From Allomuricauda sp. (GTDB lineage Bacteria > Bacteroidota > Bacteroidia > Flavobacteriales > Flavobacteriaceae): a stretch of DNA of 64,000 bases. The stretch covers positions 310,001 through 374,000 of the forward strand of contig NZ_JACESV010000001.1 of the NCBI RefSeq assembly GCF_013911645.1, given 5' to 3'. The translations under genes were made by a program, and so were the position numbers. Below the pieces are notes generated by a model. That model had not been told where the DNA came from, did not search any database, and was given only the letters and a program-made list of their open reading frames with translations. This document shows, piece after piece, positions 1-64,000 of the stretch; the first letter of the stretch is position 1; each line of letters begins with the position of its first letter.

Positions 1-337
1 CCGATGCAGCCCCGTTTTCACTAAAACTGTTTTCTTCCTTTTTAAAATCTTTTTGGTGGCGTTCGGAGATAACCTCGGTACCTTTTTCGTCAATAATGTA
101 GTCCATCATCTCTTCCATAATCTCACGGAAAGCACTAAAATCTTCTTTGTACAGATAAATCTTGTGCTTTTTGTAGTGGAAAGAACCATCGTCGTGGGTA
201 AACTTTTTACTTTCGGTGATGGTAAGGTAGTAATCTCCGGCCTTGGTACTTCTTACGTCAAAAAAATAGGTTCTTCTTCCTGCTCTTAAGACTTTCGAAT
301 AAATCTCTTCCTGATCCATTGTATCTTTCTGGCCCAT
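1..337 (-). CDS. DUF3276 (PUR-alpha-like) protein, 3' end cut off
   Basis: The reverse strand reads MGQKDTMDQEEIYSKVLRAG followed by RTYFFDVRSTKAGDYYLTIT and a Lys-rich segment ending in KKEENSFSENGAAS at the window edge. This is the pattern of the DUF3276 family, small Bacteroidetes proteins with a PUR-alpha-like nucleic-acid-binding fold. The family role is not established in detail, but single-stranded DNA or RNA binding is expected from the fold. About 112 residues are visible and the stop codon lies outside the window. The ATG at 337 is preferred because the conserved block begins soon after it; a second Met six codons later is an alternative. The 75-base gap to the ABC exporter and the shared strand allow cotranscription, exporter first. 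Confidence 0.8.
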   Translation of the reverse strand, partial: MGQKDTMDQEEIYSKVLRAGRRTYFFDVRSTKAGDYYLTITESKKFTHDDGSFHYKKHKIYLYKEDFSAFREIMEEMMDYIIDEKGTEVISERHQKDFKKEENSFSENGAAS

Positions 338-412
338 ATGGTATAGTGTATTTAGTACTATGTTGAATTATGTCATCAAAAATGTAAAAAAAAAGCTAAT
401 TCAGCAACTTTT

Positions 413-2167
413 TTATGAATCTTTACCCGAGAGTTGGTTGATGTAGAGGTCTTTGTAATACCCTTCGGTATTGTTCAATTCCTCGTGGGTACCCTCTTGA
501 ATGATGCTACCGTTGTCCAACACAATGATTTTATCGGCATTCTTGGCAGATGATACTCTGTGACTTACAATAAGTGTGGTTTTACTTTCCGATACTCTTT
601 TTAAATTATTAAGGATCTCTTCCTCGGTCTCAGTGTCCACGGCGGATAGGCAATCATCAAAAAGATAAATTTTAGGGTCTTTTAAAAGGGCACGGGCAAT
701 GGAAACCCGTTGTTTTTGGCCACCGCTCAATGTGATGCCCCTTTCTCCCAATACCGTGTCGTATTTTTTTGCAAAGCCTTGGATATTTTTGTGTACCACT
801 GCTTTTTTGGCTACTTCCACAATATCGTCGTGCGTTGCATTTTCATTTCCAAAACGAATATTGTTCTCAATGGTATCCGAGAACAAGAAAGCATCTTGCG
901 GTACGGCGCCTATGGAGCTGCGTAGGCTATCAAGGTTTAGTTGTTGAACAGGAATGCCATCAATCAATACTTCTCCAGAAGAAGTGTCGTACAAGCGGGC
1001 CACCAAATCCAATATCGTTGATTTCCCTGCACCTGTTTTTCCTAAAATAGCCACAGTTTGACCGGCTTCAACAGTAAATGAAACATTTTTGAGGGCAGTT
1101 ATATTGGTGTCTTCGTAGGTAAAGGTCACATTTCTGAACTCAATACTACCAATAATTGGGGTCGGTGTTTTTACTTGGTTTTTAATGGATGGTTCTTCCT
1201 TTAAAAATTCGTTTATTCTTTTTTGCGAAGCCTCAGCCCTTTGTACTATGGATGTAAGCCACCCCACAACGGCAACGGGCCATGTAAGCATATTTACGTA
1301 AAGAATAAACTCGGCAATGATCCCAATGGTCTCAATTTCCCCATTTATATATTGGCGTCCACCTATGTATATCACAAACACATTGCTGATACCGATCAAT
1401 AAAATCATTAAAGGAAAGAACCAAGCGTTCACTTTGGCCAAGGCCATACTGGTATCTTTTCCCTCTTGCGCCAATCCACGAAGCTCCGTATTTATTCGGG
1501 GCTCAATGCTGTATGCCTTTATTACTGAAATCCCCGAAAAGGATTCTTGTGTAAAAGTGGACAGGGTGGACAAATATTCTTGGACCTTGGTGCTTCTTTT
1601 GTGGATAATTTTACTGATCTGGTAAATCAGAACAGATAAAATAGGTAACGGAAGCAAGGTATAGGCCGCCAGGGTAGGGGCCTTTATAAACATTAGGGGG
1701 ACCAAGCACACAAAAAGGGTTAAGGTTTGTATACCATACATAATGGCAGGGCCGCCATACATCCGCACTTGGTTGATGTCTTCACTGATTCGGTTCATTA
1801 AGTCACCAATCCTATTTTTTTTGTAAAAATTGAGACTAAGTAACTGATAATGGTCAAAAACTTCGTTTTTCAAATCATACTCAATGTAGCGGGATACATT
1901 AATGATCGTTTGGCGCATCAAAAAAGTGAAAAGGCCCGAAAGAATAGCAGCTCCAACAATAATGAGAATGTACTGTAGCAATAATCCCTTGGCATCCGAA
2001 AGGCTGATCACATCCGATGCAAAATCTTCGACTGCCTGTATGGACTTGTTCACATACGAAGGCATTACCAAGGAAAAAACACGGGCAATTATGGTAATGA
2101 GAATCCCCAAAAAGAGTTTGAGCCAATATTTTTTAAAATATTTATTTAGGTGTTTCAGTTCCTTCAT
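413..2167 (-). CDS. ABC exporter, fused membrane and ATPase domains
   Basis: A 584-residue half-transporter of the multidrug/lipid exporter type (ABCB/MsbA-like). It has about six membrane segments in residues 15-330 followed by the nucleotide-binding domain. Walker A is GKTGAGKST (376-384), the signature is LSGGQ (480-484) and the switch His is in VSHR (H546). The Walker B stretch is YLFDD (501-505), so Asp505 replaces the usual catalytic Glu. This is seen in the weaker site of heterodimeric exporters such as MdlA or YheI/BmrC types, and no partner gene is adjacent. The reading frame is open to 2236, but the start at 2167 (MKELKHLNKY) is chosen because the additional 23 residues look like non-coding upstream DNA. 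Substrate unknown; inner membrane location expected. Confidence 0.88.
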   Translation of the reverse strand: MKELKHLNKYFKKYWLKLFLGILITIIARVFSLVMPSYVNKSIQAVEDFASDVISLSDAKGLLLQYILIIVGAAILSGLFTFLMRQTIINVSRYIEYDLKNEVFDHYQLLSLNFYKKNRIGDLMNRISEDINQVRMYGGPAIMYGIQTLTLFVCLVPLMFIKAPTLAAYTLLPLPILSVLIYQISKIIHKRSTKVQEYLSTLSTFTQESFSGISVIKAYSIEPRINTELRGLAQEGKDTSMALAKVNAWFFPLMILLIGISNVFVIYIGGRQYINGEIETIGIIAEFILYVNMLTWPVAVVGWLTSIVQRAEASQKRINEFLKEEPSIKNQVKTPTPIIGSIEFRNVTFTYEDTNITALKNVSFTVEAGQTVAILGKTGAGKSTILDLVARLYDTSSGEVLIDGIPVQQLNLDSLRSSIGAVPQDAFLFSDTIENNIRFGNENATHDDIVEVAKKAVVHKNIQGFAKKYDTVLGERGITLSGGQKQRVSIARALLKDPKIYLFDDCLSAVDTETEEEILNNLKRVSESKTTLIVSHRVSSAKNADKIIVLDNGSIIQEGTHEELNNTEGYYKDLYINQLSGKDS

Positions 2168-2300
2168 AAAAAGGTAAAAAAAGTGATTTTTAGGGTAAAT
2201 GTACAGCGACAATCCCGCAAATATATACCATACCAAACAAAGTAAACGTTATAAAACTGATAAGAAAGTAACTTTGGTAGGTAAGATTCAAATATAAGAT

Positions 2301-2308
2301 TACTTTTG
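2301..2308 (+). promoter_or_regulatory. -7 promoter element for nusB operon
   Basis: TACTTTTG matches the Bacteroidetes housekeeping -7 consensus TAnnTTTG. A TTTG at 2273-2276 could be the -33 element, with a slightly long spacing of 24. The nusB ATG follows 42 bases after the box. Confidence 0.6.
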
Positions 2309-2349
2309 CGGAGTGAAAGCCAAACAATGACTTTAAAAGTTCTTTAAAC

Positions 2350-3297
2350 ATGCTTACCCGAAGGCACATCAGAGTAAAAGTAATGCAATGCATTTATGCA
2401 TTGGTGCAATCCAAGGATGATTCCTTGCAAAAACAAGAAAAGTTTTTGAGAGTTAGTATAGAAAACATGTACGTTCTATACCTTTTGATTTTAAGCCTTT
2501 TGGCCGAACTCCATCGTTTGGCGGAAAAACATGTGAGCCACGCTTCCAAAAAATATGTGGCCACCGAGGAAGACAACTACCCAAACCCCAAAAAGTTTAT
2601 AAAAAATCGTTTGTTGCTGCAATTGGTGAACAACGAGGTCTTGAAAAACGAGATTTCCAAGCGAAAATTGGACAATTGGTACATGAATGATGAATATGTA
2701 AAAATCATTCATAAAGAAATTATTACCAGCGATATTTATAAGGAGTATATGTCCAATGGCGAAGACAGCTATGCGGACGACCGCAATATTGTTATTCAAC
2801 TGTTCAAGGAAATTATAGCGCCCAACGAAAAAATTTACGATTACTTTGAGGATGATAAGTTAACTTGGGTGGATGACTTCCCCATTGTGAACACCTTTTT
2901 GGTAAAGCGTTTAAAAAAGGCCAAACCGGATTCTGGGGACCGTTTCTTTTTACCAGCTTTACTAAAAGACCAACAGGACATGGATTTTGCCAACGAACTG
3001 TTGACTAAAACTTTGCTCAACGATGCCAAATGGGAAAAGGAAATCGAAGGTAAAACACCCAATTGGGACAACGACCGTATCGCAGAGATAGATTCCATTA
3101 TTTTAAAAATGGCAATTTGTGAGCTGCTCAACTTCCATTCCATACCCGAAAAAGTAACCTTGAACGAGTATTTGGAGATTGCCAAAGAATACTCCACACC
3201 AAAGAGCAGCATTTTTATTAATGGTGTTTTGGACAAGTTGGTAAAAGAGTATAAATCAGATGGTAGGCTTCAAAAAATGGGTAGAGGCTTGCAATAA
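2350..3297 (+). CDS. nusB: transcription antitermination factor NusB
   Basis: A 315-residue NusB of the long Bacteroidetes type. The N-terminus MLTRRHIRVKVMQCIYALVQ is the typical RNA-binding first helix, followed by a lineage-specific middle region. The conserved NusB core lies in the last third, with DSIILKMAICELLNF and the closing block KEYSTPKSSIFINGVLDKL. NusB binds boxA RNA with NusE (ribosomal protein S10) to support rRNA antitermination in the cytoplasm. The family is about 140 residues in E. coli, and the extension is normal for Flavobacteria. It starts a group with a DUF1573 lipoprotein and yajC, a common flavobacterial arrangement, and is divergent from the ABC exporter. Confidence 0.93.
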   Translation: MLTRRHIRVKVMQCIYALVQSKDDSLQKQEKFLRVSIENMYVLYLLILSLLAELHRLAEKHVSHASKKYVATEEDNYPNPKKFIKNRLLLQLVNNEVLKNEISKRKLDNWYMNDEYVKIIHKEIITSDIYKEYMSNGEDSYADDRNIVIQLFKEIIAPNEKIYDYFEDDKLTWVDDFPIVNTFLVKRLKKAKPDSGDRFFLPALLKDQQDMDFANELLTKTLLNDAKWEKEIEGKTPNWDNDRIAEIDSIILKMAICELLNFHSIPEKVTLNEYLEIAKEYSTPKSSIFINGVLDKLVKEYKSDGRLQKMGRGLQ

Positions 3298-3317
3298 ACA
3301 ATTATTCCTTAATTTTG
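3289..3317 (+). promoter_or_regulatory. promoter before DUF1573 lipoprotein
   Basis: TTG at 3289-3291, 18 bases, then TAATTTTG at 3310-3317: a full -33/-7 match to the Bacteroidetes consensus. It lies over the nusB stop codon, so the lipoprotein and yajC can be transcribed separately from nusB. Confidence 0.6.
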
Positions 3318-3335
3318 GAAAAACAAATTTTAATC

Positions 3336-3812
3336 ATGAAAAGAATAACAACAATTTTAAGTTTGATCATGGTAGTCGCCATAATGGGCGTATCATGCAA
3401 GGACAAAGCATCAAAAAAAATAGTTGCTGACAACGTTGAGAGTGCTGTGGACAGGGATGAAGCAGCAAAAAATGTTCCCGTAATGACCTTTGAGAAAACT
3501 GAACACGATTTCGGTACGATCCAACGGGGAACTCCACAAGAAACAACTTTTGCATTTACCAATACCGGCAACGCCCCTTTGATCATTACAAATGCTAAAA
3601 GTAGCTGTGGTTGTACCGTGCCAAACCCTCCAAAAGACCCTATTGCACCAGGAGAAACAGGAGAGTTGTTGGTTAAGTTCAATGGATCTGGTCAAAACCA
3701 GGTCACCAAAACAATTACCGTAAACGCAAATACAGCTAAAGGTTCAGAAATATTGAGAATCAAGGCGTTTGTTCAAGCACCGGGAGCTACACCAGCAGGC
3801 CCTGTTAAATAA
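3336..3812 (+). CDS. DUF1573 domain lipoprotein
   Basis: A 158-residue secreted lipoprotein. The signal peptide is MKRITTILSLIMVVAIMGVS followed by lipobox Cys21. The DUF1573 domain (about residues 50-150) shows the typical TFEKTEHDFGTIQRGTP opening, the FTNTGNAPLIITNAKSSCGC centre and FNGSGQNQVTKTITVNANT. DUF1573 is an immunoglobulin-like fold, very frequent in Bacteroidetes envelope proteins, with no established activity. An in-frame ATG at 3315 would add seven residues before the signal peptide and overlaps the -7 promoter box, so 3336 is preferred. It is followed 13 bases later by yajC. Confidence 0.88.
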   Translation: MKRITTILSLIMVVAIMGVSCKDKASKKIVADNVESAVDRDEAAKNVPVMTFEKTEHDFGTIQRGTPQETTFAFTNTGNAPLIITNAKSSCGCTVPNPPKDPIAPGETGELLVKFNGSGQNQVTKTITVNANTAKGSEILRIKAFVQAPGATPAGPVK

Positions 3813-3825
3813 TTAAAAGACCTAA

Positions 3826-4116
3826 ATGGAAAATATAGGACAGTTTTTACCGCTGATATTGATTTTTGCCGTGGCGTACTTTTTTATGATTCGCCCGCAG
3901 ATGAAACGTCAGAAGGATGAGAAAAAATTCGCTTCAGAATTAAAAAAAGGTGATAATATAATTACCAAAAGTGGGCTGCACGGCAAAATCGTGGAATTGA
4001 ACGACAAGGATTTTTCCTGTGTCATCGAAACCATGGCAGGCCGTTTAAAGTTCGACCGCTCAGCCATTTCTATGGAAATGAGTAAAAAATTGAACGCTCC
4101 CGCCGAAAAGAAGTAA
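3826..4116 (+). CDS. yajC: preprotein translocase subunit YajC
   Basis: A 96-residue inner membrane protein with one N-terminal membrane segment (about residues 5-22, ending in the conserved FMIRPQMKRQKDEKKF) and a cytoplasmic domain containing KKGDNIITKSGLHGKI. YajC associates with SecDF and the SecYEG channel. Length and motif order match the family. It is the last gene of the nusB/DUF1573/yajC group and is closed by a hairpin terminator. Confidence 0.93.
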   Translation: MENIGQFLPLILIFAVAYFFMIRPQMKRQKDEKKFASELKKGDNIITKSGLHGKIVELNDKDFSCVIETMAGRLKFDRSAISMEMSKKLNAPAEKK

Positions 4117-4141
4117 GCGAAAGTATACACATTAAATTCAA

Positions 4142-4182
4142 AAACGTCCCTTGAAAATTAAACTTCAGGGGACGTTTTTTTG
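4142..4182 (+). terminator. rho-independent terminator after yajC
   Basis: Hairpin with arms ACGTCCC (4144-4150) and GGGACGT (4169-4175), with TTGAA/TTCA extending the stem inward, followed by a run of T. It lies 25 bases after the yajC stop. Confidence 0.8.
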
Positions 4183-4209
4183 TATCTTTTTCCAAAATTT
4201 TTAAAGAAT

Positions 4210-5556
4210 ATGGGAACAAGAAGACAATTTGTAAAACGTGGTGGAATGTATGTGGCAGGTTTGGGAGCATCAATGGTATTTCCTACCGAGTTATTGGCAT
4301 CAATTCGGAAAAACATAAGTCCTAACGATAAAGTACAGGTTGGTCTTATTGGTTGTAAGGGTATGGGCTTTTCCGATTTAAGTTCCATGCTGCAGAACAG
4401 CGAAGTGGAAATTGTTGCCCTTTGTGATGTAGATGAAAATGTACTTCGCGAAAAAACGGCAGAACTTGAAAAAGGAGGTATCAAAAAGCCAAAATGGTAT
4501 TCCGATTACCGAAAATTGCTGGAGGACAAAGATATTCACATTGCCATTATCGGAACTCCGGACCATTGGCATTGTCTACAACTTACAGATGCCATTGATG
4601 CAGGCAAAGATGTGTATTGCGAAAAGCCCATTGCCAACTCAGTAGCAGAGAGCGATGCCATGCTCGCCAAAGTAAATGCAAGTGATAGAATGGTGCAAAT
4701 AGGCCAGTGGCAGCGTAGCGAGCCCCATTTTGTAGATGCGATCAATTACGTACATTCCGGTAAATTGGGGCAGATTCGCTTGGTAAAAACTTGGGCCTAC
4801 CAAGGGTGGATGCAATCCATACCTGTAGTACCAAATAGTTCCGTACCGGAAGGAGTGGATTACGATATGTGGTTGGGCCCTGCGGAAAAAAGGCCATTCA
4901 ATAAAAATAGGTTCCATTTTAATTTTAGATGGTTCTGGGACTATGCTGGTGGATTAATGACGGATTGGGGCGTTCACTTGATCGATTATGCACTTTACGG
5001 CATGAAAGCCTCTACACCAAAATCCGTAATGGCAATGGGGGGCAAATTTGCTTATCCCAATGATGCCGCAGAAACACCCGATACCTTGCAGACCGTATAC
5101 GATTTTGGCGACTTTTCCCTGTTATGGGAACACGCCACTGGTATTGATGGTGGCAATTACGGACGAAACCACGGTATCGCCTTTATTGGCAACAATGGTA
5201 CCTTGGTGCTGGACCGTGGTGGATGGGAAGTGATCCCAGAGCACGACCGCCCTCATTGGAGCAAAGATTTAGGGCCTAAAATAGAAGCCGTACCGTTACA
5301 GCAAGGAGTAGGGCAAGGGTTAGGGCTACACACACAGAATTTTTTGGAAGCCGTAAAAACCCGTGATAAATCAATTTTGAAGGCACCAATAAAAATTGGA
5401 TACGATGCAGCCGTGGTTAGCCACTTGGGCAATATTGCCTATAAAACAGGGGGTCGACTTTTCTGGGATGCTGAAAACGGCAAGTTTAACCACTCAGAAG
5501 CTGATGCCATGTTGAAAAATGAATACCATAACGGTTGGGAGTTTCCAAGGACTTAA
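4210..5556 (+). CDS. Gfo/Idh/MocA family oxidoreductase, exported
   Basis: A 448-residue NAD(P)-dependent oxidoreductase of the Gfo/Idh/MocA family. The N-terminus MGTRRQFVKRGGMYVAGLGA is a twin-arginine signal, implying periplasmic export with bound cofactor. The Rossmann motif VGLIGCKGMG, the DVDEN acidic segment and the conserved YCEKPIANS block (with the family EKP lysine) are present. A C-terminal substrate domain carries WDYAGGLMTDWGVHLIDYAL. Family members act on sugars, inositols or sugar derivatives, and the substrate here cannot be read from sequence. An in-frame ATG at 4180 lies in the yajC terminator and is rejected. The gene stands alone between two non-coding stretches. Confidence 0.88.
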   Translation: MGTRRQFVKRGGMYVAGLGASMVFPTELLASIRKNISPNDKVQVGLIGCKGMGFSDLSSMLQNSEVEIVALCDVDENVLREKTAELEKGGIKKPKWYSDYRKLLEDKDIHIAIIGTPDHWHCLQLTDAIDAGKDVYCEKPIANSVAESDAMLAKVNASDRMVQIGQWQRSEPHFVDAINYVHSGKLGQIRLVKTWAYQGWMQSIPVVPNSSVPEGVDYDMWLGPAEKRPFNKNRFHFNFRWFWDYAGGLMTDWGVHLIDYALYGMKASTPKSVMAMGGKFAYPNDAAETPDTLQTVYDFGDFSLLWEHATGIDGGNYGRNHGIAFIGNNGTLVLDRGGWEVIPEHDRPHWSKDLGPKIEAVPLQQGVGQGLGLHTQNFLEAVKTRDKSILKAPIKIGYDAAVVSHLGNIAYKTGGRLFWDAENGKFNHSEADAMLKNEYHNGWEFPRT

Positions 5557-5779
5557 CTTCTAGGGAGTAATTTGGATTGAAAAAATTTCAAAAGAGATGC
5601 TCAATTTAATCAATAGGTCCAGTAATGCCCAAAAGATAAATTTGATTGATCCTTGAAAAATTTTTAAGAGTGCATTTGCCATATTTATGTCTTGGAGACT
5701 TTTTCAAAAAACAGCTTCCTAATTATAAAAGTAGGCAGCTCCTTAACCAAACACCAATTCAGTGAATGTTCAGAAGTTT

Positions 5780-6544
5780 CTAAAACCGCTCAAAAACACC
5801 TAAGCTAAATAGGGCAAAGTCATACTTTACGGGGTCGGTGGCATCCAATTTTCTAAGATTATTGTCGAGCTCCTCTAATGCTTTGGCATCATTTTGTTTG
5901 CGTTTGAGCAGTTTTAGTTTCCGGGCCACATTACCCGAATGTACGTCTAACGGACAGGAGAGCTTGCCGGGGTCGATTTTTTTCCAAAGCCCAAAATCAA
6001 CTCCCGTGTCATTGTCCCGAACCATCCAACGTAAAAACATATTGATACGTTTGGCAGCGGAACCTTTATTGGGGTCGGAAACATGTTTTTGGGTTCTACT
6101 TTGGTGGGGCAACTCAAAAAACACTTCCTTGAACTTGGAAATGGCAGGCTGCATGGAGTCTTTGGTCTGATGTTCTGTGAAAATCGCTTCCAAACCACCG
6201 TGGTTCTTATAAATATGCTTCAAACTGGTTACAAAGTAAACAAGGTCTATCCCATTAAAGGTTCGGTGTACAAAAGACCGTAGTTCTTCAAGATCATCGT
6301 CGGTATGGTTTATCACAAAATCATAAGGTGTGTTGCCCATCAACCCCATTAATTTAGAGGCATTGTTGATAATGCTTTTGCGATTGCCCCACGCAATGGT
6401 GGCCGTTAAAAACGCACTGATTTCAATATCTTCTTTTCCAGTAAATTGGTGCGGAATCTGTATGGGGTCATCTTCCAAAAACTTGGGGTGGTTATACTCC
6501 AACACCTTGGCATCCAAAAATTCTTTGAGCTCTGCTTTGGTCAT
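5780..6544 (-). CDS. TIGR02757 / DUF2400 family protein
   Basis: A 254-residue conserved protein of the TIGR02757 (DUF2400) family, recognised from the opening MTKAELKEFLDAKVLEYNHP, the central SAAKRINMFLRWMVRDND and the C-terminal block KLSCPLDVHSGNVARKLKLL with DPVKYDFALFSLGVFERF. The family has no firmly assigned function. The helical C-terminal pattern recalls helix-hairpin-helix DNA repair proteins, but that is only a resemblance. It starts one base after the upstream LolD-like ATPase ends on the same strand, so the two are almost certainly cotranscribed. This pairing appears accidental in function. Confidence 0.8.
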   Translation of the reverse strand: MTKAELKEFLDAKVLEYNHPKFLEDDPIQIPHQFTGKEDIEISAFLTATIAWGNRKSIINNASKLMGLMGNTPYDFVINHTDDDLEELRSFVHRTFNGIDLVYFVTSLKHIYKNHGGLEAIFTEHQTKDSMQPAISKFKEVFFELPHQSRTQKHVSDPNKGSAAKRINMFLRWMVRDNDTGVDFGLWKKIDPGKLSCPLDVHSGNVARKLKLLKRKQNDAKALEELDNNLRKLDATDPVKYDFALFSLGVFERF

Positions 6545-6545
6545 A

Positions 6546-7214
6546 TCAATCTTTGGAAACGATCAAACCATCTACCATGGTGAGTTTTCGGTCTGCCATG
6601 TCGGCCAACTCTAGGTTGTGGGTCACCAATACAAAGGTCTGCCCAAATTCATCACGCAATTGAAAAAAAAGTTGATGTAGATTGTCCGCACTTTCGGAAT
6701 CTAGGTTTCCGCTGGGTTCATCTGCCAAGACTACAGAGGGATTGTTCATTAACGAACGGGCGACAGCAACACGTTGTTGTTCACCCCCAGAGAGAGCATT
6801 GGGTTTGTGGTCGTAACGATCCTGTAATCCTAAAAAGTCCAACAGTTCCTTGGCGCGCTTTTCAGCTTCGGCCCGAGGCGTTTTTTTAATGAAAGCAGGA
6901 ATGCAAACATTTTCCAAGGCTGTAAACTCGGGCAACAATTGGTGAAACTGAAAAATAAAACCGATATGCTGGTTCCGGAACTGTGCCAAGCTCTTATCGT
7001 TAAGTTGGTTTACATCGGTGTCGTTGATAAGAAGTGTGCTCTCTCCTTTGTTGGTAGGGGTATCCAAGGTGCCCAGAATTTGCAATAAAGTGGTTTTTCC
7101 TGCACCCGAGGCCCCGACAATGGATACCACTTCGCCTTTTTTTATTACCAAATCGACCCCTTTTAAAACTTTGAGGTCTCCGTAACTTTTTTGAATATTA
7201 GTGGCCTTTATCAT
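6546..7214 (-). CDS. ABC transporter ATP-binding protein, LolD-like
   Basis: A 222-residue stand-alone ATPase of the LolD/MacB/FtsE group. Walker A is [10 protein letters not shown], the Q-loop is in [20 protein letters not shown], the signature is [15 protein letters not shown], Walker B is [12 protein letters not shown] and the switch His is in LVTHNLELA. The [16 protein letters not shown] stretch is characteristic of LolD, the ATPase that drives lipoprotein release from the inner membrane with LolC/LolE. No membrane partner is next to it here, as is common in Bacteroidetes where these genes are scattered. Cytoplasmic face of the inner membrane. The exact substrate (lipoproteins or another envelope cargo) is inferred. 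Confidence 0.85.
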
Positions 7215-7450
7215 AAATACAACTTCGTTGGTCGAAGATAATGATTACTGCTGTATCGCAAAGAATGTATTTTCTTGATGAACACCTGCCAAGTTAAGTT
7301 TTTTGGCTCAAGCCAATAAAATTGTATTGAGATTTGATATGCTCAGATGTTAGTCCTTGATGTTTTTTTGAAACAGGTACTCTAAAATGTACAACAGGTA
7401 TTTTTAATACACTTTTAACTGATTTTATGCGCAATACACAAATAATCTAG

Positions 7451-7458
7451 TAATTTTG
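7451..7458 (+). promoter_or_regulatory. -7 promoter element for peroxiredoxin
   Basis: TAATTTTG matches TAnnTTTG and lies 38 bases before the peroxiredoxin ATG. No clear -33 TTG is seen, so a regulated promoter is possible. Confidence 0.5.
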
Positions 7459-7496
7459 TAGGGTACTATTTTTCAAACTTTAAAATCAGAAAATAT

Positions 7497-8135
7497 ATGG
7501 CAACTTTACGATTGGGAGATACTGCTCCGGATTTTACTGCAGTTACTTCGGAAGGAACACTTAATTTTTATGAATACCTTGGCGATAGTTGGGGGATTCT
7601 ATTTTCTCACCCTGCTGACTTTACCCCTGTTTGCACCACCGAACTGGGCACAGCTGCCAAGTTTAAGGATGAATTCGACAAAAGAAACGTAAAGATGATG
7701 GCATTGAGTGTTGATGGGGCAGCATCGCACATGGAATGGATCAAGGACATCAACGAGACCCAAAACACCAAGGTCAACTTCCCCATAGTTGCCGATGTGG
7801 AAAGAAAGGTTTCGGATCTATACGATATGATTCACCCCAATGCAGACGATACACTTACTGTACGATCTGTGTTTATTGTGGGTCCCGATAAAAAAATCAA
7901 ACTTACATTAACATATCCTGCCTCGACCGGACGTAATTTTTACGAATTGTTGCGTGTTGTGGATTCTTTGCAATTAACGGCCAACCATAAAGTGGCTACT
8001 CCCGCTAACTGGAAAAATGGAGAAAAAGTTGTGGTAAGCCCATCTATACCTACCGAAGAGGCCAAAGGAATCTTTACCAAAGGTGTGGAAGAAATCAAGC
8101 CATACTTGCGTTTAACCCCTGATCCAACCACATAA
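7497..8135 (+). CDS. 1-Cys peroxiredoxin (Prx6 type)
   Basis: A 212-residue peroxiredoxin. The active-site block SHPADFTPVCTTELG places the peroxidatic Cys at residue 46, and no other Cys exists in the protein, so it is a one-Cys enzyme. The long C-terminal dimerisation domain (TPANWKNGEKVVVSPSIP) is typical of the Prx6 subfamily. It reduces hydrogen peroxide and organic hydroperoxides in the cytoplasm. An external thiol must regenerate it. Stand-alone gene with its own promoter. Confidence 0.93.
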   Translation: MATLRLGDTAPDFTAVTSEGTLNFYEYLGDSWGILFSHPADFTPVCTTELGTAAKFKDEFDKRNVKMMALSVDGAASHMEWIKDINETQNTKVNFPIVADVERKVSDLYDMIHPNADDTLTVRSVFIVGPDKKIKLTLTYPASTGRNFYELLRVVDSLQLTANHKVATPANWKNGEKVVVSPSIPTEEAKGIFTKGVEEIKPYLRLTPDPTT

Positions 8136-8180
8136 TTATTTTATTTTTAAGAAAAAAACTGATTCCCAATAAATTAAACG

Positions 8181-8188
8181 TACCTTTG
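8181..8188 (+). promoter_or_regulatory. -7 promoter element for cold-shock gene
   Basis: TACCTTTG, a match to TAnnTTTG, 31 bases before the ATG. The leader between is short and very AT-rich. Confidence 0.55.
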
Positions 8189-8218
8189 TAGCTCAATTAA
8201 TTTTTTTCAATTTATATT

Positions 8219-8413
8219 ATGAGTAAAGGAACAGTAAAATTCTTCAATGATTCTAAAGGTTATGGATTTATCACTGAAGATGGTTCAAACACAGATCACT
8301 TCGTACACATTTCTGGTTTAATCGATGAAATTAGAGAAGGTGACGTTGTAGAATTCGAACTACAACAAGGTAAAAAAGGATTAAACGCCGTTAATGTACA
8401 AGTTGCGGATTAA
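8219..8413 (+). CDS. cold-shock protein, CspA family
   Basis: A 64-residue single cold-shock domain. It carries RNP1 KGYGFI and RNP2 HFVHIS, and opens MSKGTVKFFNDSKGYGFITE. Members bind single-stranded RNA and DNA and melt RNA structure; many are induced in the cold, others are constitutive. Length matches the family. It has its own promoter and is followed at once by a very strong terminator, so it is monocistronic. Two tiny membrane peptides are encoded just downstream. Confidence 0.95.
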   Translation: MSKGTVKFFNDSKGYGFITEDGSNTDHFVHISGLIDEIREGDVVEFELQQGKKGLNAVNVQVAD

Positions 8414-8440
8414 GTTATAACATACTTTTTTATAGACACA

Positions 8441-8470
8441 AAGCCTGGGCATTGCCCAGGCTTTTTTTTG
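8441..8470 (+). terminator. strong terminator after cold-shock gene
   Basis: Perfect 10-bp stem AAGCCTGGGC / GCCCAGGCTT with a three-base loop ATT, followed by eight T. Confidence 0.93.
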
Positions 8471-8559
8471 CATTTTTCTTTAATCTCACGCAACCATTTA
8501 TTTTTTTACTATCTAAGCTATAAACACACTGTTCCCCATAACCATTAAATCCAATTTAA

Positions 8560-8646
8560 ATGAACACTTTTTTTGGAGTACTCTCGTTCCTTTTGATCGT
8601 TAATGCACTGTTGTTGTTGTGGAGTGTAAACGGTTCCAAAAAGTAA
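8560..8646 (+). CDS. 28-residue membrane peptide, copy 1
   Basis: An ATG-to-TAA frame of 28 codons: MNTFFGVLSFLLIVNALLLL then WSVNGSKK. It is one hydrophobic segment with a short polar tail, so a single membrane-spanning peptide is likely. The support is comparative within the window. A second tiny frame at 8719 aligns with it without gaps, with 14 identical positions of 27, including M, FF, LL, an Asn in the middle of the membrane segment, LLL and the SVN tail. Two independent short frames of the same size and sequence pattern are unlikely by chance. Function unknown; possible roles are small regulators of a membrane complex or a toxin-like peptide. Confidence 0.6.
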   Translation: MNTFFGVLSFLLIVNALLLLWSVNGSKK

Positions 8647-8718
8647 TTGAAAAAATATTTTAGGCAATAGGTAGGGTTTTTTAACGTTGGGATGTTATGT
8701 AATAAATACGTTACAACC

Positions 8719-8802
8719 ATGACCATTTTTTTCAGTATTCTAATTACATTACTTGCTCTTAATCTTTGTTTGCTTTTATTAAGTGTAAACAGAGCTAAAT
8801 AA
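8719..8802 (+). CDS. 27-residue membrane peptide, copy 2
   Basis: A frame of 27 codons plus TAA: MTIFFSILITLLALNLCLLL then LSVNRAK. It is the sister of the peptide at 8560, with the same FF start, mid-membrane Asn15, LLL run and SVN before a basic end. DNA identity between copies is moderate and the codons differ, as expected for two maintained coding copies rather than a recent duplication. A hairpin terminator begins directly at the stop codon. No -7 element of the usual form was found for either copy, so expression may depend on an unusual promoter. Confidence 0.6.
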   Translation: MTIFFSILITLLALNLCLLLLSVNRAK

Positions 8803-8804
8803 AA

Positions 8805-8830
8805 AACTCCCATTTTTATGGGAGTTTTTT
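8805..8830. terminator. bidirectional terminator
   Basis: Stem AACTCCCAT (8805-8813) / ATGGGAGTT (8818-8826), loop TTTT, with A-run on the left and T-run on the right. It can end both the tiny peptide transcript (+) and the PPIase transcript (-). Confidence 0.85.
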
Positions 8831-8850
8831 ATAAATTCTCGTGAGTCTTG

Positions 8851-9783
8851 TTATTTCATGTTCACCAGTTCCACATCAAAAATAAGTGTTGCGTTCGGGG
8901 GAATAACCCCTCCTGCACCTGTGCTTCCGTAAGCCAAATGAGATGGAATTACAAAACGGGCCTTGTCACCTACCTGCAGTAGGCTAATTCCTTCGTCCCA
9001 TCCCGGTATTACCTGTCCAATCCCCAAAACAAAGTCAATGGGTTGGTTTCTTTTGTAGGAAGAGTCGAAAATTTGTCCGTTGGTCAATGCACCTTCGTAA
9101 TGAACGGAAACGGTTTTACCTTTTTCAGCTTTGGCACCACCTCCCTTTTGAATCATTTTATAGCGCAGCCCACTATCGGTCTTGTCAAACCCAGCGGCCA
9201 ATTTTTCCATTTCTGCCTCTGCGGCAGCCTTTTGTTCGGCAATTCGCTTTTCCCTAGCTCCTTCAAAAACCCTAAAGGCTTCTACGGCATTCCAGTTTTT
9301 GGCTTCATCTCCAACCCTAATAATTTCCAAGGTTTCAATAGTATCGCCTTGTGCAATGGAATCCACAATATTCTGGCCTTCTTCTACACGACCAAATATA
9401 GTATGCTTGTTATCTAACCAAGGAGTAGCTACGTGCGTAATAAAAAACTGGCTTCCATTAGTACCGGGTCCGGCATTGGCCATGGACAACACTCCGGGGC
9501 CATCGTGTACCAAATCAGGGTGGAACTCATCATCAAACTTATAGCCTGGGTCTCCGGTTCCCGTTCCGGCTGGGCATCCGCCTTGGATCATAAAATCGGC
9601 GATTACCCTATGAAATTTTAGGCCGTCATAATATGGTTTGCCCTGTGGTTTTACATTGTTTTCCATATTTCCTTCAGCCAGAGCAACAAAGTTGCCAACA
9701 GTTCCCGGTGTTTTATCGTGGGTAAGTTTTACCAGTATTTCCCCCTTGGTGGTATTGAATTTTGCGTAGATTCCGTTTTGCAT
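8851..9783 (-). CDS. cyclophilin-FKBP fusion peptidyl-prolyl isomerase
   Basis: A 310-residue protein made of two unrelated prolyl isomerases. Residues about 1-165 are a cyclophilin (KFHRVIADFMIQGGCPAGTG, GTNGSQFFITHVATPWLD). After an Ala/Glu-rich helical linker (about 170-200), residues 205-310 are an FKBP domain (GKTVSVHYEGALTNGQIFDS, VIPGWDEGISLLQVGDKARF, HLAYGSTGAGGVIPPNATL). Such fusions are known in Flavobacteria and in some protists. Both domains speed proline isomerisation during folding. No signal peptide is visible, so the cytoplasm is expected. Single gene with its own promoter. Confidence 0.93.
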   Translation of the reverse strand: MQNGIYAKFNTTKGEILVKLTHDKTPGTVGNFVALAEGNMENNVKPQGKPYYDGLKFHRVIADFMIQGGCPAGTGTGDPGYKFDDEFHPDLVHDGPGVLSMANAGPGTNGSQFFITHVATPWLDNKHTIFGRVEEGQNIVDSIAQGDTIETLEIIRVGDEAKNWNAVEAFRVFEGAREKRIAEQKAAAEAEMEKLAAGFDKTDSGLRYKMIQKGGGAKAEKGKTVSVHYEGALTNGQIFDSSYKRNQPIDFVLGIGQVIPGWDEGISLLQVGDKARFVIPSHLAYGSTGAGGVIPPNATLIFDVELVNMK

Positions 9784-9838
9784 TGTATGTTGATTAATAT
9801 GTTATTAAAAACTAAATTCTCGGATTTTTACAAGGATG

Positions 9839-9846
9839 CAAAGGTA
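9839..9846 (-). promoter_or_regulatory. -7 promoter element for PPIase
   Basis: Reverse complement reads TACCTTTG, matching TAnnTTTG, 55 bases upstream of the ATG at 9783. Confidence 0.55.
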
Positions 9847-10148
9847 GGGGTTTATGGTTAAAGGCAAAAGCAAGGACTATGGTGTAAAGGGTTTACTATC
9901 AACTATAAATTCCCACCCATCCAATTACATGGGTAAAACCTGCAATGTTTTATCAATGTTTTTGTAGAATGATTCAAATATGTATCGCCCTTTTAAGTAA
10001 TTGGGCAGGGAACCATGCCTTAAGATGGAAGATTACATTTTTTACACCCGGTTTCTGCTTGTAAACAGCAAAAGATAATTTTATGATAATTTCGACCAAG
10101 GATTATATTAATATTTGCTAGAATTCATTTTCTCAATCAAATATTGTT

Positions 10149-10156
10149 TAACTTTG
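10149..10156 (+). promoter_or_regulatory. -7 promoter element for msrA
   Basis: TAACTTTG matches TAnnTTTG and ends 11 bases before the ATG at 10168. It excludes a TTG start at 10144, which would lie upstream of the box. Confidence 0.5.
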
Positions 10157-10167
10157 AATCAAATTAT

Positions 10168-10728
10168 ATGAACAAAAATAATTTAAAATTGGAAACCGCA
10201 ATATTTGCCGGAGGGTGTTTTTGGTGCACGGAAGCTGTTTTTCAGCGACTTAATGGAGTAGAGGAGGTGGTTTCCGGTTATACGGGTGGCACCATTAAAA
10301 ACCCTGCGTACAGAGAGATTGCTACAGGAAGAACAGGACATGCAGAGGGAGTAAAAATAACATTTGATGCTTCACGAATATCATATAAAGAGTTATTGGA
10401 AATTTTTTTTGCCACTCACGACCCCACAACGTTAAATCGTCAAGGAAATGATGTGGGCACGCAATATCGCAGTGAAATTTTCTATACTACTGCGGAACAA
10501 AAGGAATTGGCAGAGGACTTTATCAAACTTTTGGAAAAAGAAGAAGTGTTCGATTCCCCAATTGTAACAGCAATATCTGCTGAAAAACCCTTTTATTTGG
10601 CAGAAGAAGACCATCATAATTATTACAACCAACATAGGAAACAACCGTATTGTCAAATTATAATTGATCCCAAGATCAAAAAACTGAACAACTATTTTTC
10701 AAAAAAACTTAAGCATGGCACCCTATAG
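10168..10728 (+). CDS. msrA: peptide methionine sulfoxide reductase MsrA
   Basis: A 186-residue MsrA. The active-site motif [11 protein letters not shown] gives the catalytic Cys17. The family blocks [41 protein letters not shown] and YFSKKL are all present. It reduces the S-form of methionine sulfoxide in proteins and free Met, using thioredoxin, in the cytoplasm. The frame is open from a TTG at 10144, but the ATG at 10168 is used because a -7 element overlaps the upstream segment. The last 14 bases overlap folE, so the two are translated from one message. Confidence 0.93.
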
Positions 10729-11314
10729 AAACCTCGAAGAGTATAATATTGAAATTACCAATGAGGTAAAAGAGCATTTCTCAAAGATAGTGGAGGATAT
10801 CGGAGAGGATGTAACCCGAGAGGGGCTTTTAAAAACCCCTGAACGTGCCGCAAAAGCTATGCTTTTCTTAACGCAAGGTTACAAACAGGACGCCGAAGAA
10901 ATTCTGAAAGGAGCCATGTTTGCAGAGGATTATGACGATATGGTCATAATAAAGGATATTGAGCTTTATTCGCTTTGTGAGCACCACATGCTCCCCTTTT
11001 TTGGGAAGGCTCATGTAGCCTACATTCCCAATGGGCATATTGTAGGTCTGAGCAAAATTCCCCGTGTTGTAGATGTTTTTGCACGTAGGTTGCAGGTGCA
11101 GGAACGTTTGACGCACGATATTCTGGAATGCATCAACAAAACATTAAAACCCAAAGGCGTTGCCGTTGTAATAGAGGCCGCCCATATGTGTATGATGATG
11201 CGTGGTGTGCAAAAACAAAACTCTGTGACGACAACCTCGGGTTTTAGAGGACAATTTGAAAAAATTGAGACCAGAAACGAGTTTTTAAAGCTCATCAGCT
11301 CTGATTTGTCATAA
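10715..11314 (+). CDS. folE: GTP cyclohydrolase I FolE
   Basis: A 199-residue type I GTP cyclohydrolase, the first enzyme of tetrahydrofolate (and pterin) synthesis, converting GTP to dihydroneopterin triphosphate. Zinc ligands are visible as Cys88 and His91 in [20 protein letters not shown], and Cys159 in [16 protein letters not shown]. The fold blocks [14 protein letters not shown] and [20 protein letters not shown] are intact. Length matches the bacterial homodecameric enzyme. It overlaps the end of msrA by 14 bases and is followed 40 bases later by a small membrane protein gene. Confidence 0.95.
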
Positions 11315-11354
11315 ACTGCTTTTTCAATTAAGCGGGAATTGCTATTTTTCCTTT

Positions 11355-11651
11355 ATGGTAGAAGAAAAAGATAACAAGTATCGTAATCTACTACTGGGAT
11401 TATTGTTCGATGGCATTGGTATGCTATCCTTTATGATTCCAGGAATTGGAGAGTTTTCCGATGTAATCTGGGCACCCGTTGCGGGATGGCTCATGACCAG
11501 ACTTTACAAGGGCAGGGTAGGACAGGCAGCAGGTTTGGTGACTTTTGCCGAGGAGCTGGTGCCTGGTATGGACGTAATCCCTACTTTTACCTTGACCTGG
11601 ATTTATACTTATCTTTTGAGCAAGAAAAAAGGTCAACCTAAAAAAGATTGA
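11355..11651 (+). CDS. small conserved membrane protein
   Basis: A 98-residue protein with two hydrophobic stretches, about residues 12-48 (LLLGLLFDGIGMLSFMIPGI then SDVIWAPVAGWLMTRLY) and 60-90 (ending TFTLTWIYTYLL), followed by a Lys-rich tail KKKGQPKKD. The pattern is that of a short flavobacterial inner membrane protein without an assigned family name that I can give with certainty. It follows folE in the same direction with a 40-base gap and may be cotranscribed. Function unknown. Confidence 0.7.
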   Translation: MVEEKDNKYRNLLLGLLFDGIGMLSFMIPGIGEFSDVIWAPVAGWLMTRLYKGRVGQAAGLVTFAEELVPGMDVIPTFTLTWIYTYLLSKKKGQPKKD

Positions 11652-11660
11652 CCTTGATTT
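11629..11660 (+). terminator. possible hairpin at the end of the small membrane gene
   Basis: Arms AAGGTCAA (11629-11636) and TTGACCTT (11648-11655), loop of 11, overlapping the stop codon. The following T-run is poor, so this is only a possible terminator. Confidence 0.4.
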
Positions 11661-11682
11661 ATTCTGATTTGATTTAGAAAGA

Positions 11683-11736
11683 ACTTGTTCTCGATACAAT
11701 TTTCTTCGCTATACTCGAAAATGACTCGAACTGACG
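11683..11736. repeat. half copy of the GTCA/TTCGA palindromic repeat
   Basis: This stretch carries TTCTCGATACAA followed about 20 bases later by ACTCGAACTGACG, the same order as the right half of the 136-bp element at 47819-47954. The end 13-mer differs from that copy by one base and matches the complement of its left end. It lies between two convergent genes (small membrane protein and TonB receptor). Confidence 0.7.
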
Positions 11737-11769
11737 ATTTTCAATTTATAATTTACTGCCAATTTATTA

Positions 11770-14031
11770 TCACAACGGAACATTCAAATTGAAAGAAATG
11801 TTTCTTCCGATATTGGCAATACCATCTGCTTTTAATCTGGACAAATGTGAGATATAGTTCTTATCAAAAAGGTTGTTTCCTGTAATGGAATATCCCACTT
11901 TTTGGTTGAAGATTCGTAAATCGCCGCCCACACCAACATTAAATAGATTGTATCTGGAAGTAGGAGTTTCAAAATCTGCTACTTTATTTTGGTCAAAAAA
12001 GGTTTGAAGCGTTACAAACGCATAGCATTTATAATCTTGTTTACTTTTGTTCCATTCCACTCTAAAAGTGTTTGTCCAACGGTTGGCTGGAATCAAGGGG
12101 AGGTCGGATTTATCTTCCAATTCACCAAAAACAATATCGTAGCTACTTTCCAAATGGAGCCAATCAATAGGGTGGGGGTGCAGGTGGAATCCGAACTCAC
12201 CACCATACAAAATGGCGTTTTGCTGTTGAAAATCATAAATTGGATCTAATTCTCGGAATTCTCCGGTTGGCTCCAAATAAATATAGTCATTTACAATATT
12301 ATAAAATGAATTAATGTAGGCTTCAAGGTGTTTGTTACCGTACTCCAAGGCCAAATCAATCTGAAAATTTTGCTCACTATCCAAATCTGGGTTACCAATT
12401 TCCACTCGGTTCGCTCCGCTGTGCAAACCATTCGAGGTCAATTCCGATAGGTTAGGGGCCCTAAAGCCAGTTGCCAAGTTTAATCGACCCATTACGTTTT
12501 GAGTCAAGTCCATTCGGTAACCTACAGCAGCGTTGAAACTGTTGAAATCCTTGTTCAAAGCAGGAATGTATTCTTCATCCCCTTCGATACCACTTTCTTC
12601 ACCATTGATAGATCTAAGGTCGTAACGCAATCCAATTTGTAAATCACTTTTGTTGAAATGAATGTGAGAAGTGGCCAAAACACCAAAATCGTTTGTTGTA
12701 GCATTGGGCACCAACACTTCTTCCCCGAAGTTTTCATTGGTTTGATGCATTCCCTGAACCCCGAAAATGGTTGTCATTTTTCCCCATTGCGGATTAAATT
12801 GGATGTTGTAGTTGAAGGTACTCAAACGCATGTCCAAAGCAGCTCCTTCTCCTTCTTCATGCTCTTCGCCTTCATGTTCCTCACCTTCATGCTCATCGTG
12901 ATGGTGCTCCTCGAACTCTTTTCTGTCGTTTACAGTATACCCAAAAGTGGCCTCTAAACTCGATTTTTTAAAGAAAAGGTTGTTTTTAGAACTTATAATA
13001 TGTGTGGAAAGCTCTTGATAAGGCTCCAACGGATCACGATCGTTGTTCTGAACCCCAATTTCTTCGGGAATACCAAGCTCCGAAGCATTGTAATTGTATC
13101 GGAGTTCCGTCTTAAATTTAGATACTTGGTAGGCAAGACCGGTTTTTAAATCCGCTTCGTTAAACCTAGAATTTGTAACGCTTGTTCCGTCGCCAGTTTC
13201 ATAATCGGCGTTGGTAGCGTAAGCACCACGTACCAAAAACTTTAATTTTTCCCCAGATGTTTTAAAACCTGCATTGGCATTGTACCCCAAGGTATTGGTA
13301 AAATATCTCATGTTTACATCTCCTGAAGTTTGGCCAGAGGCTTCAAACTTTTCCGGATTTAAATAGAGTACACCGCCCAAGGCATCGGAACCATAAAGCA
13401 AGGATGCAGGTCCTTTGATTACTTCCACACTGGAAATCCCGGCATCGTTGATACCCAAACCGTGCTCACCACCATATTGCTGGTTTTCCAAACGAACCCC
13501 TTGAGTGTAAACTAGGACACGGTTAAAACTCAATCCCCGGATGACGGGTTTTCCAATTCCCACACCTGTAGAGACAGAGGAAACCCCTGGGATATTCGTA
13601 ATTCCTTCAGACAGTGTTATGCCACCTTGTTGTTTCAGCTCTTCCATGGATTTTTGTTCCACCTTCATCACGTTTTCGCGCTGTAATTTATGGAAGGGAG
13701 TAGACAGTACCACTTCATCCATTTCTATGGCAGATGGTACCATTTGATAATCAAATTGGTTGTTTCCAGAGTTGATTTCCACTGAAGTTGAATAGGTTTC
13801 AAATCCTATGTAAGAGATAACGAGCTTATAGTTTCCTTCTGGAAGATTTTTGAGGGAATAGTTCCCATTTTGGTCAGTAACCGTTCCGTTTTCCAATTGG
13901 GGTATATAAACGGAAACCTGCTCCAAGGGTTCGTCAGTTTCAGCTTCCGAAACGTTTCCCGAAAGTGTATTTTGGGAATAGGCATAAATGGATGTCAATG
14001 CCAAAAGCATTGAAATATAAAATTGTTTCAT
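11770..14031 (-). CDS. TonB-dependent receptor, probable metal uptake
   Basis: A 753-residue outer membrane receptor. It has a signal peptide (1-19, ending AYSQ), a carboxypeptidase-regulatory-like domain (about 22-110, LSGNVSEAETDEPLEQVSVY), a plug domain (about 115-230, with VLVYTQGVRLENQQYGGEHG and SSVEVIKGPASLLYGSDALG) and a beta-barrel ending in SFNLNVPL. An extracellular-type loop at about residues 370-395 is extremely rich in His and Glu (EEHHHDEHEGEEHEGEEHEE), a feature of zinc or other divalent-metal receptors such as ZnuD. It is preceded by a small His/Cys-containing membrane-anchored protein. Metal uptake is an inference; the TonB receptor assignment is firm. Confidence 0.92.
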   Translation of the reverse strand: MKQFYISMLLALTSIYAYSQNTLSGNVSEAETDEPLEQVSVYIPQLENGTVTDQNGNYSLKNLPEGNYKLVISYIGFETYSTSVEINSGNNQFDYQMVPSAIEMDEVVLSTPFHKLQRENVMKVEQKSMEELKQQGGITLSEGITNIPGVSSVSTGVGIGKPVIRGLSFNRVLVYTQGVRLENQQYGGEHGLGINDAGISSVEVIKGPASLLYGSDALGGVLYLNPEKFEASGQTSGDVNMRYFTNTLGYNANAGFKTSGEKLKFLVRGAYATNADYETGDGTSVTNSRFNEADLKTGLAYQVSKFKTELRYNYNASELGIPEEIGVQNNDRDPLEPYQELSTHIISSKNNLFFKKSSLEATFGYTVNDRKEFEEHHHDEHEGEEHEGEEHEEGEGAALDMRLSTFNYNIQFNPQWGKMTTIFGVQGMHQTNENFGEEVLVPNATTNDFGVLATSHIHFNKSDLQIGLRYDLRSINGEESGIEGDEEYIPALNKDFNSFNAAVGYRMDLTQNVMGRLNLATGFRAPNLSELTSNGLHSGANRVEIGNPDLDSEQNFQIDLALEYGNKHLEAYINSFYNIVNDYIYLEPTGEFRELDPIYDFQQQNAILYGGEFGFHLHPHPIDWLHLESSYDIVFGELEDKSDLPLIPANRWTNTFRVEWNKSKQDYKCYAFVTLQTFFDQNKVADFETPTSRYNLFNVGVGGDLRIFNQKVGYSITGNNLFDKNYISHLSRLKADGIANIGRNISFNLNVPL

Positions 14032-14076
14032 TGTAAAAAGTAAATGGTTTAAAAAACTTAAATCAATCGGTACTTA

Positions 14077-14415
14077 CTATGAAACTGTTGGGGGAGCACG
14101 TAAAGCTCGAAAAGAAACTTTTTTGGGCTTGTAAATAAAGTTGTAAATGGAAGTCGTGTACCTTATTTCAGGTATGTTGACCGGAATGTAGGTAAAAGAA
14201 AAATTGAATAGTACTTTATTGACTAGGGTAAAGTCATGAAAATCACAATCCAGATTGGCATCATGAATATGATTGGTGCCATACGCAATACATTGCTCTT
14301 CTTGGTTGTGCTCATATAAAGCGTGTCCCAATTTAATAAAGGAGGGGGCTATAATTGCCGCCACCATTACAATGGAAACAAAGATGAGTATACGTTTATG
14401 GAGGTTGGTAAACAT
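14077..14415 (-). CDS. small His/Cys-containing anchored protein paired with the TonB receptor
   Basis: A 112-residue protein with an N-terminal membrane segment (about residues 9-30, ILIFVSIVMVAAIIAPSFIK). A short extracytoplasmic part holds HALYEHNQEEQCIAYGTNHI, then HDANLDCDFHDF, so several His and Cys lie close together. It ends in the RALRAPPTVS tail, a pattern I associate with small flavobacterial proteins encoded just upstream of TonB receptors. Separated from the receptor by 45 bases on the same strand, so likely cotranscribed. A periplasmic metal-binding or metal-transfer role is plausible but unproven. Confidence 0.7.
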   Translation of the reverse strand: MFTNLHKRILIFVSIVMVAAIIAPSFIKLGHALYEHNQEEQCIAYGTNHIHDANLDCDFHDFTLVNKVLFNFSFTYIPVNIPEIRYTTSIYNFIYKPKKVSFRALRAPPTVS

Positions 14416-14469
14416 ACTTCACAAAAGTAACTAAGGCACTTACTCTTTTTATGTTAAAAAAGTTATAAA

Positions 14470-14985
14470 CTATGAAAAGAAAGCACCTAACCCCATGCGT
14501 TTAAGCATCTTTTTTTCAAAATCCCAAAAAAATTGATACTGACCGAACAACCAGCCAATAAAAACAAGGAGAATTTGGTAGATGGGAAAAATCAATAGGA
14601 TCCGGAGTGCCCAATACACTGCAGAATGTACATTTTCACTATCCAATCCGATCCAATGGACCAAGGGACCGGCCAATTTACCGGAAAGACTACCGGTAAT
14701 CGCAAAAACAATAAAAATGGCTATCATTTCCCATTTATAGTCCACTTTCCATTTGTTTTCCACTTTTTTAAAGCACCAAATAAAGAATTTTACCAAAAAG
14801 TAATACAATATTGGTGTAGCAACAAATAGAACGGGCCACTCGTAGGTATGCCCCTCCAAACCGAATGCATTTACGAATCCCTGAACAATAGCATAGGCGG
14901 TAAATAGTGTCAACATTGCACCCAAAATCGGAAATAAAAGTTGCCAATTTCTTTGGATTTCCCAGCGTTGTTTTAGTTTCTGCAT
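14470..14985 (-). CDS. membrane protein, possibly DUF6787
   Basis: A 171-residue integral membrane protein with four probable membrane segments: about residues 15-38, 48-72, 86-106 and 125-150. It opens MQKLKQRWEIQRNWQLLFPI, and the last segment is followed by GQYQFFWDFEKKMLKRMG. The opening and ending resemble the flavobacterial family DUF6787, quoted from memory. No enzymatic motif is visible. It lies in a run of minus-strand envelope genes; the 31-base gap to the upstream lipoprotein gene suggests cotranscription. Function unknown. Confidence 0.72.
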   Translation of the reverse strand: MQKLKQRWEIQRNWQLLFPILGAMLTLFTAYAIVQGFVNAFGLEGHTYEWPVLFVATPILYYFLVKFFIWCFKKVENKWKVDYKWEMIAIFIVFAITGSLSGKLAGPLVHWIGLDSENVHSAVYWALRILLIFPIYQILLVFIGWLFGQYQFFWDFEKKMLKRMGLGAFFS

Positions 14986-15016
14986 CGCAAAAATTTAGAA
15001 CTGCAAAAATAACACA

Positions 15017-15478
15017 TTAAATTCTTGGGAGAAAAGGCCCTAGTCGCTGATTGTATTTTCTTTGAAAATAAATGAAGTAGTTATAGAGTTTATAGTTGAC
15101 TTCGTAACCATAATCGATACTTGGGTCGTAGTTAATTTGCATTTCGTATAGGTTGGGGTTCCATCTTTGAGGTTGTAGCACTCTTTGGTTCCAAGTAATA
15201 ACCATGATTGCATTTCTATTCTCCAAAAATGATTGGGAATAGTAGCCCTCAGGCCGAGCAATAGAATTTAACCAAGTGTAAAAACCCGGTTCTATTATGA
15301 TGATTTCGTACTCGGTTTCATCATCGGCAATCTCTACGGGTTCTTCATCCCCCGAATCAAATAGTGCCTTTTCTTCACTCGAAACATCCAAGGTTGATTT
15401 TTGCGAGGTGCAAGAAACCAGACCAAAACAAAACACTAAACAAAATAATAATAATGTATGTATTAGTTTCCTTTCCAT
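15017..15478 (-). CDS. lipoprotein, possibly DUF6146
   Basis: A lipoprotein of 153 residues. The signal peptide MERKLIHTLLLFCLVFCFGL is followed by VSC with the lipobox Cys. The mature part has an acidic linker and then a conserved-looking block (EIIIIEPGFYTWLNSIARPE, NAIMVITWNQRVLQPQRW, YDPSIDYGYEVNYKLYNYFI) that I recall as DUF6146 of Flavobacteria. The frame is open to 15493, but the ATG at 15478 places the signal peptide at the start. It probably sits in the outer or inner membrane facing the periplasm. Function unknown. Confidence 0.75.
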   Translation of the reverse strand: MERKLIHTLLLFCLVFCFGLVSCTSQKSTLDVSSEEKALFDSGDEEPVEIADDETEYEIIIIEPGFYTWLNSIARPEGYYSQSFLENRNAIMVITWNQRVLQPQRWNPNLYEMQINYDPSIDYGYEVNYKLYNYFIYFQRKYNQRLGPFLPRI

Positions 15479-15546
15479 CTTATTAAGATACAAAAAAAGC
15501 CACTTGAAAATTCAAATGGCTTTGTTAAATACCGTTGGCTGAATTT

Positions 15547-16185
15547 TTATTTTCCGAAAAGCCCGCCCAGCATTCCACCAAGACCGCCTTTCTTTTGACC
15601 TCCTCCAAGGGCCAATCCAGCTAAGTCATCTATAACACTGCCGTCTCCATCACTATCCAAAAATGTTTCCACAAGGGATTGTTGTTTGGCCGCTGTTTTT
15701 CCACCACCCATTAGTCCACCCAAAAGGCCATTTAATCCTTCGGGACTGCTTACATTTTGTTGTCTGGTCTGTTTTCCCAAATAGCCCAAAATAATAGGGG
15801 CAGCAATTTTTAATATTTGTGAGACTGTACCAGCATCGATACCTGACTTGCTGCTCAAGGCATTTTCTACTTGGGGTTGTTTGGAACCAAGGATATGGCC
15901 CAAGATTCCTGCGCCATCATCCATTACATTTTGGTCCACACCACCTCCGAAAAGGCCTCCCAAATCGTCCAAAATGCCACCATCGTGTTTGGAAGAGAGC
16001 GCATCCATAAGTCCTTGTGCCCCTCCCGGGGTCGATGCGTTTTTCTTCATGGCACCCATTAAAAGGGGCATTGCCATGCTCAAAACATCTGCTGTTTTGC
16101 TTTCCGATTGCCCTGTTTGACCAGCGACACCGCTGACCAATTGTTTGCCCATTGGGCTATTTATCAAATCTAGTAGTCCTGACAT
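15547..16185 (-). CDS. DUF937 domain protein
   Basis: A 212-residue DUF937 (YidB-like) protein. It starts MSGLLDLINSPMGKQLVSGV and has Gly/Leu/Asp-rich repeats such as GGILDDLGGLFGGGV and DGSVIDDLAGLALGGG, plus a central APIILGYLGKQ segment. It ends in GGLGGMLGGLFGK. The family has no known activity. The ATG at 16185 is preferred over an upstream in-frame ATG at 16221. It lies 76 bases after serA on the same strand. Confidence 0.85.
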   Translation of the reverse strand: MSGLLDLINSPMGKQLVSGVAGQTGQSESKTADVLSMAMPLLMGAMKKNASTPGGAQGLMDALSSKHDGGILDDLGGLFGGGVDQNVMDDGAGILGHILGSKQPQVENALSSKSGIDAGTVSQILKIAAPIILGYLGKQTRQQNVSSPEGLNGLLGGLMGGGKTAAKQQSLVETFLDSDGDGSVIDDLAGLALGGGQKKGGLGGMLGGLFGK

Positions 16186-16261
16186 TGTGTTAGTGTTAAA
16201 GTTAAAAAAGACAATGTACAAAAAAATGGGGTTAGAAAAGATGTTTACAAACAGAACCCCA

Positions 16262-17215
16262 TCACTTTAGCAATTTGATAACCTTTTGGGCCAATTCAAT
16301 CCCGATACGTTGCTGCGCTTCGATTGTGGAACCACCAACATGGGGACTGAGAGAAATTTTGGGATTCATCAATATTTTGATTTCTGGATTGGGTTCTGAC
16401 TCAAACACATCGAGTCCTGCAAAAGCCAGATGGTCGGAATCCAAAGCCTCAACCAAGGCAACTTCATCCAAAACACCACCGCGTGAGGTGTTTACAATTC
16501 CAGAGCCTGGTTTCATGAGTGCCAATTCTTTTTTTCCAATCAGGTATTTTTCTTGTGATGGTACATGCAGGCTCACAAAATCAGAATTTGCGAGCACTTT
16601 TTTTAAATCGTTGTTTTTCAAATTGAAACTAACGGATTGTCCATCAAAAAAAGGAACCGAAATGGTAACCTCCTTGGTATTATGGTCTGTAAATAGCACC
16701 TCCAAACCCAAAGCAAGTGCCATTTTAGCGGTAGCTTGACCAATTCTGCCAAAACCTACTATTCCCAAGGTTTTTCCGCGAAGTTCAATACCAGTTGCGT
16801 AACTCTTTTTGAGTTGCTTAAATTGACTATCACCTTCCAAAGGCATATTTCTGTTGGAATCGTGCAAAAAGCGTACCCCATTGAGCAAATGCGCAAAAAC
16901 CAGTTCAGCTACCGATTCTGAAGATGCCTCTGGCGTGTTGAACACATGTATGCCTTTGGATTTTGCATATTTTACATCAATATTGTCCAAACCAACACCA
17001 CCGCGACCGATCAACTTTAAGCTTTGGCAGTCGTCAATCAACTTTTTGTCGACCTTTGTAGCGCTACGCACCAAAAGTGCTTCAATGTTGTTTTTGTTGA
17101 TATAATTTGCCAATTGCTCTTCGGCGACCCTTGTATTTTTTACTTCGAAACCTTCTTTTTCAAGCAAGTCGATTCCTGATTGGGCCAAGCCATCATTCGC
17201 TAAAATATTCGCCAT
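16262..17215 (-). CDS. serA: D-3-phosphoglycerate dehydrogenase SerA, short form
   Basis: A 317-residue D-isomer-specific 2-hydroxyacid dehydrogenase. The NAD motif is GIVGFGRIGQ (151-160). The SRGGVLDEVALVEAL block carries the catalytic region, and the general acid His is in SLSPHVGGST. The C-terminal ACT regulatory domain of long SerA is absent, so serine feedback through ACT is not expected. Its place five bases after serC makes 3-phosphoglycerate oxidation, the first step of serine synthesis, the best assignment. Cytoplasmic. Confidence 0.9.
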   Translation of the reverse strand: MANILANDGLAQSGIDLLEKEGFEVKNTRVAEEQLANYINKNNIEALLVRSATKVDKKLIDDCQSLKLIGRGGVGLDNIDVKYAKSKGIHVFNTPEASSESVAELVFAHLLNGVRFLHDSNRNMPLEGDSQFKQLKKSYATGIELRGKTLGIVGFGRIGQATAKMALALGLEVLFTDHNTKEVTISVPFFDGQSVSFNLKNNDLKKVLANSDFVSLHVPSQEKYLIGKKELALMKPGSGIVNTSRGGVLDEVALVEALDSDHLAFAGLDVFESEPNPEIKILMNPKISLSPHVGGSTIEAQQRIGIELAQKVIKLLK

Positions 17216-17220
17216 TAAAT

Positions 17221-18285
17221 TTATCCTTTCTTTTCGAGTTCACTCATTATATCTACCAACACGCCTACACTTTCCAAAGGAAGTGCGTTGTACATGGAAG
17301 CACGGTAACCACCAACGGAACGGTGGCCGTTTATTCCGTTTATTCCTGCTTCTTTGCACATTTCATCAAATACATCCTTTAATTCGTCATCGGTGATGTT
17401 AAAGGTGGCGTTCATATTGGAGCGGTCTTCCTTGGTGGCAATTCCAGAAAAAACAGGGTTGAGTTCAATTTCCGAATAGATCAAGTTCGCTTTGCGTTCA
17501 TTGATTTCCTCAATAGCGGCGATTCCTCCCAAATCCTTCAACCATTGCATAGTAAGCATGGAAACGTAGACCGCAAAAACAGGTGGGGTATTGAACATAC
17601 TGTCCTTGGCGATGTGAACCGAGTAATCCAGCATTGATGGTATTTTTCGGGATACTTTACCTAAAATATCCTCTTTTACAACCACAAGAGTTGTTCCGGC
17701 CGGGCCCATATTTTTTTGTGCTCCTGCATAGATCAGGTCAAACTGAGAAAAATCGAGCTGTCTGGAAAAGATATCGGAACTCATATCACATACCAAGGGC
17801 ACATCGGTTTTTGGGAATTTCTTAAACTGTGTTCCGTAAATGGTATTGTTGGAAGTTAGGTGCAGATAATCCAAATCGGAGGGAATATCGAACCCCTTCG
17901 GAATATGGTTGAAATTATCCTTTTGGGAAGACGCTACTTCCACAATATCACCGAACAAGCGAGCTTCCTTAATGGCTTTTTGGCTCCATGTTCCCGTGTT
18001 TACATATCCTGCCTTTTTCTCCAAAAGGTTATAGACGGTCATTAGGAATTGCATACTTGCGCCCCCCTGAAGGAACAGAGCTTGGTACCCTTTGCCTTCG
18101 AGCCCCAAAAGTTCCAAGGCAAGGGCTCTAGCTTTTTCCATAATGTCCACAAACGCTTTGCTGCGGTGGGAGATTTCTATAAGTGAAAGACCAATGCCAT
18201 CCAGTTCCAGAACGGCTTCGGATGCCTTTTGCATTACCTCTGCGGGCAAAATGCAAGGGCCTGCGCTAAAATTGTGCTTTTTCAT
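17221..18285 (-). CDS. serC: phosphoserine aminotransferase SerC
   Basis: A 354-residue class V aminotransferase. It opens MKKHNFSAGPCILPAEVMQK, typical of SerC, and the PLP-binding Lys is K191 in YAGAQKNMGPAG. The C-terminal INGHRSVGGYRASMYNALPL contains the substrate phosphate-binding His and Arg. It converts 3-phosphohydroxypyruvate plus glutamate to phosphoserine, and can also act in pyridoxal phosphate synthesis. It is followed five bases later by serA, the preceding enzyme in the pathway. Upstream, on the same strand, is an acyl-CoA reductase. Confidence 0.95.
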   Translation of the reverse strand: MKKHNFSAGPCILPAEVMQKASEAVLELDGIGLSLIEISHRSKAFVDIMEKARALALELLGLEGKGYQALFLQGGASMQFLMTVYNLLEKKAGYVNTGTWSQKAIKEARLFGDIVEVASSQKDNFNHIPKGFDIPSDLDYLHLTSNNTIYGTQFKKFPKTDVPLVCDMSSDIFSRQLDFSQFDLIYAGAQKNMGPAGTTLVVVKEDILGKVSRKIPSMLDYSVHIAKDSMFNTPPVFAVYVSMLTMQWLKDLGGIAAIEEINERKANLIYSEIELNPVFSGIATKEDRSNMNATFNITDDELKDVFDEMCKEAGINGINGHRSVGGYRASMYNALPLESVGVLVDIMSELEKKG

Positions 18286-18356
18286 TACCTAGGTTTAAGG
18301 GATAAAGGTCTTAAAAATTGTTGGATCTATAAACGGTTCCGTAGGTTAGGATTTTC

Positions 18357-19403
18357 TTAAAGTTGAAGGAGAAATTCCATAGTGTCGATTCCATCCGCGT
18401 AGTCGTTAAGACTTGGCTTTTGCGTTTCTCCAAATTTCACCTCGTTTTCTCTTGATTTACTTGAAACCACACATTGGATCTGTTCTTCAAGTGCTTCCAA
18501 TTCTTTTCTCAAACTTGTTTCATCATCATAATATGAATAAAACACTACAGAAATAGGGGAGGAGAGGCCTTCGTCTTCTTTTAAGACCAAGAATCCATTA
18601 TCCAAAATCTTGAATTGGCTCATTAAATAAACCGCCTTGTTGTAATCGTAGTTATTGGCATATTTATGTTGGTGAATGATGTCATTGTAATCATATAGCG
18701 CTTTGAACAATGCATCAAAATCATACTCTTTTGGCACATAGATTTTGGATACGTTGCGACAACCCAATCCATAATACCTGAAAATATCCTCGCCAAGTGA
18801 TTTTAGTTCTTCTTCGGTTTCATTTCCGGTAAGGACAGCGACCGAATTTCTGTTTTTTCGTATGATGTTGGGCTTATTTCCAAAATAATATTCAAAATAA
18901 CGGCTTGTATTGTTGCTTCCCGTGGCGATAACGGCATCGAAGTTTTCGAGTTTTCCGTCAACGAACCCAATCCTATCTGCGAGTGAGGGTTCCTGTTGAA
19001 TCAAATATTTTGACAGGTATGGTAGCAGCACTTTATCGTTGGACGACAGTTTGGCCAACACCTTGTTTCCAGAGAGCAATACGCACAAGAAATCATGGAA
19101 ACCCACTAGTGGGATGTTGCCCGCCATTACAATGCCCACCGTTTTAGGATCACTTGTTTTGTTAAAGGTATAATTGGACAACCAATCCTTGAGATTTTCT
19201 TCAGTAAGTAAATCGCCCCATTGTTTTAGGGAAAACAATATGTTGTCCTTTGTGAACCATCCGTTATGGTGTCCGGCCTTGGATATGATTTCCTTGAATT
19301 CAGCATCAACTTTCGCGCTTTTGGAATAACATTTATCACAAAAATCCGTTAGGTATTTTCCAAGTTTAACAAAAGCTTCTATGGTTTTAATATACGGAGC
19401 CAT
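18357..19403 (-). CDS. acyl-CoA reductase (LuxC-like)
   Basis: A 348-residue protein of the LuxC acyl-CoA reductase family (aldehyde dehydrogenase fold). Seen features are the TVGIVMAGNIPLVGFHDFLC block, the VIATGSNNTSRYFEYYFGNK segment and the conserved YYGLGCRNVSKIYVPKEYDF, where the Cys is the likely catalytic thiol. LuxC enzymes reduce acyl-CoA or acyl groups to aldehydes with NADPH. There are no luciferase genes here, so a light-producing role is not supported. Divergent from a ferredoxin gene with abutting promoters and upstream of serC-serA, a layout I recall from other Bacteroidetes. The true substrate is unknown. Confidence 0.85.
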   Translation of the reverse strand: MAPYIKTIEAFVKLGKYLTDFCDKCYSKSAKVDAEFKEIISKAGHHNGWFTKDNILFSLKQWGDLLTEENLKDWLSNYTFNKTSDPKTVGIVMAGNIPLVGFHDFLCVLLSGNKVLAKLSSNDKVLLPYLSKYLIQQEPSLADRIGFVDGKLENFDAVIATGSNNTSRYFEYYFGNKPNIIRKNRNSVAVLTGNETEEELKSLGEDIFRYYGLGCRNVSKIYVPKEYDFDALFKALYDYNDIIHQHKYANNYDYNKAVYLMSQFKILDNGFLVLKEDEGLSSPISVVFYSYYDDETSLRKELEALEEQIQCVVSSKSRENEVKFGETQKPSLNDYADGIDTMEFLLQL

Positions 19404-19407
19404 TAAA

Positions 19408-19448
19408 TTTGTACACTAATTTAGTAGGGTTTATTTTTGTCAAAAGTA
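19408..19448. promoter_or_regulatory. back-to-back promoters for ferredoxin and acyl-CoA reductase
   Basis: Plus strand: TTTG (19408-19411), 20 bases, TATTTTTG (19432-19439). Minus strand: the complement of CAAAAGTA (19441-19448) reads TACTTTTG, with a CAA at 19466-19468 as the complement of its -33 TTG, spacing 17. The two -7 boxes are separated by one base. Confidence 0.65.
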
Positions 19449-19488
19449 AGCATGCTGATAAGAATCAACCCAAAAGGAAAAGAAAATT

Positions 19489-19842
19489 ATGGCAATTATT
19501 ATAACAGATGAGTGCATAAATTGTGGTGCTTGCGAGCCAGAATGCCCAAACACAGCAATTTATGAAGGTGCGGATGAATGGAGATATAGTGATGGAACTT
19601 CGCTGACCGGCGATGTAGTTTTGCCCAATGGCAAAGAGGTCAATGCCGATGAAGTTCAAGAACCTGTTAGCGATGAGCTTTATTATATAGTTCCCGATAA
19701 ATGTACGGAATGTCAAGGATTTCACGAAGAACCCCAATGTGCAGCGGTATGCCCGGTGGATTGTTGTGTTCCTGATGAAGACCATGTAGAAACCGAAGAA
19801 GAGCTATTGGGCAAGCAAAAGTTTATGCACCCCGATGGTTAA
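19489..19842 (+). CDS. 4Fe-4S dicluster ferredoxin
   Basis: A 117-residue ferredoxin with two cluster-binding sets: [13 protein letters not shown] near residues 8-20, and [20 protein letters not shown] with a following Cys pair in the second half. The insertion in the second motif is of the kind seen in the ferredoxins sometimes called YfhL or Alvin type. It carries electrons in the cytoplasm; partners are unknown. It is divergent from the acyl-CoA reductase, whose reaction uses a reductant, but a direct link is only an idea. A strong hairpin follows the stop. Confidence 0.93.
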
Positions 19843-19863
19843 GCAATAAAAAACATTTAATTT

Positions 19864-19891
19864 AGCCCCGAACCAAGGTTCGGGGTTTTTT
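19864..19891 (+). terminator. terminator after ferredoxin
   Basis: Arms CCCCGAACC (19866-19874) and GGTTCGGGG (19877-19885) followed by six T. The inner pairs must open to form the loop. Confidence 0.85.
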
Positions 19892-20020
19892 ATGCAAGAA
19901 AAAGAGAAAGCATACAACGGTATTTGGAAACAAGCGGGATGCATATTGTCCTTGATCGCCATTTTTGGCATCATAGCCTTGGTAGTGATGGGCTTCTATT
20001 TACTCATTCAAGGTTATTAG
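19892..20020 (+). CDS. 42-residue putative membrane protein
   Basis: An ATG-to-TAG frame of 42 codons that starts directly after the ferredoxin terminator: MQEKEKAYNGIWKQAGCILS, LIAIFGIIALVVMGFYLLIQ, GY. A charged start followed by one clear membrane segment makes it look like a real single-pass peptide. Against it, no promoter box separates it from the terminator, so it would rely on read-through. No family is recognised. Confidence 0.4.
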   Translation: MQEKEKAYNGIWKQAGCILSLIAIFGIIALVVMGFYLLIQGY

Positions 20021-20043
20021 GCTCCAGTACCAAAACTTCAACT

Positions 20044-20051
20044 TATATTTG
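20044..20051 (+). promoter_or_regulatory. -7 promoter element for ychF
   Basis: TATATTTG, a match to TAnnTTTG, 24 bases before the ATG. Confidence 0.5.
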
Positions 20052-20075
20052 CAGCCTCAAAACACAAGAATTTAG

Positions 20076-21170
20076 ATGAAAGCAGGTATTGTAGGATTGC
20101 CCAACGTAGGAAAATCAACACTTTTCAACTGTTTGTCCAACGCAAAGGCACAAAGTGCCAATTTCCCTTTTTGTACCATAGAACCCAATATTGGTGTGGT
20201 GAATGTACCCGACCAACGCTTGGAGAAATTGGAGGAATTGGTAAATCCCGAGCGTGTAATCCCCGCAACGGTAGAAATTGTGGACATTGCCGGTTTGGTA
20301 AAAGGTGCCAGCAAAGGAGAGGGACTTGGAAACCAGTTTTTGGGAAATATCCGCGAAACCGATGCTATTCTGCACGTACTTCGCTGTTTTGACAATGATA
20401 ATGTGGTTCATGTTGATGGTTCCGTAGATCCAATCAGGGATAAGGAGACCATTGATATGGAATTGCAGCTAAAAGATTTGGAGAGCGTTGAGAAAAAGCT
20501 CGACAAAGTAAAGCGCGCCGCCAAAACAGGCAATAAAGAAGCCCAAAAGGAAGAAGCCGTACTTTCTGCGTTAAAAGAAGGTTTGGAAGCTGGAAAATCG
20601 GTCAGAGCTATTGAAATTAACGAAGATGGTCGGGAAGAATTTGTGAAACCATTGCAGTTGATCACGGACAAGCCCGTAATGTATGTTTGTAATGTAGATG
20701 AAAGCTCAGCCGTTGATGGAAATGCTTACGTGGAAAAAGTAAAAGAGGCGGTAGCTCAAGAAAAAGCTGAAGTTATCTTTTTGGCCGTGGGCACTGAGGC
20801 AGATATTACCGAATTGGAGACCTATGAAGAGCGCCAAATGTTTTTGGAAGACCTTGGACTCTCCGAGCCCGGTTCTGCCAAATTAATTCGTGGTGCTTAT
20901 AAATTACTTGATCTGGAAACTTATTTTACTGCTGGGGAGAAAGAGGTCCGCGCATGGACCATTCCCGTAGGGGCAACCGCTCCACAGGCAGCAGGTGTTA
21001 TCCATACCGATTTTGAAAAGGGCTTTATCCGCGCCGAGGTTATCGCTTACGACGATTACGTAAAATATGGGAGCGAAGCTAAAGTGAAAGAAGCAGGTCG
21101 TATGCGCGTGGAAGGCAAAGAATACATTGTTAAGGACGGTGATGTGATGCACTTTAGGTTTAACGTGTAG
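20076..21170 (+). CDS. ychF: redox-regulated ATPase YchF (OLA1 family)
   Basis: A 364-residue member of the universal Obg-related YchF/OLA1 family. The P-loop is GLPNVGKST (6-14), the switch II region is VDIAGLVKGASKGEGLGNQF, and a helical insertion is seen at about 125-200. The C-terminal TGS domain begins around AGEKEVRAWTIPVGATAPQA and ends VKDGDVMHFRFNV. YchF hydrolyses ATP rather than GTP, binds ribosomes and modulates translation and oxidative stress response. Length is standard. Monocistronic by position, with its own -7 box. Confidence 0.96.
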   Translation: MKAGIVGLPNVGKSTLFNCLSNAKAQSANFPFCTIEPNIGVVNVPDQRLEKLEELVNPERVIPATVEIVDIAGLVKGASKGEGLGNQFLGNIRETDAILHVLRCFDNDNVVHVDGSVDPIRDKETIDMELQLKDLESVEKKLDKVKRAAKTGNKEAQKEEAVLSALKEGLEAGKSVRAIEINEDGREEFVKPLQLITDKPVMYVCNVDESSAVDGNAYVEKVKEAVAQEKAEVIFLAVGTEADITELETYEERQMFLEDLGLSEPGSAKLIRGAYKLLDLETYFTAGEKEVRAWTIPVGATAPQAAGVIHTDFEKGFIRAEVIAYDDYVKYGSEAKVKEAGRMRVEGKEYIVKDGDVMHFRFNV

Positions 21171-21225
21171 CCACTGGGCATTGTAATCAACACCACTTAC
21201 TACATTTTAGTTTACGAGTATAAAA

Positions 21226-21233
21226 TAGCTTTG
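21226..21233 (+). promoter_or_regulatory. -7 promoter element for EamA transporter
   Basis: TAGCTTTG, a match to TAnnTTTG, ends only four bases before the ATG at 21238. If used, the transcript would be leaderless or the start lies further in. Confidence 0.4.
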
Positions 21234-21237
21234 CCAC

Positions 21238-22140
21238 ATGTCCAGTAAAAGCTTGGGGATTTTATACGGTATTTTGGGAGTGGTGCTATTCTCCTCCAAG
21301 GCCGTAATGGTGAAATTGGCCTACCAATACGAGGTGAGCACACTTGATTTGCTGTTGTTTCGGATGCTATTTTCCTTACCGTTTTATATTATTATTCTCT
21401 TTTTGATTCGGAAAAAATCCGCAAAAGCTCAAATTAAAACCAAAGATTATGCTTGGCTCTTTCTTTTTGGATTCGTGGGCTATTATTTGGCCAGTTATTT
21501 CGATTTTTTGGGACTGAATTACATTAAGGCCGGATTGGAGCGCATCATTCTATTTGTATACCCGACCATTGTAGTATTCCTGAGTTGGCTCATTTTTAAA
21601 CAAAAAATTACCCGAGTTCAATTTATTGCCATTGCCGTCACTTATATTGGAGTGCTGATAACCTTTTGGGATGAATTGGATATTGCGGGGAACAAAGTTT
21701 TGTTGGGTGGATTTTTGGTATTGTTGAGCGCCATCACCTACGCATCCTATTTAGTGGGCAGTGGTTGGTTGATTCCCAAATTTGGAGTACTTCGATTTAC
21801 GTGTTATGCCATGATAGTGTCCACCATTTGTATCGTGGCGCATTATTTGGTATCGGGCCATTGGGAATTTATGGATTATCCTTGGCCCGTGTACGCTTAT
21901 GGTTTGGCCATGGCTATTTTCGCTACCTTTATCCCATCATTTTTGGTATCGGCCGCCATTGAACGATTGGGAGCATCCAATTTTTCAATTCTGGGAAGCT
22001 TGGGACCTATTTCCACTATTTTGCTCGCCTTTGTGTTTTTGAACGAAAAACTCACGTATTGGCAGCTCGTTGGAATGATGGTTGTTATTTTTGGAGTGAC
22101 CTATCTATCAATCCAAGGAAAAAGGCGGGCTAAAGGCTGA
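21238..22140 (+). CDS. EamA/DMT family transporter
   Basis: A 300-residue inner membrane protein with ten predicted membrane segments arranged as two five-helix EamA repeats (about residues 5-135 and 155-295). Typical stretches are GILGVVLFSSKAVMVKLAYQ in the first repeat, and SILGSLGPISTILLAFVFLN followed by EKLTYWQLVGMMVVIFGVTY in the second. The drug/metabolite superfamily exports amino acids, nucleotide sugars or other metabolites; the substrate is not readable here. Single gene between ychF and parE. Confidence 0.9.
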   Translation: MSSKSLGILYGILGVVLFSSKAVMVKLAYQYEVSTLDLLLFRMLFSLPFYIIILFLIRKKSAKAQIKTKDYAWLFLFGFVGYYLASYFDFLGLNYIKAGLERIILFVYPTIVVFLSWLIFKQKITRVQFIAIAVTYIGVLITFWDELDIAGNKVLLGGFLVLLSAITYASYLVGSGWLIPKFGVLRFTCYAMIVSTICIVAHYLVSGHWEFMDYPWPVYAYGLAMAIFATFIPSFLVSAAIERLGASNFSILGSLGPISTILLAFVFLNEKLTYWQLVGMMVVIFGVTYLSIQGKRRAKG

Positions 22141-22196
22141 TATATATTAACAATTATTGTTTTCTATTGTTGATTACTTTCTACCTTACACCCTTT

Positions 22197-22204
22197 TATT
22201 TTTG
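22197..22204 (+). promoter_or_regulatory. -7 promoter element for parE-parC
   Basis: TATTTTTG with a TTG at 22170-22172, 24 bases upstream. The parE ATG is 38 bases downstream. Confidence 0.55.
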
Positions 22205-22242
22205 CTCCTAAATTTTATATTGCAATGATTAACCCTTAACTA

Positions 22243-24111
22243 ATGGCAGACACCCAATATACTGAGGATAATATCCGTTCGCTGGACTGGAAGGAGCATA
22301 TTCGTATGCGTCCGGGGATGTACATTGGAAAATTGGGCGACGGTTCCTCCGCAGATGATGGTATTTATATTCTTCTAAAAGAAGTGCTCGATAACTCCAT
22401 TGATGAATTTGTGATGGGGGCGGGAAAGACCATCGAAATCAACATCAAGGACAATACCGTTCACGTTCGCGACTACGGTCGTGGCATTCCACTTGGGAAA
22501 GTGGTGGACGTGGTTTCCAAAATGAATACCGGAGGTAAGTACGACACCCGTGCCTTTAAAAAATCCGTAGGATTGAACGGGGTAGGTACCAAAGCGGTGA
22601 ATGCACTTTCCTCTTATTTTAGGGTGGAATCCAACCGAGACGGCCAATCCAAATCCGCTGAGTTTGAAACAGGGAATTTGGTCAACGAAGAACTTTTGGG
22701 AGAATCTTCCAGAAGAAAGGGGACAAAAGTAAGTTTCATCCCCGACGAATCCATCTTTAAAAAATACAAGTACAGGAACGAGTATGTAGAGCGCATGCTC
22801 AAAAACTACGTCTATCTAAATCCCGGTTTGACCATTGTTTTCAATGGTGAAAAATTCCATTCGGAAAATGGTTTAAAGGATTTGTTGGAAGACAATAACA
22901 ATGACGAGGATTTCCTCTATCCCATCATTCACCTAAAAGGTGATGATATTGAGGTTGCCATGACCCATAGCAAAACTCAATACAGTGAGGAGTATCATTC
23001 CTTTGTAAACGGACAGCATACCACACAAGGGGGAACACACCAATCTGCTTTTCGGGAAGCCATAGTAAAAACTGTCCGTGATTTCTACGGAAAAAACTAT
23101 GATGCTTCGGATGTTCGGAAATCCATCATTTCCGCAGTTTCCATTAAAGTGATGGAGCCTGTATTTGAGAGCCAGACCAAGACCAAGCTGGGCTCGACCG
23201 ACATGGGAGGCGATTTGCCTACCGTCCGTACCTACATCAATGATTTTATCGGCACGCATTTGGACAATTACCTCCATAAGAACCAAGCAACTGCCGACGC
23301 TCTTCAAAAGAAAATTGTTCAGGCTGAGAAAGAACGTAAAGAACTCTCGGGCATTCGAAAATTGGCCAGGGACCGCGCCAAGAAAGCCAGTCTTCATAAT
23401 AAAAAGCTAAGAGATTGCCGCATCCATCTGCAGGACATGAAAAAAGACCGCCGTTTGGAGACCACCCTGTTTATTACAGAGGGGGATTCCGCATCGGGTT
23501 CCATTACCAAATCCAGGGATGTGAATACGCAGGCGGTATTCAGTTTGCGAGGCAAACCGTTGAATTCCTACGGAATGTCCAAAAAAATCGTGTACGAGAA
23601 CGAAGAGTTCAATTTGTTGCAGGCGGCGCTCAATATCGAGGATTCCATGGAAGACCTCAGATATAACAATATTGTAATTGCAACGGATGCCGATGTGGAC
23701 GGAATGCACATTCGATTATTGTTGATTACCTTCTTTTTACAATTTTTTCCTGAATTGATCAAGGAAAACCACTTATATATTCTGCAAACCCCATTATTTA
23801 GGGTACGTAACAAAAAAGAAACCATTTATTGTTACAGTGATGAAGAGCGAAGAAATGCCATTGAAAAACTCTCTGGAAAACCAGAAATTACCCGATTTAA
23901 GGGATTGGGCGAAATTTCTCCGGATGAGTTCAAAAATTTTATCGGTGATGATATCCGTTTGGAGCCCGTGATGCTGGACAAAGCCATGAGCATTGATGCA
24001 CTGCTGAAGTTTTACATGGGAAAAAATACTCCCGACAGACAAGAATTCATCATCAACAACCTTAAAGTGGAACTTGATTTAGTGGAAGAAAACCAACTAC
24101 AACCCAAATAA
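22243..24111 (+). CDS. parE: DNA topoisomerase IV subunit B (ParE)
   Basis: A 622-residue type IIA topoisomerase ATPase subunit. The GHKL ATP site is seen in [17 protein letters not shown] and [14 protein letters not shown], with the transducer lysine in QTKTKLGS. The TOPRIM domain has TEGDSASGS and DADVDGMHI, followed by the RFKGLGEI block. The length fits a ParE/short GyrB. The adjacent partner is an A subunit fifteen bases downstream, so the pair is read as topoisomerase IV, which separates linked daughter chromosomes. Assignment to IV rather than gyrase rests on pairing and length. Confidence 0.9.
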
Positions 24112-24126
24112 ATGCCGACTTTCTAA

Positions 24127-26754
24127 ATGGAAGAAAATGAAGAACTGAACGATGAGAGTTTAGAAAACCATGACGAGTCCCAAGACAGCCTGATCAAGGT
24201 AACGGGGATGTACAAGGATTGGTTTTTGGATTATGCCTCGTATGTAATATTGGAGCGTGCCGTACCTGCTATTGAGGATGGGTTTAAGCCCGTGCAGCGC
24301 AGGATCATGCATGCGCTAAAGGAACTGGACGATGGCCGATACAACAAAGTGGCCAACGTGGTGGGGCATACCATGCAGTATCACCCGCACGGTGATGCGA
24401 GTATTGCCGATGCCATGGTCCAAATTGGGCAAAAGGATTTACTTATCGATACCCAAGGGAACTGGGGGAACATTTTAACAGGAGACGGAGCTGCCGCACC
24501 TCGTTATATTGAGGCCCGATTGTCCAAGTTTGCCCTGGAAGTGGTGTACAGCCCAAAAATTACGGAGTGGCAACTTTCTTATGATGGCAGAAAAAAGGAA
24601 CCTGTAAATCTACCTGTAAAATTTCCACTTCTTTTGGCCCAAGGAGCCGAGGGCATTGCGGTAGGCCTTTCCACAAAAATACTCCCGCACAACTTTAACG
24701 AGTTGATAGATGCATCCATAAAACACCTAAAAGGAAAAAGGTTTACCATTTATCCCGATTTCCCAACGGCAGGGGTCATTGATGTGACCAATTATAATGA
24801 TGGAATGCGAGGCGGAAAGATCAGGGTGAGGGCAAAAATATCGACCTTGGACAAGAATACCTTGGTCATCAATGAGATACCCTACGGTACCAACACTTCC
24901 TCTTTAATTGACTCCATCTTAAAGGCCAATGATAAAGGGAAAATCAAAATAAAAAAGATAGAGGACAACACGGCCGCCGAAGTAGAGATTTTGGTGCATT
25001 TGCCCAACGGCATCTCTCCTGATAAAACCATTGATGCCCTCTATGCGTTCACGGCGTGCGAATCGTCCATATCCCCGCTTGGTTGTGTTATTGAAGACAA
25101 CAAGCCCTTGTTTATCGGTATTAAGGAGATGCTTGAAAGATCCACTGACAATACTGTGGAACTACTTAAAGCAGAACTTGAAATACAGTTGGACGAGTTG
25201 GAGGAGCAATGGCACTTTTCTTCCTTGGAACGAATTTTTATAGAGAACAGGATTTATCGAGAAATCGAAGAGGAGGAAACTTGGGAAGGTGTAATCGAAG
25301 CCATAGACAAAGGCTTGAAGCCACACATCTCACATTTAAAAAGAGAGGTGAACCGGGATGATATTGTTCGTTTGACCGAAATACGAATCAAACGAATTTC
25401 AAAGTTTGATTTGGACAAGGCACAACAACTTATTGAAAGTTTGGAAGATAGGATTGCGCAGACCAAGCATCACTTGGAGCATTTGGTCGAATTTGCCATC
25501 GACTATTTTAAAGAACTAAAAAAGAAATACGGAGCAGGAAGGGAGCGTAAATCCGAAATAAAGATTTTTGATGATATTGAAGCCACCAAAGTGGTGATCA
25601 GAAACACCAAACTCTATGTAAACCGCAAAGAAGGCTTTATCGGCACCTCTTTAAAACGGGATGAATACGTTACTGACTGTAGTGATATTGACGATATTAT
25701 TGTATTTACAGAGAAAGGGGAGATGATGGTGACCAAGGTGGACTCCAAGGTGTTTGTTGGCAAAAACATTATCCATGTGGCTGTTTTTAAAAAGAAGGAC
25801 AAGCGCACTACCTACAACATGATCTACAAGCTCATGAAAGGTGGGCCTAGTTACATCAAAAGGTTCAATGTCACCAGTATGACACGGGACAAAATTTATC
25901 AGCTGGCTGGGGACAAGCCATCTGCAGAAGTACTTTATTTTTCGGCAAACCCAAATGGTGAAGCCGAGGTGGTCACGGTAATGTTACGCCAATCAGGTAG
26001 TATCAAAAAATTAAAATGGGATTTGGATTTTTCCGATGTTCTGATCAAGGGAAGGGGCTCCAAAGGAAATTTAGTCACCAAATATGCCGTAAAACGCATC
26101 GAACTAAAGGAAAAAGGTGTATCTACACTTAAACCAAGAAAAATTTGGTTCGATGATGTGGTAAGTCGCCTTAATGTGGATGGACGAGGGGAGTTGCTCG
26201 GTGAGTTCCGGGGCGACGACCTATTGTTGGTGATAGACCAGAAGGGGATTGTAAAAACCATTCCGCCAGATTTACTGACAAGATTTAATGACGATATGAT
26301 CGTGTTGGAAAAGTGGAATCCCGACAAACCTATTTCGGTAGTGCACTACGTAGGTGATAAGGAACGTTTTTACTTGAAAAGGTTTTTGGTGGAAAGCCCC
26401 AACAAAGAAGAGGTGGTGATCTCCGAAGATTCTAAATCGTATTTGGAGCTGGTATCTACCGACTGGAGACCCATGTTGGAAATTGAATTTGTTAAGCCCA
26501 GAGGCAAAGACCCCAAACCAAACCAAGAAATAAACGTGGAAGAATTTATTGCCGTAAAAGGGATAAAAGCACTTGGAAATCAGCTTACTCCAGAAAAAGT
26601 GAAAAATATAAATGTTTTGGATTCCTTACCTTACGAGGAACCCGAGGAACAAAAAACCGAAGACATTGAAGTAGTGGATGAAGAGCAAATAGACAACGAT
26701 GATAATGATATTGGCACTAAGAATGACAGTTCCGACCAAACCACTTTGTTTTGA
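24127..26754 (+). CDS. parC: DNA topoisomerase IV subunit A (ParC)
   Basis: An 875-residue type IIA topoisomerase cleavage subunit. The winged-helix region carries DGFKPVQRRIMHALKELDDG and QYHPHGDASIADAMVQIG. The catalytic Tyr is Y127 in GAAAPRYIEARLS. A coiled-coil gate region around residues 360-470 is followed by a C-terminal DNA-wrapping region with degenerate repeats. The canonical gyrase box (QRRGGKG) is not seen, which supports ParC over GyrA. It ends in an acidic tail (EEQKTEDIEVVDEEQIDNDD). Fifteen bases after parE, so one operon. Confidence 0.9.
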   Translation: MEENEELNDESLENHDESQDSLIKVTGMYKDWFLDYASYVILERAVPAIEDGFKPVQRRIMHALKELDDGRYNKVANVVGHTMQYHPHGDASIADAMVQIGQKDLLIDTQGNWGNILTGDGAAAPRYIEARLSKFALEVVYSPKITEWQLSYDGRKKEPVNLPVKFPLLLAQGAEGIAVGLSTKILPHNFNELIDASIKHLKGKRFTIYPDFPTAGVIDVTNYNDGMRGGKIRVRAKISTLDKNTLVINEIPYGTNTSSLIDSILKANDKGKIKIKKIEDNTAAEVEILVHLPNGISPDKTIDALYAFTACESSISPLGCVIEDNKPLFIGIKEMLERSTDNTVELLKAELEIQLDELEEQWHFSSLERIFIENRIYREIEEEETWEGVIEAIDKGLKPHISHLKREVNRDDIVRLTEIRIKRISKFDLDKAQQLIESLEDRIAQTKHHLEHLVEFAIDYFKELKKKYGAGRERKSEIKIFDDIEATKVVIRNTKLYVNRKEGFIGTSLKRDEYVTDCSDIDDIIVFTEKGEMMVTKVDSKVFVGKNIIHVAVFKKKDKRTTYNMIYKLMKGGPSYIKRFNVTSMTRDKIYQLAGDKPSAEVLYFSANPNGEAEVVTVMLRQSGSIKKLKWDLDFSDVLIKGRGSKGNLVTKYAVKRIELKEKGVSTLKPRKIWFDDVVSRLNVDGRGELLGEFRGDDLLLVIDQKGIVKTIPPDLLTRFNDDMIVLEKWNPDKPISVVHYVGDKERFYLKRFLVESPNKEEVVISEDSKSYLELVSTDWRPMLEIEFVKPRGKDPKPNQEINVEEFIAVKGIKALGNQLTPEKVKNINVLDSLPYEEPEEQKTEDIEVVDEEQIDNDDNDIGTKNDSSDQTTLF

Positions 26755-26819
26755 TGTGATTTATGGCTAATTTTCACGCGAGTTACACACTTTACAAGCA
26801 GACCGATTAATACATCTAT

Positions 26820-27782
26820 ATGGATTTTACAAACCCACTGGTATATGGTGTACCAGTATTTATTGCCTTTATTTTATTAGAATTAACTTACAGTAAAACC
26901 CATGATCATGAACACCACGATCTTTATAACTGGAAAGATTTAGCGGCCAGTGGTTTTATGGGGATTGGCTCTGCTATCCTTGGGCCTTTGTTCAAGGTTG
27001 CCTTTGCCATACTCCTTTTTGAAGGGACCTATGAGTTGTTCAATCCAGTTGTTGGGGGAGTAAGAACCAACATTATGGGGTATGAATCCTTTGGATATGC
27101 ATGGTACGTTTGGATTCTTTGTCAATTGGGCGACGATTTCACCTATTATTGGTTCCATAGGGCCAATCACGAGGTCCGTATTTTATGGGCTGCACATATA
27201 GTGCATCATTCTTCCGATAATTTTAATTTAGGTACGGCGATAAGGAACGGATGGTTCACTATTTTATACAAACCCTTCTTTTACTTATGGTTGCCTGCAA
27301 TTGGTTTTCCACCGGAAATGGTACTGGTATGTTTAGGGATTGAAGCATTATGGCAATTTCAATTGCACACGGTTTACGTTCCCAAACTCGGATTTTTGGA
27401 AAAAATATTCAACACACACACCATGCACCAAGTACACCACGCACAAAATGTGGAGTACTTAGATAAAAACCACGGCGGTTTCTTGAATATTTTTGATAAA
27501 ATATTTGGCACATGGAAGGAGCTTGATGATGATGTCGATGTTAAGTACGGCGTAATCCATGCTCCAGAATCATACAATCCCGTAGTTATCCTTACCCACG
27601 AATTCAAGGATATTTGGAACGATGTCAAAAAATCGAAAAAACTCTCCCATAAATTAATGTACATTTTTGGCCCTCCAGGATGGAGCCACGATGGCAGCAC
27701 TTTAACAGTGAAACAACAACAGCGATTGTTTAAAAAACAAAAGGAAGCCAGCCCGGAACTTGCTTACCAAAGACCCAACTGA
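26820..27782 (+). CDS. sterol desaturase / fatty acid hydroxylase family protein
   Basis: A 320-residue integral membrane di-iron protein. His clusters of the family are visible: HRANHE, HIVHHSSDNFN, HTMHQVHHAQN and HGGFLNIFDKIFGTW. Several membrane segments occur in residues 5-30, 45-75, 95-120 and 155-190. Members hydroxylate or desaturate sterols, carotenoids or fatty acyl chains, and bacterial substrates are mostly unknown. An early His-rich segment (THDHEHHDLYNW) may contribute further metal ligands. Located 65 bases after parC, probably separate in function. Confidence 0.9.
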   Translation: MDFTNPLVYGVPVFIAFILLELTYSKTHDHEHHDLYNWKDLAASGFMGIGSAILGPLFKVAFAILLFEGTYELFNPVVGGVRTNIMGYESFGYAWYVWILCQLGDDFTYYWFHRANHEVRILWAAHIVHHSSDNFNLGTAIRNGWFTILYKPFFYLWLPAIGFPPEMVLVCLGIEALWQFQLHTVYVPKLGFLEKIFNTHTMHQVHHAQNVEYLDKNHGGFLNIFDKIFGTWKELDDDVDVKYGVIHAPESYNPVVILTHEFKDIWNDVKKSKKLSHKLMYIFGPPGWSHDGSTLTVKQQQRLFKKQKEASPELAYQRPN

Positions 27783-27822
27783 TTTTTATAAATCCAAATT
27801 ATTGAATTGGCAACTCCCTAAA

Positions 27823-28200
27823 TCAATCAATTTTATGGGCAGTTCCTTTAAACTTGCGATTATCACCAACTACGCTGTACTCAAAAGTGTATGAAGACTC
27901 AGTAGTGGTCAATATTTTGATGTGAATCGGTTTTTCTTCTGCCTTGTTCTTGGGGTTCAAGTTTTTTAGCACATATTCACAATCGTTTATCCAGCGAACC
28001 GATGAAGAATCCGTTTTCCCTTCAAATTCATCCACTTCCAAATCTGTGGTTCTGTTGAATGTGGTTTTCTTCTCTTCACCATTTATGGTTGCGGTAAACG
28101 AAAATTTACCAGTTTTAAAATCGTTACAATTACGTTGTGGCGGCTGCCCACAGGCCAAAAACAATAGCATTATTGACCCGAAAAGAAGATGTTTTGTCAT
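27823..28200 (-). CDS. small hypothetical lipoprotein
   Basis: A 125-residue lipoprotein. The signal peptide MTKHLLFGSIMLLFLA is followed by lipobox Cys17 and a mature beta-rich domain (FSFTATINGEEKKTTFNRTT, SYTFEYSVVGDNRKFKGTAH). The frame is open to 28236, but the ATG at 28200 gives the signal peptide at the start. It lies 32 bases after the end of an XRE regulator gene on the same strand, so the two may be one transcript. No family recognised and function unknown. Confidence 0.7.
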   Translation of the reverse strand: MTKHLLFGSIMLLFLACGQPPQRNCNDFKTGKFSFTATINGEEKKTTFNRTTDLEVDEFEGKTDSSSVRWINDCEYVLKNLNPKNKAEEKPIHIKILTTTESSYTFEYSVVGDNRKFKGTAHKID

Positions 28201-28232
28201 ACCTGCAAAGTAACGGAAAGTAGTTGAAAGGG

Positions 28233-28640
28233 TCAATCCTTTTTTGTGTTGTAAACCTCAAAAGTACCATCGGAATAAAACATAACTATTTTATACGGGT
28301 TTTTGGACTGTAGCTCGTGCTTCTTTTCTTTAGAAAAGGGAATGACAAAATCATCCACATACGGTTCTTCCATCGCTTTAGTGATTTTAGTGTCATTTAT
28401 CTCATCCTGATTGGTGCTTTCCTTTGGAAATCGTCCCTCACCCTTTAACAGCCAATACAAATCCACTTCGGGGTAGGTGTTGACCAATTTCATCACAAAA
28501 TCCAAGCTAGGCTTATTTCGTCCGTTCAACAAGTGGGAGATGCTCGAACGCTGCACACCAATCTCGTCGGCAAAGGCAGAAACAGATAACTCCAAATGCT
28601 CGATAACAGTTTCTATACGGGTTACAATCTCTTTGTTCAC
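28233..28640 (-). CDS. XRE family helix-turn-helix regulator
   Basis: A 135-residue DNA-binding protein. The Cro/CI-type helix-turn-helix covers about residues 5-62 (LSVSAFADEIGVQRSSISHL, LNGRNKPSLDFVMKLVNTYP, then DLYWLLKGEG). The C-terminal half ends in a short beta-like segment (YKIVMFYSDGTFEVYNTKKD). The start is a GTG at 28640. A -7-like TACATTTG overlaps it on the minus strand, so the true start or promoter may differ. It is divergent from an M14 peptidase gene 283 bases away. Targets unknown. Confidence 0.85.
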   Translation of the reverse strand: MNKEIVTRIETVIEHLELSVSAFADEIGVQRSSISHLLNGRNKPSLDFVMKLVNTYPEVDLYWLLKGEGRFPKESTNQDEINDTKITKAMEEPYVDDFVIPFSKEKKHELQSKNPYKIVMFYSDGTFEVYNTKKD

Positions 28641-28874
28641 AAATGTAAATTATTTAATATCTAAGATAGCACAATTCAAATTAACATAGGGTGTACACCA
28701 TGAAATAAATTCATTTTTTTGAAATAAAACATTTAAATAAATAATTATATATTACTGATATAATGTATTTTGTGTTGTAAAATAAAGTTATTGTTTACAT
28801 TTATCACAAAAGGAAGTGGAGGTACATCAATTCGAGTTACAAATGTGTCACGGGTGATTCAAAACAGATTACAA

Positions 28875-28901
28875 TTGTAAATATTAGGTTGGTTACTTTT
28901 G
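28875..28901 (+). promoter_or_regulatory. promoter for the M14 peptidase
   Basis: TTG (28875-28877), 16 bases, then TACTTTTG (28894-28901), 22 bases before the ATG. The rest of 28641-28923 is very AT-rich and non-coding, with no further signal recognised. Confidence 0.55.
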
Positions 28902-28923
28902 TAAACTTTAATTACAAAACTTT

Positions 28924-30027
28924 ATGCTTGATTATTCATTATATAAAGAGAAGTCCATTCAAGGTAGATACATTAACATAGCATCCATTCAGCCTTGTTT
29001 CTCCAAACTATCATCACCTTTAATCCATATCGGGGATTCCGTCAATGGCATTAAAATAAATGCTCTTAAAATCGGTACGGGAAAAAAGAAGGTACTTATG
29101 TGGTCCCAAATGCATGGCAACGAATCAACCACGACCAAGGCGGTATGGGACATGGTCAATTTTATGCAATCGGAGGAAGCATTGGCCAAAACCATTTTAA
29201 AGGAATGTACCTTAATGATTATACCCATGCTAAACCCAGACGGGGCCAATGTGTATACTCGCGAGAATATAAACAAGGTAGATTTGAACCGCGATGCCAA
29301 AAATTTGACACAGCCCGAAAGCATAGCTTTCCGAAAACTATTTGAATCGTTTCAGCCAGATTTTTGTTTTAACCTACATGATCAACGTACCCTGTTTAGT
29401 GCCGGTAAAACAGACAAACCGGCGACGGTCTCTTTTTTATCTCCGGCAAGCAACCAAGAACGCCACATTACCCCTGCAAGGGAAGTGGCCATGAAACTGA
29501 TTATTGGTATGGACGCCATGTTGCAAAAACATATTCCGGGGCAGGTGGGCAGGTACGATGACGGATTCAACGATAATTGCATTGGAGATACACTGCAAAT
29601 GTTGGGGGTGCCGACCATTTTGTTCGAGTCCGGCCATTATCCCAAAGACTATGAGCGGGAGAAAACCCGAGAGTTAATTTTTTTATCGATTGTAGAAGCG
29701 TTGAAAATTATTGCCACAGATAAAATCGACGACTATAAAACAGGTGATTATTTTTCAATTCCAGGTAACTATAAGTTATTTTTTGATGTGCTGGTAAAGC
29801 ATCCAGAGGCGGTAAACCCTGAATTTGATGCAGGACATTCGGTAGGAATCCGATATAAGGAAGTGTTGGAAAACGACAAAATCATTTTTAAGCCGGAAAT
29901 AGCGGAAATTGGCCCTCTTGAAGGTTTTTACGGACATCAAACCATAGAATGTGTTGATACCAAGGATTTTGGATTTGCAGCTTTCCAAAACGAGATTCTT
30001 GATTTACTCCTGAAAATCAATAAATAA
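28924..30027 (+). CDS. M14 family zinc carboxypeptidase-like protein
   Basis: A 367-residue protein of the M14 zinc peptidase / succinylglutamate desuccinylase superfamily. The metal site is readable: His64 and Glu67 in MHGNES, and His152 in FNLHDQ. The NPDG motif (104-107) and NRDA follow, and Glu235 in LFESGHYP is in the position of the catalytic Glu. There is no signal peptide, so a cytoplasmic amidase or peptidase acting on small peptides or acylated amino acids is likely. It precedes an Lrp regulator gene by 99 bases. The substrate is not known. Confidence 0.85.
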   Translation: MLDYSLYKEKSIQGRYINIASIQPCFSKLSSPLIHIGDSVNGIKINALKIGTGKKKVLMWSQMHGNESTTTKAVWDMVNFMQSEEALAKTILKECTLMIIPMLNPDGANVYTRENINKVDLNRDAKNLTQPESIAFRKLFESFQPDFCFNLHDQRTLFSAGKTDKPATVSFLSPASNQERHITPAREVAMKLIIGMDAMLQKHIPGQVGRYDDGFNDNCIGDTLQMLGVPTILFESGHYPKDYEREKTRELIFLSIVEALKIIATDKIDDYKTGDYFSIPGNYKLFFDVLVKHPEAVNPEFDAGHSVGIRYKEVLENDKIIFKPEIAEIGPLEGFYGHQTIECVDTKDFGFAAFQNEILDLLLKINK

Positions 30028-30101
30028 AAATCATTTCTCAAAGATTCTTGCATATTATTTAAAAAAGAACCATTTTTATTACGTAAATTTCCTTTTTTAA
30101 C

Positions 30102-30109
30102 TATTTTTG
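30102..30109 (+). promoter_or_regulatory. -7 promoter element for Lrp regulator
   Basis: TATTTTTG, a match to TAnnTTTG, 17 bases before the ATG. Confidence 0.5.
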
Positions 30110-30126
30110 CTGCAAAATTCAATGTA

Positions 30127-30606
30127 ATGACCAAAGTAAAACTTGACGAGATAGATCACCAGATACTGGATATGTTAATCGATAATACTCGCACACCTTT
30201 TACGGACATCGCAAAAAAATTGTTGATTTCCGCAGGTACGGTTCATGTCCGTGTCAAAAAAATGGAGGAATCCGGGATTATTAAAGGTTCTTCCCTTACG
30301 CTGGACTATGTCAAATTGGGTTATTCCTTTATCGCCTATGTTGGTATATTCTTGGAAAAAACACACCAGACAAAATTTGTGCTGGAAAGGTTGAGCCAAA
30401 TACCATACGTTACCGTGGCCCATATAACAACAGGCAAATTCAATATTTTTTGTAAAATAAGGGCCAGAGATACTACACATGCCAAAAATATTATTTTTAA
30501 GATAGATGATATCGAAGGTATCAGCAGAACTGAGACCATGATTTCTTTGGAAGAGAGCATTAACGATAAAAGACGTTTAATGCACACTATTTTCAACGAG
30601 TTATAA
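30127..30606 (+). CDS. Lrp/AsnC family transcriptional regulator
   Basis: A 159-residue feast/famine regulator. The N-terminal winged helix (KVKLDEIDHQILDMLIDNTR, TPFTDIAKKLLISAGTVHVR, VKKMEESGIIKGSS) is followed by a C-terminal ligand-binding (RAM) domain at about 70-150 (YVTVAHITTGKFNIFCKIRA). Such regulators sense amino acids and act as octamers on DNA. It lies between an M14 peptidase and a DinB protein, 16 bases from the latter. The ligand is unknown. Confidence 0.92.
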   Translation: MTKVKLDEIDHQILDMLIDNTRTPFTDIAKKLLISAGTVHVRVKKMEESGIIKGSSLTLDYVKLGYSFIAYVGIFLEKTHQTKFVLERLSQIPYVTVAHITTGKFNIFCKIRARDTTHAKNIIFKIDDIEGISRTETMISLEESINDKRRLMHTIFNEL

Positions 30607-30622
30607 TTCCATTATACATATT

Positions 30623-31141
30623 ATGGTGCTTTCGGAACTGTCCTCTTCGGAATACAATCCATTTTACCAGACCTATATTATGGCGCTGGGAAATGTAGAT
30701 TTAATGGAAGAGCTAAGAAAGGGGAAGGACGATTTTTTGACCTTACTGCAACAAACACCAGAAGAAAAACTTAATTATGCTTATGCAGAGGACAAATGGT
30801 CCTTAGCGGAAGTATTAGTGCATGTTATAGACACGGAGCGAATATTCCAATACCGTGCACTTTGTATTGCAAGAAACGATAAAACCCCACTACCAGGGTT
30901 TGACCAAGACACTTATGTACCGTATTCCAACGCCGATAAAAGATCCAAAAAAAACTTGATGGAGGAATATAAAGCGGTTAGGGATTCCACAATTTTTCTT
31001 TTTAATTCCTTTGACGAAGAAACGATTAAAAGGGTTGGAGTGGCCAGTGGGTCCAAAATGAGTGTGCGGGCACTGGGCTTCATCATAAGCGGACATCAAG
31101 CGCACCATATTCGGATCATAAGGGAACGCTATTTGGCCTAA
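30623..31141 (+). CDS. DinB family protein
   Basis: A 172-residue four-helix-bundle protein of the DinB superfamily. The three metal-site histidines fit EVLVHVIDTER and SGHQAHHIRIIRERY. Family members bind a divalent metal and some act as thiol-dependent transferases. The biochemical role of this one is unknown. It follows the Lrp gene by 16 bases and ends one base short of a convergent gene. Confidence 0.85.
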   Translation: MVLSELSSSEYNPFYQTYIMALGNVDLMEELRKGKDDFLTLLQQTPEEKLNYAYAEDKWSLAEVLVHVIDTERIFQYRALCIARNDKTPLPGFDQDTYVPYSNADKRSKKNLMEEYKAVRDSTIFLFNSFDEETIKRVGVASGSKMSVRALGFIISGHQAHHIRIIRERYLA

Positions 31142-31142
31142 A

Positions 31143-31469
31143 TCAATATTGATCTTCGCTTTCCAAATCATCTGAAGTAGGTTCCAAGCCTTCAAACGAG
31201 TCGTCTTCAAAATCAGAAACCACCAATTCTTTGTCGAGTTCCTTTTCAATGGTCTCTTCAAAATTTGAAATGAAGTTGGAAAGACTCTTGCTGATTTTTA
31301 CCAAGTAAATGGTATCTGCTGTTTTTACTTCAACAGCTTCTATGACCTCCCCATTTGGTTTTTTAATGGTAATAACATCGTCATCGCCATAACCATCAGG
31401 ATAAGAATCAATTAATATGGCCACTACCTTGTGGTCCAACTTTTTGTAGTCTATCAAAACTCGTTTCAT
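31143..31469 (-). CDS. conserved hypothetical protein
   Basis: A 108-residue soluble protein. The first part is ordered and beta-like (MKRVLIDYKKLDHKVVAILI, then IKKPNGEVIEAVEVKTADTI and YLVKISKSLSNFI). The second part is very acidic (LVVSDFEDDSFEGLEPTSDD). I do not recognise a named family, though the shape is typical of short flavobacterial housekeeping-associated proteins. It lies downstream of aroB on the same strand (94-base gap) and converges on the DinB gene with almost no space. Confidence 0.7.
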   Translation of the reverse strand: MKRVLIDYKKLDHKVVAILIDSYPDGYGDDDVITIKKPNGEVIEAVEVKTADTIYLVKISKSLSNFISNFEETIEKELDKELVVSDFEDDSFEGLEPTSDDLESEDQY

Positions 31470-31563
31470 AATGGTTGGTTATTAAATGCATTCCTAAACT
31501 AGGAATTTTTGAATGTGATGGACCCAAAGAGTTGTAAACGAAAAAAATAAGTATGCGAAGAGC

Positions 31564-32619
31564 TTATTCCTTGTAGTAAGCAAAGGCTTTATGGAATAAT
31601 TCCTCGGGAACTTTAATATCCGTAACCGCTTTACCAATGGAATGCAGCAATACAAAATTTACGTTCCCGTGAGAATTCTTTTTATCGTATTTAAGTAATT
31701 GAAGAATGGCATCAATATCGTTATCCGTAAAGTCCACTTTGTCAAAATGGGTTAAAAATGTTTTTTTGATTTCATCCAACGATAATTTGGAAAGTCCTTG
31801 GAGCTTGTGCGACAAATATCCCTCCAAAATCATTCCTGCTGCAATAGCTTCACCGTGCAACAAGGTTTTCTTGTCATGGTTCTCCAAACAATACGATTCT
31901 ATGGCGTGACCCAAGGTGTGTCCAAAATTTAAGATTTTTCGCAACCCTTTTTCGGTAGGGTCTTGAAGAACAACCTCATTTTTAAGGGCAATGGATTTTT
32001 GGATGCATGACGCATCTGTAAAATTGCTTTTTTCAGCTAAACTGCCCCAGTACGCTTTGTCCATTATAAGCCCGTGTTTCAGCATCTCGGCATATCCACT
32101 TTTTACCTGGCGTGGGTCTAGGGTCTTTAAAAATTCTGGAAAAATCAGCACCATTTGGGGTTGGTTGATCACACCGATCTGGTTTTTTAACGATCCCAGA
32201 TCAACACCTGTTTTGCCGCCGATGGACGCATCTACCATAGAAAGTAGGGTAGTGGGGATGTTGATAAAATCAATTCCTCGTTTAAAAGTAGAGGCCACAA
32301 AACCTCCCATATCGGTAAGCACCCCACCACCAAGGTTGATCAGTAGGCTTTTTCGGTCACCATCTAAATTGGATAGGTCCTCCCAAAGTTGCAAGCAAGT
32401 ATGGATATGTTTGTTTTCTTCCCCTGATCGGATTTCCAAGATAAAATCTACAGGTCCGTCAAACATTTCTTTAAAAAAAGGCAAGCAATGCGCTTTGGTG
32501 TTTTCATCCACCAAAACAAATATTTTGGAGTAACTATTTTTAGCAATGTGTTGGTTAAGAGCAGCTTCTGCCAATTCGCCAATATGTACCTCGTAAGACT
32601 GTGATTTAACCGATTCCAT
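31564..32619 (-). CDS. aroB: 3-dehydroquinate synthase AroB
   Basis: A 351-residue NAD- and metal-dependent enzyme making 3-dehydroquinate from DAHP in the shikimate pathway. NAD and metal motifs are present: GGGVLTDMGGFVASTFKRGI, TTLLSMVDASIGGKTGVDLG, KNQIGVINQP, SGYAEMLKHGLI and the metal-binding GHTLGHAIESY and LHGEAIAAGM. Length is standard. It is divergent from proline dehydrogenase. Confidence 0.95.
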   Translation of the reverse strand: MESVKSQSYEVHIGELAEAALNQHIAKNSYSKIFVLVDENTKAHCLPFFKEMFDGPVDFILEIRSGEENKHIHTCLQLWEDLSNLDGDRKSLLINLGGGVLTDMGGFVASTFKRGIDFINIPTTLLSMVDASIGGKTGVDLGSLKNQIGVINQPQMVLIFPEFLKTLDPRQVKSGYAEMLKHGLIMDKAYWGSLAEKSNFTDASCIQKSIALKNEVVLQDPTEKGLRKILNFGHTLGHAIESYCLENHDKKTLLHGEAIAAGMILEGYLSHKLQGLSKLSLDEIKKTFLTHFDKVDFTDNDIDAILQLLKYDKKNSHGNVNFVLLHSIGKAVTDIKVPEELFHKAFAYYKE

Positions 32620-32680
32620 AATTTAAATTTCACTGCTAAATAAAGACTATTTTTATATATATGGTTCTAGTTTGCGTACT

Positions 32681-32688
32681 TATCTTTG
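32681..32688 (+). promoter_or_regulatory. -7 promoter element for proline dehydrogenase
   Basis: TATCTTTG, a match to TAnnTTTG, 22 bases before the ATG. Confidence 0.5.
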
Positions 32689-32710
32689 AATCTTTAATGG
32701 ATATCAAAGA

Positions 32711-33883
32711 ATGCGACCTAATTTTGAGAATACTGCAATAGCTTTTGAGCTTAAGTCGGACTCCCAGCTGGAGCGAGCCTATTTCCTTTTTAAATTGATT
32801 TCCAACGAACCTTTGGTTCGTATTGGAACCGCTGTGACCAATTTTGCCATTAAGGCCCATTTACCTGTTGAGGGGTTGATTAGGGCTACCGTGTTCGACC
32901 ATTTTTGTGGTGGGGTGAACGAGGAAGATTGTCTCCCTATTATTGATAATATGTATGGCAATGGGGTCTGTTCTATTTTGGATTATTCGGCCGAGGGCAA
33001 AGAGGTGGACAACCAGTTTGATTTTGCCATGGAAAAGACCTTGGATATTCTGGATTTTGTGAAGGAAAAAGATGCGATGCCCTTTGCAGTTTTTAAGCCC
33101 ACAGGATTTGGCCGCTTTAAATTGTTCGAAAAAATTTCTGCACAAAGCGAATTGAATGAAGATGAAAAAGCGGAATGGGCAAGAATAGTGAACCGATTCG
33201 AAAAAGTTTGTCAAAAAGCACACAAGCTGGACGTTGCGTTGTTGATAGACGCCGAGGAAAGTTGGATGCAAGATGCCGCAGATGATTTGGTCCTTGATAT
33301 GATGCGCAAATACAACAAGGAAAAAACTATCGTTTTCAATACCTTTCAAATGTACCGTTGGGACCGAATGGATTACATTAAAAAACTCTATGGGTTGGCT
33401 TCTGATGAAGGTTTTAAGATTGGCGCCAAAGTGGTGCGGGGAGCCTATATGGAGAAGGAGAACGATCGAGCGAACGACAAGGGCTACGAAAGCCCGATTT
33501 GCAAGTCCAAACAAGAAACAGACGAAAACTTTGATGCCTCCATTACATACATGATGGAGCATTTAAACCAATTTACCATTTTCGCCGGCACCCATAACGA
33601 GCAAAGTACCCTCAAACTAATTGATTTGATGGAAAAGCAGGGTGTGCCTACCAACGACGAACGGATTTGGTTTGGTCAATTGTTTGGTATGAGCGACCAT
33701 ATCACCTATAATTTGGCCGCCCATGGCTATAATGCTGTAAAATATGTTCCGTATGGCCCTGTAAGGGATGTAATGCCCTACCTGATCAGAAGGGCAGAGG
33801 AGAATACTTCGGTCGCTGGGCAAACCTCAAGGGAACTGGCTTTGATAACCAAGGAACGGAAGCGTAGGAGGTTGGATTCTTAA
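32711..33883 (+). CDS. proline dehydrogenase
   Basis: A 390-residue flavin-dependent proline dehydrogenase (PRODH domain only, not fused to P5C dehydrogenase). Motifs include DVALLIDAEESWMQDAADDL, GAKVVRGAYMEKENDRA, FAGTHNEQS and the C-terminal YLIRRAEENTSVAGQTSREL, whose Arg pair binds the proline carboxylate. It oxidises proline to pyrroline-5-carboxylate and feeds electrons to quinones at the membrane. Single gene divergent from aroB. Confidence 0.93.
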   Translation: MRPNFENTAIAFELKSDSQLERAYFLFKLISNEPLVRIGTAVTNFAIKAHLPVEGLIRATVFDHFCGGVNEEDCLPIIDNMYGNGVCSILDYSAEGKEVDNQFDFAMEKTLDILDFVKEKDAMPFAVFKPTGFGRFKLFEKISAQSELNEDEKAEWARIVNRFEKVCQKAHKLDVALLIDAEESWMQDAADDLVLDMMRKYNKEKTIVFNTFQMYRWDRMDYIKKLYGLASDEGFKIGAKVVRGAYMEKENDRANDKGYESPICKSKQETDENFDASITYMMEHLNQFTIFAGTHNEQSTLKLIDLMEKQGVPTNDERIWFGQLFGMSDHITYNLAAHGYNAVKYVPYGPVRDVMPYLIRRAEENTSVAGQTSRELALITKERKRRRLDS

Positions 33884-34033
33884 CGCTTCGCTTATCAATA
33901 ATATTTTCCTCTCTGATTCGGGTATTCCACCTAAAAATAAATACTGATTTATAAATCAAACAATATATCATTTGATTAAAACTGTCTGAAACGTCTCTTT
34001 CTTAGTATTTTGCTATACTTTTAAATAGGTAAA

Positions 34034-34270
34034 GTGGCTGTGAAAGAAAATAAAAATATCACCCATCATGAGTTTGAAGATTACATTCTCTCAGAACATT
34101 ATCTTAAAAAGTGCAAGGCCATACGTGATAAAGCTGATAGAATCTATCATAAAAAAATAAACGCCCAAGACAAATACCTAAAGAGGAAGATTGTTCTCTT
34201 TCAAAAATGGATTTTCATATCTAATGAAAGGAGGAGATTACTGCTAAAACGATATTCCAATTTGTTTTGA
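34034..34270 (+). CDS. small basic hypothetical protein
   Basis: A 78-residue Lys/Arg-rich frame starting at a GTG (34034, with another GTG two codons on). It contains HHEFEDYILSEHYLKKCKAI and ends in ERRRLLLKRYSNLF. No family is recognised and composition alone does not prove coding. Position supports it: it ends 13 bases before the ATG of the HEEGH outer membrane protein, so the two could be one transcript. Confidence 0.35.
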   Translation: MAVKENKNITHHEFEDYILSEHYLKKCKAIRDKADRIYHKKINAQDKYLKRKIVLFQKWIFISNERRRLLLKRYSNLF

Positions 34271-34283
34271 TTTATATTTCAAA

Positions 34284-35555
34284 ATGCGTTCTTCGATATT
34301 TTCCATAAATTTCTACTCTGCTATAATGTTGGGTACATTCTACTTCTCAACCTTTCCTATAAGTTTTGCACAAAACACTCAAGCATACGACAGCATTTAC
34401 CCATCACACTTCTACGACTTTTCCATTATAAATGGACAAAACCTATTCACCATGCGCCAGACAAACACAAACTATGTGTCGGCAAATAGGATTTTGGCCA
34501 GATTAATCAATAAAAAGCCTTCTAAGGTTGACAGGTTCTTACAATTCGGGGTTTCATTTCTAGGAACGGTGGTCACCCACGAAGAAGGGCACAGGTCAAT
34601 TTTGACAGATTTGGAAATAGGATCGGTAAGCCAGCCCTTTTCAATATTCAACGGAGCAGCTTATGTTAAAGGAGTGACAGATCAAACATTGATTGATTTA
34701 AGAGACAACAATCTGGATGATTATATAAGGTTGCACACCGCAGGATTGGAGTCCGATTATGCTATCCTCACTAGGACAGAAACACTCTTAGCTTTCGAAG
34801 AAGATAATTTTGACAACCTTGGCATAGATTATTTAACGAGAAAGGCATCTATGATCGGTTATTACCTCACAAATTTAATCCCTGGGTTGTTTTCAGATAT
34901 TGAAGAAGAAGACAATGAGTTGGAAAGGGATATTGTTGGGCATGATATTTATGGTGCCATAAAAAACTTATACCGACCCAACGAAGAATTTTACAGATAC
35001 ACCAATTTTGATGATTTGGTAAGTGAAGAAAAGAAATTTGCAAAAAAAGTTGGCTGGTTGTCCTTGCTAAATTTAGTTAACCCGATGATGTTGGGAAAGA
35101 ACAACTTCAAGTTTAACCAGAATTTAAAGGCAAATGCTGGTCTGGGATACACAATGGCTCCTTTCGGTGGTTACTTGGATGAGAATTTTTGGTTCAACTA
35201 TAAAAACCGATTCAAAATCCACTTTTATTTAAGACAGTTCCACAATAAAGACTATCTATTTATGGCTACAGGCATCAAACTTTTTAATCATTCGCTATTT
35301 GTCGATAAGATTATTTTAAACTCAGAACTCCATTATTGGAACCAACCTGAGAACTTGGATTTCTTTACCTCCAATTCCACATCAGGGGTAGGAGGAGCAT
35401 TGGATCTAGGGTATAAAATTTTAAATGAAACCGAAAATGAGTCTAAGCTATATTTAAATCTTGGTCTCAGTCACAAAACTCAAGGGTTTTTACCTGAATA
35501 CGCTAGTTTGGACAAAAGGACAATGTTAAACCTAGGCTTTTCTTTGGCTTGGTGA
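34284..35555 (+). CDS. secreted protein with HExxH motif and probable beta-barrel end
   Basis: A 423-residue protein not assigned to a family by me. A signal peptide covers about 1-29 (ending FPISFAQ). The mature N-terminal half contains THEEGHRSIL with HEEGH at 99-103, a zinc-metallopeptidase-type HExxH, in a helix-like context. An acidic segment DIEEEDNELERD lies near residue 210. From about residue 290 the sequence has alternating aromatic strands (NAGLGYTMAPFGGYLDENFW, KIHFYLRQFHNKDYLFMATG) and ends in LNLGFSLAW with a terminal aromatic, as outer membrane barrels do. It overlaps the end of a convergent AraC gene by 24 bases. Protease activity is a suggestion only. Confidence 0.7.
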   Translation: MRSSIFSINFYSAIMLGTFYFSTFPISFAQNTQAYDSIYPSHFYDFSIINGQNLFTMRQTNTNYVSANRILARLINKKPSKVDRFLQFGVSFLGTVVTHEEGHRSILTDLEIGSVSQPFSIFNGAAYVKGVTDQTLIDLRDNNLDDYIRLHTAGLESDYAILTRTETLLAFEEDNFDNLGIDYLTRKASMIGYYLTNLIPGLFSDIEEEDNELERDIVGHDIYGAIKNLYRPNEEFYRYTNFDDLVSEEKKFAKKVGWLSLLNLVNPMMLGKNNFKFNQNLKANAGLGYTMAPFGGYLDENFWFNYKNRFKIHFYLRQFHNKDYLFMATGIKLFNHSLFVDKIILNSELHYWNQPENLDFFTSNSTSGVGGALDLGYKILNETENESKLYLNLGLSHKTQGFLPEYASLDKRTMLNLGFSLAW

Positions 35556-36023
35556 TTTCCTCCATTCATCCTCCAAAACTCTTTTAAAAAACACCCCTGG
35601 CGTTAACCCAGTTTTATCTTTAAACGTTTTTGTAAAAACGTTTAGGGAGTTAAATCCGTACATTTCGGCTATCTGGATCATGGATTTGGTTTTCACAATC
35701 TCCGGATTTTCCTTTAAATGGTTTATCGCATAAGTAATCCGAACATCTTTTAGGTAGCTTGCAAAATTTTGATTTTTATGGGTGTTTATCACTTTGGATA
35801 AGTAAGAACTGTTGGTGTTGAGTTCTTTAGACAAACGGTGCAAGGTAATTTTGTTGTCCAAAAAGCCGTTTTGTTGTTCCCAAAAACTGAGTTTTTCCAA
35901 AATTTCTCCAACCAACTCTTCTTTTACTTTTGACCTTTTATTTATTGGAAAAGTTGAAGCAAACGATAATTTCTTTTTTGATACTCTACTGAGCTTATAT
36001 TTAAGTACACCAAAATCAATCAT
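35532..36023 (-). CDS. AraC-type regulator, short form lacking sensory part
   Basis: A 163-residue protein that carries an AraC DNA-binding domain in its last 105 residues (KITLHRLSKELNTNSSYLSK, VINTHKNQNFASYLKDVRIT, IQIAEMYGFNSLNVFTKTFK, DKTGLTPGVFFKRV). In Flavobacteria this exact domain style normally ends a protein of about 500 residues with TPR repeats and a membrane segment. Here an in-frame stop lies 17 codons upstream of the ATG, so the sensory half is missing. It may be a remnant or a stand-alone DNA-binding protein. The convergent HEEGH gene overlaps its last 24 bases. Confidence 0.7.
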   Translation of the reverse strand: MIDFGVLKYKLSRVSKKKLSFASTFPINKRSKVKEELVGEILEKLSFWEQQNGFLDNKITLHRLSKELNTNSSYLSKVINTHKNQNFASYLKDVRITYAINHLKENPEIVKTKSMIQIAEMYGFNSLNVFTKTFKDKTGLTPGVFFKRVLEDEWRKSPSQRKA

Positions 36024-36130
36024 GAAAAGAGTGTTTTTCTGTTTAGTCAGAAATATAACACTTGATTTGTGTAATTAGCTTACAAATTGACGAATGCCCC
36101 TTTTGAATTGATGGATAAGGCCATGAATTG

Positions 36131-36508
36131 TTATTCATTAATTTTCTCGACCTTTTCTAGTATAACTTCCTCCTCACAACTCTTGGCCTTTAATTCCAAC
36201 TCTTCACCATTGTATTCATGTGAGATAAAATACGTCTTGCACGGTTCGGATTTGGTGTCACTTTTACCAAAATCCACGTCTCCATCCTCTAAAAAGGACT
36301 GGATCAGCAAAGTGTCTCGATATTGCTCGGGCAGGGATTCGGAGAAAGTCAACGGTTTGGAACGCATATCCTTGAGCACCCTACAATTAGGGAAGTAGCA
36401 GAAATCCAACCCCTCTTCACCCGATTTTTTCTTCAAAATAAAAACCAAAAAAATCAATCCTATGGACAGTCCCACTAGGTACCATCCCAATCGTTTCAAA
36501 AATGCCAT
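36131..36508 (-). CDS. small membrane-anchored protein, possibly DUF4258
   Basis: A 125-residue protein with one N-terminal membrane segment (about 8-25, GWYLVGLSIGLIFLVFIL) and a soluble part with FCYFPNCRVLKDMRSKPLTF and paired Cys later (EPCKTYF, KSCEEEV). The FCYFPNCRVLKDxRSKPL block is a pattern I associate with flavobacterial proteins annotated DUF4258, from memory. It starts five bases after the alanine dehydrogenase stop on the same strand, so it is cotranscribed with it. Function unknown. Confidence 0.7.
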   Translation of the reverse strand: MAFLKRLGWYLVGLSIGLIFLVFILKKKSGEEGLDFCYFPNCRVLKDMRSKPLTFSESLPEQYRDTLLIQSFLEDGDVDFGKSDTKSEPCKTYFISHEYNGEELELKAKSCEEEVILEKVEKINE

Positions 36509-36513
36509 CTACA

Positions 36514-37713
36514 TTAAAAAATAAGAAAATTAATATCGTTATAACTCAAGCCGAACCAATCGCCCACAGATTTGTTGGTCAAAATACCGTGGTACATGTA
36601 AAGTCCGTTGCGCAAGCCTTTATCAAACCGAAGTGAATGCTCCAGACCGCCCTCCTCGCCAATTTTTAATAAATAGGGCGTAAAAATATTACTTATGGAG
36701 ATAGAGGATGTTCTCGGATACCTCGATGGAATATTGGGAACACCATAATGGATCACCCCATATTTCTCAAAAGTGGGTTTTCTGTGTGTGGTCACCTCGG
36801 AGGTTTCAAAACAACCGCCCATGTCAATGCTCACATCAATGATTACCGCTCCTTTTTTCATGTTCTCCACCATGGAACTGGACACGACTACGGGAGAACG
36901 GTCCTTTCCGCGGGTGGCGCCAATGGCAACATCGCAACGTTTTAAGGACTTGATCAAATTTTTGGGTTGCACCGTAGAGGTGTACAATGTTTGGTTAAGG
37001 TTGGTTTGCAGGTTTCTGAGTTTACTGATGGAATTATCAAAAACCTTTACATTGGCTCCAAGCCCTAAGGCAGACCTGGCTGCAAACTCACCTACGGTTC
37101 CGGCTCCAATAATGACCACTTCAACGGGAGGTACCCCGCTAATATTTCCAAACATTAATCCGTTGCCCGTACTGGGGTTTGCCATCAATTCCGAGGCAAT
37201 TAAAATGGAGGAAATTCCTGCAATTTCGCTCAACGACCGAACAGCTGGGTAATTTCCATCATCATCCCGAATGTATTCAAAAGCAATGGCCGTAAGACGT
37301 TTTTTAGCCATGATCTCAAAATACTCCTTGTTCTGGGTCTTGATCTGCAAAGCAGAAATAATGATGGTCTGTGGATTTAATATATCTATTTCCGAAAGGG
37401 TGGGGGGCTCCACTTTTAAAATTAAGGGGCAGGAGAACACTTTTTTGGTATCCCTTGTAATCTCGGCTCCTGCATTCGTATAGTCCAGATCCGAAAAATT
37501 GGCGCCCTCTCCGGCTCCGGATTCCACCAATACCCGATGTCCATGTGCCGTAATGGCGTTAACAGCGTCAGGAGTAAGGCATACCCGCTTTTCTTGATAC
37601 TGGTTTTCTTTTGGAATGCCTATAAAAAGTTCCCCCTTTTGTTTTACAACCTCTAAGGTTTCTTCTTGGGGGAGCAATTGTTGTTTGCTAAATGGAGATG
37701 AAGCTTGGCTCAT
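36514..37713 (-). CDS. ald: alanine dehydrogenase
   Basis: A 399-residue member of the alanine dehydrogenase / PNT family. It has the N-terminal GIPKENQYQEKRVCLTPDAV and ESGAGEGANFSDLDYTNAGA. The NAD-binding motif is VVIIGAGTVGEFAARSALGL, and VIIDVSIDMGGCFETSEVTT with VPNIPSRYPRTSS follow. It interconverts alanine and pyruvate with NAD and ammonia. A leading tail of about 25 residues precedes the conserved part, which is normal for Bacteroidetes. Alanine dehydrogenase is preferred over the alpha subunit of transhydrogenase because no partner subunits are present. Confidence 0.88.
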   Translation of the reverse strand: MSQASSPFSKQQLLPQEETLEVVKQKGELFIGIPKENQYQEKRVCLTPDAVNAITAHGHRVLVESGAGEGANFSDLDYTNAGAEITRDTKKVFSCPLILKVEPPTLSEIDILNPQTIIISALQIKTQNKEYFEIMAKKRLTAIAFEYIRDDDGNYPAVRSLSEIAGISSILIASELMANPSTGNGLMFGNISGVPPVEVVIIGAGTVGEFAARSALGLGANVKVFDNSISKLRNLQTNLNQTLYTSTVQPKNLIKSLKRCDVAIGATRGKDRSPVVVSSSMVENMKKGAVIIDVSIDMGGCFETSEVTTHRKPTFEKYGVIHYGVPNIPSRYPRTSSISISNIFTPYLLKIGEEGGLEHSLRFDKGLRNGLYMYHGILTNKSVGDWFGLSYNDINFLIF

Positions 37714-37757
37714 AAACGGTAAATCTATTCATAATACCGCTAGGTATTAAAACAAAT

Positions 37758-38303
37758 TTACATTTTTTTTGAAGCAGTCTTTTGACGCTGTTCCAGTTTC
37801 TCGCGTTCTTTGCGCAATTCTTCTTTTTCCTTGAGTATTTGGAGTTCGGTGTCCATGGCGTCCAAATCGATACCATGTACATGTTTATCAACTAGTTTCA
37901 ATCGAATAAAATATACAATAGGCACCACTACCATGGTAACGGCAATTACATATAGAATTTCGTTTTCATCTATTCGTTCACTATTAGCATAATTCAGAGC
38001 AGAAAACAACTGAAAACTGTACATGGCAATCGGAATCAATATGGCATGGTACCACCAGTTTTTTGAAGTAATAAACCAAATAACCAATAAGAGTAAAGGG
38101 ACTAACTTACCAAAATAATAATAAAAGGCTAGTGACACTTCGCCAAAATTGTTCTCAGTAAACGTAATTCCTAAAAAGGTCCACGAAGTGGCATTAGGTG
38201 GTAAGTATTTATAAAAATAAAATAATATAGGGGTAATCGCAATCAATAATGCTATCGCTCCTTCAATAATAAAACGTTTCTTTATTGTAGATTTTTTGCT
38301 CAT
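37758..38303 (-). CDS. hypothetical membrane protein
   Basis: A 181-residue protein with about four membrane segments (residues 12-30, 50-72, 78-105, 118-140). These are followed by a charged coiled-coil tail (LQILKEKEELRKEREKLEQR). It opens MSKKSTIKKRFIIEGAIALL. No family is recognised. Upstream of ald on the same strand with a 44-base gap. Confidence 0.68.
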   Translation of the reverse strand: MSKKSTIKKRFIIEGAIALLIAITPILFYFYKYLPPNATSWTFLGITFTENNFGEVSLAFYYYFGKLVPLLLLVIWFITSKNWWYHAILIPIAMYSFQLFSALNYANSERIDENEILYVIAVTMVVVPIVYFIRLKLVDKHVHGIDLDAMDTELQILKEKEELRKEREKLEQRQKTASKKM

Positions 38304-38344
38304 TACTTTTGTAAACTCAAAAAATCCAAGATTATTGTAAAAAA

Positions 38345-38368
38345 AATCCCTTTTCGAAAAAAGGGATT
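38345..38368 (-). terminator. terminator after the 44-residue secreted protein
   Basis: Stem AATCCCTTTT / AAAAGGGATT with loop CGAA. On the minus strand it is followed by a long T-run (the A-run at 38339-38346). It lies 30 bases beyond the small gene's stop. Confidence 0.8.
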
Positions 38369-38397
38369 AATTTTTAAGGGTCGAAAAGAATCAAAAA

Positions 38398-38532
38398 TTA
38401 AAGTTTAATCAATTTTTTCTTTTCAACGCTTACTGTTTGGTCTTTGTCAATTTTAACAACGCTTGTCGAAACAGCGGTCATTGCCAAAAATGCAACAGCT
38501 AGCAATCCAAAAAAAACTTTTTTAGTGTTCAT
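38398..38532 (-). CDS. 44-residue secreted or membrane-anchored peptide
   Basis: A 44-codon frame with signal-peptide character: MNTKKVFFGLLAVAFLAMTA followed by VSTSVVKIDKDQTVSVEKKK and LIKL. A two-Lys start, a hydrophobic core and Ala-type cleavage region are visible, leaving a mature part of about 20 mostly Lys/Val residues. It has both a -7 element upstream (38574-38581) and a strong terminator downstream, so it looks like a complete one-gene transcription unit. No family is recognised. Secretion or retention as a membrane-anchored peptide are both possible. Confidence 0.65.
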   Translation of the reverse strand: MNTKKVFFGLLAVAFLAMTAVSTSVVKIDKDQTVSVEKKKLIKL

Positions 38533-38573
38533 CGTAAAAGAGTTTTTGGTTAATAAATGAATTCATTTCAGAA

Positions 38574-38581
38574 CAAATGTA
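38574..38581 (-). promoter_or_regulatory. -7 promoter element for the 44-residue peptide
   Basis: The complement of CAAATGTA reads TACATTTG, a TAnnTTTG match 41 bases upstream of the ATG at 38532. Confidence 0.5.
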
Positions 38582-38706
38582 GGAAAATATTTCAACCTAC
38601 CATGCTTTTTGTCGATAAAATTGGTTTTTAAACGAAAAAACCCCACACTTTATCGAAATAAGCTTGCTCTGAACAATAATTGCGATGAAGATACCGGGAT
38701 GATCCC

Positions 38707-39123
38707 TTAAGAAATATTTAACTCGATTGAACGTGTGCTTTCCTCGACAAAGTGCAAGAATACACCCACAGCATCCTCTGGAAGTAAGGATGGGATTTTA
38801 TCGGGCCACTCAATAAACAACCAAGCGTCGGAACTCAAATAATCCTCCAAGCCCATGTCCAAGGCTTCCATTTCATCATTTAACCTGTAAAAATCAAAAT
38901 GGTAGGCTATAGGGGTGTCCTTATCATCATGGTATTCGTTCACCAAACCAAAAGTGGGGCTGCTGGCCACATCCACCGCTCCAAGTTCTTTTACCAAGGC
39001 TTTTACCAAAGTAGTCTTGCCAACTCCCATATCACCATACAAACAAAGCACCTTGTTCGGTGCTTTTTCCAGTAGCTCTTTGGCAACCTCATGGATTTCA
39101 TCCAATTCAAAGTTTCTTTTCAA
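38707..39123 (-). CDS. tsaE: tRNA threonylcarbamoyladenosine ATPase TsaE
   Basis: A 138-residue P-loop protein. Walker A is GDMGVGKTTL (from residue 30), the family block VASSPTFGLVNEYH is present, and Walker B is in WLFIEWPDKI. With TsaB and TsaD it completes the t6A modification at position 37 of ANN-decoding tRNAs. It starts seven bases after porX ends, so it is cotranscribed. Confidence 0.94.
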   Translation of the reverse strand: MKRNFELDEIHEVAKELLEKAPNKVLCLYGDMGVGKTTLVKALVKELGAVDVASSPTFGLVNEYHDDKDTPIAYHFDFYRLNDEMEALDMGLEDYLSSDAWLFIEWPDKIPSLLPEDAVGVFLHFVEESTRSIELNIS

Positions 39124-39130
39124 AATAGAT

Positions 39131-40675
39131 TTATTTAGGATCCAAAACTACAAAAGGAACTATCATTTCTTCCAACGAAACACCACCATGTTGATAGGTG
39201 TTTCTGTAATAGCTTACATAATGATTGTAGTTGTTCGGATATGCAAAAAAGAGGTCGTTCTTGGCAAAAATGTAACTACTGCTCAAATTGATGTTCGGCA
39301 AGTGAATCTCTTGCGGATTTTTGGTGGCCAAAACATCTTTGTCCTGATAGGTAAGACTTCGCCCAGTTTTATAGCGAAGGTTCAAGCTGGTTTCTCTATC
39401 GCCAATTACCTTAGATGGCTGTTTTACATTGATGGTGCCGTGGTCCGTGGTCAAAATCAACTTCATTCCCAAATCCTGTGCCTGCTGGATAATTTCCAAC
39501 AAGGGCGAATTTTTAAACCAGCTCAAGGTAAGGGACCGGTAGGCCTTGTCGTTGGCGGCAAGCTCCTTGACCACCTCCATTTCTGTTTTGGAGTGGGAGA
39601 GCATATCCACAAAGTTGTACACCAATACAGTTAAATCGTTATCTTTTTGGGATTTAAAGTTTTGGGCCAGTTGCTTACCTTGTTTAAGGTTGCTTATTTT
39701 GTGGTATTCCCAATTTAGGTTAAGACCAAGTCTTTTTAATTGTTCTCCAAGAAATTCTGATTCGTGAAGGTTTTTTCCGCCTTCGTCAGTGTCATTTTTC
39801 CACCAATCAGGATACCTTTTCTCCATTTCAGAAGGCATCAGGCCAGAAAAGAGTGCATTACGGGCATATTGCGTTGCCGTTGGCAAAATGCTGAAGTAGG
39901 CACACTCTTGCTTCTTTTTATAATATGCCGATAATGTTTTCTCAAATGCCAACCATTGGTCGTACCGTAAATTATCGATCACCACCAAAAGGGTTTTGCA
40001 CTCTTCCAATTCGGGCTGAATCTTATTTTTGAATAAAGTGTGGGACATTATGGGGGCATCACCATCTCTAAACCAACCTTTATAATTCTTGTCCACAAAC
40101 TTGCCAAACTGCGAATTGGCCTCAGTTTTCTGGGATTCCAATATCTCGAACATACCGGAGTCTTCGATTTGCTCAAGTTCCAGCTCCCAATAGATCAATT
40201 TTTTATAGAGTTCCACCCATTCTTCCTGCGTATTGATCATGGAAAGATCCATGGCAATCTTCCGAAACTCCTGCTGATAATTGGCGGTGGTCTTTTCTGA
40301 TACCAATCGGGAATTGTCCAAACTCTTTTTTAAGGAGAGTAAAATTTGATTGGGGTTGACGGGTTTTATCAAGTAATCGGCAATTTTGGAACCAATGGCC
40401 TCGTCCATAATATATTCCTCCTCGCTTTTGGTAATCATTACCACGGGAATGGAACCATCGTATTTTTTTATTTCCGTCAAGGTTTCCAAACCAGAGAGTC
40501 CGGGCATATTTTCATCGAGGAAGACAATATCAAAAAAAGTTTCCTTGATCTCTTCAATGGCATCTTGGCCACTTTGGCTGGTAACCACTTTGTAGCCCTT
40601 GCTTTCCAGAAATAATATGTGAGGTTTTAATAGGTCTATTTCATCATCGACCCAAAGAATTGTTATCTTGTTCAT
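39131..40675 (-). CDS. porX: two-component response regulator PorX with PglZ domain
   Basis: A 514-residue response regulator. The receiver domain (1-120) has Asp10/Asp11, the phosphorylated Asp54 in VFLDENMPGL and the MITKSEEEY lysine. A helical middle leads to a PglZ (alkaline-phosphatase-like) domain from about residue 200, with VVIDNLRYDQWLAF, SILPTATQYARNALFSGLMP and LILTTDHGTINV. This architecture is PorX, the regulator paired with sensor PorY that controls the type IX secretion system in Bacteroidetes. The frame is open to 40744, but the receiver domain begins at the ATG 40675. It is divergent from an HD phosphohydrolase. Confidence 0.92.
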   Translation of the reverse strand: MNKITILWVDDEIDLLKPHILFLESKGYKVVTSQSGQDAIEEIKETFFDIVFLDENMPGLSGLETLTEIKKYDGSIPVVMITKSEEEYIMDEAIGSKIADYLIKPVNPNQILLSLKKSLDNSRLVSEKTTANYQQEFRKIAMDLSMINTQEEWVELYKKLIYWELELEQIEDSGMFEILESQKTEANSQFGKFVDKNYKGWFRDGDAPIMSHTLFKNKIQPELEECKTLLVVIDNLRYDQWLAFEKTLSAYYKKKQECAYFSILPTATQYARNALFSGLMPSEMEKRYPDWWKNDTDEGGKNLHESEFLGEQLKRLGLNLNWEYHKISNLKQGKQLAQNFKSQKDNDLTVLVYNFVDMLSHSKTEMEVVKELAANDKAYRSLTLSWFKNSPLLEIIQQAQDLGMKLILTTDHGTINVKQPSKVIGDRETSLNLRYKTGRSLTYQDKDVLATKNPQEIHLPNINLSSSYIFAKNDLFFAYPNNYNHYVSYYRNTYQHGGVSLEEMIVPFVVLDPK

Positions 40676-40683
40676 ATAGTAGT

Positions 40684-40691
40684 TATCTTTG
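40684..40691 (+). promoter_or_regulatory. -7 promoter element for the HD phosphohydrolase
   Basis: TATCTTTG, a match to TAnnTTTG. It lies inside the most upstream possible start of the HD frame (TTG 40689) and so argues for the later TTG at 40713. Confidence 0.5.
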
Positions 40692-40712
40692 TGGGAATTA
40701 AAACAAAAAACT

Positions 40713-41936
40713 TTGGTAAAAACCAATAAGCTTAATGTTTTCAACGATCCAATTTACGGTTTTATTGGAACTCCCAACGAACTAATTTTTAGTCTAATTT
40801 CGCACCCTTACTTTCAAAGATTGAGGCGGATATCCCAAATGGGACTTTCTTATTTGGTATATCCGGGAGCCCATCATACCCGGTTCCACCACGCGCTGGG
40901 TAGCATGCATTTAATGACCAAGGCCATTCAGGCTTTAAAATTAAAAAATGTTGAGATTACTGAAGAGGAAGAGAAAGGATTGTTGTGTGCCATTTTGTTG
41001 CACGATATTGGACATGGCCCATTTTCCCATGCATTGGAAGGTTTTGTGGCCAAAGAAATAAGTCACGAGCAGATTTCCTTGAGATTTATGATGGAACTGA
41101 ACAAGGAGTTTGAAGGACAACTCGATATCGCTATTTCCATATTTAAGGGAGATTACCCCAAGCTGTTCTTAAATCAACTGGTATCCAGTCAGTTGGATAT
41201 GGACCGGTTAGATTACCTGAAACGTGATAGTTTTTACTCTGGGGTTACCGAGGGAAACATCAATTCGGAACGGCTCATCTCCATGTTAAACGTAGTCAAC
41301 GGTAATTTGGTGGTAGAGGAGAAGGCCATTTATGCCGTGGAAAAGTTTTTGATGGCCCGTAGGTTTATGTATTGGCAAGTTTACTTGCACAAAACAGGAT
41401 TGGTGGCCGAGCAATTGTTGATTCGGATCATGCAACGGGCTAGACTGTTGTTGCTGAGAGGAGAAGATTTAATGGGAAGCCGACCATTATTGTTTTTTCT
41501 GAAAGATAATAGGGCACAGACATTTCATAAGGAAGTTCTTGAGACTTTTGCCGAACTGGACGATATTGATGTTCTGGGTGCCTTGAAAAATTGGCAGTTC
41601 CATGAAGATTTTGTGCTTTCCAAACTGTGCAAGATGATTTTGGACAGAAAACTTTTGCACGTTAAAATAAAAAAGAGACCCATGACTCCTGAAAAAATGA
41701 ACGAAAAGTTGGATTGGATCATAGAAAAGCATGATCTTTCCGTTGAAGAAGCTTCCAATTTTGTGTTTCAAGGAGAAATATCCAATAAAGCCTATAGTAA
41801 GGATGAGGCTATTCAAATTTTAAAAAAGAACGGGAAAATTTCGGATGTTTTAAAGGAGTCGGACCAACTTAGCCTAAAAGCATTGGCCAAAACCGTCACC
41901 AAATATTACAGCTGTTATCCAAAGAAAGCCGTTTAA
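40713..41936 (+). CDS. HD superfamily phosphohydrolase (dNTPase-like)
   Basis: A protein of about 407 residues with an HD metal-dependent phosphohydrolase domain. The ligands are seen in HTRFHHALGSMHLM, LLHDIGHGPFSHALEG and the later QLDMDRLDYLKRDSFYSGV. It resembles the SAMHD1/dGTPase-like HD group of Bacteroidetes and Firmicutes (YwfO-like). Nucleotide triphosphate hydrolysis is likely but not proven. No ATG exists near the front: the conserved NVFNDPIYGFIGTPNELIFS follows within 20 codons of a TTG at 40713, which is taken as the start. It precedes lpxD by 23 bases. Confidence 0.85.
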   Translation: MVKTNKLNVFNDPIYGFIGTPNELIFSLISHPYFQRLRRISQMGLSYLVYPGAHHTRFHHALGSMHLMTKAIQALKLKNVEITEEEEKGLLCAILLHDIGHGPFSHALEGFVAKEISHEQISLRFMMELNKEFEGQLDIAISIFKGDYPKLFLNQLVSSQLDMDRLDYLKRDSFYSGVTEGNINSERLISMLNVVNGNLVVEEKAIYAVEKFLMARRFMYWQVYLHKTGLVAEQLLIRIMQRARLLLLRGEDLMGSRPLLFFLKDNRAQTFHKEVLETFAELDDIDVLGALKNWQFHEDFVLSKLCKMILDRKLLHVKIKKRPMTPEKMNEKLDWIIEKHDLSVEEASNFVFQGEISNKAYSKDEAIQILKKNGKISDVLKESDQLSLKALAKTVTKYYSCYPKKAV

Positions 41937-41946
41937 CAAATTTTGT

Positions 41947-41954
41947 TACTTTTG
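41947..41954 (+). promoter_or_regulatory. -7 promoter element for lpxD
   Basis: TACTTTTG ends five bases before the lpxD ATG at 41960, implying a very short or absent leader if used. Confidence 0.45.
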
Positions 41955-41959
41955 CACCA

Positions 41960-42994
41960 ATGAAATTTACAGCTACCCAAATTGCCGGAATCTTAGAAGG
42001 GGAAGTTGAGGGAAATCCTCAAATCGCTGTCCATAAATTGTCCAAGATAGAAGACGGTGAAAAAGGGTCTTTGACCTTTTTGGCCAACCCAAAATATACA
42101 TCGTACATTTATTCCACTAAGGCATCGATAACCATAGTAAACAAGGATTTTATTCCAGAGCAGGAAATTTCTACCACACTTATTAAGGTAGATGATGCCT
42201 ATAAATCCTTTTCCAAATTATTGGAGTACTATAATCAAGTTAAAAACAACAAGACAGGGGTTGAAAACCCTTGTTACATTTCCGAAAGCGCAAACTACGG
42301 CGAAGGTTTTTACTTAGGTGCTTTTGCCTATTTGGGAGATAATGTTAAAATCGGGGATAACGTTAAAATATATCCCAATGCTTATGTGGGCGACAATGTG
42401 GTTATTGGCGATAATGTTATTGTTTTTGCCGGGGCCAAGATCTATTCAGAAACCATTATAGGTAACAATTGTGTTATCCATGGTGGTGCTATCATTGGGG
42501 CAGATGGGTTTGGTTTTACACCAAACTCAAATGGAGAATACAGTAAAGTGCCCCAGACGGGCAACGTAATAATAGAAGATAATGTGGATGTAGGCGCGGG
42601 AACCACCATAGACCGTGCCACTTTAGGTTCCACTATTTTGAGAAAGGGTGTAAAACTGGATAATCAAATCCAAATAGCACATAATGTAGAAATTGGTGAA
42701 AATACCGCCATCGCGGCTCAAACCGGGGTCGCAGGTTCCACCAAAATAGGAAAAAACTGCTTAATTGGCGGTCAAGTGGGCATTGTGGGCCACATCATCA
42801 TAGGTGATAGGGTACGCATTCAGGCCCAATCCGGAATCGGAAGAAACGTAAAAGATGATGAAGTCCTCCAAGGGTCACCAGCATTGAACTATGGAGACTT
42901 CAACAAATCATATGTACACTTTAAGAATTTGCCGAAATTGGCAAATCAAATCTCCAACATAGAAAAAAGAGTTGAAGGTGAGCAAACCAAGTAA
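41960..42994 (+). CDS. lpxD: UDP-3-O-(R-3-hydroxyacyl)glucosamine N-acyltransferase LpxD
   Basis: A 344-residue LpxD. The N-terminal uridine-binding domain (1-100) includes KGSLTFLANPKYTSYIYSTK. The left-handed beta-helix of hexapeptide repeats (about 110-320) carries VIHGGAIIGADGFGFTPNSN and the catalytic His of QIAHNVEIGENTAIAAQTGV. It adds the second 3-hydroxyacyl chain in lipid A synthesis. It starts an lpx cluster and overlaps lpxC by 17 bases. A second LpxD-like gene occurs at 45754. Confidence 0.95.
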   Translation: MKFTATQIAGILEGEVEGNPQIAVHKLSKIEDGEKGSLTFLANPKYTSYIYSTKASITIVNKDFIPEQEISTTLIKVDDAYKSFSKLLEYYNQVKNNKTGVENPCYISESANYGEGFYLGAFAYLGDNVKIGDNVKIYPNAYVGDNVVIGDNVIVFAGAKIYSETIIGNNCVIHGGAIIGADGFGFTPNSNGEYSKVPQTGNVIIEDNVDVGAGTTIDRATLGSTILRKGVKLDNQIQIAHNVEIGENTAIAAQTGVAGSTKIGKNCLIGGQVGIVGHIIIGDRVRIQAQSGIGRNVKDDEVLQGSPALNYGDFNKSYVHFKNLPKLANQISNIEKRVEGEQTK

Positions 42995-44390
42995 CAAACA
43001 ACGCACCATAGCTAAAAAAGTAACGCTACAAGGTGTAGGATTACATACAGGCGAAAATGTAACCATGAGTTTTCTTCCTGCCGATGAGAACCATGGCTAT
43101 GCGTTCAAAAGAATAGATTTGGAAGGGGAACCCATAATTGAAGCCGATGCGAATTATGTGGTAAATACCCAACGTGGCACCAATCTGGAAAAGAATGGCG
43201 TCAAAATCCACACCTCGGAGCATGTACTTGCAGCTCTGGTCGGTTTGGATATCGACAACGTCCTAATTGAATTGGATGCCCCAGAGCCCCCTATCATGGA
43301 CGGTTCCTCCAAATTTTTTGTTGAGGCGCTGGAAGAAGCAGGCATAGTGGAGCAAGAGGAGGAGCGTGAAGAATTTGTGGTGAAAGATGTTATTTCCTAT
43401 AGAGATGAAGCCACAGGAAGCGAAATCACCGTAATTCCTGCGAACGAATACCAGGTAACTACAATGGTGGATTTTGGGACCAAGGTTTTGGGCACTCAGA
43501 ATGCCACTTTGGAAAAAATGTCCGACTTTAAAGAGCAAATAGCGGACTCACGTACCTTTAGTTTTCTTCATGAACTGGAAATGTTATTGGAAAATGGCCT
43601 TATCAAGGGAGGTGACCTGAATAATGCCATTGTTTATGTGGACAAGGAGATATCGGAATCCACAATGAAGAAATTGGAGAAGGCCTTTAACAAAGAAAAA
43701 CTATCCGTAAAGCCGAACGGTATTTTAGATAACCTTACCCTGCACCACCCAAATGAAGCAGCACGGCACAAGCTGTTGGATGTAATCGGGGATTTAGCGT
43801 TGACAGGCACCCGGATTAGGGGCAAAGTAATCGCAAACAAACCTGGCCATTTTGTGAACACACAGTTCGCGAAAAAATTGTCCAAAATCATTAAAATAGA
43901 AAAAAGGAACAAAGTTCCCAGCTATGATTTGAATCAAGAGCCTTTGCTTAACGTGAATCAAATCATGGAGCGATTGCCTCACCGACCACCGTTTTTGTTG
44001 GTCGATAAGATTTTGGAGTTGTCCGACACCCATGTGGTGGGAGTTAAGAACGTGACGATGAACGAACCGTTTTTTGTCGGTCACTTTCCCGGAGCTCCTG
44101 TAATGCCAGGGGTTTTGCAAGTAGAGGCGATGGCTCAAACTGGTGGAATACTTGTTTTGAGTACCGTTCCAGACCCAGAGAACTACTTAACTTTCTTCAT
44201 GAAGATTGATAAGGTAAAGTTTAAACAACAAGTGGTACCGGGAGATACTTTAATATTTAAATGCGATTTGATTTCTCCCATCCGTAGAGGTATCTGTCAC
44301 ATGCAGGCCTATGCTTATGCCAATGGTAAATTGGTGTCCGAAGCCGAATTGATGGCCCAGATCGTAAAAACAAAAAATACAGATTCGTAG
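42978..44390 (+). CDS. lpxC/fabZ: bifunctional LpxC deacetylase / FabZ dehydratase
   Basis: A fusion of about 470 residues. The first part (to about residue 310) is LpxC, the zinc deacetylase that commits UDP-GlcNAc derivatives to lipid A: HTSEHVLAALVGLDIDNVLI, PIMDGSSKFFVEALEEAGI, HHPNEAARHKLLDVIGDLAL. The last 150 residues are FabZ: MERLPHRPPFLLVDKILEL and the catalytic His in VGHFPGAPVMPGVLQVEAMA. FabZ dehydrates 3-hydroxyacyl-ACP, the same pool LpxA and LpxD draw on. This fusion is standard in Bacteroidetes. The start is read as GTG 42978 (MSKPSNKQRTIAKKV), with TTG 42972 an alternative. Confidence 0.94.
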   Translation: MSKPSNKQRTIAKKVTLQGVGLHTGENVTMSFLPADENHGYAFKRIDLEGEPIIEADANYVVNTQRGTNLEKNGVKIHTSEHVLAALVGLDIDNVLIELDAPEPPIMDGSSKFFVEALEEAGIVEQEEEREEFVVKDVISYRDEATGSEITVIPANEYQVTTMVDFGTKVLGTQNATLEKMSDFKEQIADSRTFSFLHELEMLLENGLIKGGDLNNAIVYVDKEISESTMKKLEKAFNKEKLSVKPNGILDNLTLHHPNEAARHKLLDVIGDLALTGTRIRGKVIANKPGHFVNTQFAKKLSKIIKIEKRNKVPSYDLNQEPLLNVNQIMERLPHRPPFLLVDKILELSDTHVVGVKNVTMNEPFFVGHFPGAPVMPGVLQVEAMAQTGGILVLSTVPDPENYLTFFMKIDKVKFKQQVVPGDTLIFKCDLISPIRRGICHMQAYAYANGKLVSEAELMAQIVKTKNTDS

Positions 44391-45176
44391 ATGAACCAAC
44401 CATTAGCATATGTACACCCCGGGGCCAAAATTGCCAAAAATGTGGTAATTGAACCCTTTACCACCATACATAATAATGTAACCATTGGGGAGGGGACGTG
44501 GATTGGTTCCAACGTTACCATAATGGAGGGGGCCAGAATCGGAAAAAATTGCAGCATTTTTCCAGGTGCCGTAATCTCCGCAATGCCCCAAGATTTAAAA
44601 TACCAAGGAGAGGATACCACCGTTGTAATTGGGGACAATACCACAATCAGGGAGTGTGCCACCATAAACAAAGGAACTTCCGACCGAATGAAAACGGTTA
44701 TCGGGAATGATTGTTTGATCATGGCCTATTGCCACGTAGCACACGATTGTTTTGTGGGCGACGGATGTATCTTCAGCAATAATTCAACTTTGGCAGGACA
44801 TGTAACCATTGGCCAGAATGTAGTGTTGGCGGGAATGGTAGCCGTGCATCAGTTTGTCTCTATTGGAAATCATGCTTTTGTAACGGGTGGATCATTGGTC
44901 CGTAAGGATGTGCCCCCGTATGTAAAAGCGGCCAGAGAACCACTTTCTTATGTAGGTATCAATTCCATTGGATTGCGAAGAAGAGGTTTCGAATCCGATA
45001 AGATTCGAGAGATTCAAAATATTTACAGACTACTATATCAACAAAATTATAACAATTCCCAAGCTGCATCCATTATTGAAGCTGAAATGGAGGCAACTCC
45101 AGAGCGAGATGAGATACTTCAATTTATAAGAGATTCGCAACGTGGAATTATGAAAGGTTATTTCAGTTCAAATTAA
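44391..45176 (+). CDS. lpxA: acyl-ACP-UDP-GlcNAc O-acyltransferase LpxA
   Basis: A 261-residue left-handed beta-helix acyltransferase, the first step of lipid A synthesis. Family blocks are AYVHPGAKIAKNVVIEPFTT, AMPQDLKYQGEDTTVVIGDN, the catalytic His segment MAYCHVAHDCFVGDGCIFSN and VAVHQFVSIGNHAFVTGGSL. The C-terminal helices follow (GINSIGLRRRGFESDKIREI). It begins immediately at the base after the lpxC/fabZ stop, so translation is coupled. Confidence 0.95.
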   Translation: MNQPLAYVHPGAKIAKNVVIEPFTTIHNNVTIGEGTWIGSNVTIMEGARIGKNCSIFPGAVISAMPQDLKYQGEDTTVVIGDNTTIRECATINKGTSDRMKTVIGNDCLIMAYCHVAHDCFVGDGCIFSNNSTLAGHVTIGQNVVLAGMVAVHQFVSIGNHAFVTGGSLVRKDVPPYVKAAREPLSYVGINSIGLRRRGFESDKIREIQNIYRLLYQQNYNNSQAASIIEAEMEATPERDEILQFIRDSQRGIMKGYFSSN

Positions 45177-45180
45177 ATTT

Positions 45181-45747
45181 ATGGCAAGTACTTCTGATAT
45201 AAGAAAAGGGTTGTGCATCAAGTACAACAACGATATCTACAAGATTGTAGAGTTTCTTCATGTAAAACCAGGTAAAGGACCCGCTTTTGTCCGTACCAAA
45301 TTAAAAAGTGTGACTACTGGTAAAGTAGTCGACAATACATTTTCAGCAGGTCACAAGATTGAAGATGTTCGTGTGGAGACACGTTCATACCAGTTTTTGT
45401 ACAATGATGGCGAAACATATCACTTTATGAATACGGATGATTACACCCAAATCGCATTGCAAAAAGATGCCTTGGATGCTTCCGATTTGCTAAAAGAAAG
45501 CGAAGTGGTGACCATTATTTTCAATGCGGAGGACAATATGCCCCTTTCTGTTGAAATGCCGGCGAGTGTGGTGTTGGAAGTAACCCATACCGAGCCAGGC
45601 GTAAAAGGAAATACCGCTACAAATGCTACCAAACCCGCTACTGTGGAGACGGGTGCAACGATCAATGTTCCGCTTTTTATCAACGAAGGCGACAAAATTA
45701 AAATTGATACGGAGAAAGCAGCCTATTTGGAACGCGCCAAAGAGTAG
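45181..45747 (+). CDS. efp: elongation factor P
   Basis: A 188-residue EF-P with three beta-barrel domains. It opens MASTSDIRKGLCIKYNNDIY. The exposed loop that reaches the peptidyl-transferase centre is KPGKGPAFVRTK, with Lys32 at the tip. The C-terminal domain contains EVTHTEPGVKGNTATNATKP. It relieves ribosome stalling at polyproline. A gene for modifying that lysine is not present in this window. It sits between lpxA and a second lpxD-like gene with gaps of 4 and 6 bases, so it shares their message. Confidence 0.96.
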   Translation: MASTSDIRKGLCIKYNNDIYKIVEFLHVKPGKGPAFVRTKLKSVTTGKVVDNTFSAGHKIEDVRVETRSYQFLYNDGETYHFMNTDDYTQIALQKDALDASDLLKESEVVTIIFNAEDNMPLSVEMPASVVLEVTHTEPGVKGNTATNATKPATVETGATINVPLFINEGDKIKIDTEKAAYLERAKE

Positions 45748-45753
45748 CCTTAC

Positions 45754-46689
45754 ATGAAATTCCCTAAAACCTATACCTTAAAGGAAATATCGAAAATCAT
45801 TGATGCCAATTTCGTGGGGGATGATGATTTCCCGGTCTTGGGCATGAATGAAATCCACGTGGTGGAAGAAGGCGATATTGTATTTGTAGACCATCCCAAA
45901 TATTATGACAAGGCGTTACAATCAAAGGCTACGGTTGTTCTCATCAACAAGGAGGTAGAATGCCCGGAAGGTAAGGCTTTACTTGTATCAGATGACCCAT
46001 TTAGGGATTTCAACAAGTTGACCCATCATTTCAAACCTTTTGAAACAGCAGCATCATCCATTGCTGATTCAGCCGAGATAGGGGAGGGAACCGTAATTCA
46101 ACCGAATGTTTTTATTGGAAACCATGTAAAGATTGGTAAAAACTGTGTGATTCACCCCAACGTAACCATTTATGATGGGTGTATTCTTGGGGACAATGTT
46201 ACCATCCACGCAGGAACCGTGTTGGGAGCCGATGCGTTCTACTACAAAAACAGGCCCGAAGGTTTTGATAAATTACTTTCAGGCGGAAATGTAGTGATCG
46301 AGGACAATGTAGATATCGGAGCTGGGTGTACCATTGACCGTGGAGTAACAGGTTCAACAACCATTAAGGAAGGGGCCAAATTGGACAATCAGATTCAAGT
46401 GGGGCACGATACCGTTATTGGTAAGAAGTGTTTGATAGCCTCTCACGTTGGTATTGCAGGTTGTGTTGTTTTGGAAGATGAAGTAACCCTTTGGGGGCAG
46501 GTAGGCATCACTAGTGGCATCACCATCGGCAAAAAAGCTGTGATATTGGCTCAATCTGGCATTTCAAAATCACTAGAAGGCGGTAAAACCTATTTCGGAT
46601 ACCCAGCTGAGGAAGCACGTGAAAAGTTAAAACAAATCGCATCCATCAAAAAGATTCCAGAAATCTTGCAAAAACTGAAAAAGATTTAA
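45754..46689 (+). CDS. second LpxD-like N-acyltransferase
   Basis: A 311-residue paralogue of LpxD, 33 residues shorter than the one at 41960. The uridine-binding domain is seen in VEEGDIVFVDHPKYYDKALQ, and the beta-helix in VIHPNVTIYDGCILGDNVTI, HAGTVLGADAFYYKNRPEGF, NVDIGAGCTIDRGVTGSTTI. The catalytic-type His lies in DNQIQVGHDTVIGKKCLIAS. The family catalytic feature is retained, so it may be an active acyltransferase with a different acyl chain or sugar. Two lpxD-type genes around efp are also seen in relatives, from memory. Confidence 0.85.
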   Translation: MKFPKTYTLKEISKIIDANFVGDDDFPVLGMNEIHVVEEGDIVFVDHPKYYDKALQSKATVVLINKEVECPEGKALLVSDDPFRDFNKLTHHFKPFETAASSIADSAEIGEGTVIQPNVFIGNHVKIGKNCVIHPNVTIYDGCILGDNVTIHAGTVLGADAFYYKNRPEGFDKLLSGGNVVIEDNVDIGAGCTIDRGVTGSTTIKEGAKLDNQIQVGHDTVIGKKCLIASHVGIAGCVVLEDEVTLWGQVGITSGITIGKKAVILAQSGISKSLEGGKTYFGYPAEEAREKLKQIASIKKIPEILQKLKKI

Positions 46690-46720
46690 GAAATCAATAG
46701 ATAAAAACTTTAGTAAACCA

Positions 46721-46728
46721 TATTTTTG
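46721..46728 (+). promoter_or_regulatory. -7 promoter element for sucD
   Basis: TATTTTTG, a TAnnTTTG match, 23 bases before the ATG. Confidence 0.45.
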
Positions 46729-46751
46729 TATCTCTACATTAAGTTAAATAT

Positions 46752-47624
46752 ATGAGCGTCTTAGTAAACAAGGATTCAAACATAATTGTACAAGGATTTA
46801 CCGGTAGTGAAGGAACCTTCCACGCCGAACAAATGATTGAATACGGAACCAACGTGGTTGGTGGTGTGACCCCGGGCAAAGGTGGTCAGGAACATTTGGG
46901 AAAACCAGTTTTTAATACAGTGGAAGATGCTGTAAAAGAAGTTGGTGCCGACACCACTATTATTTTTGTTCCGCCCGCATTTGCTGCGGATGCCATTATG
47001 GAAGCTGCCGATGCAGGAATTAAAGTAATCATCACTATTACCGAAGGTATTCCTGTTGCTGACATGGTAAAAGCCAACGATTACATTAAGGATATGGATT
47101 GCACATTGATCGGGCCAAACTGCCCAGGTGTAATTACTCCCGGTGAAGCCAAAGTTGGCATTATGCCAGGATTTGTCTTCAAAAAAGGAAAAGTGGGCAT
47201 CGTTTCCAAATCAGGAACTCTGACTTACGAAGCTGCCGACCAAGTAGTTCGTCAAGGATTGGGAATTACTACGGCCATTGGTATTGGAGGTGACCCAATC
47301 ATAGGAACCACTACAAAACAAGCTGTTGAGCTATTGATCAATGACCCAGAAACAGAATGTGTTGTAATGATCGGTGAAATTGGCGGTCAATTGGAAGCAG
47401 AAGCTGCAAGATGGTATAAGGAAAGTGGCAGCAAAAAACCAATTATTGGTTTTATCGCTGGAGAAACTGCTCCTGCAGGACGTACCATGGGACACGCTGG
47501 TGCCATTGTTGGTGGTAGCGACGATACAGCCCAAGCCAAGAAAAAAATCATGCGCGATTGTGGCATCCACGTAGTGGATTCACCCGCGGAAATTGGCGTA
47601 AAAGTGAAAGAAGTGGTTGGGTAA
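46752..47624 (+). CDS. sucD: succinyl-CoA synthetase alpha subunit
   Basis: A 290-residue SucD. The CoA-binding Rossmann domain includes [20 protein letters not shown] and [12 protein letters not shown]. The ligase domain has [20 protein letters not shown] and [20 protein letters not shown]. The phosphorylated His is in [13 protein letters not shown]. It catalyses the substrate-level phosphorylation step of the TCA cycle with SucC, whose gene is not in this window. A terminator follows. Confidence 0.96.
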
Positions 47625-47644
47625 CCAACCGTTAAAACCATACT

Positions 47645-47672
47645 AAATCCCGTTTTATGCGGGATTTTTTTC
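47645..47672 (+). terminator. terminator after sucD
   Basis: Arms AAATCCCG (47645-47652) and CGGGATTT (47660-47667), followed by a run of T. Confidence 0.85.
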
Positions 47673-47818
47673 GTCTACGAGCATGTTTGAAAAGGATTGA
47701 TTGAAGCGAAAAATCATCATTTTTAGCCAATTGAATTGTTTTTAAATATGCTCTAAACCTAAAACAACAACTATATTTGACTTGTTGTGTATTTTGAAAA
47801 ATAAAAATTAGTTCTAGG

Positions 47819-47954
47819 CGTCAGTTCGAGTGATTGTGAGGAACGAAAAATCGTACCTGCCTGCCGGCAGGCAGGTCGAGAACTTTTTAGATGAAAATTC
47901 TGTTTCTCGATACAAATTTCACTCCTACTGTCGTGAAATCCACTCGAAATGACG
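47819..47954. repeat. 136-bp MITE-like element with inverted ends
   Basis: The left end CGTCAGTTCGAGTG (47819-47832) and right end CACTCGAAATGACG (47941-47954) are inverted repeats matching at 13 of 14 positions. Inside lies a perfect 22-bp palindrome at 47855-47876 centred on CTGCCGGCAG. It occupies the 392-bp gap between sucD and fabG, with nothing coding recognised. Its right half is related to 11683-11736. Confidence 0.8.
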
Positions 47955-48016
47955 AATTTTAGTAAAACAGATAAGAACCAATATTTTGGTTAATAACCAT
48001 TCAAACATAATTATCT

Positions 48017-48766
48017 ATGCAACTTTTGGAAGGGAAAAACGTAATCATAACAGGAGCCAGCAGGGGAATTGGTAAAGGAATTGCCGAAGTATTTGCAAAA
48101 CACGGTGCCAATGTGGCTTTTACCTACAGCTCCAGCGAAGCTCCAGCCTTGGAACTGGAAAAAGAACTGACCCAAATGGGCGTGAAGGCCAAGGCCTATA
48201 AAAGTAATGCCGCCAGTTTTGAGGAATCTGAGGCCCTTGTGGCCAAGGTTTTGGAAGATTTTGATGGCAGAATCGATGTACTCATCAATAACGCTGGTAT
48301 TACAAAAGACAATTTATTGATGCGTATGGGCGAAGATGATTTTGATAAAGTAATCGAAATCAACCTAAAATCGGTATTCAATATGACCAAAGCGGTGCAA
48401 CGTACCATGTTGAAGCAGCGTAAAGGTTCCATAATCAATATGAGTAGTGTGGTTGGTGTTAAAGGTAATGCCGGACAAACCAACTACGCAGCCTCCAAAG
48501 CGGGTATGATTGGTTTTACCAAGTCCGTAGCATTGGAATTGGGTTCAAGAAACATCCGTTGCAATGCCATTGCCCCTGGATTTATCGAAACTGAAATGAC
48601 CGAGAAATTGGACGAGAAAGTAGTTCAAGGCTGGAGGGAGGCCATTCCATTAAGACGTGGTGGAAGCCCTGAAGACGTTGCCAATGCCTGTGTGTTCTTG
48701 GCATCCGACTTATCGGCTTATGTTACAGGACAGGTATTGAACGTTGATGGTGGTATGTTAACATAG
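48017..48766 (+). CDS. fabG: 3-oxoacyl-ACP reductase FabG
   Basis: A 249-residue short-chain dehydrogenase. The NADP motif is TGASRGIGKG, NNAGITKDNLLMRM is the classic FabG stretch, and the catalytic Ser/Tyr/Lys are in MSSVVGVKGNAGQTNYAASK. The end ASDLSAYVTGQVLNVDGGML is typical of the family. It reduces 3-oxoacyl-ACP in fatty acid elongation. It is followed six bases later by a VWA membrane protein, although the two functions do not obviously connect. Confidence 0.92.
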   Translation: MQLLEGKNVIITGASRGIGKGIAEVFAKHGANVAFTYSSSEAPALELEKELTQMGVKAKAYKSNAASFEESEALVAKVLEDFDGRIDVLINNAGITKDNLLMRMGEDDFDKVIEINLKSVFNMTKAVQRTMLKQRKGSIINMSSVVGVKGNAGQTNYAASKAGMIGFTKSVALELGSRNIRCNAIAPGFIETEMTEKLDEKVVQGWREAIPLRRGGSPEDVANACVFLASDLSAYVTGQVLNVDGGMLT

Positions 48767-48772
48767 AATTGA

Positions 48773-50806
48773 ATGGATTTACGCACGGTACTACTTATTA
48801 TTTTAGCAGTTGCTGCCGCGCTTACCATAGTATTTTTTCAATACTTTTATAAGAACCCGAGAAAAGGTTCGCTTAAAATAATATTGGCCGCATTGAGGTT
48901 TGTTACCTTATTTTGCGGCCTTTTGCTTTTGATAAACCCAAAATTTGTCAGCAAGGATTATTTTGTGGAAAAAGCGAATTTGATTCTCTTGGTGGACAAT
49001 TCCACTTCCATGGAAGATGCTTCTACCACTTCGGAGATTTCCCAAGCCATAGCCCAAATTAAAGCCGATGATGATTTAAGTGAACGGTTTACCATCCATC
49101 AATACGGGTTTGGAAATACAATTACAGTAACGGACTCTGTAAATTTTAACCAAGGAAATACCGACGTCTCCAATGCCCTTTCAACCTTAAATGATGTTTT
49201 TGTGAACGGAACCAACGCCATTGTGCTGTTTTCTGATGGAAACCAAACCCTGGGCAGGGATTACGAATACATCAACCTGAATAAAAATTCAACAATATAC
49301 CCTGTTGTGGTCGGGGACACCACGCAGTATGAAGATATTTCCGTTGGGTTGATAAATGTAAACAAATACGCCTTTTTAAGAAACAGCTTCCCTATTGAGA
49401 CTTCCATTCGGTACCATGGTTCAAGACCTGTTTCAAGTACAGTCACTATTTCCATTAACGGAAGGAGGGTACATCAAGAACGGGTAAACCTTAATAGCAC
49501 AAAAAACAGTCAAACCCTAAATACGTTGATCGAGGCGCAAAGTGTGGGCATCAAAACCATCAAAATTGAGGTGGGCGTGTTGGAAAATGAACGAAATACG
49601 ATCAACAATTCCAAAGAGACCGCCATTGAAGTAATCGATGAAAAAACCAACGTAGCCATAGTTTCGGATATACTCCATCCAGACATCGGCTCATTAAAAA
49701 AATCCATTGAATCCAATGAGCAACGTTCGGTTACCCTGCTAAAACCAAATGCAAGTCAGTCTGTTCTAGAGGAATCCGACCTTATAATCCTGTATCAGCC
49801 GAATCGAAATTTTAGAAGTGTTTACGAGTTTTTGAAGAATTCTGGAACCAATTATTTTACCATTACAGGTAGCAAAACGGATTGGAACTTTTTGAACCGG
49901 GTACAAGAAAGTTTCACCGTTTCCGGCAGTAGGCAACCAGAAGAAATTTTACCCATTTTAAACAATGCCTTTGGCCTGTTTGGTTTAGGTGAATTTTCGG
50001 TTGATGGATTTCCGCCCTTGAACGGAACTCTTAGGGATATTCAACTCAATAAGGACAACGAAACTGTTATGTTCCAGCAATTACAGGGGGTTGATTTGGA
50101 CAAGCCTTTGTTTGCCATTCTCACGGAATCCAATCAAAAGGAAGCTGTACTATTTGGTGAGAATCTTTGGCGCTGGCGCGCACAGGTATATCGTAACGAC
50201 CAAAGTTTTCAAAAGTTTGATGAATTTATAGGCAATTTGATGGTATATCTGGGTTCCAACAGGCAGCGAAACCGTCTCGAACTCGTTTATGAGTTGGTTT
50301 TTGATAATGCCAATATGGCCAAAATCAGGGCTTCCTATTTTGATGAAAGTTACCAGTTTGATGCCAATGCCGATATTTCCATCAAAGTGGAAGGTGTTGA
50401 CAATGATTTTTCAAGAATTTCGCCCATGCTTTTAAAAGGTTCTTTTTACGAAGTGGATTTGACCGATTTGGATGCTGGCGAATACAACTTTACTGTTACT
50501 GTTCAGGATGAAAATTTAAAACGTTCGGGAGCATTTAGAATATTGGATTTTAATCCCGAAAAGCAATTGGTCTCTGCCAACTACAAAAAATTGGGGCGTT
50601 TAGCAGCTAATAATAAGGGGCAACTGTACTTTTTGGATGAGCTTGAAGATTTACAATCCGATTTAACGTCCTCCAATGTACTTCTTCCTGTCCAAAAAAG
50701 CAGGGATAATGTTGTATCTTTGATAGATTTCCGTATTTTATTGGGGTTGATGATTCTTTCCCTAGCTGCGGAATGGTTCATCAGAAAATATAACGGATTA
50801 ATATAA
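48773..50806 (+). CDS. membrane-anchored VWA domain protein
   Basis: A 677-residue protein with two N-terminal membrane segments (about 5-23 and 35-57). A VWA domain follows whose metal-binding motif is in LILLVDNSTSMEDA, with a second acidic site near IVLFSDGNQTLGRD. A large beta-rich extracytoplasmic region comes next, and a final membrane segment (about 652-670, LGLMILSLAAEWFI). The architecture resembles Bacteroidetes proteins of the BatA/BatB or DUF4175-like kind, but no exact family is claimed. Function unknown; protein-protein interaction at the envelope is expected. Confidence 0.8.
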   Translation: MDLRTVLLIILAVAAALTIVFFQYFYKNPRKGSLKIILAALRFVTLFCGLLLLINPKFVSKDYFVEKANLILLVDNSTSMEDASTTSEISQAIAQIKADDDLSERFTIHQYGFGNTITVTDSVNFNQGNTDVSNALSTLNDVFVNGTNAIVLFSDGNQTLGRDYEYINLNKNSTIYPVVVGDTTQYEDISVGLINVNKYAFLRNSFPIETSIRYHGSRPVSSTVTISINGRRVHQERVNLNSTKNSQTLNTLIEAQSVGIKTIKIEVGVLENERNTINNSKETAIEVIDEKTNVAIVSDILHPDIGSLKKSIESNEQRSVTLLKPNASQSVLEESDLIILYQPNRNFRSVYEFLKNSGTNYFTITGSKTDWNFLNRVQESFTVSGSRQPEEILPILNNAFGLFGLGEFSVDGFPPLNGTLRDIQLNKDNETVMFQQLQGVDLDKPLFAILTESNQKEAVLFGENLWRWRAQVYRNDQSFQKFDEFIGNLMVYLGSNRQRNRLELVYELVFDNANMAKIRASYFDESYQFDANADISIKVEGVDNDFSRISPMLLKGSFYEVDLTDLDAGEYNFTVTVQDENLKRSGAFRILDFNPEKQLVSANYKKLGRLAANNKGQLYFLDELEDLQSDLTSSNVLLPVQKSRDNVVSLIDFRILLGLMILSLAAEWFIRKYNGLI

Positions 50807-50818
50807 AACCATTTATAC

Positions 50819-51634
50819 ATGGATAAATTACCTAAAATTGCATTGCCTGCTTTAGCAGGAATTATTTTTCTTATCATTTTCGCGTCAAGGTCTACCGTAA
50901 CTATTGGTTCTGGTGAGGCTGGGGTGCTGTACAAATATTTTGGTGGAGGTGTTGTTACCGACGAACCGCCTTTGGGAGAAGGTTTTCACTTGGTGGCCCC
51001 ATGGAACAAAGTGTTTATCTATGAAGTACGCCAGCAAGAAAAACTGGAAAAAATGAACGTACTCTCTTCCAACGGATTGGATATAAAACTGGAAGCTTCT
51101 GTTTGGTTTCAGCCAAAATCTGAAGATCTTGGAAAACTGCACCAAGAAAAAGGGGAACAGTATATAGAACGTGTGCTATTGCCTGCAATTCGTTCGGCAG
51201 CCCGTAGCGTGGTTGGGCGATATACACCGGAACAATTGTACTCAAGTAAGCGAGATGCAATTCAACAGGAGATTTTTGAGGAAACGCAAAAAATTGTGGA
51301 CGACCAATACGTTCAATTAAATGAAGTACTGGTGCGCGATGTTACATTACCTCCCACTATTAAAGATGCCATTGAACGTAAATTAAGGCAAGAACAAGAA
51401 TCGCTGGAATATGAGTTTCGATTGGTGACAGCTTCGAAAGAAGCTGAAAAGGTTCGTATTGAAGCACAAGGAAAAGCAGATGCCAACCGAATACTCAGCG
51501 CTTCCTTAACGGATAAAATATTACAGGACAAGGGTATAGACGCCACATTAAAACTCGCAGAATCACCCAATGCAAAAGTAGTTGTAGTAGGGTCGGGAGA
51601 TGATGGTTTGCCATTAATTTTGGGAAATAACTAA
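50819..51634 (+). CDS. prohibitin-like SPFH/Band 7 protein
   Basis: A 271-residue prohibitin family protein. An N-terminal membrane segment (about 5-22, IALPALAGIIFLIIFA) is followed by the SPFH domain (VTIGSGEAGVLYKYFGGGVV, GEGFHLVAPWNKVFIYEVRQ, LDIKLEASVWFQP, VVGRYTPEQLYSSKRDAIQQ). A coiled coil comes next (KLRQEQESLEYEFRLVTASK). Such proteins form rings that organise membrane domains and restrain FtsH-type proteases. Twelve bases after the VWA gene. Confidence 0.92.
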   Translation: MDKLPKIALPALAGIIFLIIFASRSTVTIGSGEAGVLYKYFGGGVVTDEPPLGEGFHLVAPWNKVFIYEVRQQEKLEKMNVLSSNGLDIKLEASVWFQPKSEDLGKLHQEKGEQYIERVLLPAIRSAARSVVGRYTPEQLYSSKRDAIQQEIFEETQKIVDDQYVQLNEVLVRDVTLPPTIKDAIERKLRQEQESLEYEFRLVTASKEAEKVRIEAQGKADANRILSASLTDKILQDKGIDATLKLAESPNAKVVVVGSGDDGLPLILGNN

Positions 51635-51644
51635 TTTTCTCTTT

Positions 51645-51672
51645 TTTGATATAAAAATATATCCTACTTTTG
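51645..51672 (+). promoter_or_regulatory. promoter of the his operon
   Basis: TTTG (51645-51648), 16 bases, TACTTTTG (51665-51672). The -7 box ends seven bases before the leader-peptide ATG, so the transcript would begin almost at the ATG. Confidence 0.6.
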
Positions 51673-51679
51673 GAGCATA

Positions 51680-51733
51680 ATGAGAAACAAAAACACACAT
51701 CATCATTTTTATACTTGCCCTCAAGCGAGATAG
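51680..51733 (+). CDS. hisL: his operon leader peptide
   Basis: A 17-codon frame, MRNKNTHHHFYTCPQAR, ending in TAG at 51731-51733. Three consecutive CAT (His) codons lie at 51698-51706. It stands between the his promoter and a perfect terminator hairpin, 101 bases before hisG. A run of His codons at this place is the signature of ribosome-mediated attenuation, so the peptide itself need not have a function. No sequence similarity to the E. coli leader is implied; the shared feature is the His run. Confidence 0.8.
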   Translation: MRNKNTHHHFYTCPQAR

Positions 51734-51797
51734 AAATGTATTGTTGTTTTTAAAATATATTCTAACCCGTTTGAGAAATCAAACGGGTTTATTTTTT
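51698..51797 (+). promoter_or_regulatory. his attenuator
   Basis: Terminator: arms AACCCGTTTGA (51764-51774) and TCAAACGGGTT (51779-51789), 11 perfect pairs, loop GAAA, then TATTTTTTG. Antiterminator: TCAAGCG (51721-51727, in the last leader codons) pairs with CGTTTGA (51768-51774) of the left arm, seven pairs with one G-U. A ribosome held at the His codons leaves 51721-51727 free. A ribosome at the TAG covers it and lets the terminator form. Confidence 0.75.
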
Positions 51798-51833
51798 GTA
51801 CCCCTTTGGTTTTTCGGACAAAACGATTGAAAA

Positions 51834-52691
51834 ATGACAAAAATTAGAATTGCTGTTCAAAAAAGTGGCCGTTTAAACGAGGATTCCCTCAAAATCTTAA
51901 AGGATTGTGGAATTTCCATCGACAACGGAAAAGACCAGTTAAAAGCCACCTCCCGAAATTTTCCCTTGGAAGTATTTTATTTACGGAACGGGGACATCCC
52001 CCAATATTTGAGGGATGGAGTAGTGGACATCGCCATCATCGGGGAAAACGTACTCATTGAAAAAGGAAAAGATATTTCCATTGCGGAGCGATTGGGTTTT
52101 TCCAAATGTCGTGTATCCTTGGCAGTCCCAAAAAATGAGACCTACAATTCCATTACGGATTTTGAAGGTAAAAAAATAGCAACATCCTACCCGAATACGG
52201 TAAAGGACTACTTGGCATCTAAAGGGGTTACGGCCGACCTGCACATTATCAATGGTTCTGTAGAAATTGCCCCAAATATTGGTTTGGCTTACGGTATCTG
52301 TGACATTGTTTCGAGCGGAAGCACACTTTTTAAAAACAATTTGAAAGAGGTGGAAGTAATGCTGAAAAGCGAGGCAGTTCTCGCAGTATCGCCCACCATC
52401 TCCGAAGAACGCAAAGAACTGTTGAAAAAAATCCAGTTCAGGATTAAATCGGTATTGCAGGCGCGCCAGAACAAATATGTGTTGATGAATGCACCGAATG
52501 ATAAATTGGATGAAATTATTTCCATTCTCCCCGGAATGCGAAGCCCCACGGTTTTGCCCTTGGCCGAAGAAGGATGGAGCTCGGTGCATACGGTAATCAA
52601 CCGGGAAACCTTTTGGGAAGTCATCGATGAATTGAAAGAGGCCGGAGCCGAAGGAATTTTGGTTTGTCCTATTGAAAAAATGGTACTATAA
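51834..52691 (+). CDS. hisG: ATP phosphoribosyltransferase HisG, long form
   Basis: A 285-residue HisG with the C-terminal regulatory domain, thus the long HisZ-independent form. It opens MTKIRIAVQKSGRLNEDSLK and carries VDIAIIGENVLIEKGKDISI and GLAYGICDIVSSGSTLFKNN, the PRPP-binding part. The C-terminal domain contains KYVLMNAPNDKLDEIISILP and the typical histidine-sensing region. It condenses ATP and PRPP, the committed step of histidine synthesis, and is feedback-inhibited by histidine in relatives. Its stop overlaps the hisD ATG by one base. Confidence 0.96.
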   Translation: MTKIRIAVQKSGRLNEDSLKILKDCGISIDNGKDQLKATSRNFPLEVFYLRNGDIPQYLRDGVVDIAIIGENVLIEKGKDISIAERLGFSKCRVSLAVPKNETYNSITDFEGKKIATSYPNTVKDYLASKGVTADLHIINGSVEIAPNIGLAYGICDIVSSGSTLFKNNLKEVEVMLKSEAVLAVSPTISEERKELLKKIQFRIKSVLQARQNKYVLMNAPNDKLDEIISILPGMRSPTVLPLAEEGWSSVHTVINRETFWEVIDELKEAGAEGILVCPIEKMVL

Positions 52692-53980
52692 TGCAGCGTA
52701 TCAATTATCCACAGCAAAGTGATTGGGCCGAAATATTAAAACGACCCACGCAAACTGTTGCCGATATTGAAGAAATTGTCAACAGTATTTTCAAAGAGGT
52801 TAAATCTGATGGGGACGCCGTTATAAAAAAGTATACAGACCGGTTTGACCAAGTGAAATTGGATGCACTTTCGGTATCTGCTTCAGAAATTGAAATAGCT
52901 GGTGATGCCGTTTCAGACGCCCTAAAACAAGCCATTAACCTGGCAAAGGTCAATATCGAAAAATTCCATGCTGCCCAAAAAACTTCCAAAGTTGAAGTAG
53001 AAACCATGCCCGGCGTAAAATGCTGGCAAGAAAAACGCCCCATACAAAAAGTGGGGTTGTACATACCCGGTGGAACAGCTCCCTTATTTTCAACCATTTT
53101 AATGTTGGCAATTCCCGCTAAACTGGCAGGATGTGAAGAAATTGTGCTCTGCACCCCGCCCGATAAAAAAGGTGAAATCAATCCAGCGATTTTATACACG
53201 GCCCAACTTTGTGGTGTAACACGGATTTTTAAAGTTGGCGGTATTCAAGCCATTGCTGGAATGACCTTTGGTACGGAGAGCATTCCAAAAGTGTACAAAA
53301 TTTTTGGACCAGGAAATCAATATGTCACGGTAGCGAAACAATTGGCCACCAGGCACAATGTTGCCATCGATATGCCTGCGGGACCAAGTGAGCTTTTGGT
53401 GGTTGCGGATGATTCAGCAAACGCAGCTTTTGTAGCTTCGGATTTGTTAAGCCAAGCCGAACACGGGGTGGATAGTCAGGTAATTTTGGTATCCACTTCA
53501 GAAAAATTGATTGAGGCGGTTGAAGAGGAAATCGAAAGTCAGTTACAGCAATTGCCTAGAGCGGAAATAGCTCGCAAATCAATTGGCAACAGCAAATTGA
53601 TTTTGGTGAAGAATGACCAAGAAGCTATGGATTTGATCAACGAATATGGCCCGGAACACTTTATTGTTTGTATGGAGAATGAAGCGTTTTACCTTGAAAA
53701 AATTCAGAATGCAGGCTCCGTTTTTATTGGCAATTATACGCCCGAGAGTGCAGGTGATTACGCTTCGGGCACCAATCATACGTTACCAACAAACGGTTAT
53801 GCCAAACAATACAGCGGGGTGAATCTGGATAGTTTTATGAAGAGCATGACTTTTCAAAAAATATCCGAAAAGGGAATCCAAGGCATCGGAAGTGCCATAG
53901 AGCTTATGGCGGATGCTGAGGGATTACAGGCGCACAAAAATGCGGTAACCTTAAGATTAAAAAGTTTGAATAAAGATTAA
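52691..53980 (+). CDS. hisD: histidinol dehydrogenase HisD
   Basis: A 429-residue zinc enzyme that oxidises histidinol to histidine in two NAD steps. It contains PIQKVGLYIPGGTAPLFSTI, TFGTESIPKVYKIFGPGNQY, DMPAGPSELLVVADDSANAA, LLSQAEHGVDSQVIL and NHTLPTNGYAKQYSGVNLDS. The last holds a catalytic His region. Length is standard. Its ATG overlaps the hisG stop, and its own stop runs into a short palindromic repeat ahead of hisC. Confidence 0.96.
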   Translation: MQRINYPQQSDWAEILKRPTQTVADIEEIVNSIFKEVKSDGDAVIKKYTDRFDQVKLDALSVSASEIEIAGDAVSDALKQAINLAKVNIEKFHAAQKTSKVEVETMPGVKCWQEKRPIQKVGLYIPGGTAPLFSTILMLAIPAKLAGCEEIVLCTPPDKKGEINPAILYTAQLCGVTRIFKVGGIQAIAGMTFGTESIPKVYKIFGPGNQYVTVAKQLATRHNVAIDMPAGPSELLVVADDSANAAFVASDLLSQAEHGVDSQVILVSTSEKLIEAVEEEIESQLQQLPRAEIARKSIGNSKLILVKNDQEAMDLINEYGPEHFIVCMENEAFYLEKIQNAGSVFIGNYTPESAGDYASGTNHTLPTNGYAKQYSGVNLDSFMKSMTFQKISEKGIQGIGSAIELMADAEGLQAHKNAVTLRLKSLNKD

Positions 53981-53981
53981 T

Positions 53982-54005
53982 GTCAGGTCGAGCGCAGTCG
54001 AGACC
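53982..54005. repeat. palindromic repeat at the hisD-hisC junction
   Basis: A GTCAGGTCGAGCGCAGTCGA core followed by GACC, in which GGTC.CGA and TCGAGACC are nearly inverted. It shares the GTCA-TCGA core with the repeats at 47819 and 56205. It begins two bases after the hisD stop and lies in the same frame as hisC. Confidence 0.65.
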
Positions 54006-54012
54006 AAATGCT

Positions 54013-55062
54013 ATGCAAAAAACATTTGACATAAATAATATAGTTCGGGAATCGGTTCGCAAGTTGCAACCCTATTCCTCCGCACGTGACGAATATGTAT
54101 CCGATGGCTCGGAAATGATATTTCTGGATGCCAACGAAAACCCTTTTGACAATGGAGTAAACCGCTACCCAGACCCGTATCAACGAAGTTTAAAATCACT
54201 TTTGGCCGAACAAAAAGGGGTATCGGAAAGCCAAATTTTACTTGGAAACGGAAGTGACGAAGTTTTAGATTTGATTTACAGGGCTTTTTGTGAACCTAAT
54301 CAGGATAATATCATCACATTACCGCCCACTTACGGAATGTACAAGGTGTTGGCGGGGATTAATTCCGTGGAGAACAAAGAAGTTTTGTTGACTACTGATT
54401 TTCAGCCGAATGTTAATGAAATTATAGAGGCAGTCGACACAAACACCAAGCTTCTCTTTATTTGTTCACCCAACAATCCTACCGGAAATTCTTTTAAAAA
54501 AGAAGGAATTGAAAAGTTATTGGAAGCATTCAATGGATTAGTGGTAATCGACGAAGCATATATTGATTTTTCAAAAGATGAAAGTTGGTTGTCACAACTT
54601 AAAACATATCCCAACTTGATTGTGACCCAAACGCTATCCAAAGCCTATGGATTGGCAGGTATCCGATTGGGGATATGCTATGCATCGGAAGAAATAATAG
54701 GTATTTTGAACAAAATCAAACCTCCCTACAATGTCAATCAATTGACCCAGCAACGAGCATTACAGCGTGTATTGAATCAAGATTTGGTCGATCAAGAGGT
54801 ACAGCAGATTCTTGATGAAAGAGATGGATTAATCAAAGCATTGAACAGTATGAAATTTGTAGAACAACTATATCCATCCGACGCTAATTTTGTGTTGGCC
54901 AAAGTTGATAATGCCGATAAGCGTTATCAACAATTATTGGAAAAACATGTGGTAGTGCGCAATAGGAGTACGCAGCCATTGTGCGAAAACACCTTACGGT
55001 TTACCGTGGGTACACCAGAGGAAAACAAAAAATTGATAGCCATTTTAAAAGCGTTAAGGTAA
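54013..55062 (+). CDS. hisC: histidinol-phosphate aminotransferase HisC
   Basis: A 349-residue fold-type I PLP aminotransferase. It contains [80 protein letters not shown] and the PLP-Lys block [20 protein letters not shown]. It forms histidinol phosphate. The frame is also open from the ATG at 53980, which overlaps the hisD stop. That would add 11 residues encoded by the palindromic repeat, so the ATG at 54013 is preferred. Its stop overlaps the hisB ATG. Confidence 0.93.
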
Positions 55063-56198
55063 TGGGCAAAAAAGTATTGTTTATTGATCGAGATGGAACC
55101 ATCATCAAAGAACCAGCTGATGAACAGATTGATGCTTTTGAGAAGTTGTTTTTTTACCCCAAAGCATTTACTTATTTGGCGAAAATCGCCAAAGAACTGG
55201 ACTACGAACTGGTAATGATTACCAATCAAGATGGACTGGGAACAGATGTTTTTCCAGAAGAGACCTTTTGGCCCGTGCAAAATTTTATTTTAAAAACCTT
55301 TGAAAATGAAGGAGTGGTTTTTGAAGCAGTCCATATCGATCGAACCTTTGCAAAGGACAATGCCCCGACACGCAAACCGGGCACAGGAATGTTGACCACG
55401 TATTTTTCCGAAGCATATGATCTCGAGAATTCGTTCGTGATAGGTGACCGTTTAACCGATGTGGAACTTGCGAAAAACCTTGGTGCCAAAGGAATTTTTA
55501 TCAATGATGAAACCCATTTGGGAACAGATGAAATTACCGTAAAACGTGAAGAACTGGACGATTACATCGCTCTGGAAAGCAATGATTGGGAAAAAATCTA
55601 TGAGTTTCTCAAATTGGAAAACAGGATTGCGGAAATATCCCGAAAAACCAATGAAACCGACATTAAAATCAAGATAAACCTTGATGGTAACGGAAAGAGT
55701 GACATTAATACAGGTTTGGCTTTTTTCGACCACATGTTGGACCAATTGGCGCGTCACGGTCAAATGGATTTGGAAATAAAAGTAGATGGCGATTTGGAAG
55801 TAGATGAACACCACACCATCGAAGATACCGCTATCGCACTGGGAGAGTTGTTTTCCAAGGCATTGGGCAACAAACTGGGAATTGAACGCTATGGTTTTGC
55901 TTTGCCCATGGATGATTGTCTGGCACAGGTTGCCATAGATTTTGGGGGGCGGAACTGGCTGGTTTGGGACACCGAATTTAAACGTGAAAAAGTAGGGGAT
56001 ATGCCCACGGAAATGTTTATGCACTTTTTTAAATCGTTCACCGATGGCGCCAAGGCCAATTTGAACATTAAAGCCGAAGGCACCAACGAACATCATAAAA
56101 TCGAGGCGATTTTCAAGGCTTTTGCCAAATCCATTAAAATGGCGGTAAAGCGAGATGCGGAAAAAATGGTGTTGCCTTCTACGAAGGGAATGTTGTAA
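55062..56198 (+). CDS. hisB: bifunctional histidinol phosphatase / IGP dehydratase HisB
   Basis: A 378-residue fusion. Residues 1-165 are a HAD histidinol-phosphate phosphatase ([12 protein letters not shown] with Asp9 and Asp11, [47 protein letters not shown]). From about residue 195 it is imidazoleglycerol-phosphate dehydratase ([60 protein letters not shown]). An upstream ATG in the hisC region is ignored, because the start at 55062 overlaps the hisC TAA in a coupled TAATG. Confidence 0.95.
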
Positions 56199-56204
56199 AA
56201 AGTG

Positions 56205-56262
56205 TCATTTCGAAGGAGCTTGCGACTGAGAAATCTAGATTTCTCGCTATGCTCGAAATGAC
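56205..56262. repeat. 58-bp palindromic element between hisB and hisH
   Basis: Ends GTCATTTCGA (56205-56214) and TCGAAATGAC (56253-56262) are perfect inverted repeats. Inside is an 18-bp perfect palindrome GAGAAATCTAGATTTCTC (56228-56245). It fills most of the hisB-hisH gap. In RNA it would form a strong branched hairpin. Confidence 0.8.
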
Positions 56263-56279
56263 AAAAAGACAAGAAATAA

Positions 56280-56864
56280 ATGAATATAGTCATAATTGAT
56301 TACGGAGCAGGAAATATCCAGAGCATCATGTTTGCTATTAAACGCCTTGGTTATGAGGCTGTTTTAAGCCATGATGCAGAAGAAATCCAAAATGCAGATA
56401 AGGTGATATTCCCTGGTGTTGGAGAAGCGAGTTCGGCTATGGCAAAGTTGAAAGCCACAGGGTTGGACAAGGTGATTCCTACATTAAAACAACCCGTTCT
56501 GGGGATTTGTTTGGGTATGCAGTTGATGTGCCATTCATCCGAAGAAGGAAATACCGAAGGTTTGGGAATCTTTGATTTGGATGTGATAAAATTTTCCAGA
56601 AATGTTAAAGTCCCACAAATTGGGTGGAACCAAATTTCAGGTTTAAAAAGTAAGCTATTTACTAATATTCCAGAGAAATCATACATCTATTTGGTACACA
56701 GTTTTTATGCCCCGATCGGGAAAGAAACCATTGCAACTTCGGAATATGAACTAACTTACAGTGCCGCTTTGCAAAAGGATAATTTTTACGGAGTGCAATT
56801 TCACCCCGAAAAGAGCAGTGATGTGGGCAGTGAAATCCTGAAAAACTTTTTAACACTTACCTGA
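56280..56864 (+). CDS. hisH: imidazole glycerol phosphate synthase glutaminase HisH
   Basis: A 194-residue class I glutamine amidotransferase. It opens MNIVIIDYGAGNIQSIMFAI. The nucleophile Cys77 is in PVLGICLGMQLM, and the His/Glu pair lies in GVQFHPEKSSDVG. With HisF it supplies ammonia to form imidazole glycerol phosphate and AICAR. Two bases before a GNAT gene. Confidence 0.96.
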   Translation: MNIVIIDYGAGNIQSIMFAIKRLGYEAVLSHDAEEIQNADKVIFPGVGEASSAMAKLKATGLDKVIPTLKQPVLGICLGMQLMCHSSEEGNTEGLGIFDLDVIKFSRNVKVPQIGWNQISGLKSKLFTNIPEKSYIYLVHSFYAPIGKETIATSEYELTYSAALQKDNFYGVQFHPEKSSDVGSEILKNFLTLT

Positions 56865-56866
56865 TT

Positions 56867-57283
56867 ATGGAATTCCAAATATCAACAGACAAGAATAGGT
56901 TGGATATCCAAAAGGTGCACAAAGAAGTTGGATTGACCTATTGGGGAAAGGGCAGGAGTATGGAAGAAACAATAATGACGATTGAAAAAAGTATCTGCTT
57001 TGGCATGTACGATGAAAAAGGGGAACAAATGGCTTATGCCCGAATAATAACCGACGGACTGGTTTTTGCCTACATTATGGATGTTGTTGTCTTTGACCCC
57101 AATAAAAGAAAGGGATTAGGTAAAAAATTGATACAACATATTTTGGACCGCTCAGATGTAAAAAAAGTCAATACTGTGGCATTCAAAACCATCGACGCAC
57201 ATCACTTTTATGAAAATTTGGGCTTTAAAAGGATAGGGGATTCGGAAATGTGGATGTCCATAGACCGAGTAAAATACGATTAG
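56867..57283 (+). CDS. GNAT acetyltransferase inside the his operon
   Basis: A 138-residue acetyltransferase of the GNAT fold. The acetyl-CoA pyrophosphate loop is in VVVFDPNKRKGLGKKLIQHI, preceded by the strand AYARIITDGLVFAYIMDV, and the end FYENLGFKRIGDSEMWMSID is the usual GNAT closing segment. Its gaps to hisH (2 bases) and hisA (3 bases) place it firmly on the his message. It has no known place in histidine synthesis. A role on a small molecule, peptide or antibiotic is possible. Confidence 0.88.
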   Translation: MEFQISTDKNRLDIQKVHKEVGLTYWGKGRSMEETIMTIEKSICFGMYDEKGEQMAYARIITDGLVFAYIMDVVVFDPNKRKGLGKKLIQHILDRSDVKKVNTVAFKTIDAHHFYENLGFKRIGDSEMWMSIDRVKYD

Positions 57284-57286
57284 AAA

Positions 57287-58015
57287 ATGAGATTGATTCC
57301 AGCAATAGACATCATTGAAGGGAAATGTGTACGCCTTTCCAAAGGAGATTACAACACCAAAAAGGTGTATAACGAAAGTCCGTTAGAGGTGGCCAAGGCG
57401 TTCGAGGCCCATGGTATCCAATATTTACATTTGGTGGATTTGGATGGTGCAAAATCCAAGCATATCGTTAACCATAAAGTTTTGGAGACCATCGCATCAA
57501 AAACCAACTTACAAATAGATTTTGGGGGAGGATTAAAAACTGACAAAGATTTACTCATTGCTTTTGAAAGTGGTGCCCATCAAATTACTGGCGGAAGTAT
57601 TGCCGTAAAAGACCAAGAAACTTTTTTAAGTTGGTTGCAAAATTTTGGTGCAAATAAAATCATTTTAGGCGCTGATGCCAATAACGAAAAAATTGCAGTT
57701 TCAGGTTGGCAAGAAGAATCTGAACAAGAATTGTTACCTTTTATTCAGTTTTACCAAAAAGCAGGTATTGTGTACGTAATCTGCACGGATATTAGCAAAG
57801 ATGGCATGTTGCAAGGCCCTGCTTTTGAACTCTATAAAAAGATATTGGACAATACTTCCAATATTAAATTAATCGCTAGTGGAGGTATTTCTTCATTTGA
57901 TGAGTTGCCAAAACTTGCTGAAATTGGTTGTGATGGCACCATTATAGGAAAGGCCATTTATGAAAACAGGATCAGTTTAAAACAATTGGAACATTACATT
58001 CTCCAAAATGGATAA
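57287..58015 (+). CDS. hisA: ProFAR isomerase HisA
   Basis: A 242-residue TIM barrel. The opening [20 protein letters not shown] holds the catalytic Asp8, and the second Asp is in [20 protein letters not shown]. The phosphate-binding [20 protein letters not shown] is near the end. It isomerises ProFAR to PRFAR. Its end overlaps a DinB gene by eight bases. Confidence 0.96.
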
Positions 58016-58526
58016 GGAAAAACAACTCCAAGAAGAATTGGTTTGGAATGCGGGGTATCGCATGAACGAAAGTCTTCGCATGATCAAAATCTGCTTAGAG
58101 CAATTGTCGGAAGATGAAATCTGGCAAAAACCCAACAAGTCTAGCAATAGTATTGGGAACCTCATACTTCATCTCTGCGGAAACATTACCCAATACGGTA
58201 TTGCTTCCATTCAAAATTTGGAGGATTCCCGCCAACGCGATGAAGAATTCTCAACAGTATCGGGATACACGAAAGCAGAGTTGGTCAAAAAACTTGAGGA
58301 TACCATATCCGATGCAAAAAGGGCATTTTACGATGCTCCGCTCAACGAACTTTTACGTAAAAGAAACGTACAGGGCTTTAATTTTTCTGGTGTGGGCAAC
58401 ATTATTCATGTAACGGAGCATTTGTCTTATCACACAGGTCAAATAGCACTTTGGACAAAGATTTTGCAGAATAAAGATTTGGGGTTTTATGGAGACGTAG
58501 ACCTGAATATAAAGAATGAAAGCTAG
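58008..58526 (+). CDS. DinB family protein inside the his operon
   Basis: A 172-residue DinB superfamily four-helix bundle. Metal-ligand-type His occur in [14 protein letters not shown] and in [15 protein letters not shown]. It shares eight bases with hisA, so it is on the his message. No link to histidine synthesis is known. It is distinct from the DinB protein at 30623. Confidence 0.82.
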
Positions 58527-58543
58527 AGTTGGATATATAGCCG

Positions 58544-58870
58544 ATGAACTGGATACTATTGATAATTGCCGGATTCTTTGAAGTAGCCTTTGCAGCTTGT
58601 CTGGGAAAGGCCAAAGAAACGACCGGGACCGAAACCACTTATTGGTATATAGGATTTGCAGTTTGCCTGGCAATTAGTATGCTTTTGCTCGTAAAAGCCA
58701 CACAAGAATTGCCAATAGGCACGGCTTATGCGGTTTGGACCGGAATTGGTGCAGTAGGAACGGTGTTAATAGGAATTTTTGTCTTTAAAGAACCGGCAAC
58801 ATTTTGGAGACTATTTTTTATTACCACATTAATTGCTTCAATTATTGGTTTGAAAGTAGTCTCACATTAA
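58544..58870 (+). CDS. SMR family small multidrug/guanidinium exporter
   Basis: A 108-residue four-helix SMR protein. The functional Glu13 is in LLIIAGFFEVAFAACLGKAK, and the SugE/Gdx signature is LPIGTAYAVWTGIGAVGTVL. Gdx proteins export guanidinium in exchange for protons; others export quaternary cations. The GTAYAVWTGIG stretch fits SugE/Gdx but does not settle the substrate. It lies between DinB and hisF in the his operon. Confidence 0.9.
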   Translation: MNWILLIIAGFFEVAFAACLGKAKETTGTETTYWYIGFAVCLAISMLLLVKATQELPIGTAYAVWTGIGAVGTVLIGIFVFKEPATFWRLFFITTLIASIIGLKVVSH

Positions 58871-58908
58871 AAATAAACGTAAAATTCAGTAAGACGAAAG
58901 AAAAATAA

Positions 58909-59664
58909 ATGCTTACAAAAAGAATAATTCCCTGTCTCGATATTAAAAACGGGAGAACCGTAAAAGGCATCAACTTTGTGGACCTACGTGATGCGGGAGA
59001 CCCCGTGGAACTAGCGTCCATTTATGCCAAAGAAGGCGCTGATGAATTGGTTTTTTTGGACATTTCCGCCACCGAAGAGAAGCGAAAGACCTTGGCCGAA
59101 CTGGTGTATCATGTAGCTGAGACCATCAATATACCTTTTACCGTGGGGGGTGGGATTTCTTCCGTGGAAGATGTGGATGTTTTGCTGAAAAATGGCGCAG
59201 ATAAGGTTTCTATCAACTCATCAGCGGTAAAACGGCCCGAATTGATCAACGAATTGATGGCCAAATTCGGCTCGCAATGTATCGTTGTGGCTATTGATGC
59301 CAAGCAAATCAACGGACAATGGAAAGTCCATTTGGTAGGAGGAAAGGTCCCCACAGAAATTGACCTATTTGAATGGGCCAAAGAAGTGGAAGAACGGGGA
59401 GCGGGAGAAATTCTGTTCACTTCCATGGACCATGATGGCACCAAAAATGGGTTTGCCAACAAAGCTTTGGCAAAACTCTCGGAATTGGTTAATATTCCTG
59501 TGATTGCATCAGGTGGAGCGGGTACCATTTCACACTTTACCGATACATTTAAGAATGGAAAAGCAGATGCCGCTTTGGCTGCCAGTGTTTTTCATTTTAA
59601 GGAAATTGAAATCAATAAACTGAAAAAAGAATTAAGGGAAAAAGGAATTCCTGTGAGAGTATAA
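58909..59664 (+). CDS. hisF: imidazole glycerol phosphate synthase cyclase HisF
   Basis: A 251-residue TIM barrel. Catalytic Asp11 is in [19 protein letters not shown], and the second Asp is in [12 protein letters not shown]. The barrel ends with [20 protein letters not shown] and [20 protein letters not shown]. Works with HisH on PRFAR. Confidence 0.96.
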
Positions 59665-59668
59665 AATC

Positions 59669-59718
59669 CACATCTCGACGCTCCTTCCACTACGCTCAGG
59701 AAGACAGCTCGATGTGAC
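59669..59718. repeat. palindromic repeat between hisF and hisIE
   Basis: Ends CACATCTCGA (59669-59678) and TCGATGTGAC (59709-59718) are imperfect inverted repeats, with an inner CTTCC/GGAAG pair. Same core type as the other copies. Confidence 0.65.
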
Positions 59719-59905
59719 AAGCACAAAAAACATAAACTAAACACAATGAATTGAATCAATGGGTTTTGAAAAGCAATGGAATTGCAAACTGTTATTAAGT
59801 TATTCAGTTACTTAGACAGTATACTTTAATAACTCAATAATCCATAACCCAATAACTCTTATGATGATATTTGTAAAAACCGAAAGTCTTGCACTAAAGT
59901 GCATA

Positions 59906-59928
59906 CCTACCTGCCGGCAAGGCAGGGT
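59906..59928. repeat. CTGCCGGCA palindrome related to the 136-bp element centre
   Basis: ACCTGCCGGCAAGGCAGG resembles the 22-bp palindrome at 47855-47876 with one base inserted. The 285-bp gap between hisF and hisIE holds this, the repeat at 59669 and AT-rich DNA; nothing else is recognised. Confidence 0.55.
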
Positions 59929-59949
59929 TTCAACTAACGATTGTGACCA

Positions 59950-60546
59950 ATGAAAATAGACTTCAATAAAAATTCAGACGGACTAATTCCAGCAATTATT
60001 CAAGATGCAACCACCAAAAACGTGTTGATGCTGGGTTATATGAACCAAGAGGCGTTTGAAAAAACCCAAGAGACCAAAAAAGTGACATTCTTCAGCCGTT
60101 CCAAGCAACGATTATGGACCAAAGGCGAAGAAAGCGGCAACTTTTTGAATCTTGTGGGCATCCAAGTGGATTGCGACAACGATACGTTGCTGGTAAAGGT
60201 GAATCCCGTTGGTCCCACTTGCCACAAAGGGACCGACACCTGTTGGGCCGAAGAAAATGTTCAAGATTATGGCTTTTTGTCCACTTTGGAAGGTGTTATC
60301 GAATCCAGAAAAAATAATCAAGAAAATCCAGATAGCTACGTGGCTTCATTGTTTCGAAATGGTATCAACAAAATAGCACAAAAAGTAGGGGAGGAGGCTG
60401 TGGAAACCGTTATTGAGGCCAAAGATGACAACGAGGACCTTTTCCTGAACGAGAGTGCCGATTTACTGTTTCACTACCTTATTTTGTTGCAGGCCAAAGG
60501 CTACACTTTGGACGATATTGCCCAAGTACTGGAAAAACGTCATTAA
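59950..60546 (+). CDS. hisIE: bifunctional phosphoribosyl-AMP cyclohydrolase / ATP pyrophosphatase HisIE
   Basis: A 198-residue fusion. The HisI part (1-105) has MLGYMNQEAFEKTQETKKVT, FFSRSKQRLWTKGEESGNFL and the zinc-binding GPTCHKGTDTCW. The HisE part carries GINKIAQKVGEEAVETVIEA and ADLLFHYLILLQAKG. It performs steps two and three of histidine synthesis. It is separated from hisF by a 285-base repeat-containing gap, which may weaken or interrupt cotranscription. Confidence 0.95.
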   Translation: MKIDFNKNSDGLIPAIIQDATTKNVLMLGYMNQEAFEKTQETKKVTFFSRSKQRLWTKGEESGNFLNLVGIQVDCDNDTLLVKVNPVGPTCHKGTDTCWAEENVQDYGFLSTLEGVIESRKNNQENPDSYVASLFRNGINKIAQKVGEEAVETVIEAKDDNEDLFLNESADLLFHYLILLQAKGYTLDDIAQVLEKRH

Positions 60547-60609
60547 ACAAATCCGTTAAGTTTTTTCTAAAGCCCTAGTCGTTACAGCGAAATGCCGTAA
60601 ATTTATGTA

Positions 60610-61773
60610 ATGGCTATGAACACAAGAAAAGGGTTTCGTTTTACCAACTACGAAGCTCCGGACCAAACCCCGTTCGAAAAACTCTTTGAGATTTTTCAGG
60701 AACTCGTTACCCATACCTCAGGTGATGTGGAGGAGGCTTTGGATTGGCTCCGTGAGCTGGACAAGGAATACGAACTTACCGACGACGATTACACCATTGA
60801 CGATTTTATAGAAGACCTTAAGGCCAAGGGGTACATCCGTGAGGAATTTGATATGGATGGGCCACAAGGTGGCGAAGGTGAAGAGAGCGACGAAAATGGT
60901 GGCGGGGGAAACCTCTCCATCACAGCTAAGCTGGAACGCATGCTACGTCAACGGGCCTTGGACCAAATTTTTGGCAAAATCAAACGAAGCGGCTCGGGAA
61001 ACCATAAAACAGGCAAGTCAGGAAAAGGCGATGAGCATACGGGTGAGTTCCGTGAATACCGTTTTGGGGATTCATTGGAGCACATCAGCATGACGGAAAG
61101 CCTTAAAAATGCCCAAGTGAATCATGGATTGGACAATTTTTCCTTGAGTGAAGAGGATTTGGTCGTGGAAGATACACAGCACAAAGCCCAAATGAGCACT
61201 GTACTTATGATTGACATCAGCCACAGTATGATTCTTTATGGTGAAGACCGTATTACACCTGCCAAGAAAGTAGCAATGGCATTGGCCGAGTTCATTACCA
61301 CACGATATCCAAAGGATACACTTGACATTTTGGTATTCGGAAACGATGCCTGGCCTATTCCCATCAAGGATTTGCCTTATTTACGAGTAGGGCCATACCA
61401 CACCAATACGGTGGCCGGACTTCAATTGGCGATGGACATGCTCCGTAGAAAACGGAACACCAATAAACAGATTTTTATGATAACCGACGGAAAACCATCT
61501 TGTTTGCGGCTTCCGAACGGTGATTATTATAAGAACAGTGTGGGATTGGACGATTACATTGTTGAAAAATGCTACGCCATGGCCCAACAGGCCAGAAAAC
61601 TTCATATCCCCATAACCACTTTTATGATTGCCGAAGACCCTTATTTAATGCAGTTTGTGCGTGAATTTACCAAAGCCAACAAAGGGAAGGCCTTTTACAC
61701 TGGCCTTAAAGGTTTGGGCGAAATGATTTTTGAAGATTACGAGCAAAACAGAAAAAGACGAATTAAAGGATAA
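60610..61773 (+). CDS. VWA domain protein, partner of the MoxR-like ATPase
   Basis: A 387-residue soluble protein. The N-terminal half is acidic, with a Gly-rich linker (residues 84-101). The VWA domain runs from about 190, with MIDAS motif Asp202-Ser204-Ser206 in LMIDISHSMILYGEDRITPA and TDGKPSCLRLPNGD later. It is followed by an AAA+ ATPase gene nine bases downstream, the usual pairing of VWA and MoxR/chelatase-type ATPases that act together on a client complex. The client is unknown. An alternative start is Met3 (60616). Confidence 0.88.
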   Translation: MAMNTRKGFRFTNYEAPDQTPFEKLFEIFQELVTHTSGDVEEALDWLRELDKEYELTDDDYTIDDFIEDLKAKGYIREEFDMDGPQGGEGEESDENGGGGNLSITAKLERMLRQRALDQIFGKIKRSGSGNHKTGKSGKGDEHTGEFREYRFGDSLEHISMTESLKNAQVNHGLDNFSLSEEDLVVEDTQHKAQMSTVLMIDISHSMILYGEDRITPAKKVAMALAEFITTRYPKDTLDILVFGNDAWPIPIKDLPYLRVGPYHTNTVAGLQLAMDMLRRKRNTNKQIFMITDGKPSCLRLPNGDYYKNSVGLDDYIVEKCYAMAQQARKLHIPITTFMIAEDPYLMQFVREFTKANKGKAFYTGLKGLGEMIFEDYEQNRKRRIKG

Positions 61774-61781
61774 CACATCAC

Positions 61782-63251
61782 ATGAATTTGGACCATATCA
61801 ACATTAAAACGCTAGGCGAACTTAAATCAGCTGGTTATTCCAGTAAAAGCATCAAAGATGAACTACGGGAAAACCTTTTGGAGAAAATATCCAAAGGTGA
61901 GCAAGTGTTCGAAGGTGTTTGGGGCTACGAAAACTCGGTAATCCCAGAGCTGGAAAGAGCCATTCTTTCCCGGCATAATATCAATTTATTAGGTTTAAGA
62001 GGACAGGCAAAAACACGTTTGGCCCGTTTAATGGTACAGTTGCTGGATGAATGGATGCCGATAGTAGAAGGTTCTGAAATCCATGACGACCCCTTGAAAC
62101 CCATCTCCAGATATGCAACAGAACTTATTAAGGAAAAAGGAGACGAAACACCCATAAGTTGGGTGCACAGAAGCGAGCGTTTTTATGAAAAATTGGCCAC
62201 ACCAGATGTTACCGTAGCTGATTTGATTGGTGATGTTGACCCAATAAAAGCGGCCAACCTCAAATTATCCTATGCTGATGACCGTGTGATTCATTTTGGA
62301 ATGATACCGCGGGCCAACCGTTGCATTTTTGTAATAAATGAACTTCCTGACCTTCAAGCAAGAATTCAAGTAACACTTTTTAACATACTGCAAGAAGGCG
62401 ATATACAGATTAGAGGGTTTAAGCTACGTTTACATTTGGACATTCAATTTGTGTTTACCGCCAATCCTGAAGATTACACCAATAGAGGAAGCATTGTTAC
62501 TCCTTTGAAGGATAGAATAGGCTCACAAATTCTTACCCATTATCCCGAGAGTATCGAAATTGCAAAGAAAATTACGAAACAAGAAGCGCGGTTGGATAAA
62601 CGTCAATCTGAATTTGTCCATGTGCCGGAAATTGCCATGGATTTATTGGAACAAATCAGTTTTGAGGCTAGAAATAGCGAATATGTGGATGCCAAAAGCG
62701 GGGTGAGTGCCCGTATGAGTATTACGGCTTTCGAAAACCTATTGAGTACCGCTGAGCGCAGAGCGATTGTTGCTGGAGATAAAAAAACCGCCGTACGTTT
62801 AAGCGATTTTATGGGCGTTATTCCATCCATCACCGGAAAAATTGAACTGGTGTATGAAGGAGAGCAGGAGGGAGCGGGTTCCGTGGCGGAGAACTTAATT
62901 GAGGATGCCGCGAAGTCTTTGTTCCCAAATTACTTCCCTAAAATTGATAAGCTTCAACGCAAAGAAGAGGAAAACGAATATGACGAATTGATAAGCTGGT
63001 TCTTTGACGGCGAAGGCTTTGAACTGTTGGATGATGAAAAAGAAGAAGATTACAAGTCCAAACTGGATTCCATCGGTCCATTGAACAATCTTTTAAAGGA
63101 ATATCAACCCGATGCACCCAAAGAAGATTCTTATTTTTTGAAAGAACTGCTGCTCTGGGGATTGGTTGCCTATAAAAAATTGAGCAAGCATCGTTTTCAG
63201 CAAGGGTATCAGTTTAAAGATTTGTATGGAAGTTACATTCGAGGACTGTAA
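61782..63251 (+). CDS. MoxR/chelatase-type AAA+ ATPase
   Basis: A 489-residue ATPase. Walker A reads GLRGQAKT (71-78), with Ala76 where Gly is usual. Walker B is in CIFVINELPDL, with Asn186-Glu187 where Asp-Glu is canonical. I recall the same variants in related chelatase-like proteins of other phyla, so they may be lineage features rather than damage. Sensor and arginine-finger type segments are in LDIQFVFTANPEDYTNRGSI and PLKDRIGSQILTHYP. A C-terminal region of about 130 residues is specific. It works with the VWA protein upstream; the client is unknown. Confidence 0.85.
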   Translation: MNLDHINIKTLGELKSAGYSSKSIKDELRENLLEKISKGEQVFEGVWGYENSVIPELERAILSRHNINLLGLRGQAKTRLARLMVQLLDEWMPIVEGSEIHDDPLKPISRYATELIKEKGDETPISWVHRSERFYEKLATPDVTVADLIGDVDPIKAANLKLSYADDRVIHFGMIPRANRCIFVINELPDLQARIQVTLFNILQEGDIQIRGFKLRLHLDIQFVFTANPEDYTNRGSIVTPLKDRIGSQILTHYPESIEIAKKITKQEARLDKRQSEFVHVPEIAMDLLEQISFEARNSEYVDAKSGVSARMSITAFENLLSTAERRAIVAGDKKTAVRLSDFMGVIPSITGKIELVYEGEQEGAGSVAENLIEDAAKSLFPNYFPKIDKLQRKEEENEYDELISWFFDGEGFELLDDEKEEDYKSKLDSIGPLNNLLKEYQPDAPKEDSYFLKELLLWGLVAYKKLSKHRFQQGYQFKDLYGSYIRGL

Positions 63252-63383
63252 CTATTGCCAAATATTTAGGTTGTCGTTGTAGTTTTTAAAGTTCAAACTC
63301 AAGTATCAAGTTCAAGCACAAAGGGAAGAGTTACTGCAAACTGCCAACATTTGGCTTCGGGGCATCCAACACCTAACAATTCC

Positions 63384-64000
63384 TTAATCAAACAAATCCG
63401 AAGACAAATAACGATCGCCACGGTCACAAACAATAGAAACGATAACCCCGCTTTCCAAAGTTTCTGCAAGACGTAATGCCACTGTAGCGGCTCCACCACT
63501 GCTCATTCCTGCAAAAATGCCTTCTTCTTTTGCCAGCTTTTTAGCCATTTCGGTGGCATCCTGTTCACTGACCTCCATTACCGTATCAACCTTTTTAGGG
63601 TTAAAAATCTTCGGAAGGTATTCTTGCGGCCACTTGCGTATCCCGGGAATTTTGGAATCATCGGTAGGTTGCACGCCCACAATTTGGATGTCGGGATTCT
63701 GCTCCTTTAAATAAGTGGAGGTTCCCATAATGGTTCCTGTAGTGCCCATACTGGATACAAAATGTGTGATTTCACCATCCGTATCTCTCCAAATTTCTGG
63801 GCCTGTGGTTTTGTAGTGCGCTTTCCAATTGTCATCATTGGAGAACTGGTTCAACATTTGGAAACCTTTATCCTTTACTTTAGCCTCTGCATAATCCCGA
63901 GCCCCTTCTATACCTACATCGGCAGGGGTCAGCGTCACTTTTGCACCGTAGGCTCGCATAGTTTGCACTCGTTCCTTGGTAGAGTTTTCGGGCATCACCA
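63384..64000 (-). CDS. cysM: cysteine synthase, CysM-like, N-terminus outside the window
   Basis: About 205 C-terminal residues of a PLP-dependent cysteine synthase. Seen are PENSTKERVQTMRAYGAKVT, THFVSSMGTTGTIMGTSTYL (phosphate-binding Gly/Thr loop), IQIVGVQPTDDSKIPGIRKW, EGIFAGMSSGGAATVALRLA and the end CDRGDRYLSSDLFD. The PLP lysine lies beyond position 64000. The sequence fits CysM more than CysK. It makes cysteine from O-acetylserine and sulfide (or thiosulfate). The apparent Met at 63998 is internal to the gene, not a start. Confidence 0.9.
   Translation of the reverse strand, partial: VMPENSTKERVQTMRAYGAKVTLTPADVGIEGARDYAEAKVKDKGFQMLNQFSNDDNWKAHYKTTGPEIWRDTDGEITHFVSSMGTTGTIMGTSTYLKEQNPDIQIVGVQPTDDSKIPGIRKWPQEYLPKIFNPKKVDTVMEVSEQDATEMAKKLAKEEGIFAGMSSGGAATVALRLAETLESGVIVSIVCDRGDRYLSSDLFD

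Follow-up and report, generated by a model that had tools for sequence, protein, structure and literature searches.

The histidine operon of enterobacteria is preceded by an attenuator with a six-segment arrangement and seven His codons. The trp leader (trpL) is a three-hairpin attenuator with 1:2, 2:3 and 3:4 pairing logic, and its sensing codons lie inside or beside arm 1. Such ribosome-controlled attenuation requires a ribosome that closely trails the RNA polymerase. A general description of his attenuators is available, in which novel Firmicutes candidates from the Bacillus cereus group, Eubacteriales and Erysipelotrichales are presented and cases from Proteobacteria are also treated (PMC9413887). 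In 2010, leader-peptide systems had been shown, to the knowledge of the authors of that work, only in Proteobacteria and Actinobacteria before their own Firmicutes case (PMC2965389). Among flavobacteria, "strong clues" to attenuation by leader peptides in front of amino-acid biosynthesis operons were reported for Flavobacterium psychrophilum (PMC9723704). The available text of a survey of the his genes of the Bacteroidota superphylum names no attenuator or regulator (PMC8305728). A Bacteroidota his attenuator was not described among the literature matches listed, which are mostly non-subscription; the survey of Lopatovskaya et al. (2010) lies outside this scope.

Here, a stretch of 64,000 nucleotides, called the window, was analysed. 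Its HisG is up to 98% identical to HisG of an Allomuricauda MAG. The his operon of this marine Allomuricauda-like flavobacterium seems to be headed by a control stretch that reads the histidine supply through the translation of a tiny peptide with three His codons. We put the probability that this stretch is a ribosome-controlled transcription attenuator sensing charged tRNA-His at about 0.9, as judged from the sequences of the window and its relatives.

The his leader and its conservation in Flavobacteriaceae

The features of the locus are as follows.
51646-51648, + strand: TTG, possible -33 element (read directly; reference pattern TTTG near -33 and TAnnTTTG at -7)
51665-51672, + strand: -7 box TACTTTTG, full TAnnTTTG (read directly)
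51680-51733, + strand: leader ORF MRNKNTHHHFYTCPQAR and stop, 17 codons, ATG at 51680 and TAG at 51731-51733
51689-51699, + strand: S1, 5' arm of the predicted first hairpin, reaching from the preceding codons into the His run; partner 51742-51751 (folding, permutation tests)
51698-51706, + strand: three consecutive His codons (CAT), the putative sensing codons (read directly; conserved in Flavobacteriaceae)
51704-51718, + strand: P, second part of the 5' arm, from the third His codon onward, pairs with 51725-51738
51720-51727, + strand: S2, CTCAAGCG, antiterminator 5' arm, pairs with CGTTTGAG at 51768-51775
51730-51751, + strand: S3, segment after S2, first-hairpin 3' arm; alternatively pairs with 51752-51763 in a small hairpin within the antiterminator
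51764-51775, + strand: S4, terminator left arm, of which CGTTTGAG (51768-51775) is the antiterminator 3' arm (read directly; folding; conservation)
51779-51797, + strand: S5, terminator right arm TCAAACGGGTT and U-rich tract (read directly)
51834-52691, + strand: hisG, ATP phosphoribosyltransferase with C-terminal domain (TIGR00070, TIGR03455)
52691-60546, + strand: remainder of the his cluster, with hisD, hisC, bifunctional hisB, hisH, a GNAT-like ORF and hisA
within 52691-60546, + strand: 3' part of the cluster, with a DUF1572/DinB-like ORF, an SMR-type ORF, a hisF-like gene and hisIE

The leader occupies a gap of 199 bp between a gene with a weak HflK/HflC match, which ends at 51634, and hisG at 51834. 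An earlier note on this DNA had placed a his operon downstream of an attenuator, and the presence of the operon was borne out by the his gene matches from 51834 to 60546. The amino acid that would be sensed is the product of the downstream operon. The ORF at 58909-59664 matched the His_biosynth family, and its position among the genes suggests that it is hisF. Three further ORFs lie within the cluster: a GNAT-like one (56867-57283), a DUF1572/DinB-like one (58008-58526) and an SMR-type one (58544-58870).

The -33/-7 promoter noticed earlier could be read directly at the -7 box, and the TTG supplies a possible -33 element; in F. johnsoniae, a -33 motif was not found, according to the text available (PMC7366714). 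By its letters the promoter is of sigma-A type. Since the sigma-A box of F. psychrophilum occupies positions -12 to -5 (PMC9723704), the same placement of the box at 51665-51672 predicts a transcript start near 51677. Therefore, the leader mRNA probably has a 5' UTR of 3 nt. Leaderless mRNAs make up only 5.5% in F. psychrophilum (PMC9723704). The best-scoring box is situated 7-8 nt 5' of the leader ATG in 104 of 191 family rows, with further groups of rows at 17-21 or 27-35 nt; at least L049 and L092 were scored at a longer distance despite a nearer box.

The 17-codon leader with its three consecutive His codons was confirmed by direct reading. A short ORF with HisHisHis followed by a terminator within about 110 nt occurs once in the window, at the his leader, and appeared once across 100 dinucleotide shuffles of the window. 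The terminator consists of AACCCGTTTGA (51764-51774), GAAA and TCAAACGGGTT (51779-51789), followed by TATTTTTT to 51797. The perfect 11-bp stem and the U-run, which the earlier note had claimed, are thus present as described, and hisG begins 36 bases past the terminator instead of the 37 given there. Seven terminator-like sites are present in 51500-61000, a count no higher than chance gives (10.3 ± 3.5 in shuffles), and the stem of 11 pairs is the longest of them.

Conservation of the His run and the terminator was borne out in the family. Among 204 hisG upstream regions of Flavobacteriaceae, repeats included, a script found a His-run leader together with a terminator of the CCCGTTTGA type in 193. 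After parsing, the 204 rows comprised 80 named contigs (four of them labelled only Bacteroidia or Bacteroidetes), 110 family genomes, the window's own locus and 13 plus-strand loci. The 110 genomes, namely 30 loci and 80 fetched ones, were taken among 251 with HisG and include the window's own genome. Minus-strand matches, 14 of the 27 loci L193-L219, were left out. The rows hold repeats, because the own genome occurs twice and several genomes are in both collections or were fetched twice, and they represent 167-170 distinct segments. Nine of the eleven rows that the script did not parse show the leader by eye, and two are at contig ends (L069, L163). Four of the nine have two adjacent His codons in the leader (L050, L090, L117, L176) and five have altered terminators (L150, L153, L159, L179, L206). 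The terminator of L206 is degraded, and the right arm in L163 matches only partly at the contig end. In L150, L153 and L159 the letters differ in the terminator arm as well as in the antiterminator arm (CCTGATA type).

The design of the leader is regular in the family. Its length is 12-19 codons, with 17 or 18 in 175 of 193 rows, and exactly six codons including ATG precede the first His in 183 of 193 leaders. Furthermore, of 190 rows measured, 182 have S2 at a distance of exactly 13 nt from the last His codon, and this holds for runs of three and of four codons alike. This fixed spacing is as expected for a ribosome ruler, in which a ribosome halted at the final His codon would leave S2 free.

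Complementary segments and the predicted switch

S2 can compete with S5 for the left arm of the terminator and sits where a stalled ribosome would leave it free. The pairing of 51721-51727 with 51768-51774 proposed in the earlier note holds, and its length of 7 bp has to be corrected to 8 bp (51720-51727 with 51768-51775). At least seven of the eight S2:S4 pairs can form in 187 of 193 relatives, with S2 picked by likeness to the S2 consensus, and in 116 of 10,036 upstream background windows. The six remaining relatives (L073, L075, L078, L126, L133, L140) have only 5-6 pairs.

Since the letters of S2:S4 hardly vary within Flavobacteriaceae, a test between families is stronger. It was carried out with 32 sequences in 12 groups: 26 genomes from outside the family and six from within it, three of the latter being representatives and three having a different terminator. 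The mean energy with the own partners was -13.4 kcal/mol, compared with -9.15 ± 0.48 kcal/mol for permuted partners, and none of 5000 permutations was as good. When one sequence per group was taken (12 groups, 200 draws with 500 permutations each, L244 left out), no permutation reached the observed mean, and a decoy-segment control gave p 0.95. Examples of own S2/S4 pairs are GGTAGGCC/GGCTTACC, CAGGTAG/CTACCTG and AGACGG/CCGTCT. In L150, L153 and L244 the own pairing is no better than that with the partners of other genomes; among L150, L153 and L159, the pairing energy stands out only in L159. Across families, the antiterminator segment suits its own terminator better than those of other genomes. 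Covariation inside Flavobacteriaceae, which the earlier note had named as a check, was not found: the arm is nearly invariant there, and a tree-aware test detected none for S2:S4.

These data bear on whether the RNA or the peptide is the active element. A nascent His-rich peptide might act through peptide-dependent stalling or metal binding rather than through the supply of tRNA-His, and the tail of the peptide is indeed conserved in Flavobacteriaceae, with QAR in 107 and QAS in 35 of 193 leaders. However, 154 distinct peptides occur among these 193. In five relatives (L042, L047, L048, L093, L096) the leader stops three codons earlier, at a TAG inside S2 and before QAR, and the S2 letters are kept nevertheless, which indicates that the RNA and not the peptide tail is conserved. 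In other families the tails differ, yet the complementarity of the segment to the local terminator arm persists. We consider an action of the peptide itself very unlikely, and the sensing of charged tRNA-His by a translating ribosome is preferred.

The RNA of the leader is strongly folded. The energy of 51677-51797 is -35.3 kcal/mol and that of shuffles is -14.6 ± 3.2 kcal/mol (z -6.5; none of 200 as good). A long hairpin is predicted at 51689-51751, with S2 in its loop and 3' side. The small CTTG/CAAG hairpin, which the earlier note had supposed to hide S2, is predicted in a modified form: it folds better as CUUGC/GCGAG (51714-51718 with 51725-51729) and forms the tip of the long hairpin. Across families, S1:S3 gave -7.38 with the own partner and -5.85 ± 0.37 when permuted (0 of 2000), and the pairing of the protector P was reached in 2 of 3000 permutations (mean p 0.011 with one sequence per group); L244 was left out of both tests.

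Within the family, a plain permutation was indecisive for S1:S3, as the His-codon control also beat 2000 of 2000 permutations. When ranked against the segments of non-relatives, S1:S3 reached 0.33 and the controls 0.48 to 0.56, the His-codon control being at chance. In a tree-simulated null at the level of helices, S1:S3 was reached in 2 of 60 simulations, and S2:S4, the protector and the S3 hairpin were not significant. Column covariation, calculated with 142 anchored Flavobacteriaceae leaders and a tree-simulated null, gave no S1:S3 column pair with E < 1. The best column pairs consistent with the model had E 0.85 to 2.5. Column covariation was not used as a proof of the model. The two top column pairs (E 0.03 and 0.05) lie outside it, and pairing in the first falls below expectation. 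The tests support the first hairpin between families and modestly within Flavobacteriaceae, where the tree-aware test was weakly passed. A pseudoknot of S1:S3 with S2:S4 was considered and dropped, because S1:S3 nests around the protector. For the ATGTATTG after the stop codon, pairing with the His-codon side is an explanation at least as good as a putative RNA polymerase pause site.

The folding model was used with ribosome positions masked. These values are equilibrium values with assumed ribosome footprints, and show consistency rather than kinetics. With the His codons masked and the RNA made to 51778, the probability of S2:S4 was 1.00. With the stop-codon region masked, it was 0.00 before S5, and the terminator reached 0.98 once complete. 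The geometry described earlier, in which a ribosome stalled at the His codons frees the antiterminator and one at the stop codon covers it, is consistent with these two values. Without a mask, S2:S4 had 0.53 before S5, so the first hairpin alone would be no firm lock in the window sequence. After synthesis of S5, every masking case favours the terminator at equilibrium; in the full leader with masked His codons it had 0.91-0.92, and S2:S4 had 0.00. Therefore, antitermination must be kinetic, and readthrough would depend on the antiterminator giving way slowly.

That a strong terminator wins the equilibrium whatever the mask would also suit a constitutive partial terminator without histidine sensing, where the leader ORF merely insulates hisG. 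Such an arrangement leaves the conserved His run, the 13-nt spacing from His to S2 and the matched antiterminators unexplained, and we regard it as highly improbable. The attenuator that we favour would operate as follows. First, a ribosome would begin to translate the leader ORF almost immediately after the 5' end has emerged. When charged tRNA-His is scarce, it would stall on the His codons and cover the 5' arm of the first hairpin. S2 would be left free just past its front edge and could pair with S4 before S5 exists; the terminator would then come too late, and hisG onward would be transcribed. When histidine is plentiful, the ribosome would move to the stop codon and cover S2, S4 would pair with S5, and transcription would end near 51797. 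On a leader that carries no ribosome, S1 and P would pair with S2/S3 in the first hairpin and so hide S2, again favouring termination.

Leaders in other families and other operons

Forty non-family genomes were chosen by hand from the HisG matches listed, with a spread over family labels and without genomes whose HisG match is weak (families f12, f13, f17, f28 and f30, for example). A His-rich leader, defined as a short ORF upstream of hisG with at least three His in six codons, was found in 37 of the 40; shuffles had one in 33 of 800 cases and reverse strands in 1 of 40. The antiterminator test was entered by 26 of them. The other 14 comprise nine in which no terminator was found and five without a His run at the right distance from the terminator. 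Of 25 non-family genomes, 20 have an interval of 10-19 nt between the His run and the start of S2; it is 3-7 nt in the exceptions (L220-L223 and L248). The earlier note had placed the antiterminator inside the leader frame. This is true in the window and is not constant outside the family, where the stop codon comes before, within or after S2 and the peptide tail differs. The comparison suggests that further families of Bacteroidota use a switch of this kind.

His-rich hisG leaders mostly without a recognisable intrinsic terminator were seen in families f3, f23, f8 and f9 (L244-L247, L258, L259, L229, L231, L241), and several of them have a hairpin that spans the stop codon together with the last His codons. 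Some of these genomes would fit a leader that acts mainly on the translation of hisG or via Rho rather than by intrinsic termination. For the window, where a terminator stands between leader and hisG, and for the 193 of 204 Flavobacteriaceae rows with the same order, we likewise rate this mode as very unlikely, and transcription attenuation is retained. In L248 and L252, which belong to families outside the class (f34 and f38), leaders and terminators are near the Flavobacteriaceae letters (CTCAGGCG, CCCGTCTGAG; CTCAGACG, CCCGTCTAAG). A transfer of the operon together with its leader is possible from this likeness.

Leaders of this type were also noticed elsewhere in the window's own genome. 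A trpE leader MINGTVNIWWWTNLRRMS (WWW) with a terminator is found in L261 (contig C5, 967-1086 and 1135-1459), and an ORF of 94 aa with a GIY-YIG match (PF01541) lies between its terminator and trpE. The ilvD gene has a Val/Ile-rich leader and a terminator, the PDT gene has the leader FYFYFFF and a terminator, and a thrA-like gene has the leader TITITTTT, for which a terminator was not found (L260, L265 on the reverse strand and L266 at 773 form the ilvD, PDT and thrA-like set). The genome seems to use such leaders at trp, ilv, phe and perhaps thr genes, as far as their sequences tell. A motif shared with the other operons was rejected: CTCARGCGAG has two matches in the own genome, one of them at the his leader, and the terminator pattern was found only at the his leader. 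The other leaders of the genome are thus without these letters.

Comparison with known systems

Searches with Rfam 15 gave no match at the gathering score in the window or in 17 relatives, with the T-box and the his leader (RF00514, which we take to be the Rfam his leader family) included. When the search was extended to E 10, 31 scattered matches appeared, all below the gathering scores, and the his leader and T-box were not among them. The leader is a candidate for a new Rfam family. It is also a candidate regulator for the his pathway of Bacteroidota, for which the available text of PMC8305728 names none.

Bacteroidota are said to lack or not to recognise Shine-Dalgarno signals (PMC6847099, PMC9976891, in the text available). 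There is perhaps an even chance that the phylum possesses an old and widely kept his attenuator which works without Shine-Dalgarno initiation, with an almost leaderless mRNA in the Muricauda-Maribacter group. If true, a ribosome ruler fixed at 13 nt would mean that ribosome and RNA polymerase are tightly coupled in this phylum. By title, no paper among the matches listed settles such coupling in Bacteroidota. His attenuators in many Bacteroidota would offer a simple reporter for coupling in the phylum.

The kind of mechanism is classic, and its distribution across Bacteroidota was not found described in the literature searched. The closest report in terms of lineage concerns F. psychrophilum, which belongs to the same bacterial family as the window; the word histidine is absent from the main text of PMC9723704, and a his entry in its Table S7 is possible. 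The candidates of the Bacillus cereus group, Eubacteriales and Erysipelotrichales are similar in having a leader with three to five His codons and a terminator with an antiterminator before his operons. However, they belong to a different phylum, and Bacteroidetes or Bacteroidota are not named in the main text of PMC9413887. Like the window, hisL of E. coli and Salmonella has a leader with His codons and alternative antiterminator and terminator structures before hisG, with the his operon downstream. In contrast to hisL, the window has three hairpins (first hairpin, antiterminator and terminator) instead of six segments, the flavobacterial leaders carry three or four His codons instead of seven, and the 5' UTR is probably only 3 nt long. 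In its 1:2, 2:3 and 3:4 logic, and with sensing codons in or beside arm 1, the leader resembles trpL. It differs from trpL in that histidine would be sensed and segment 2 overlaps the end of the reading frame.
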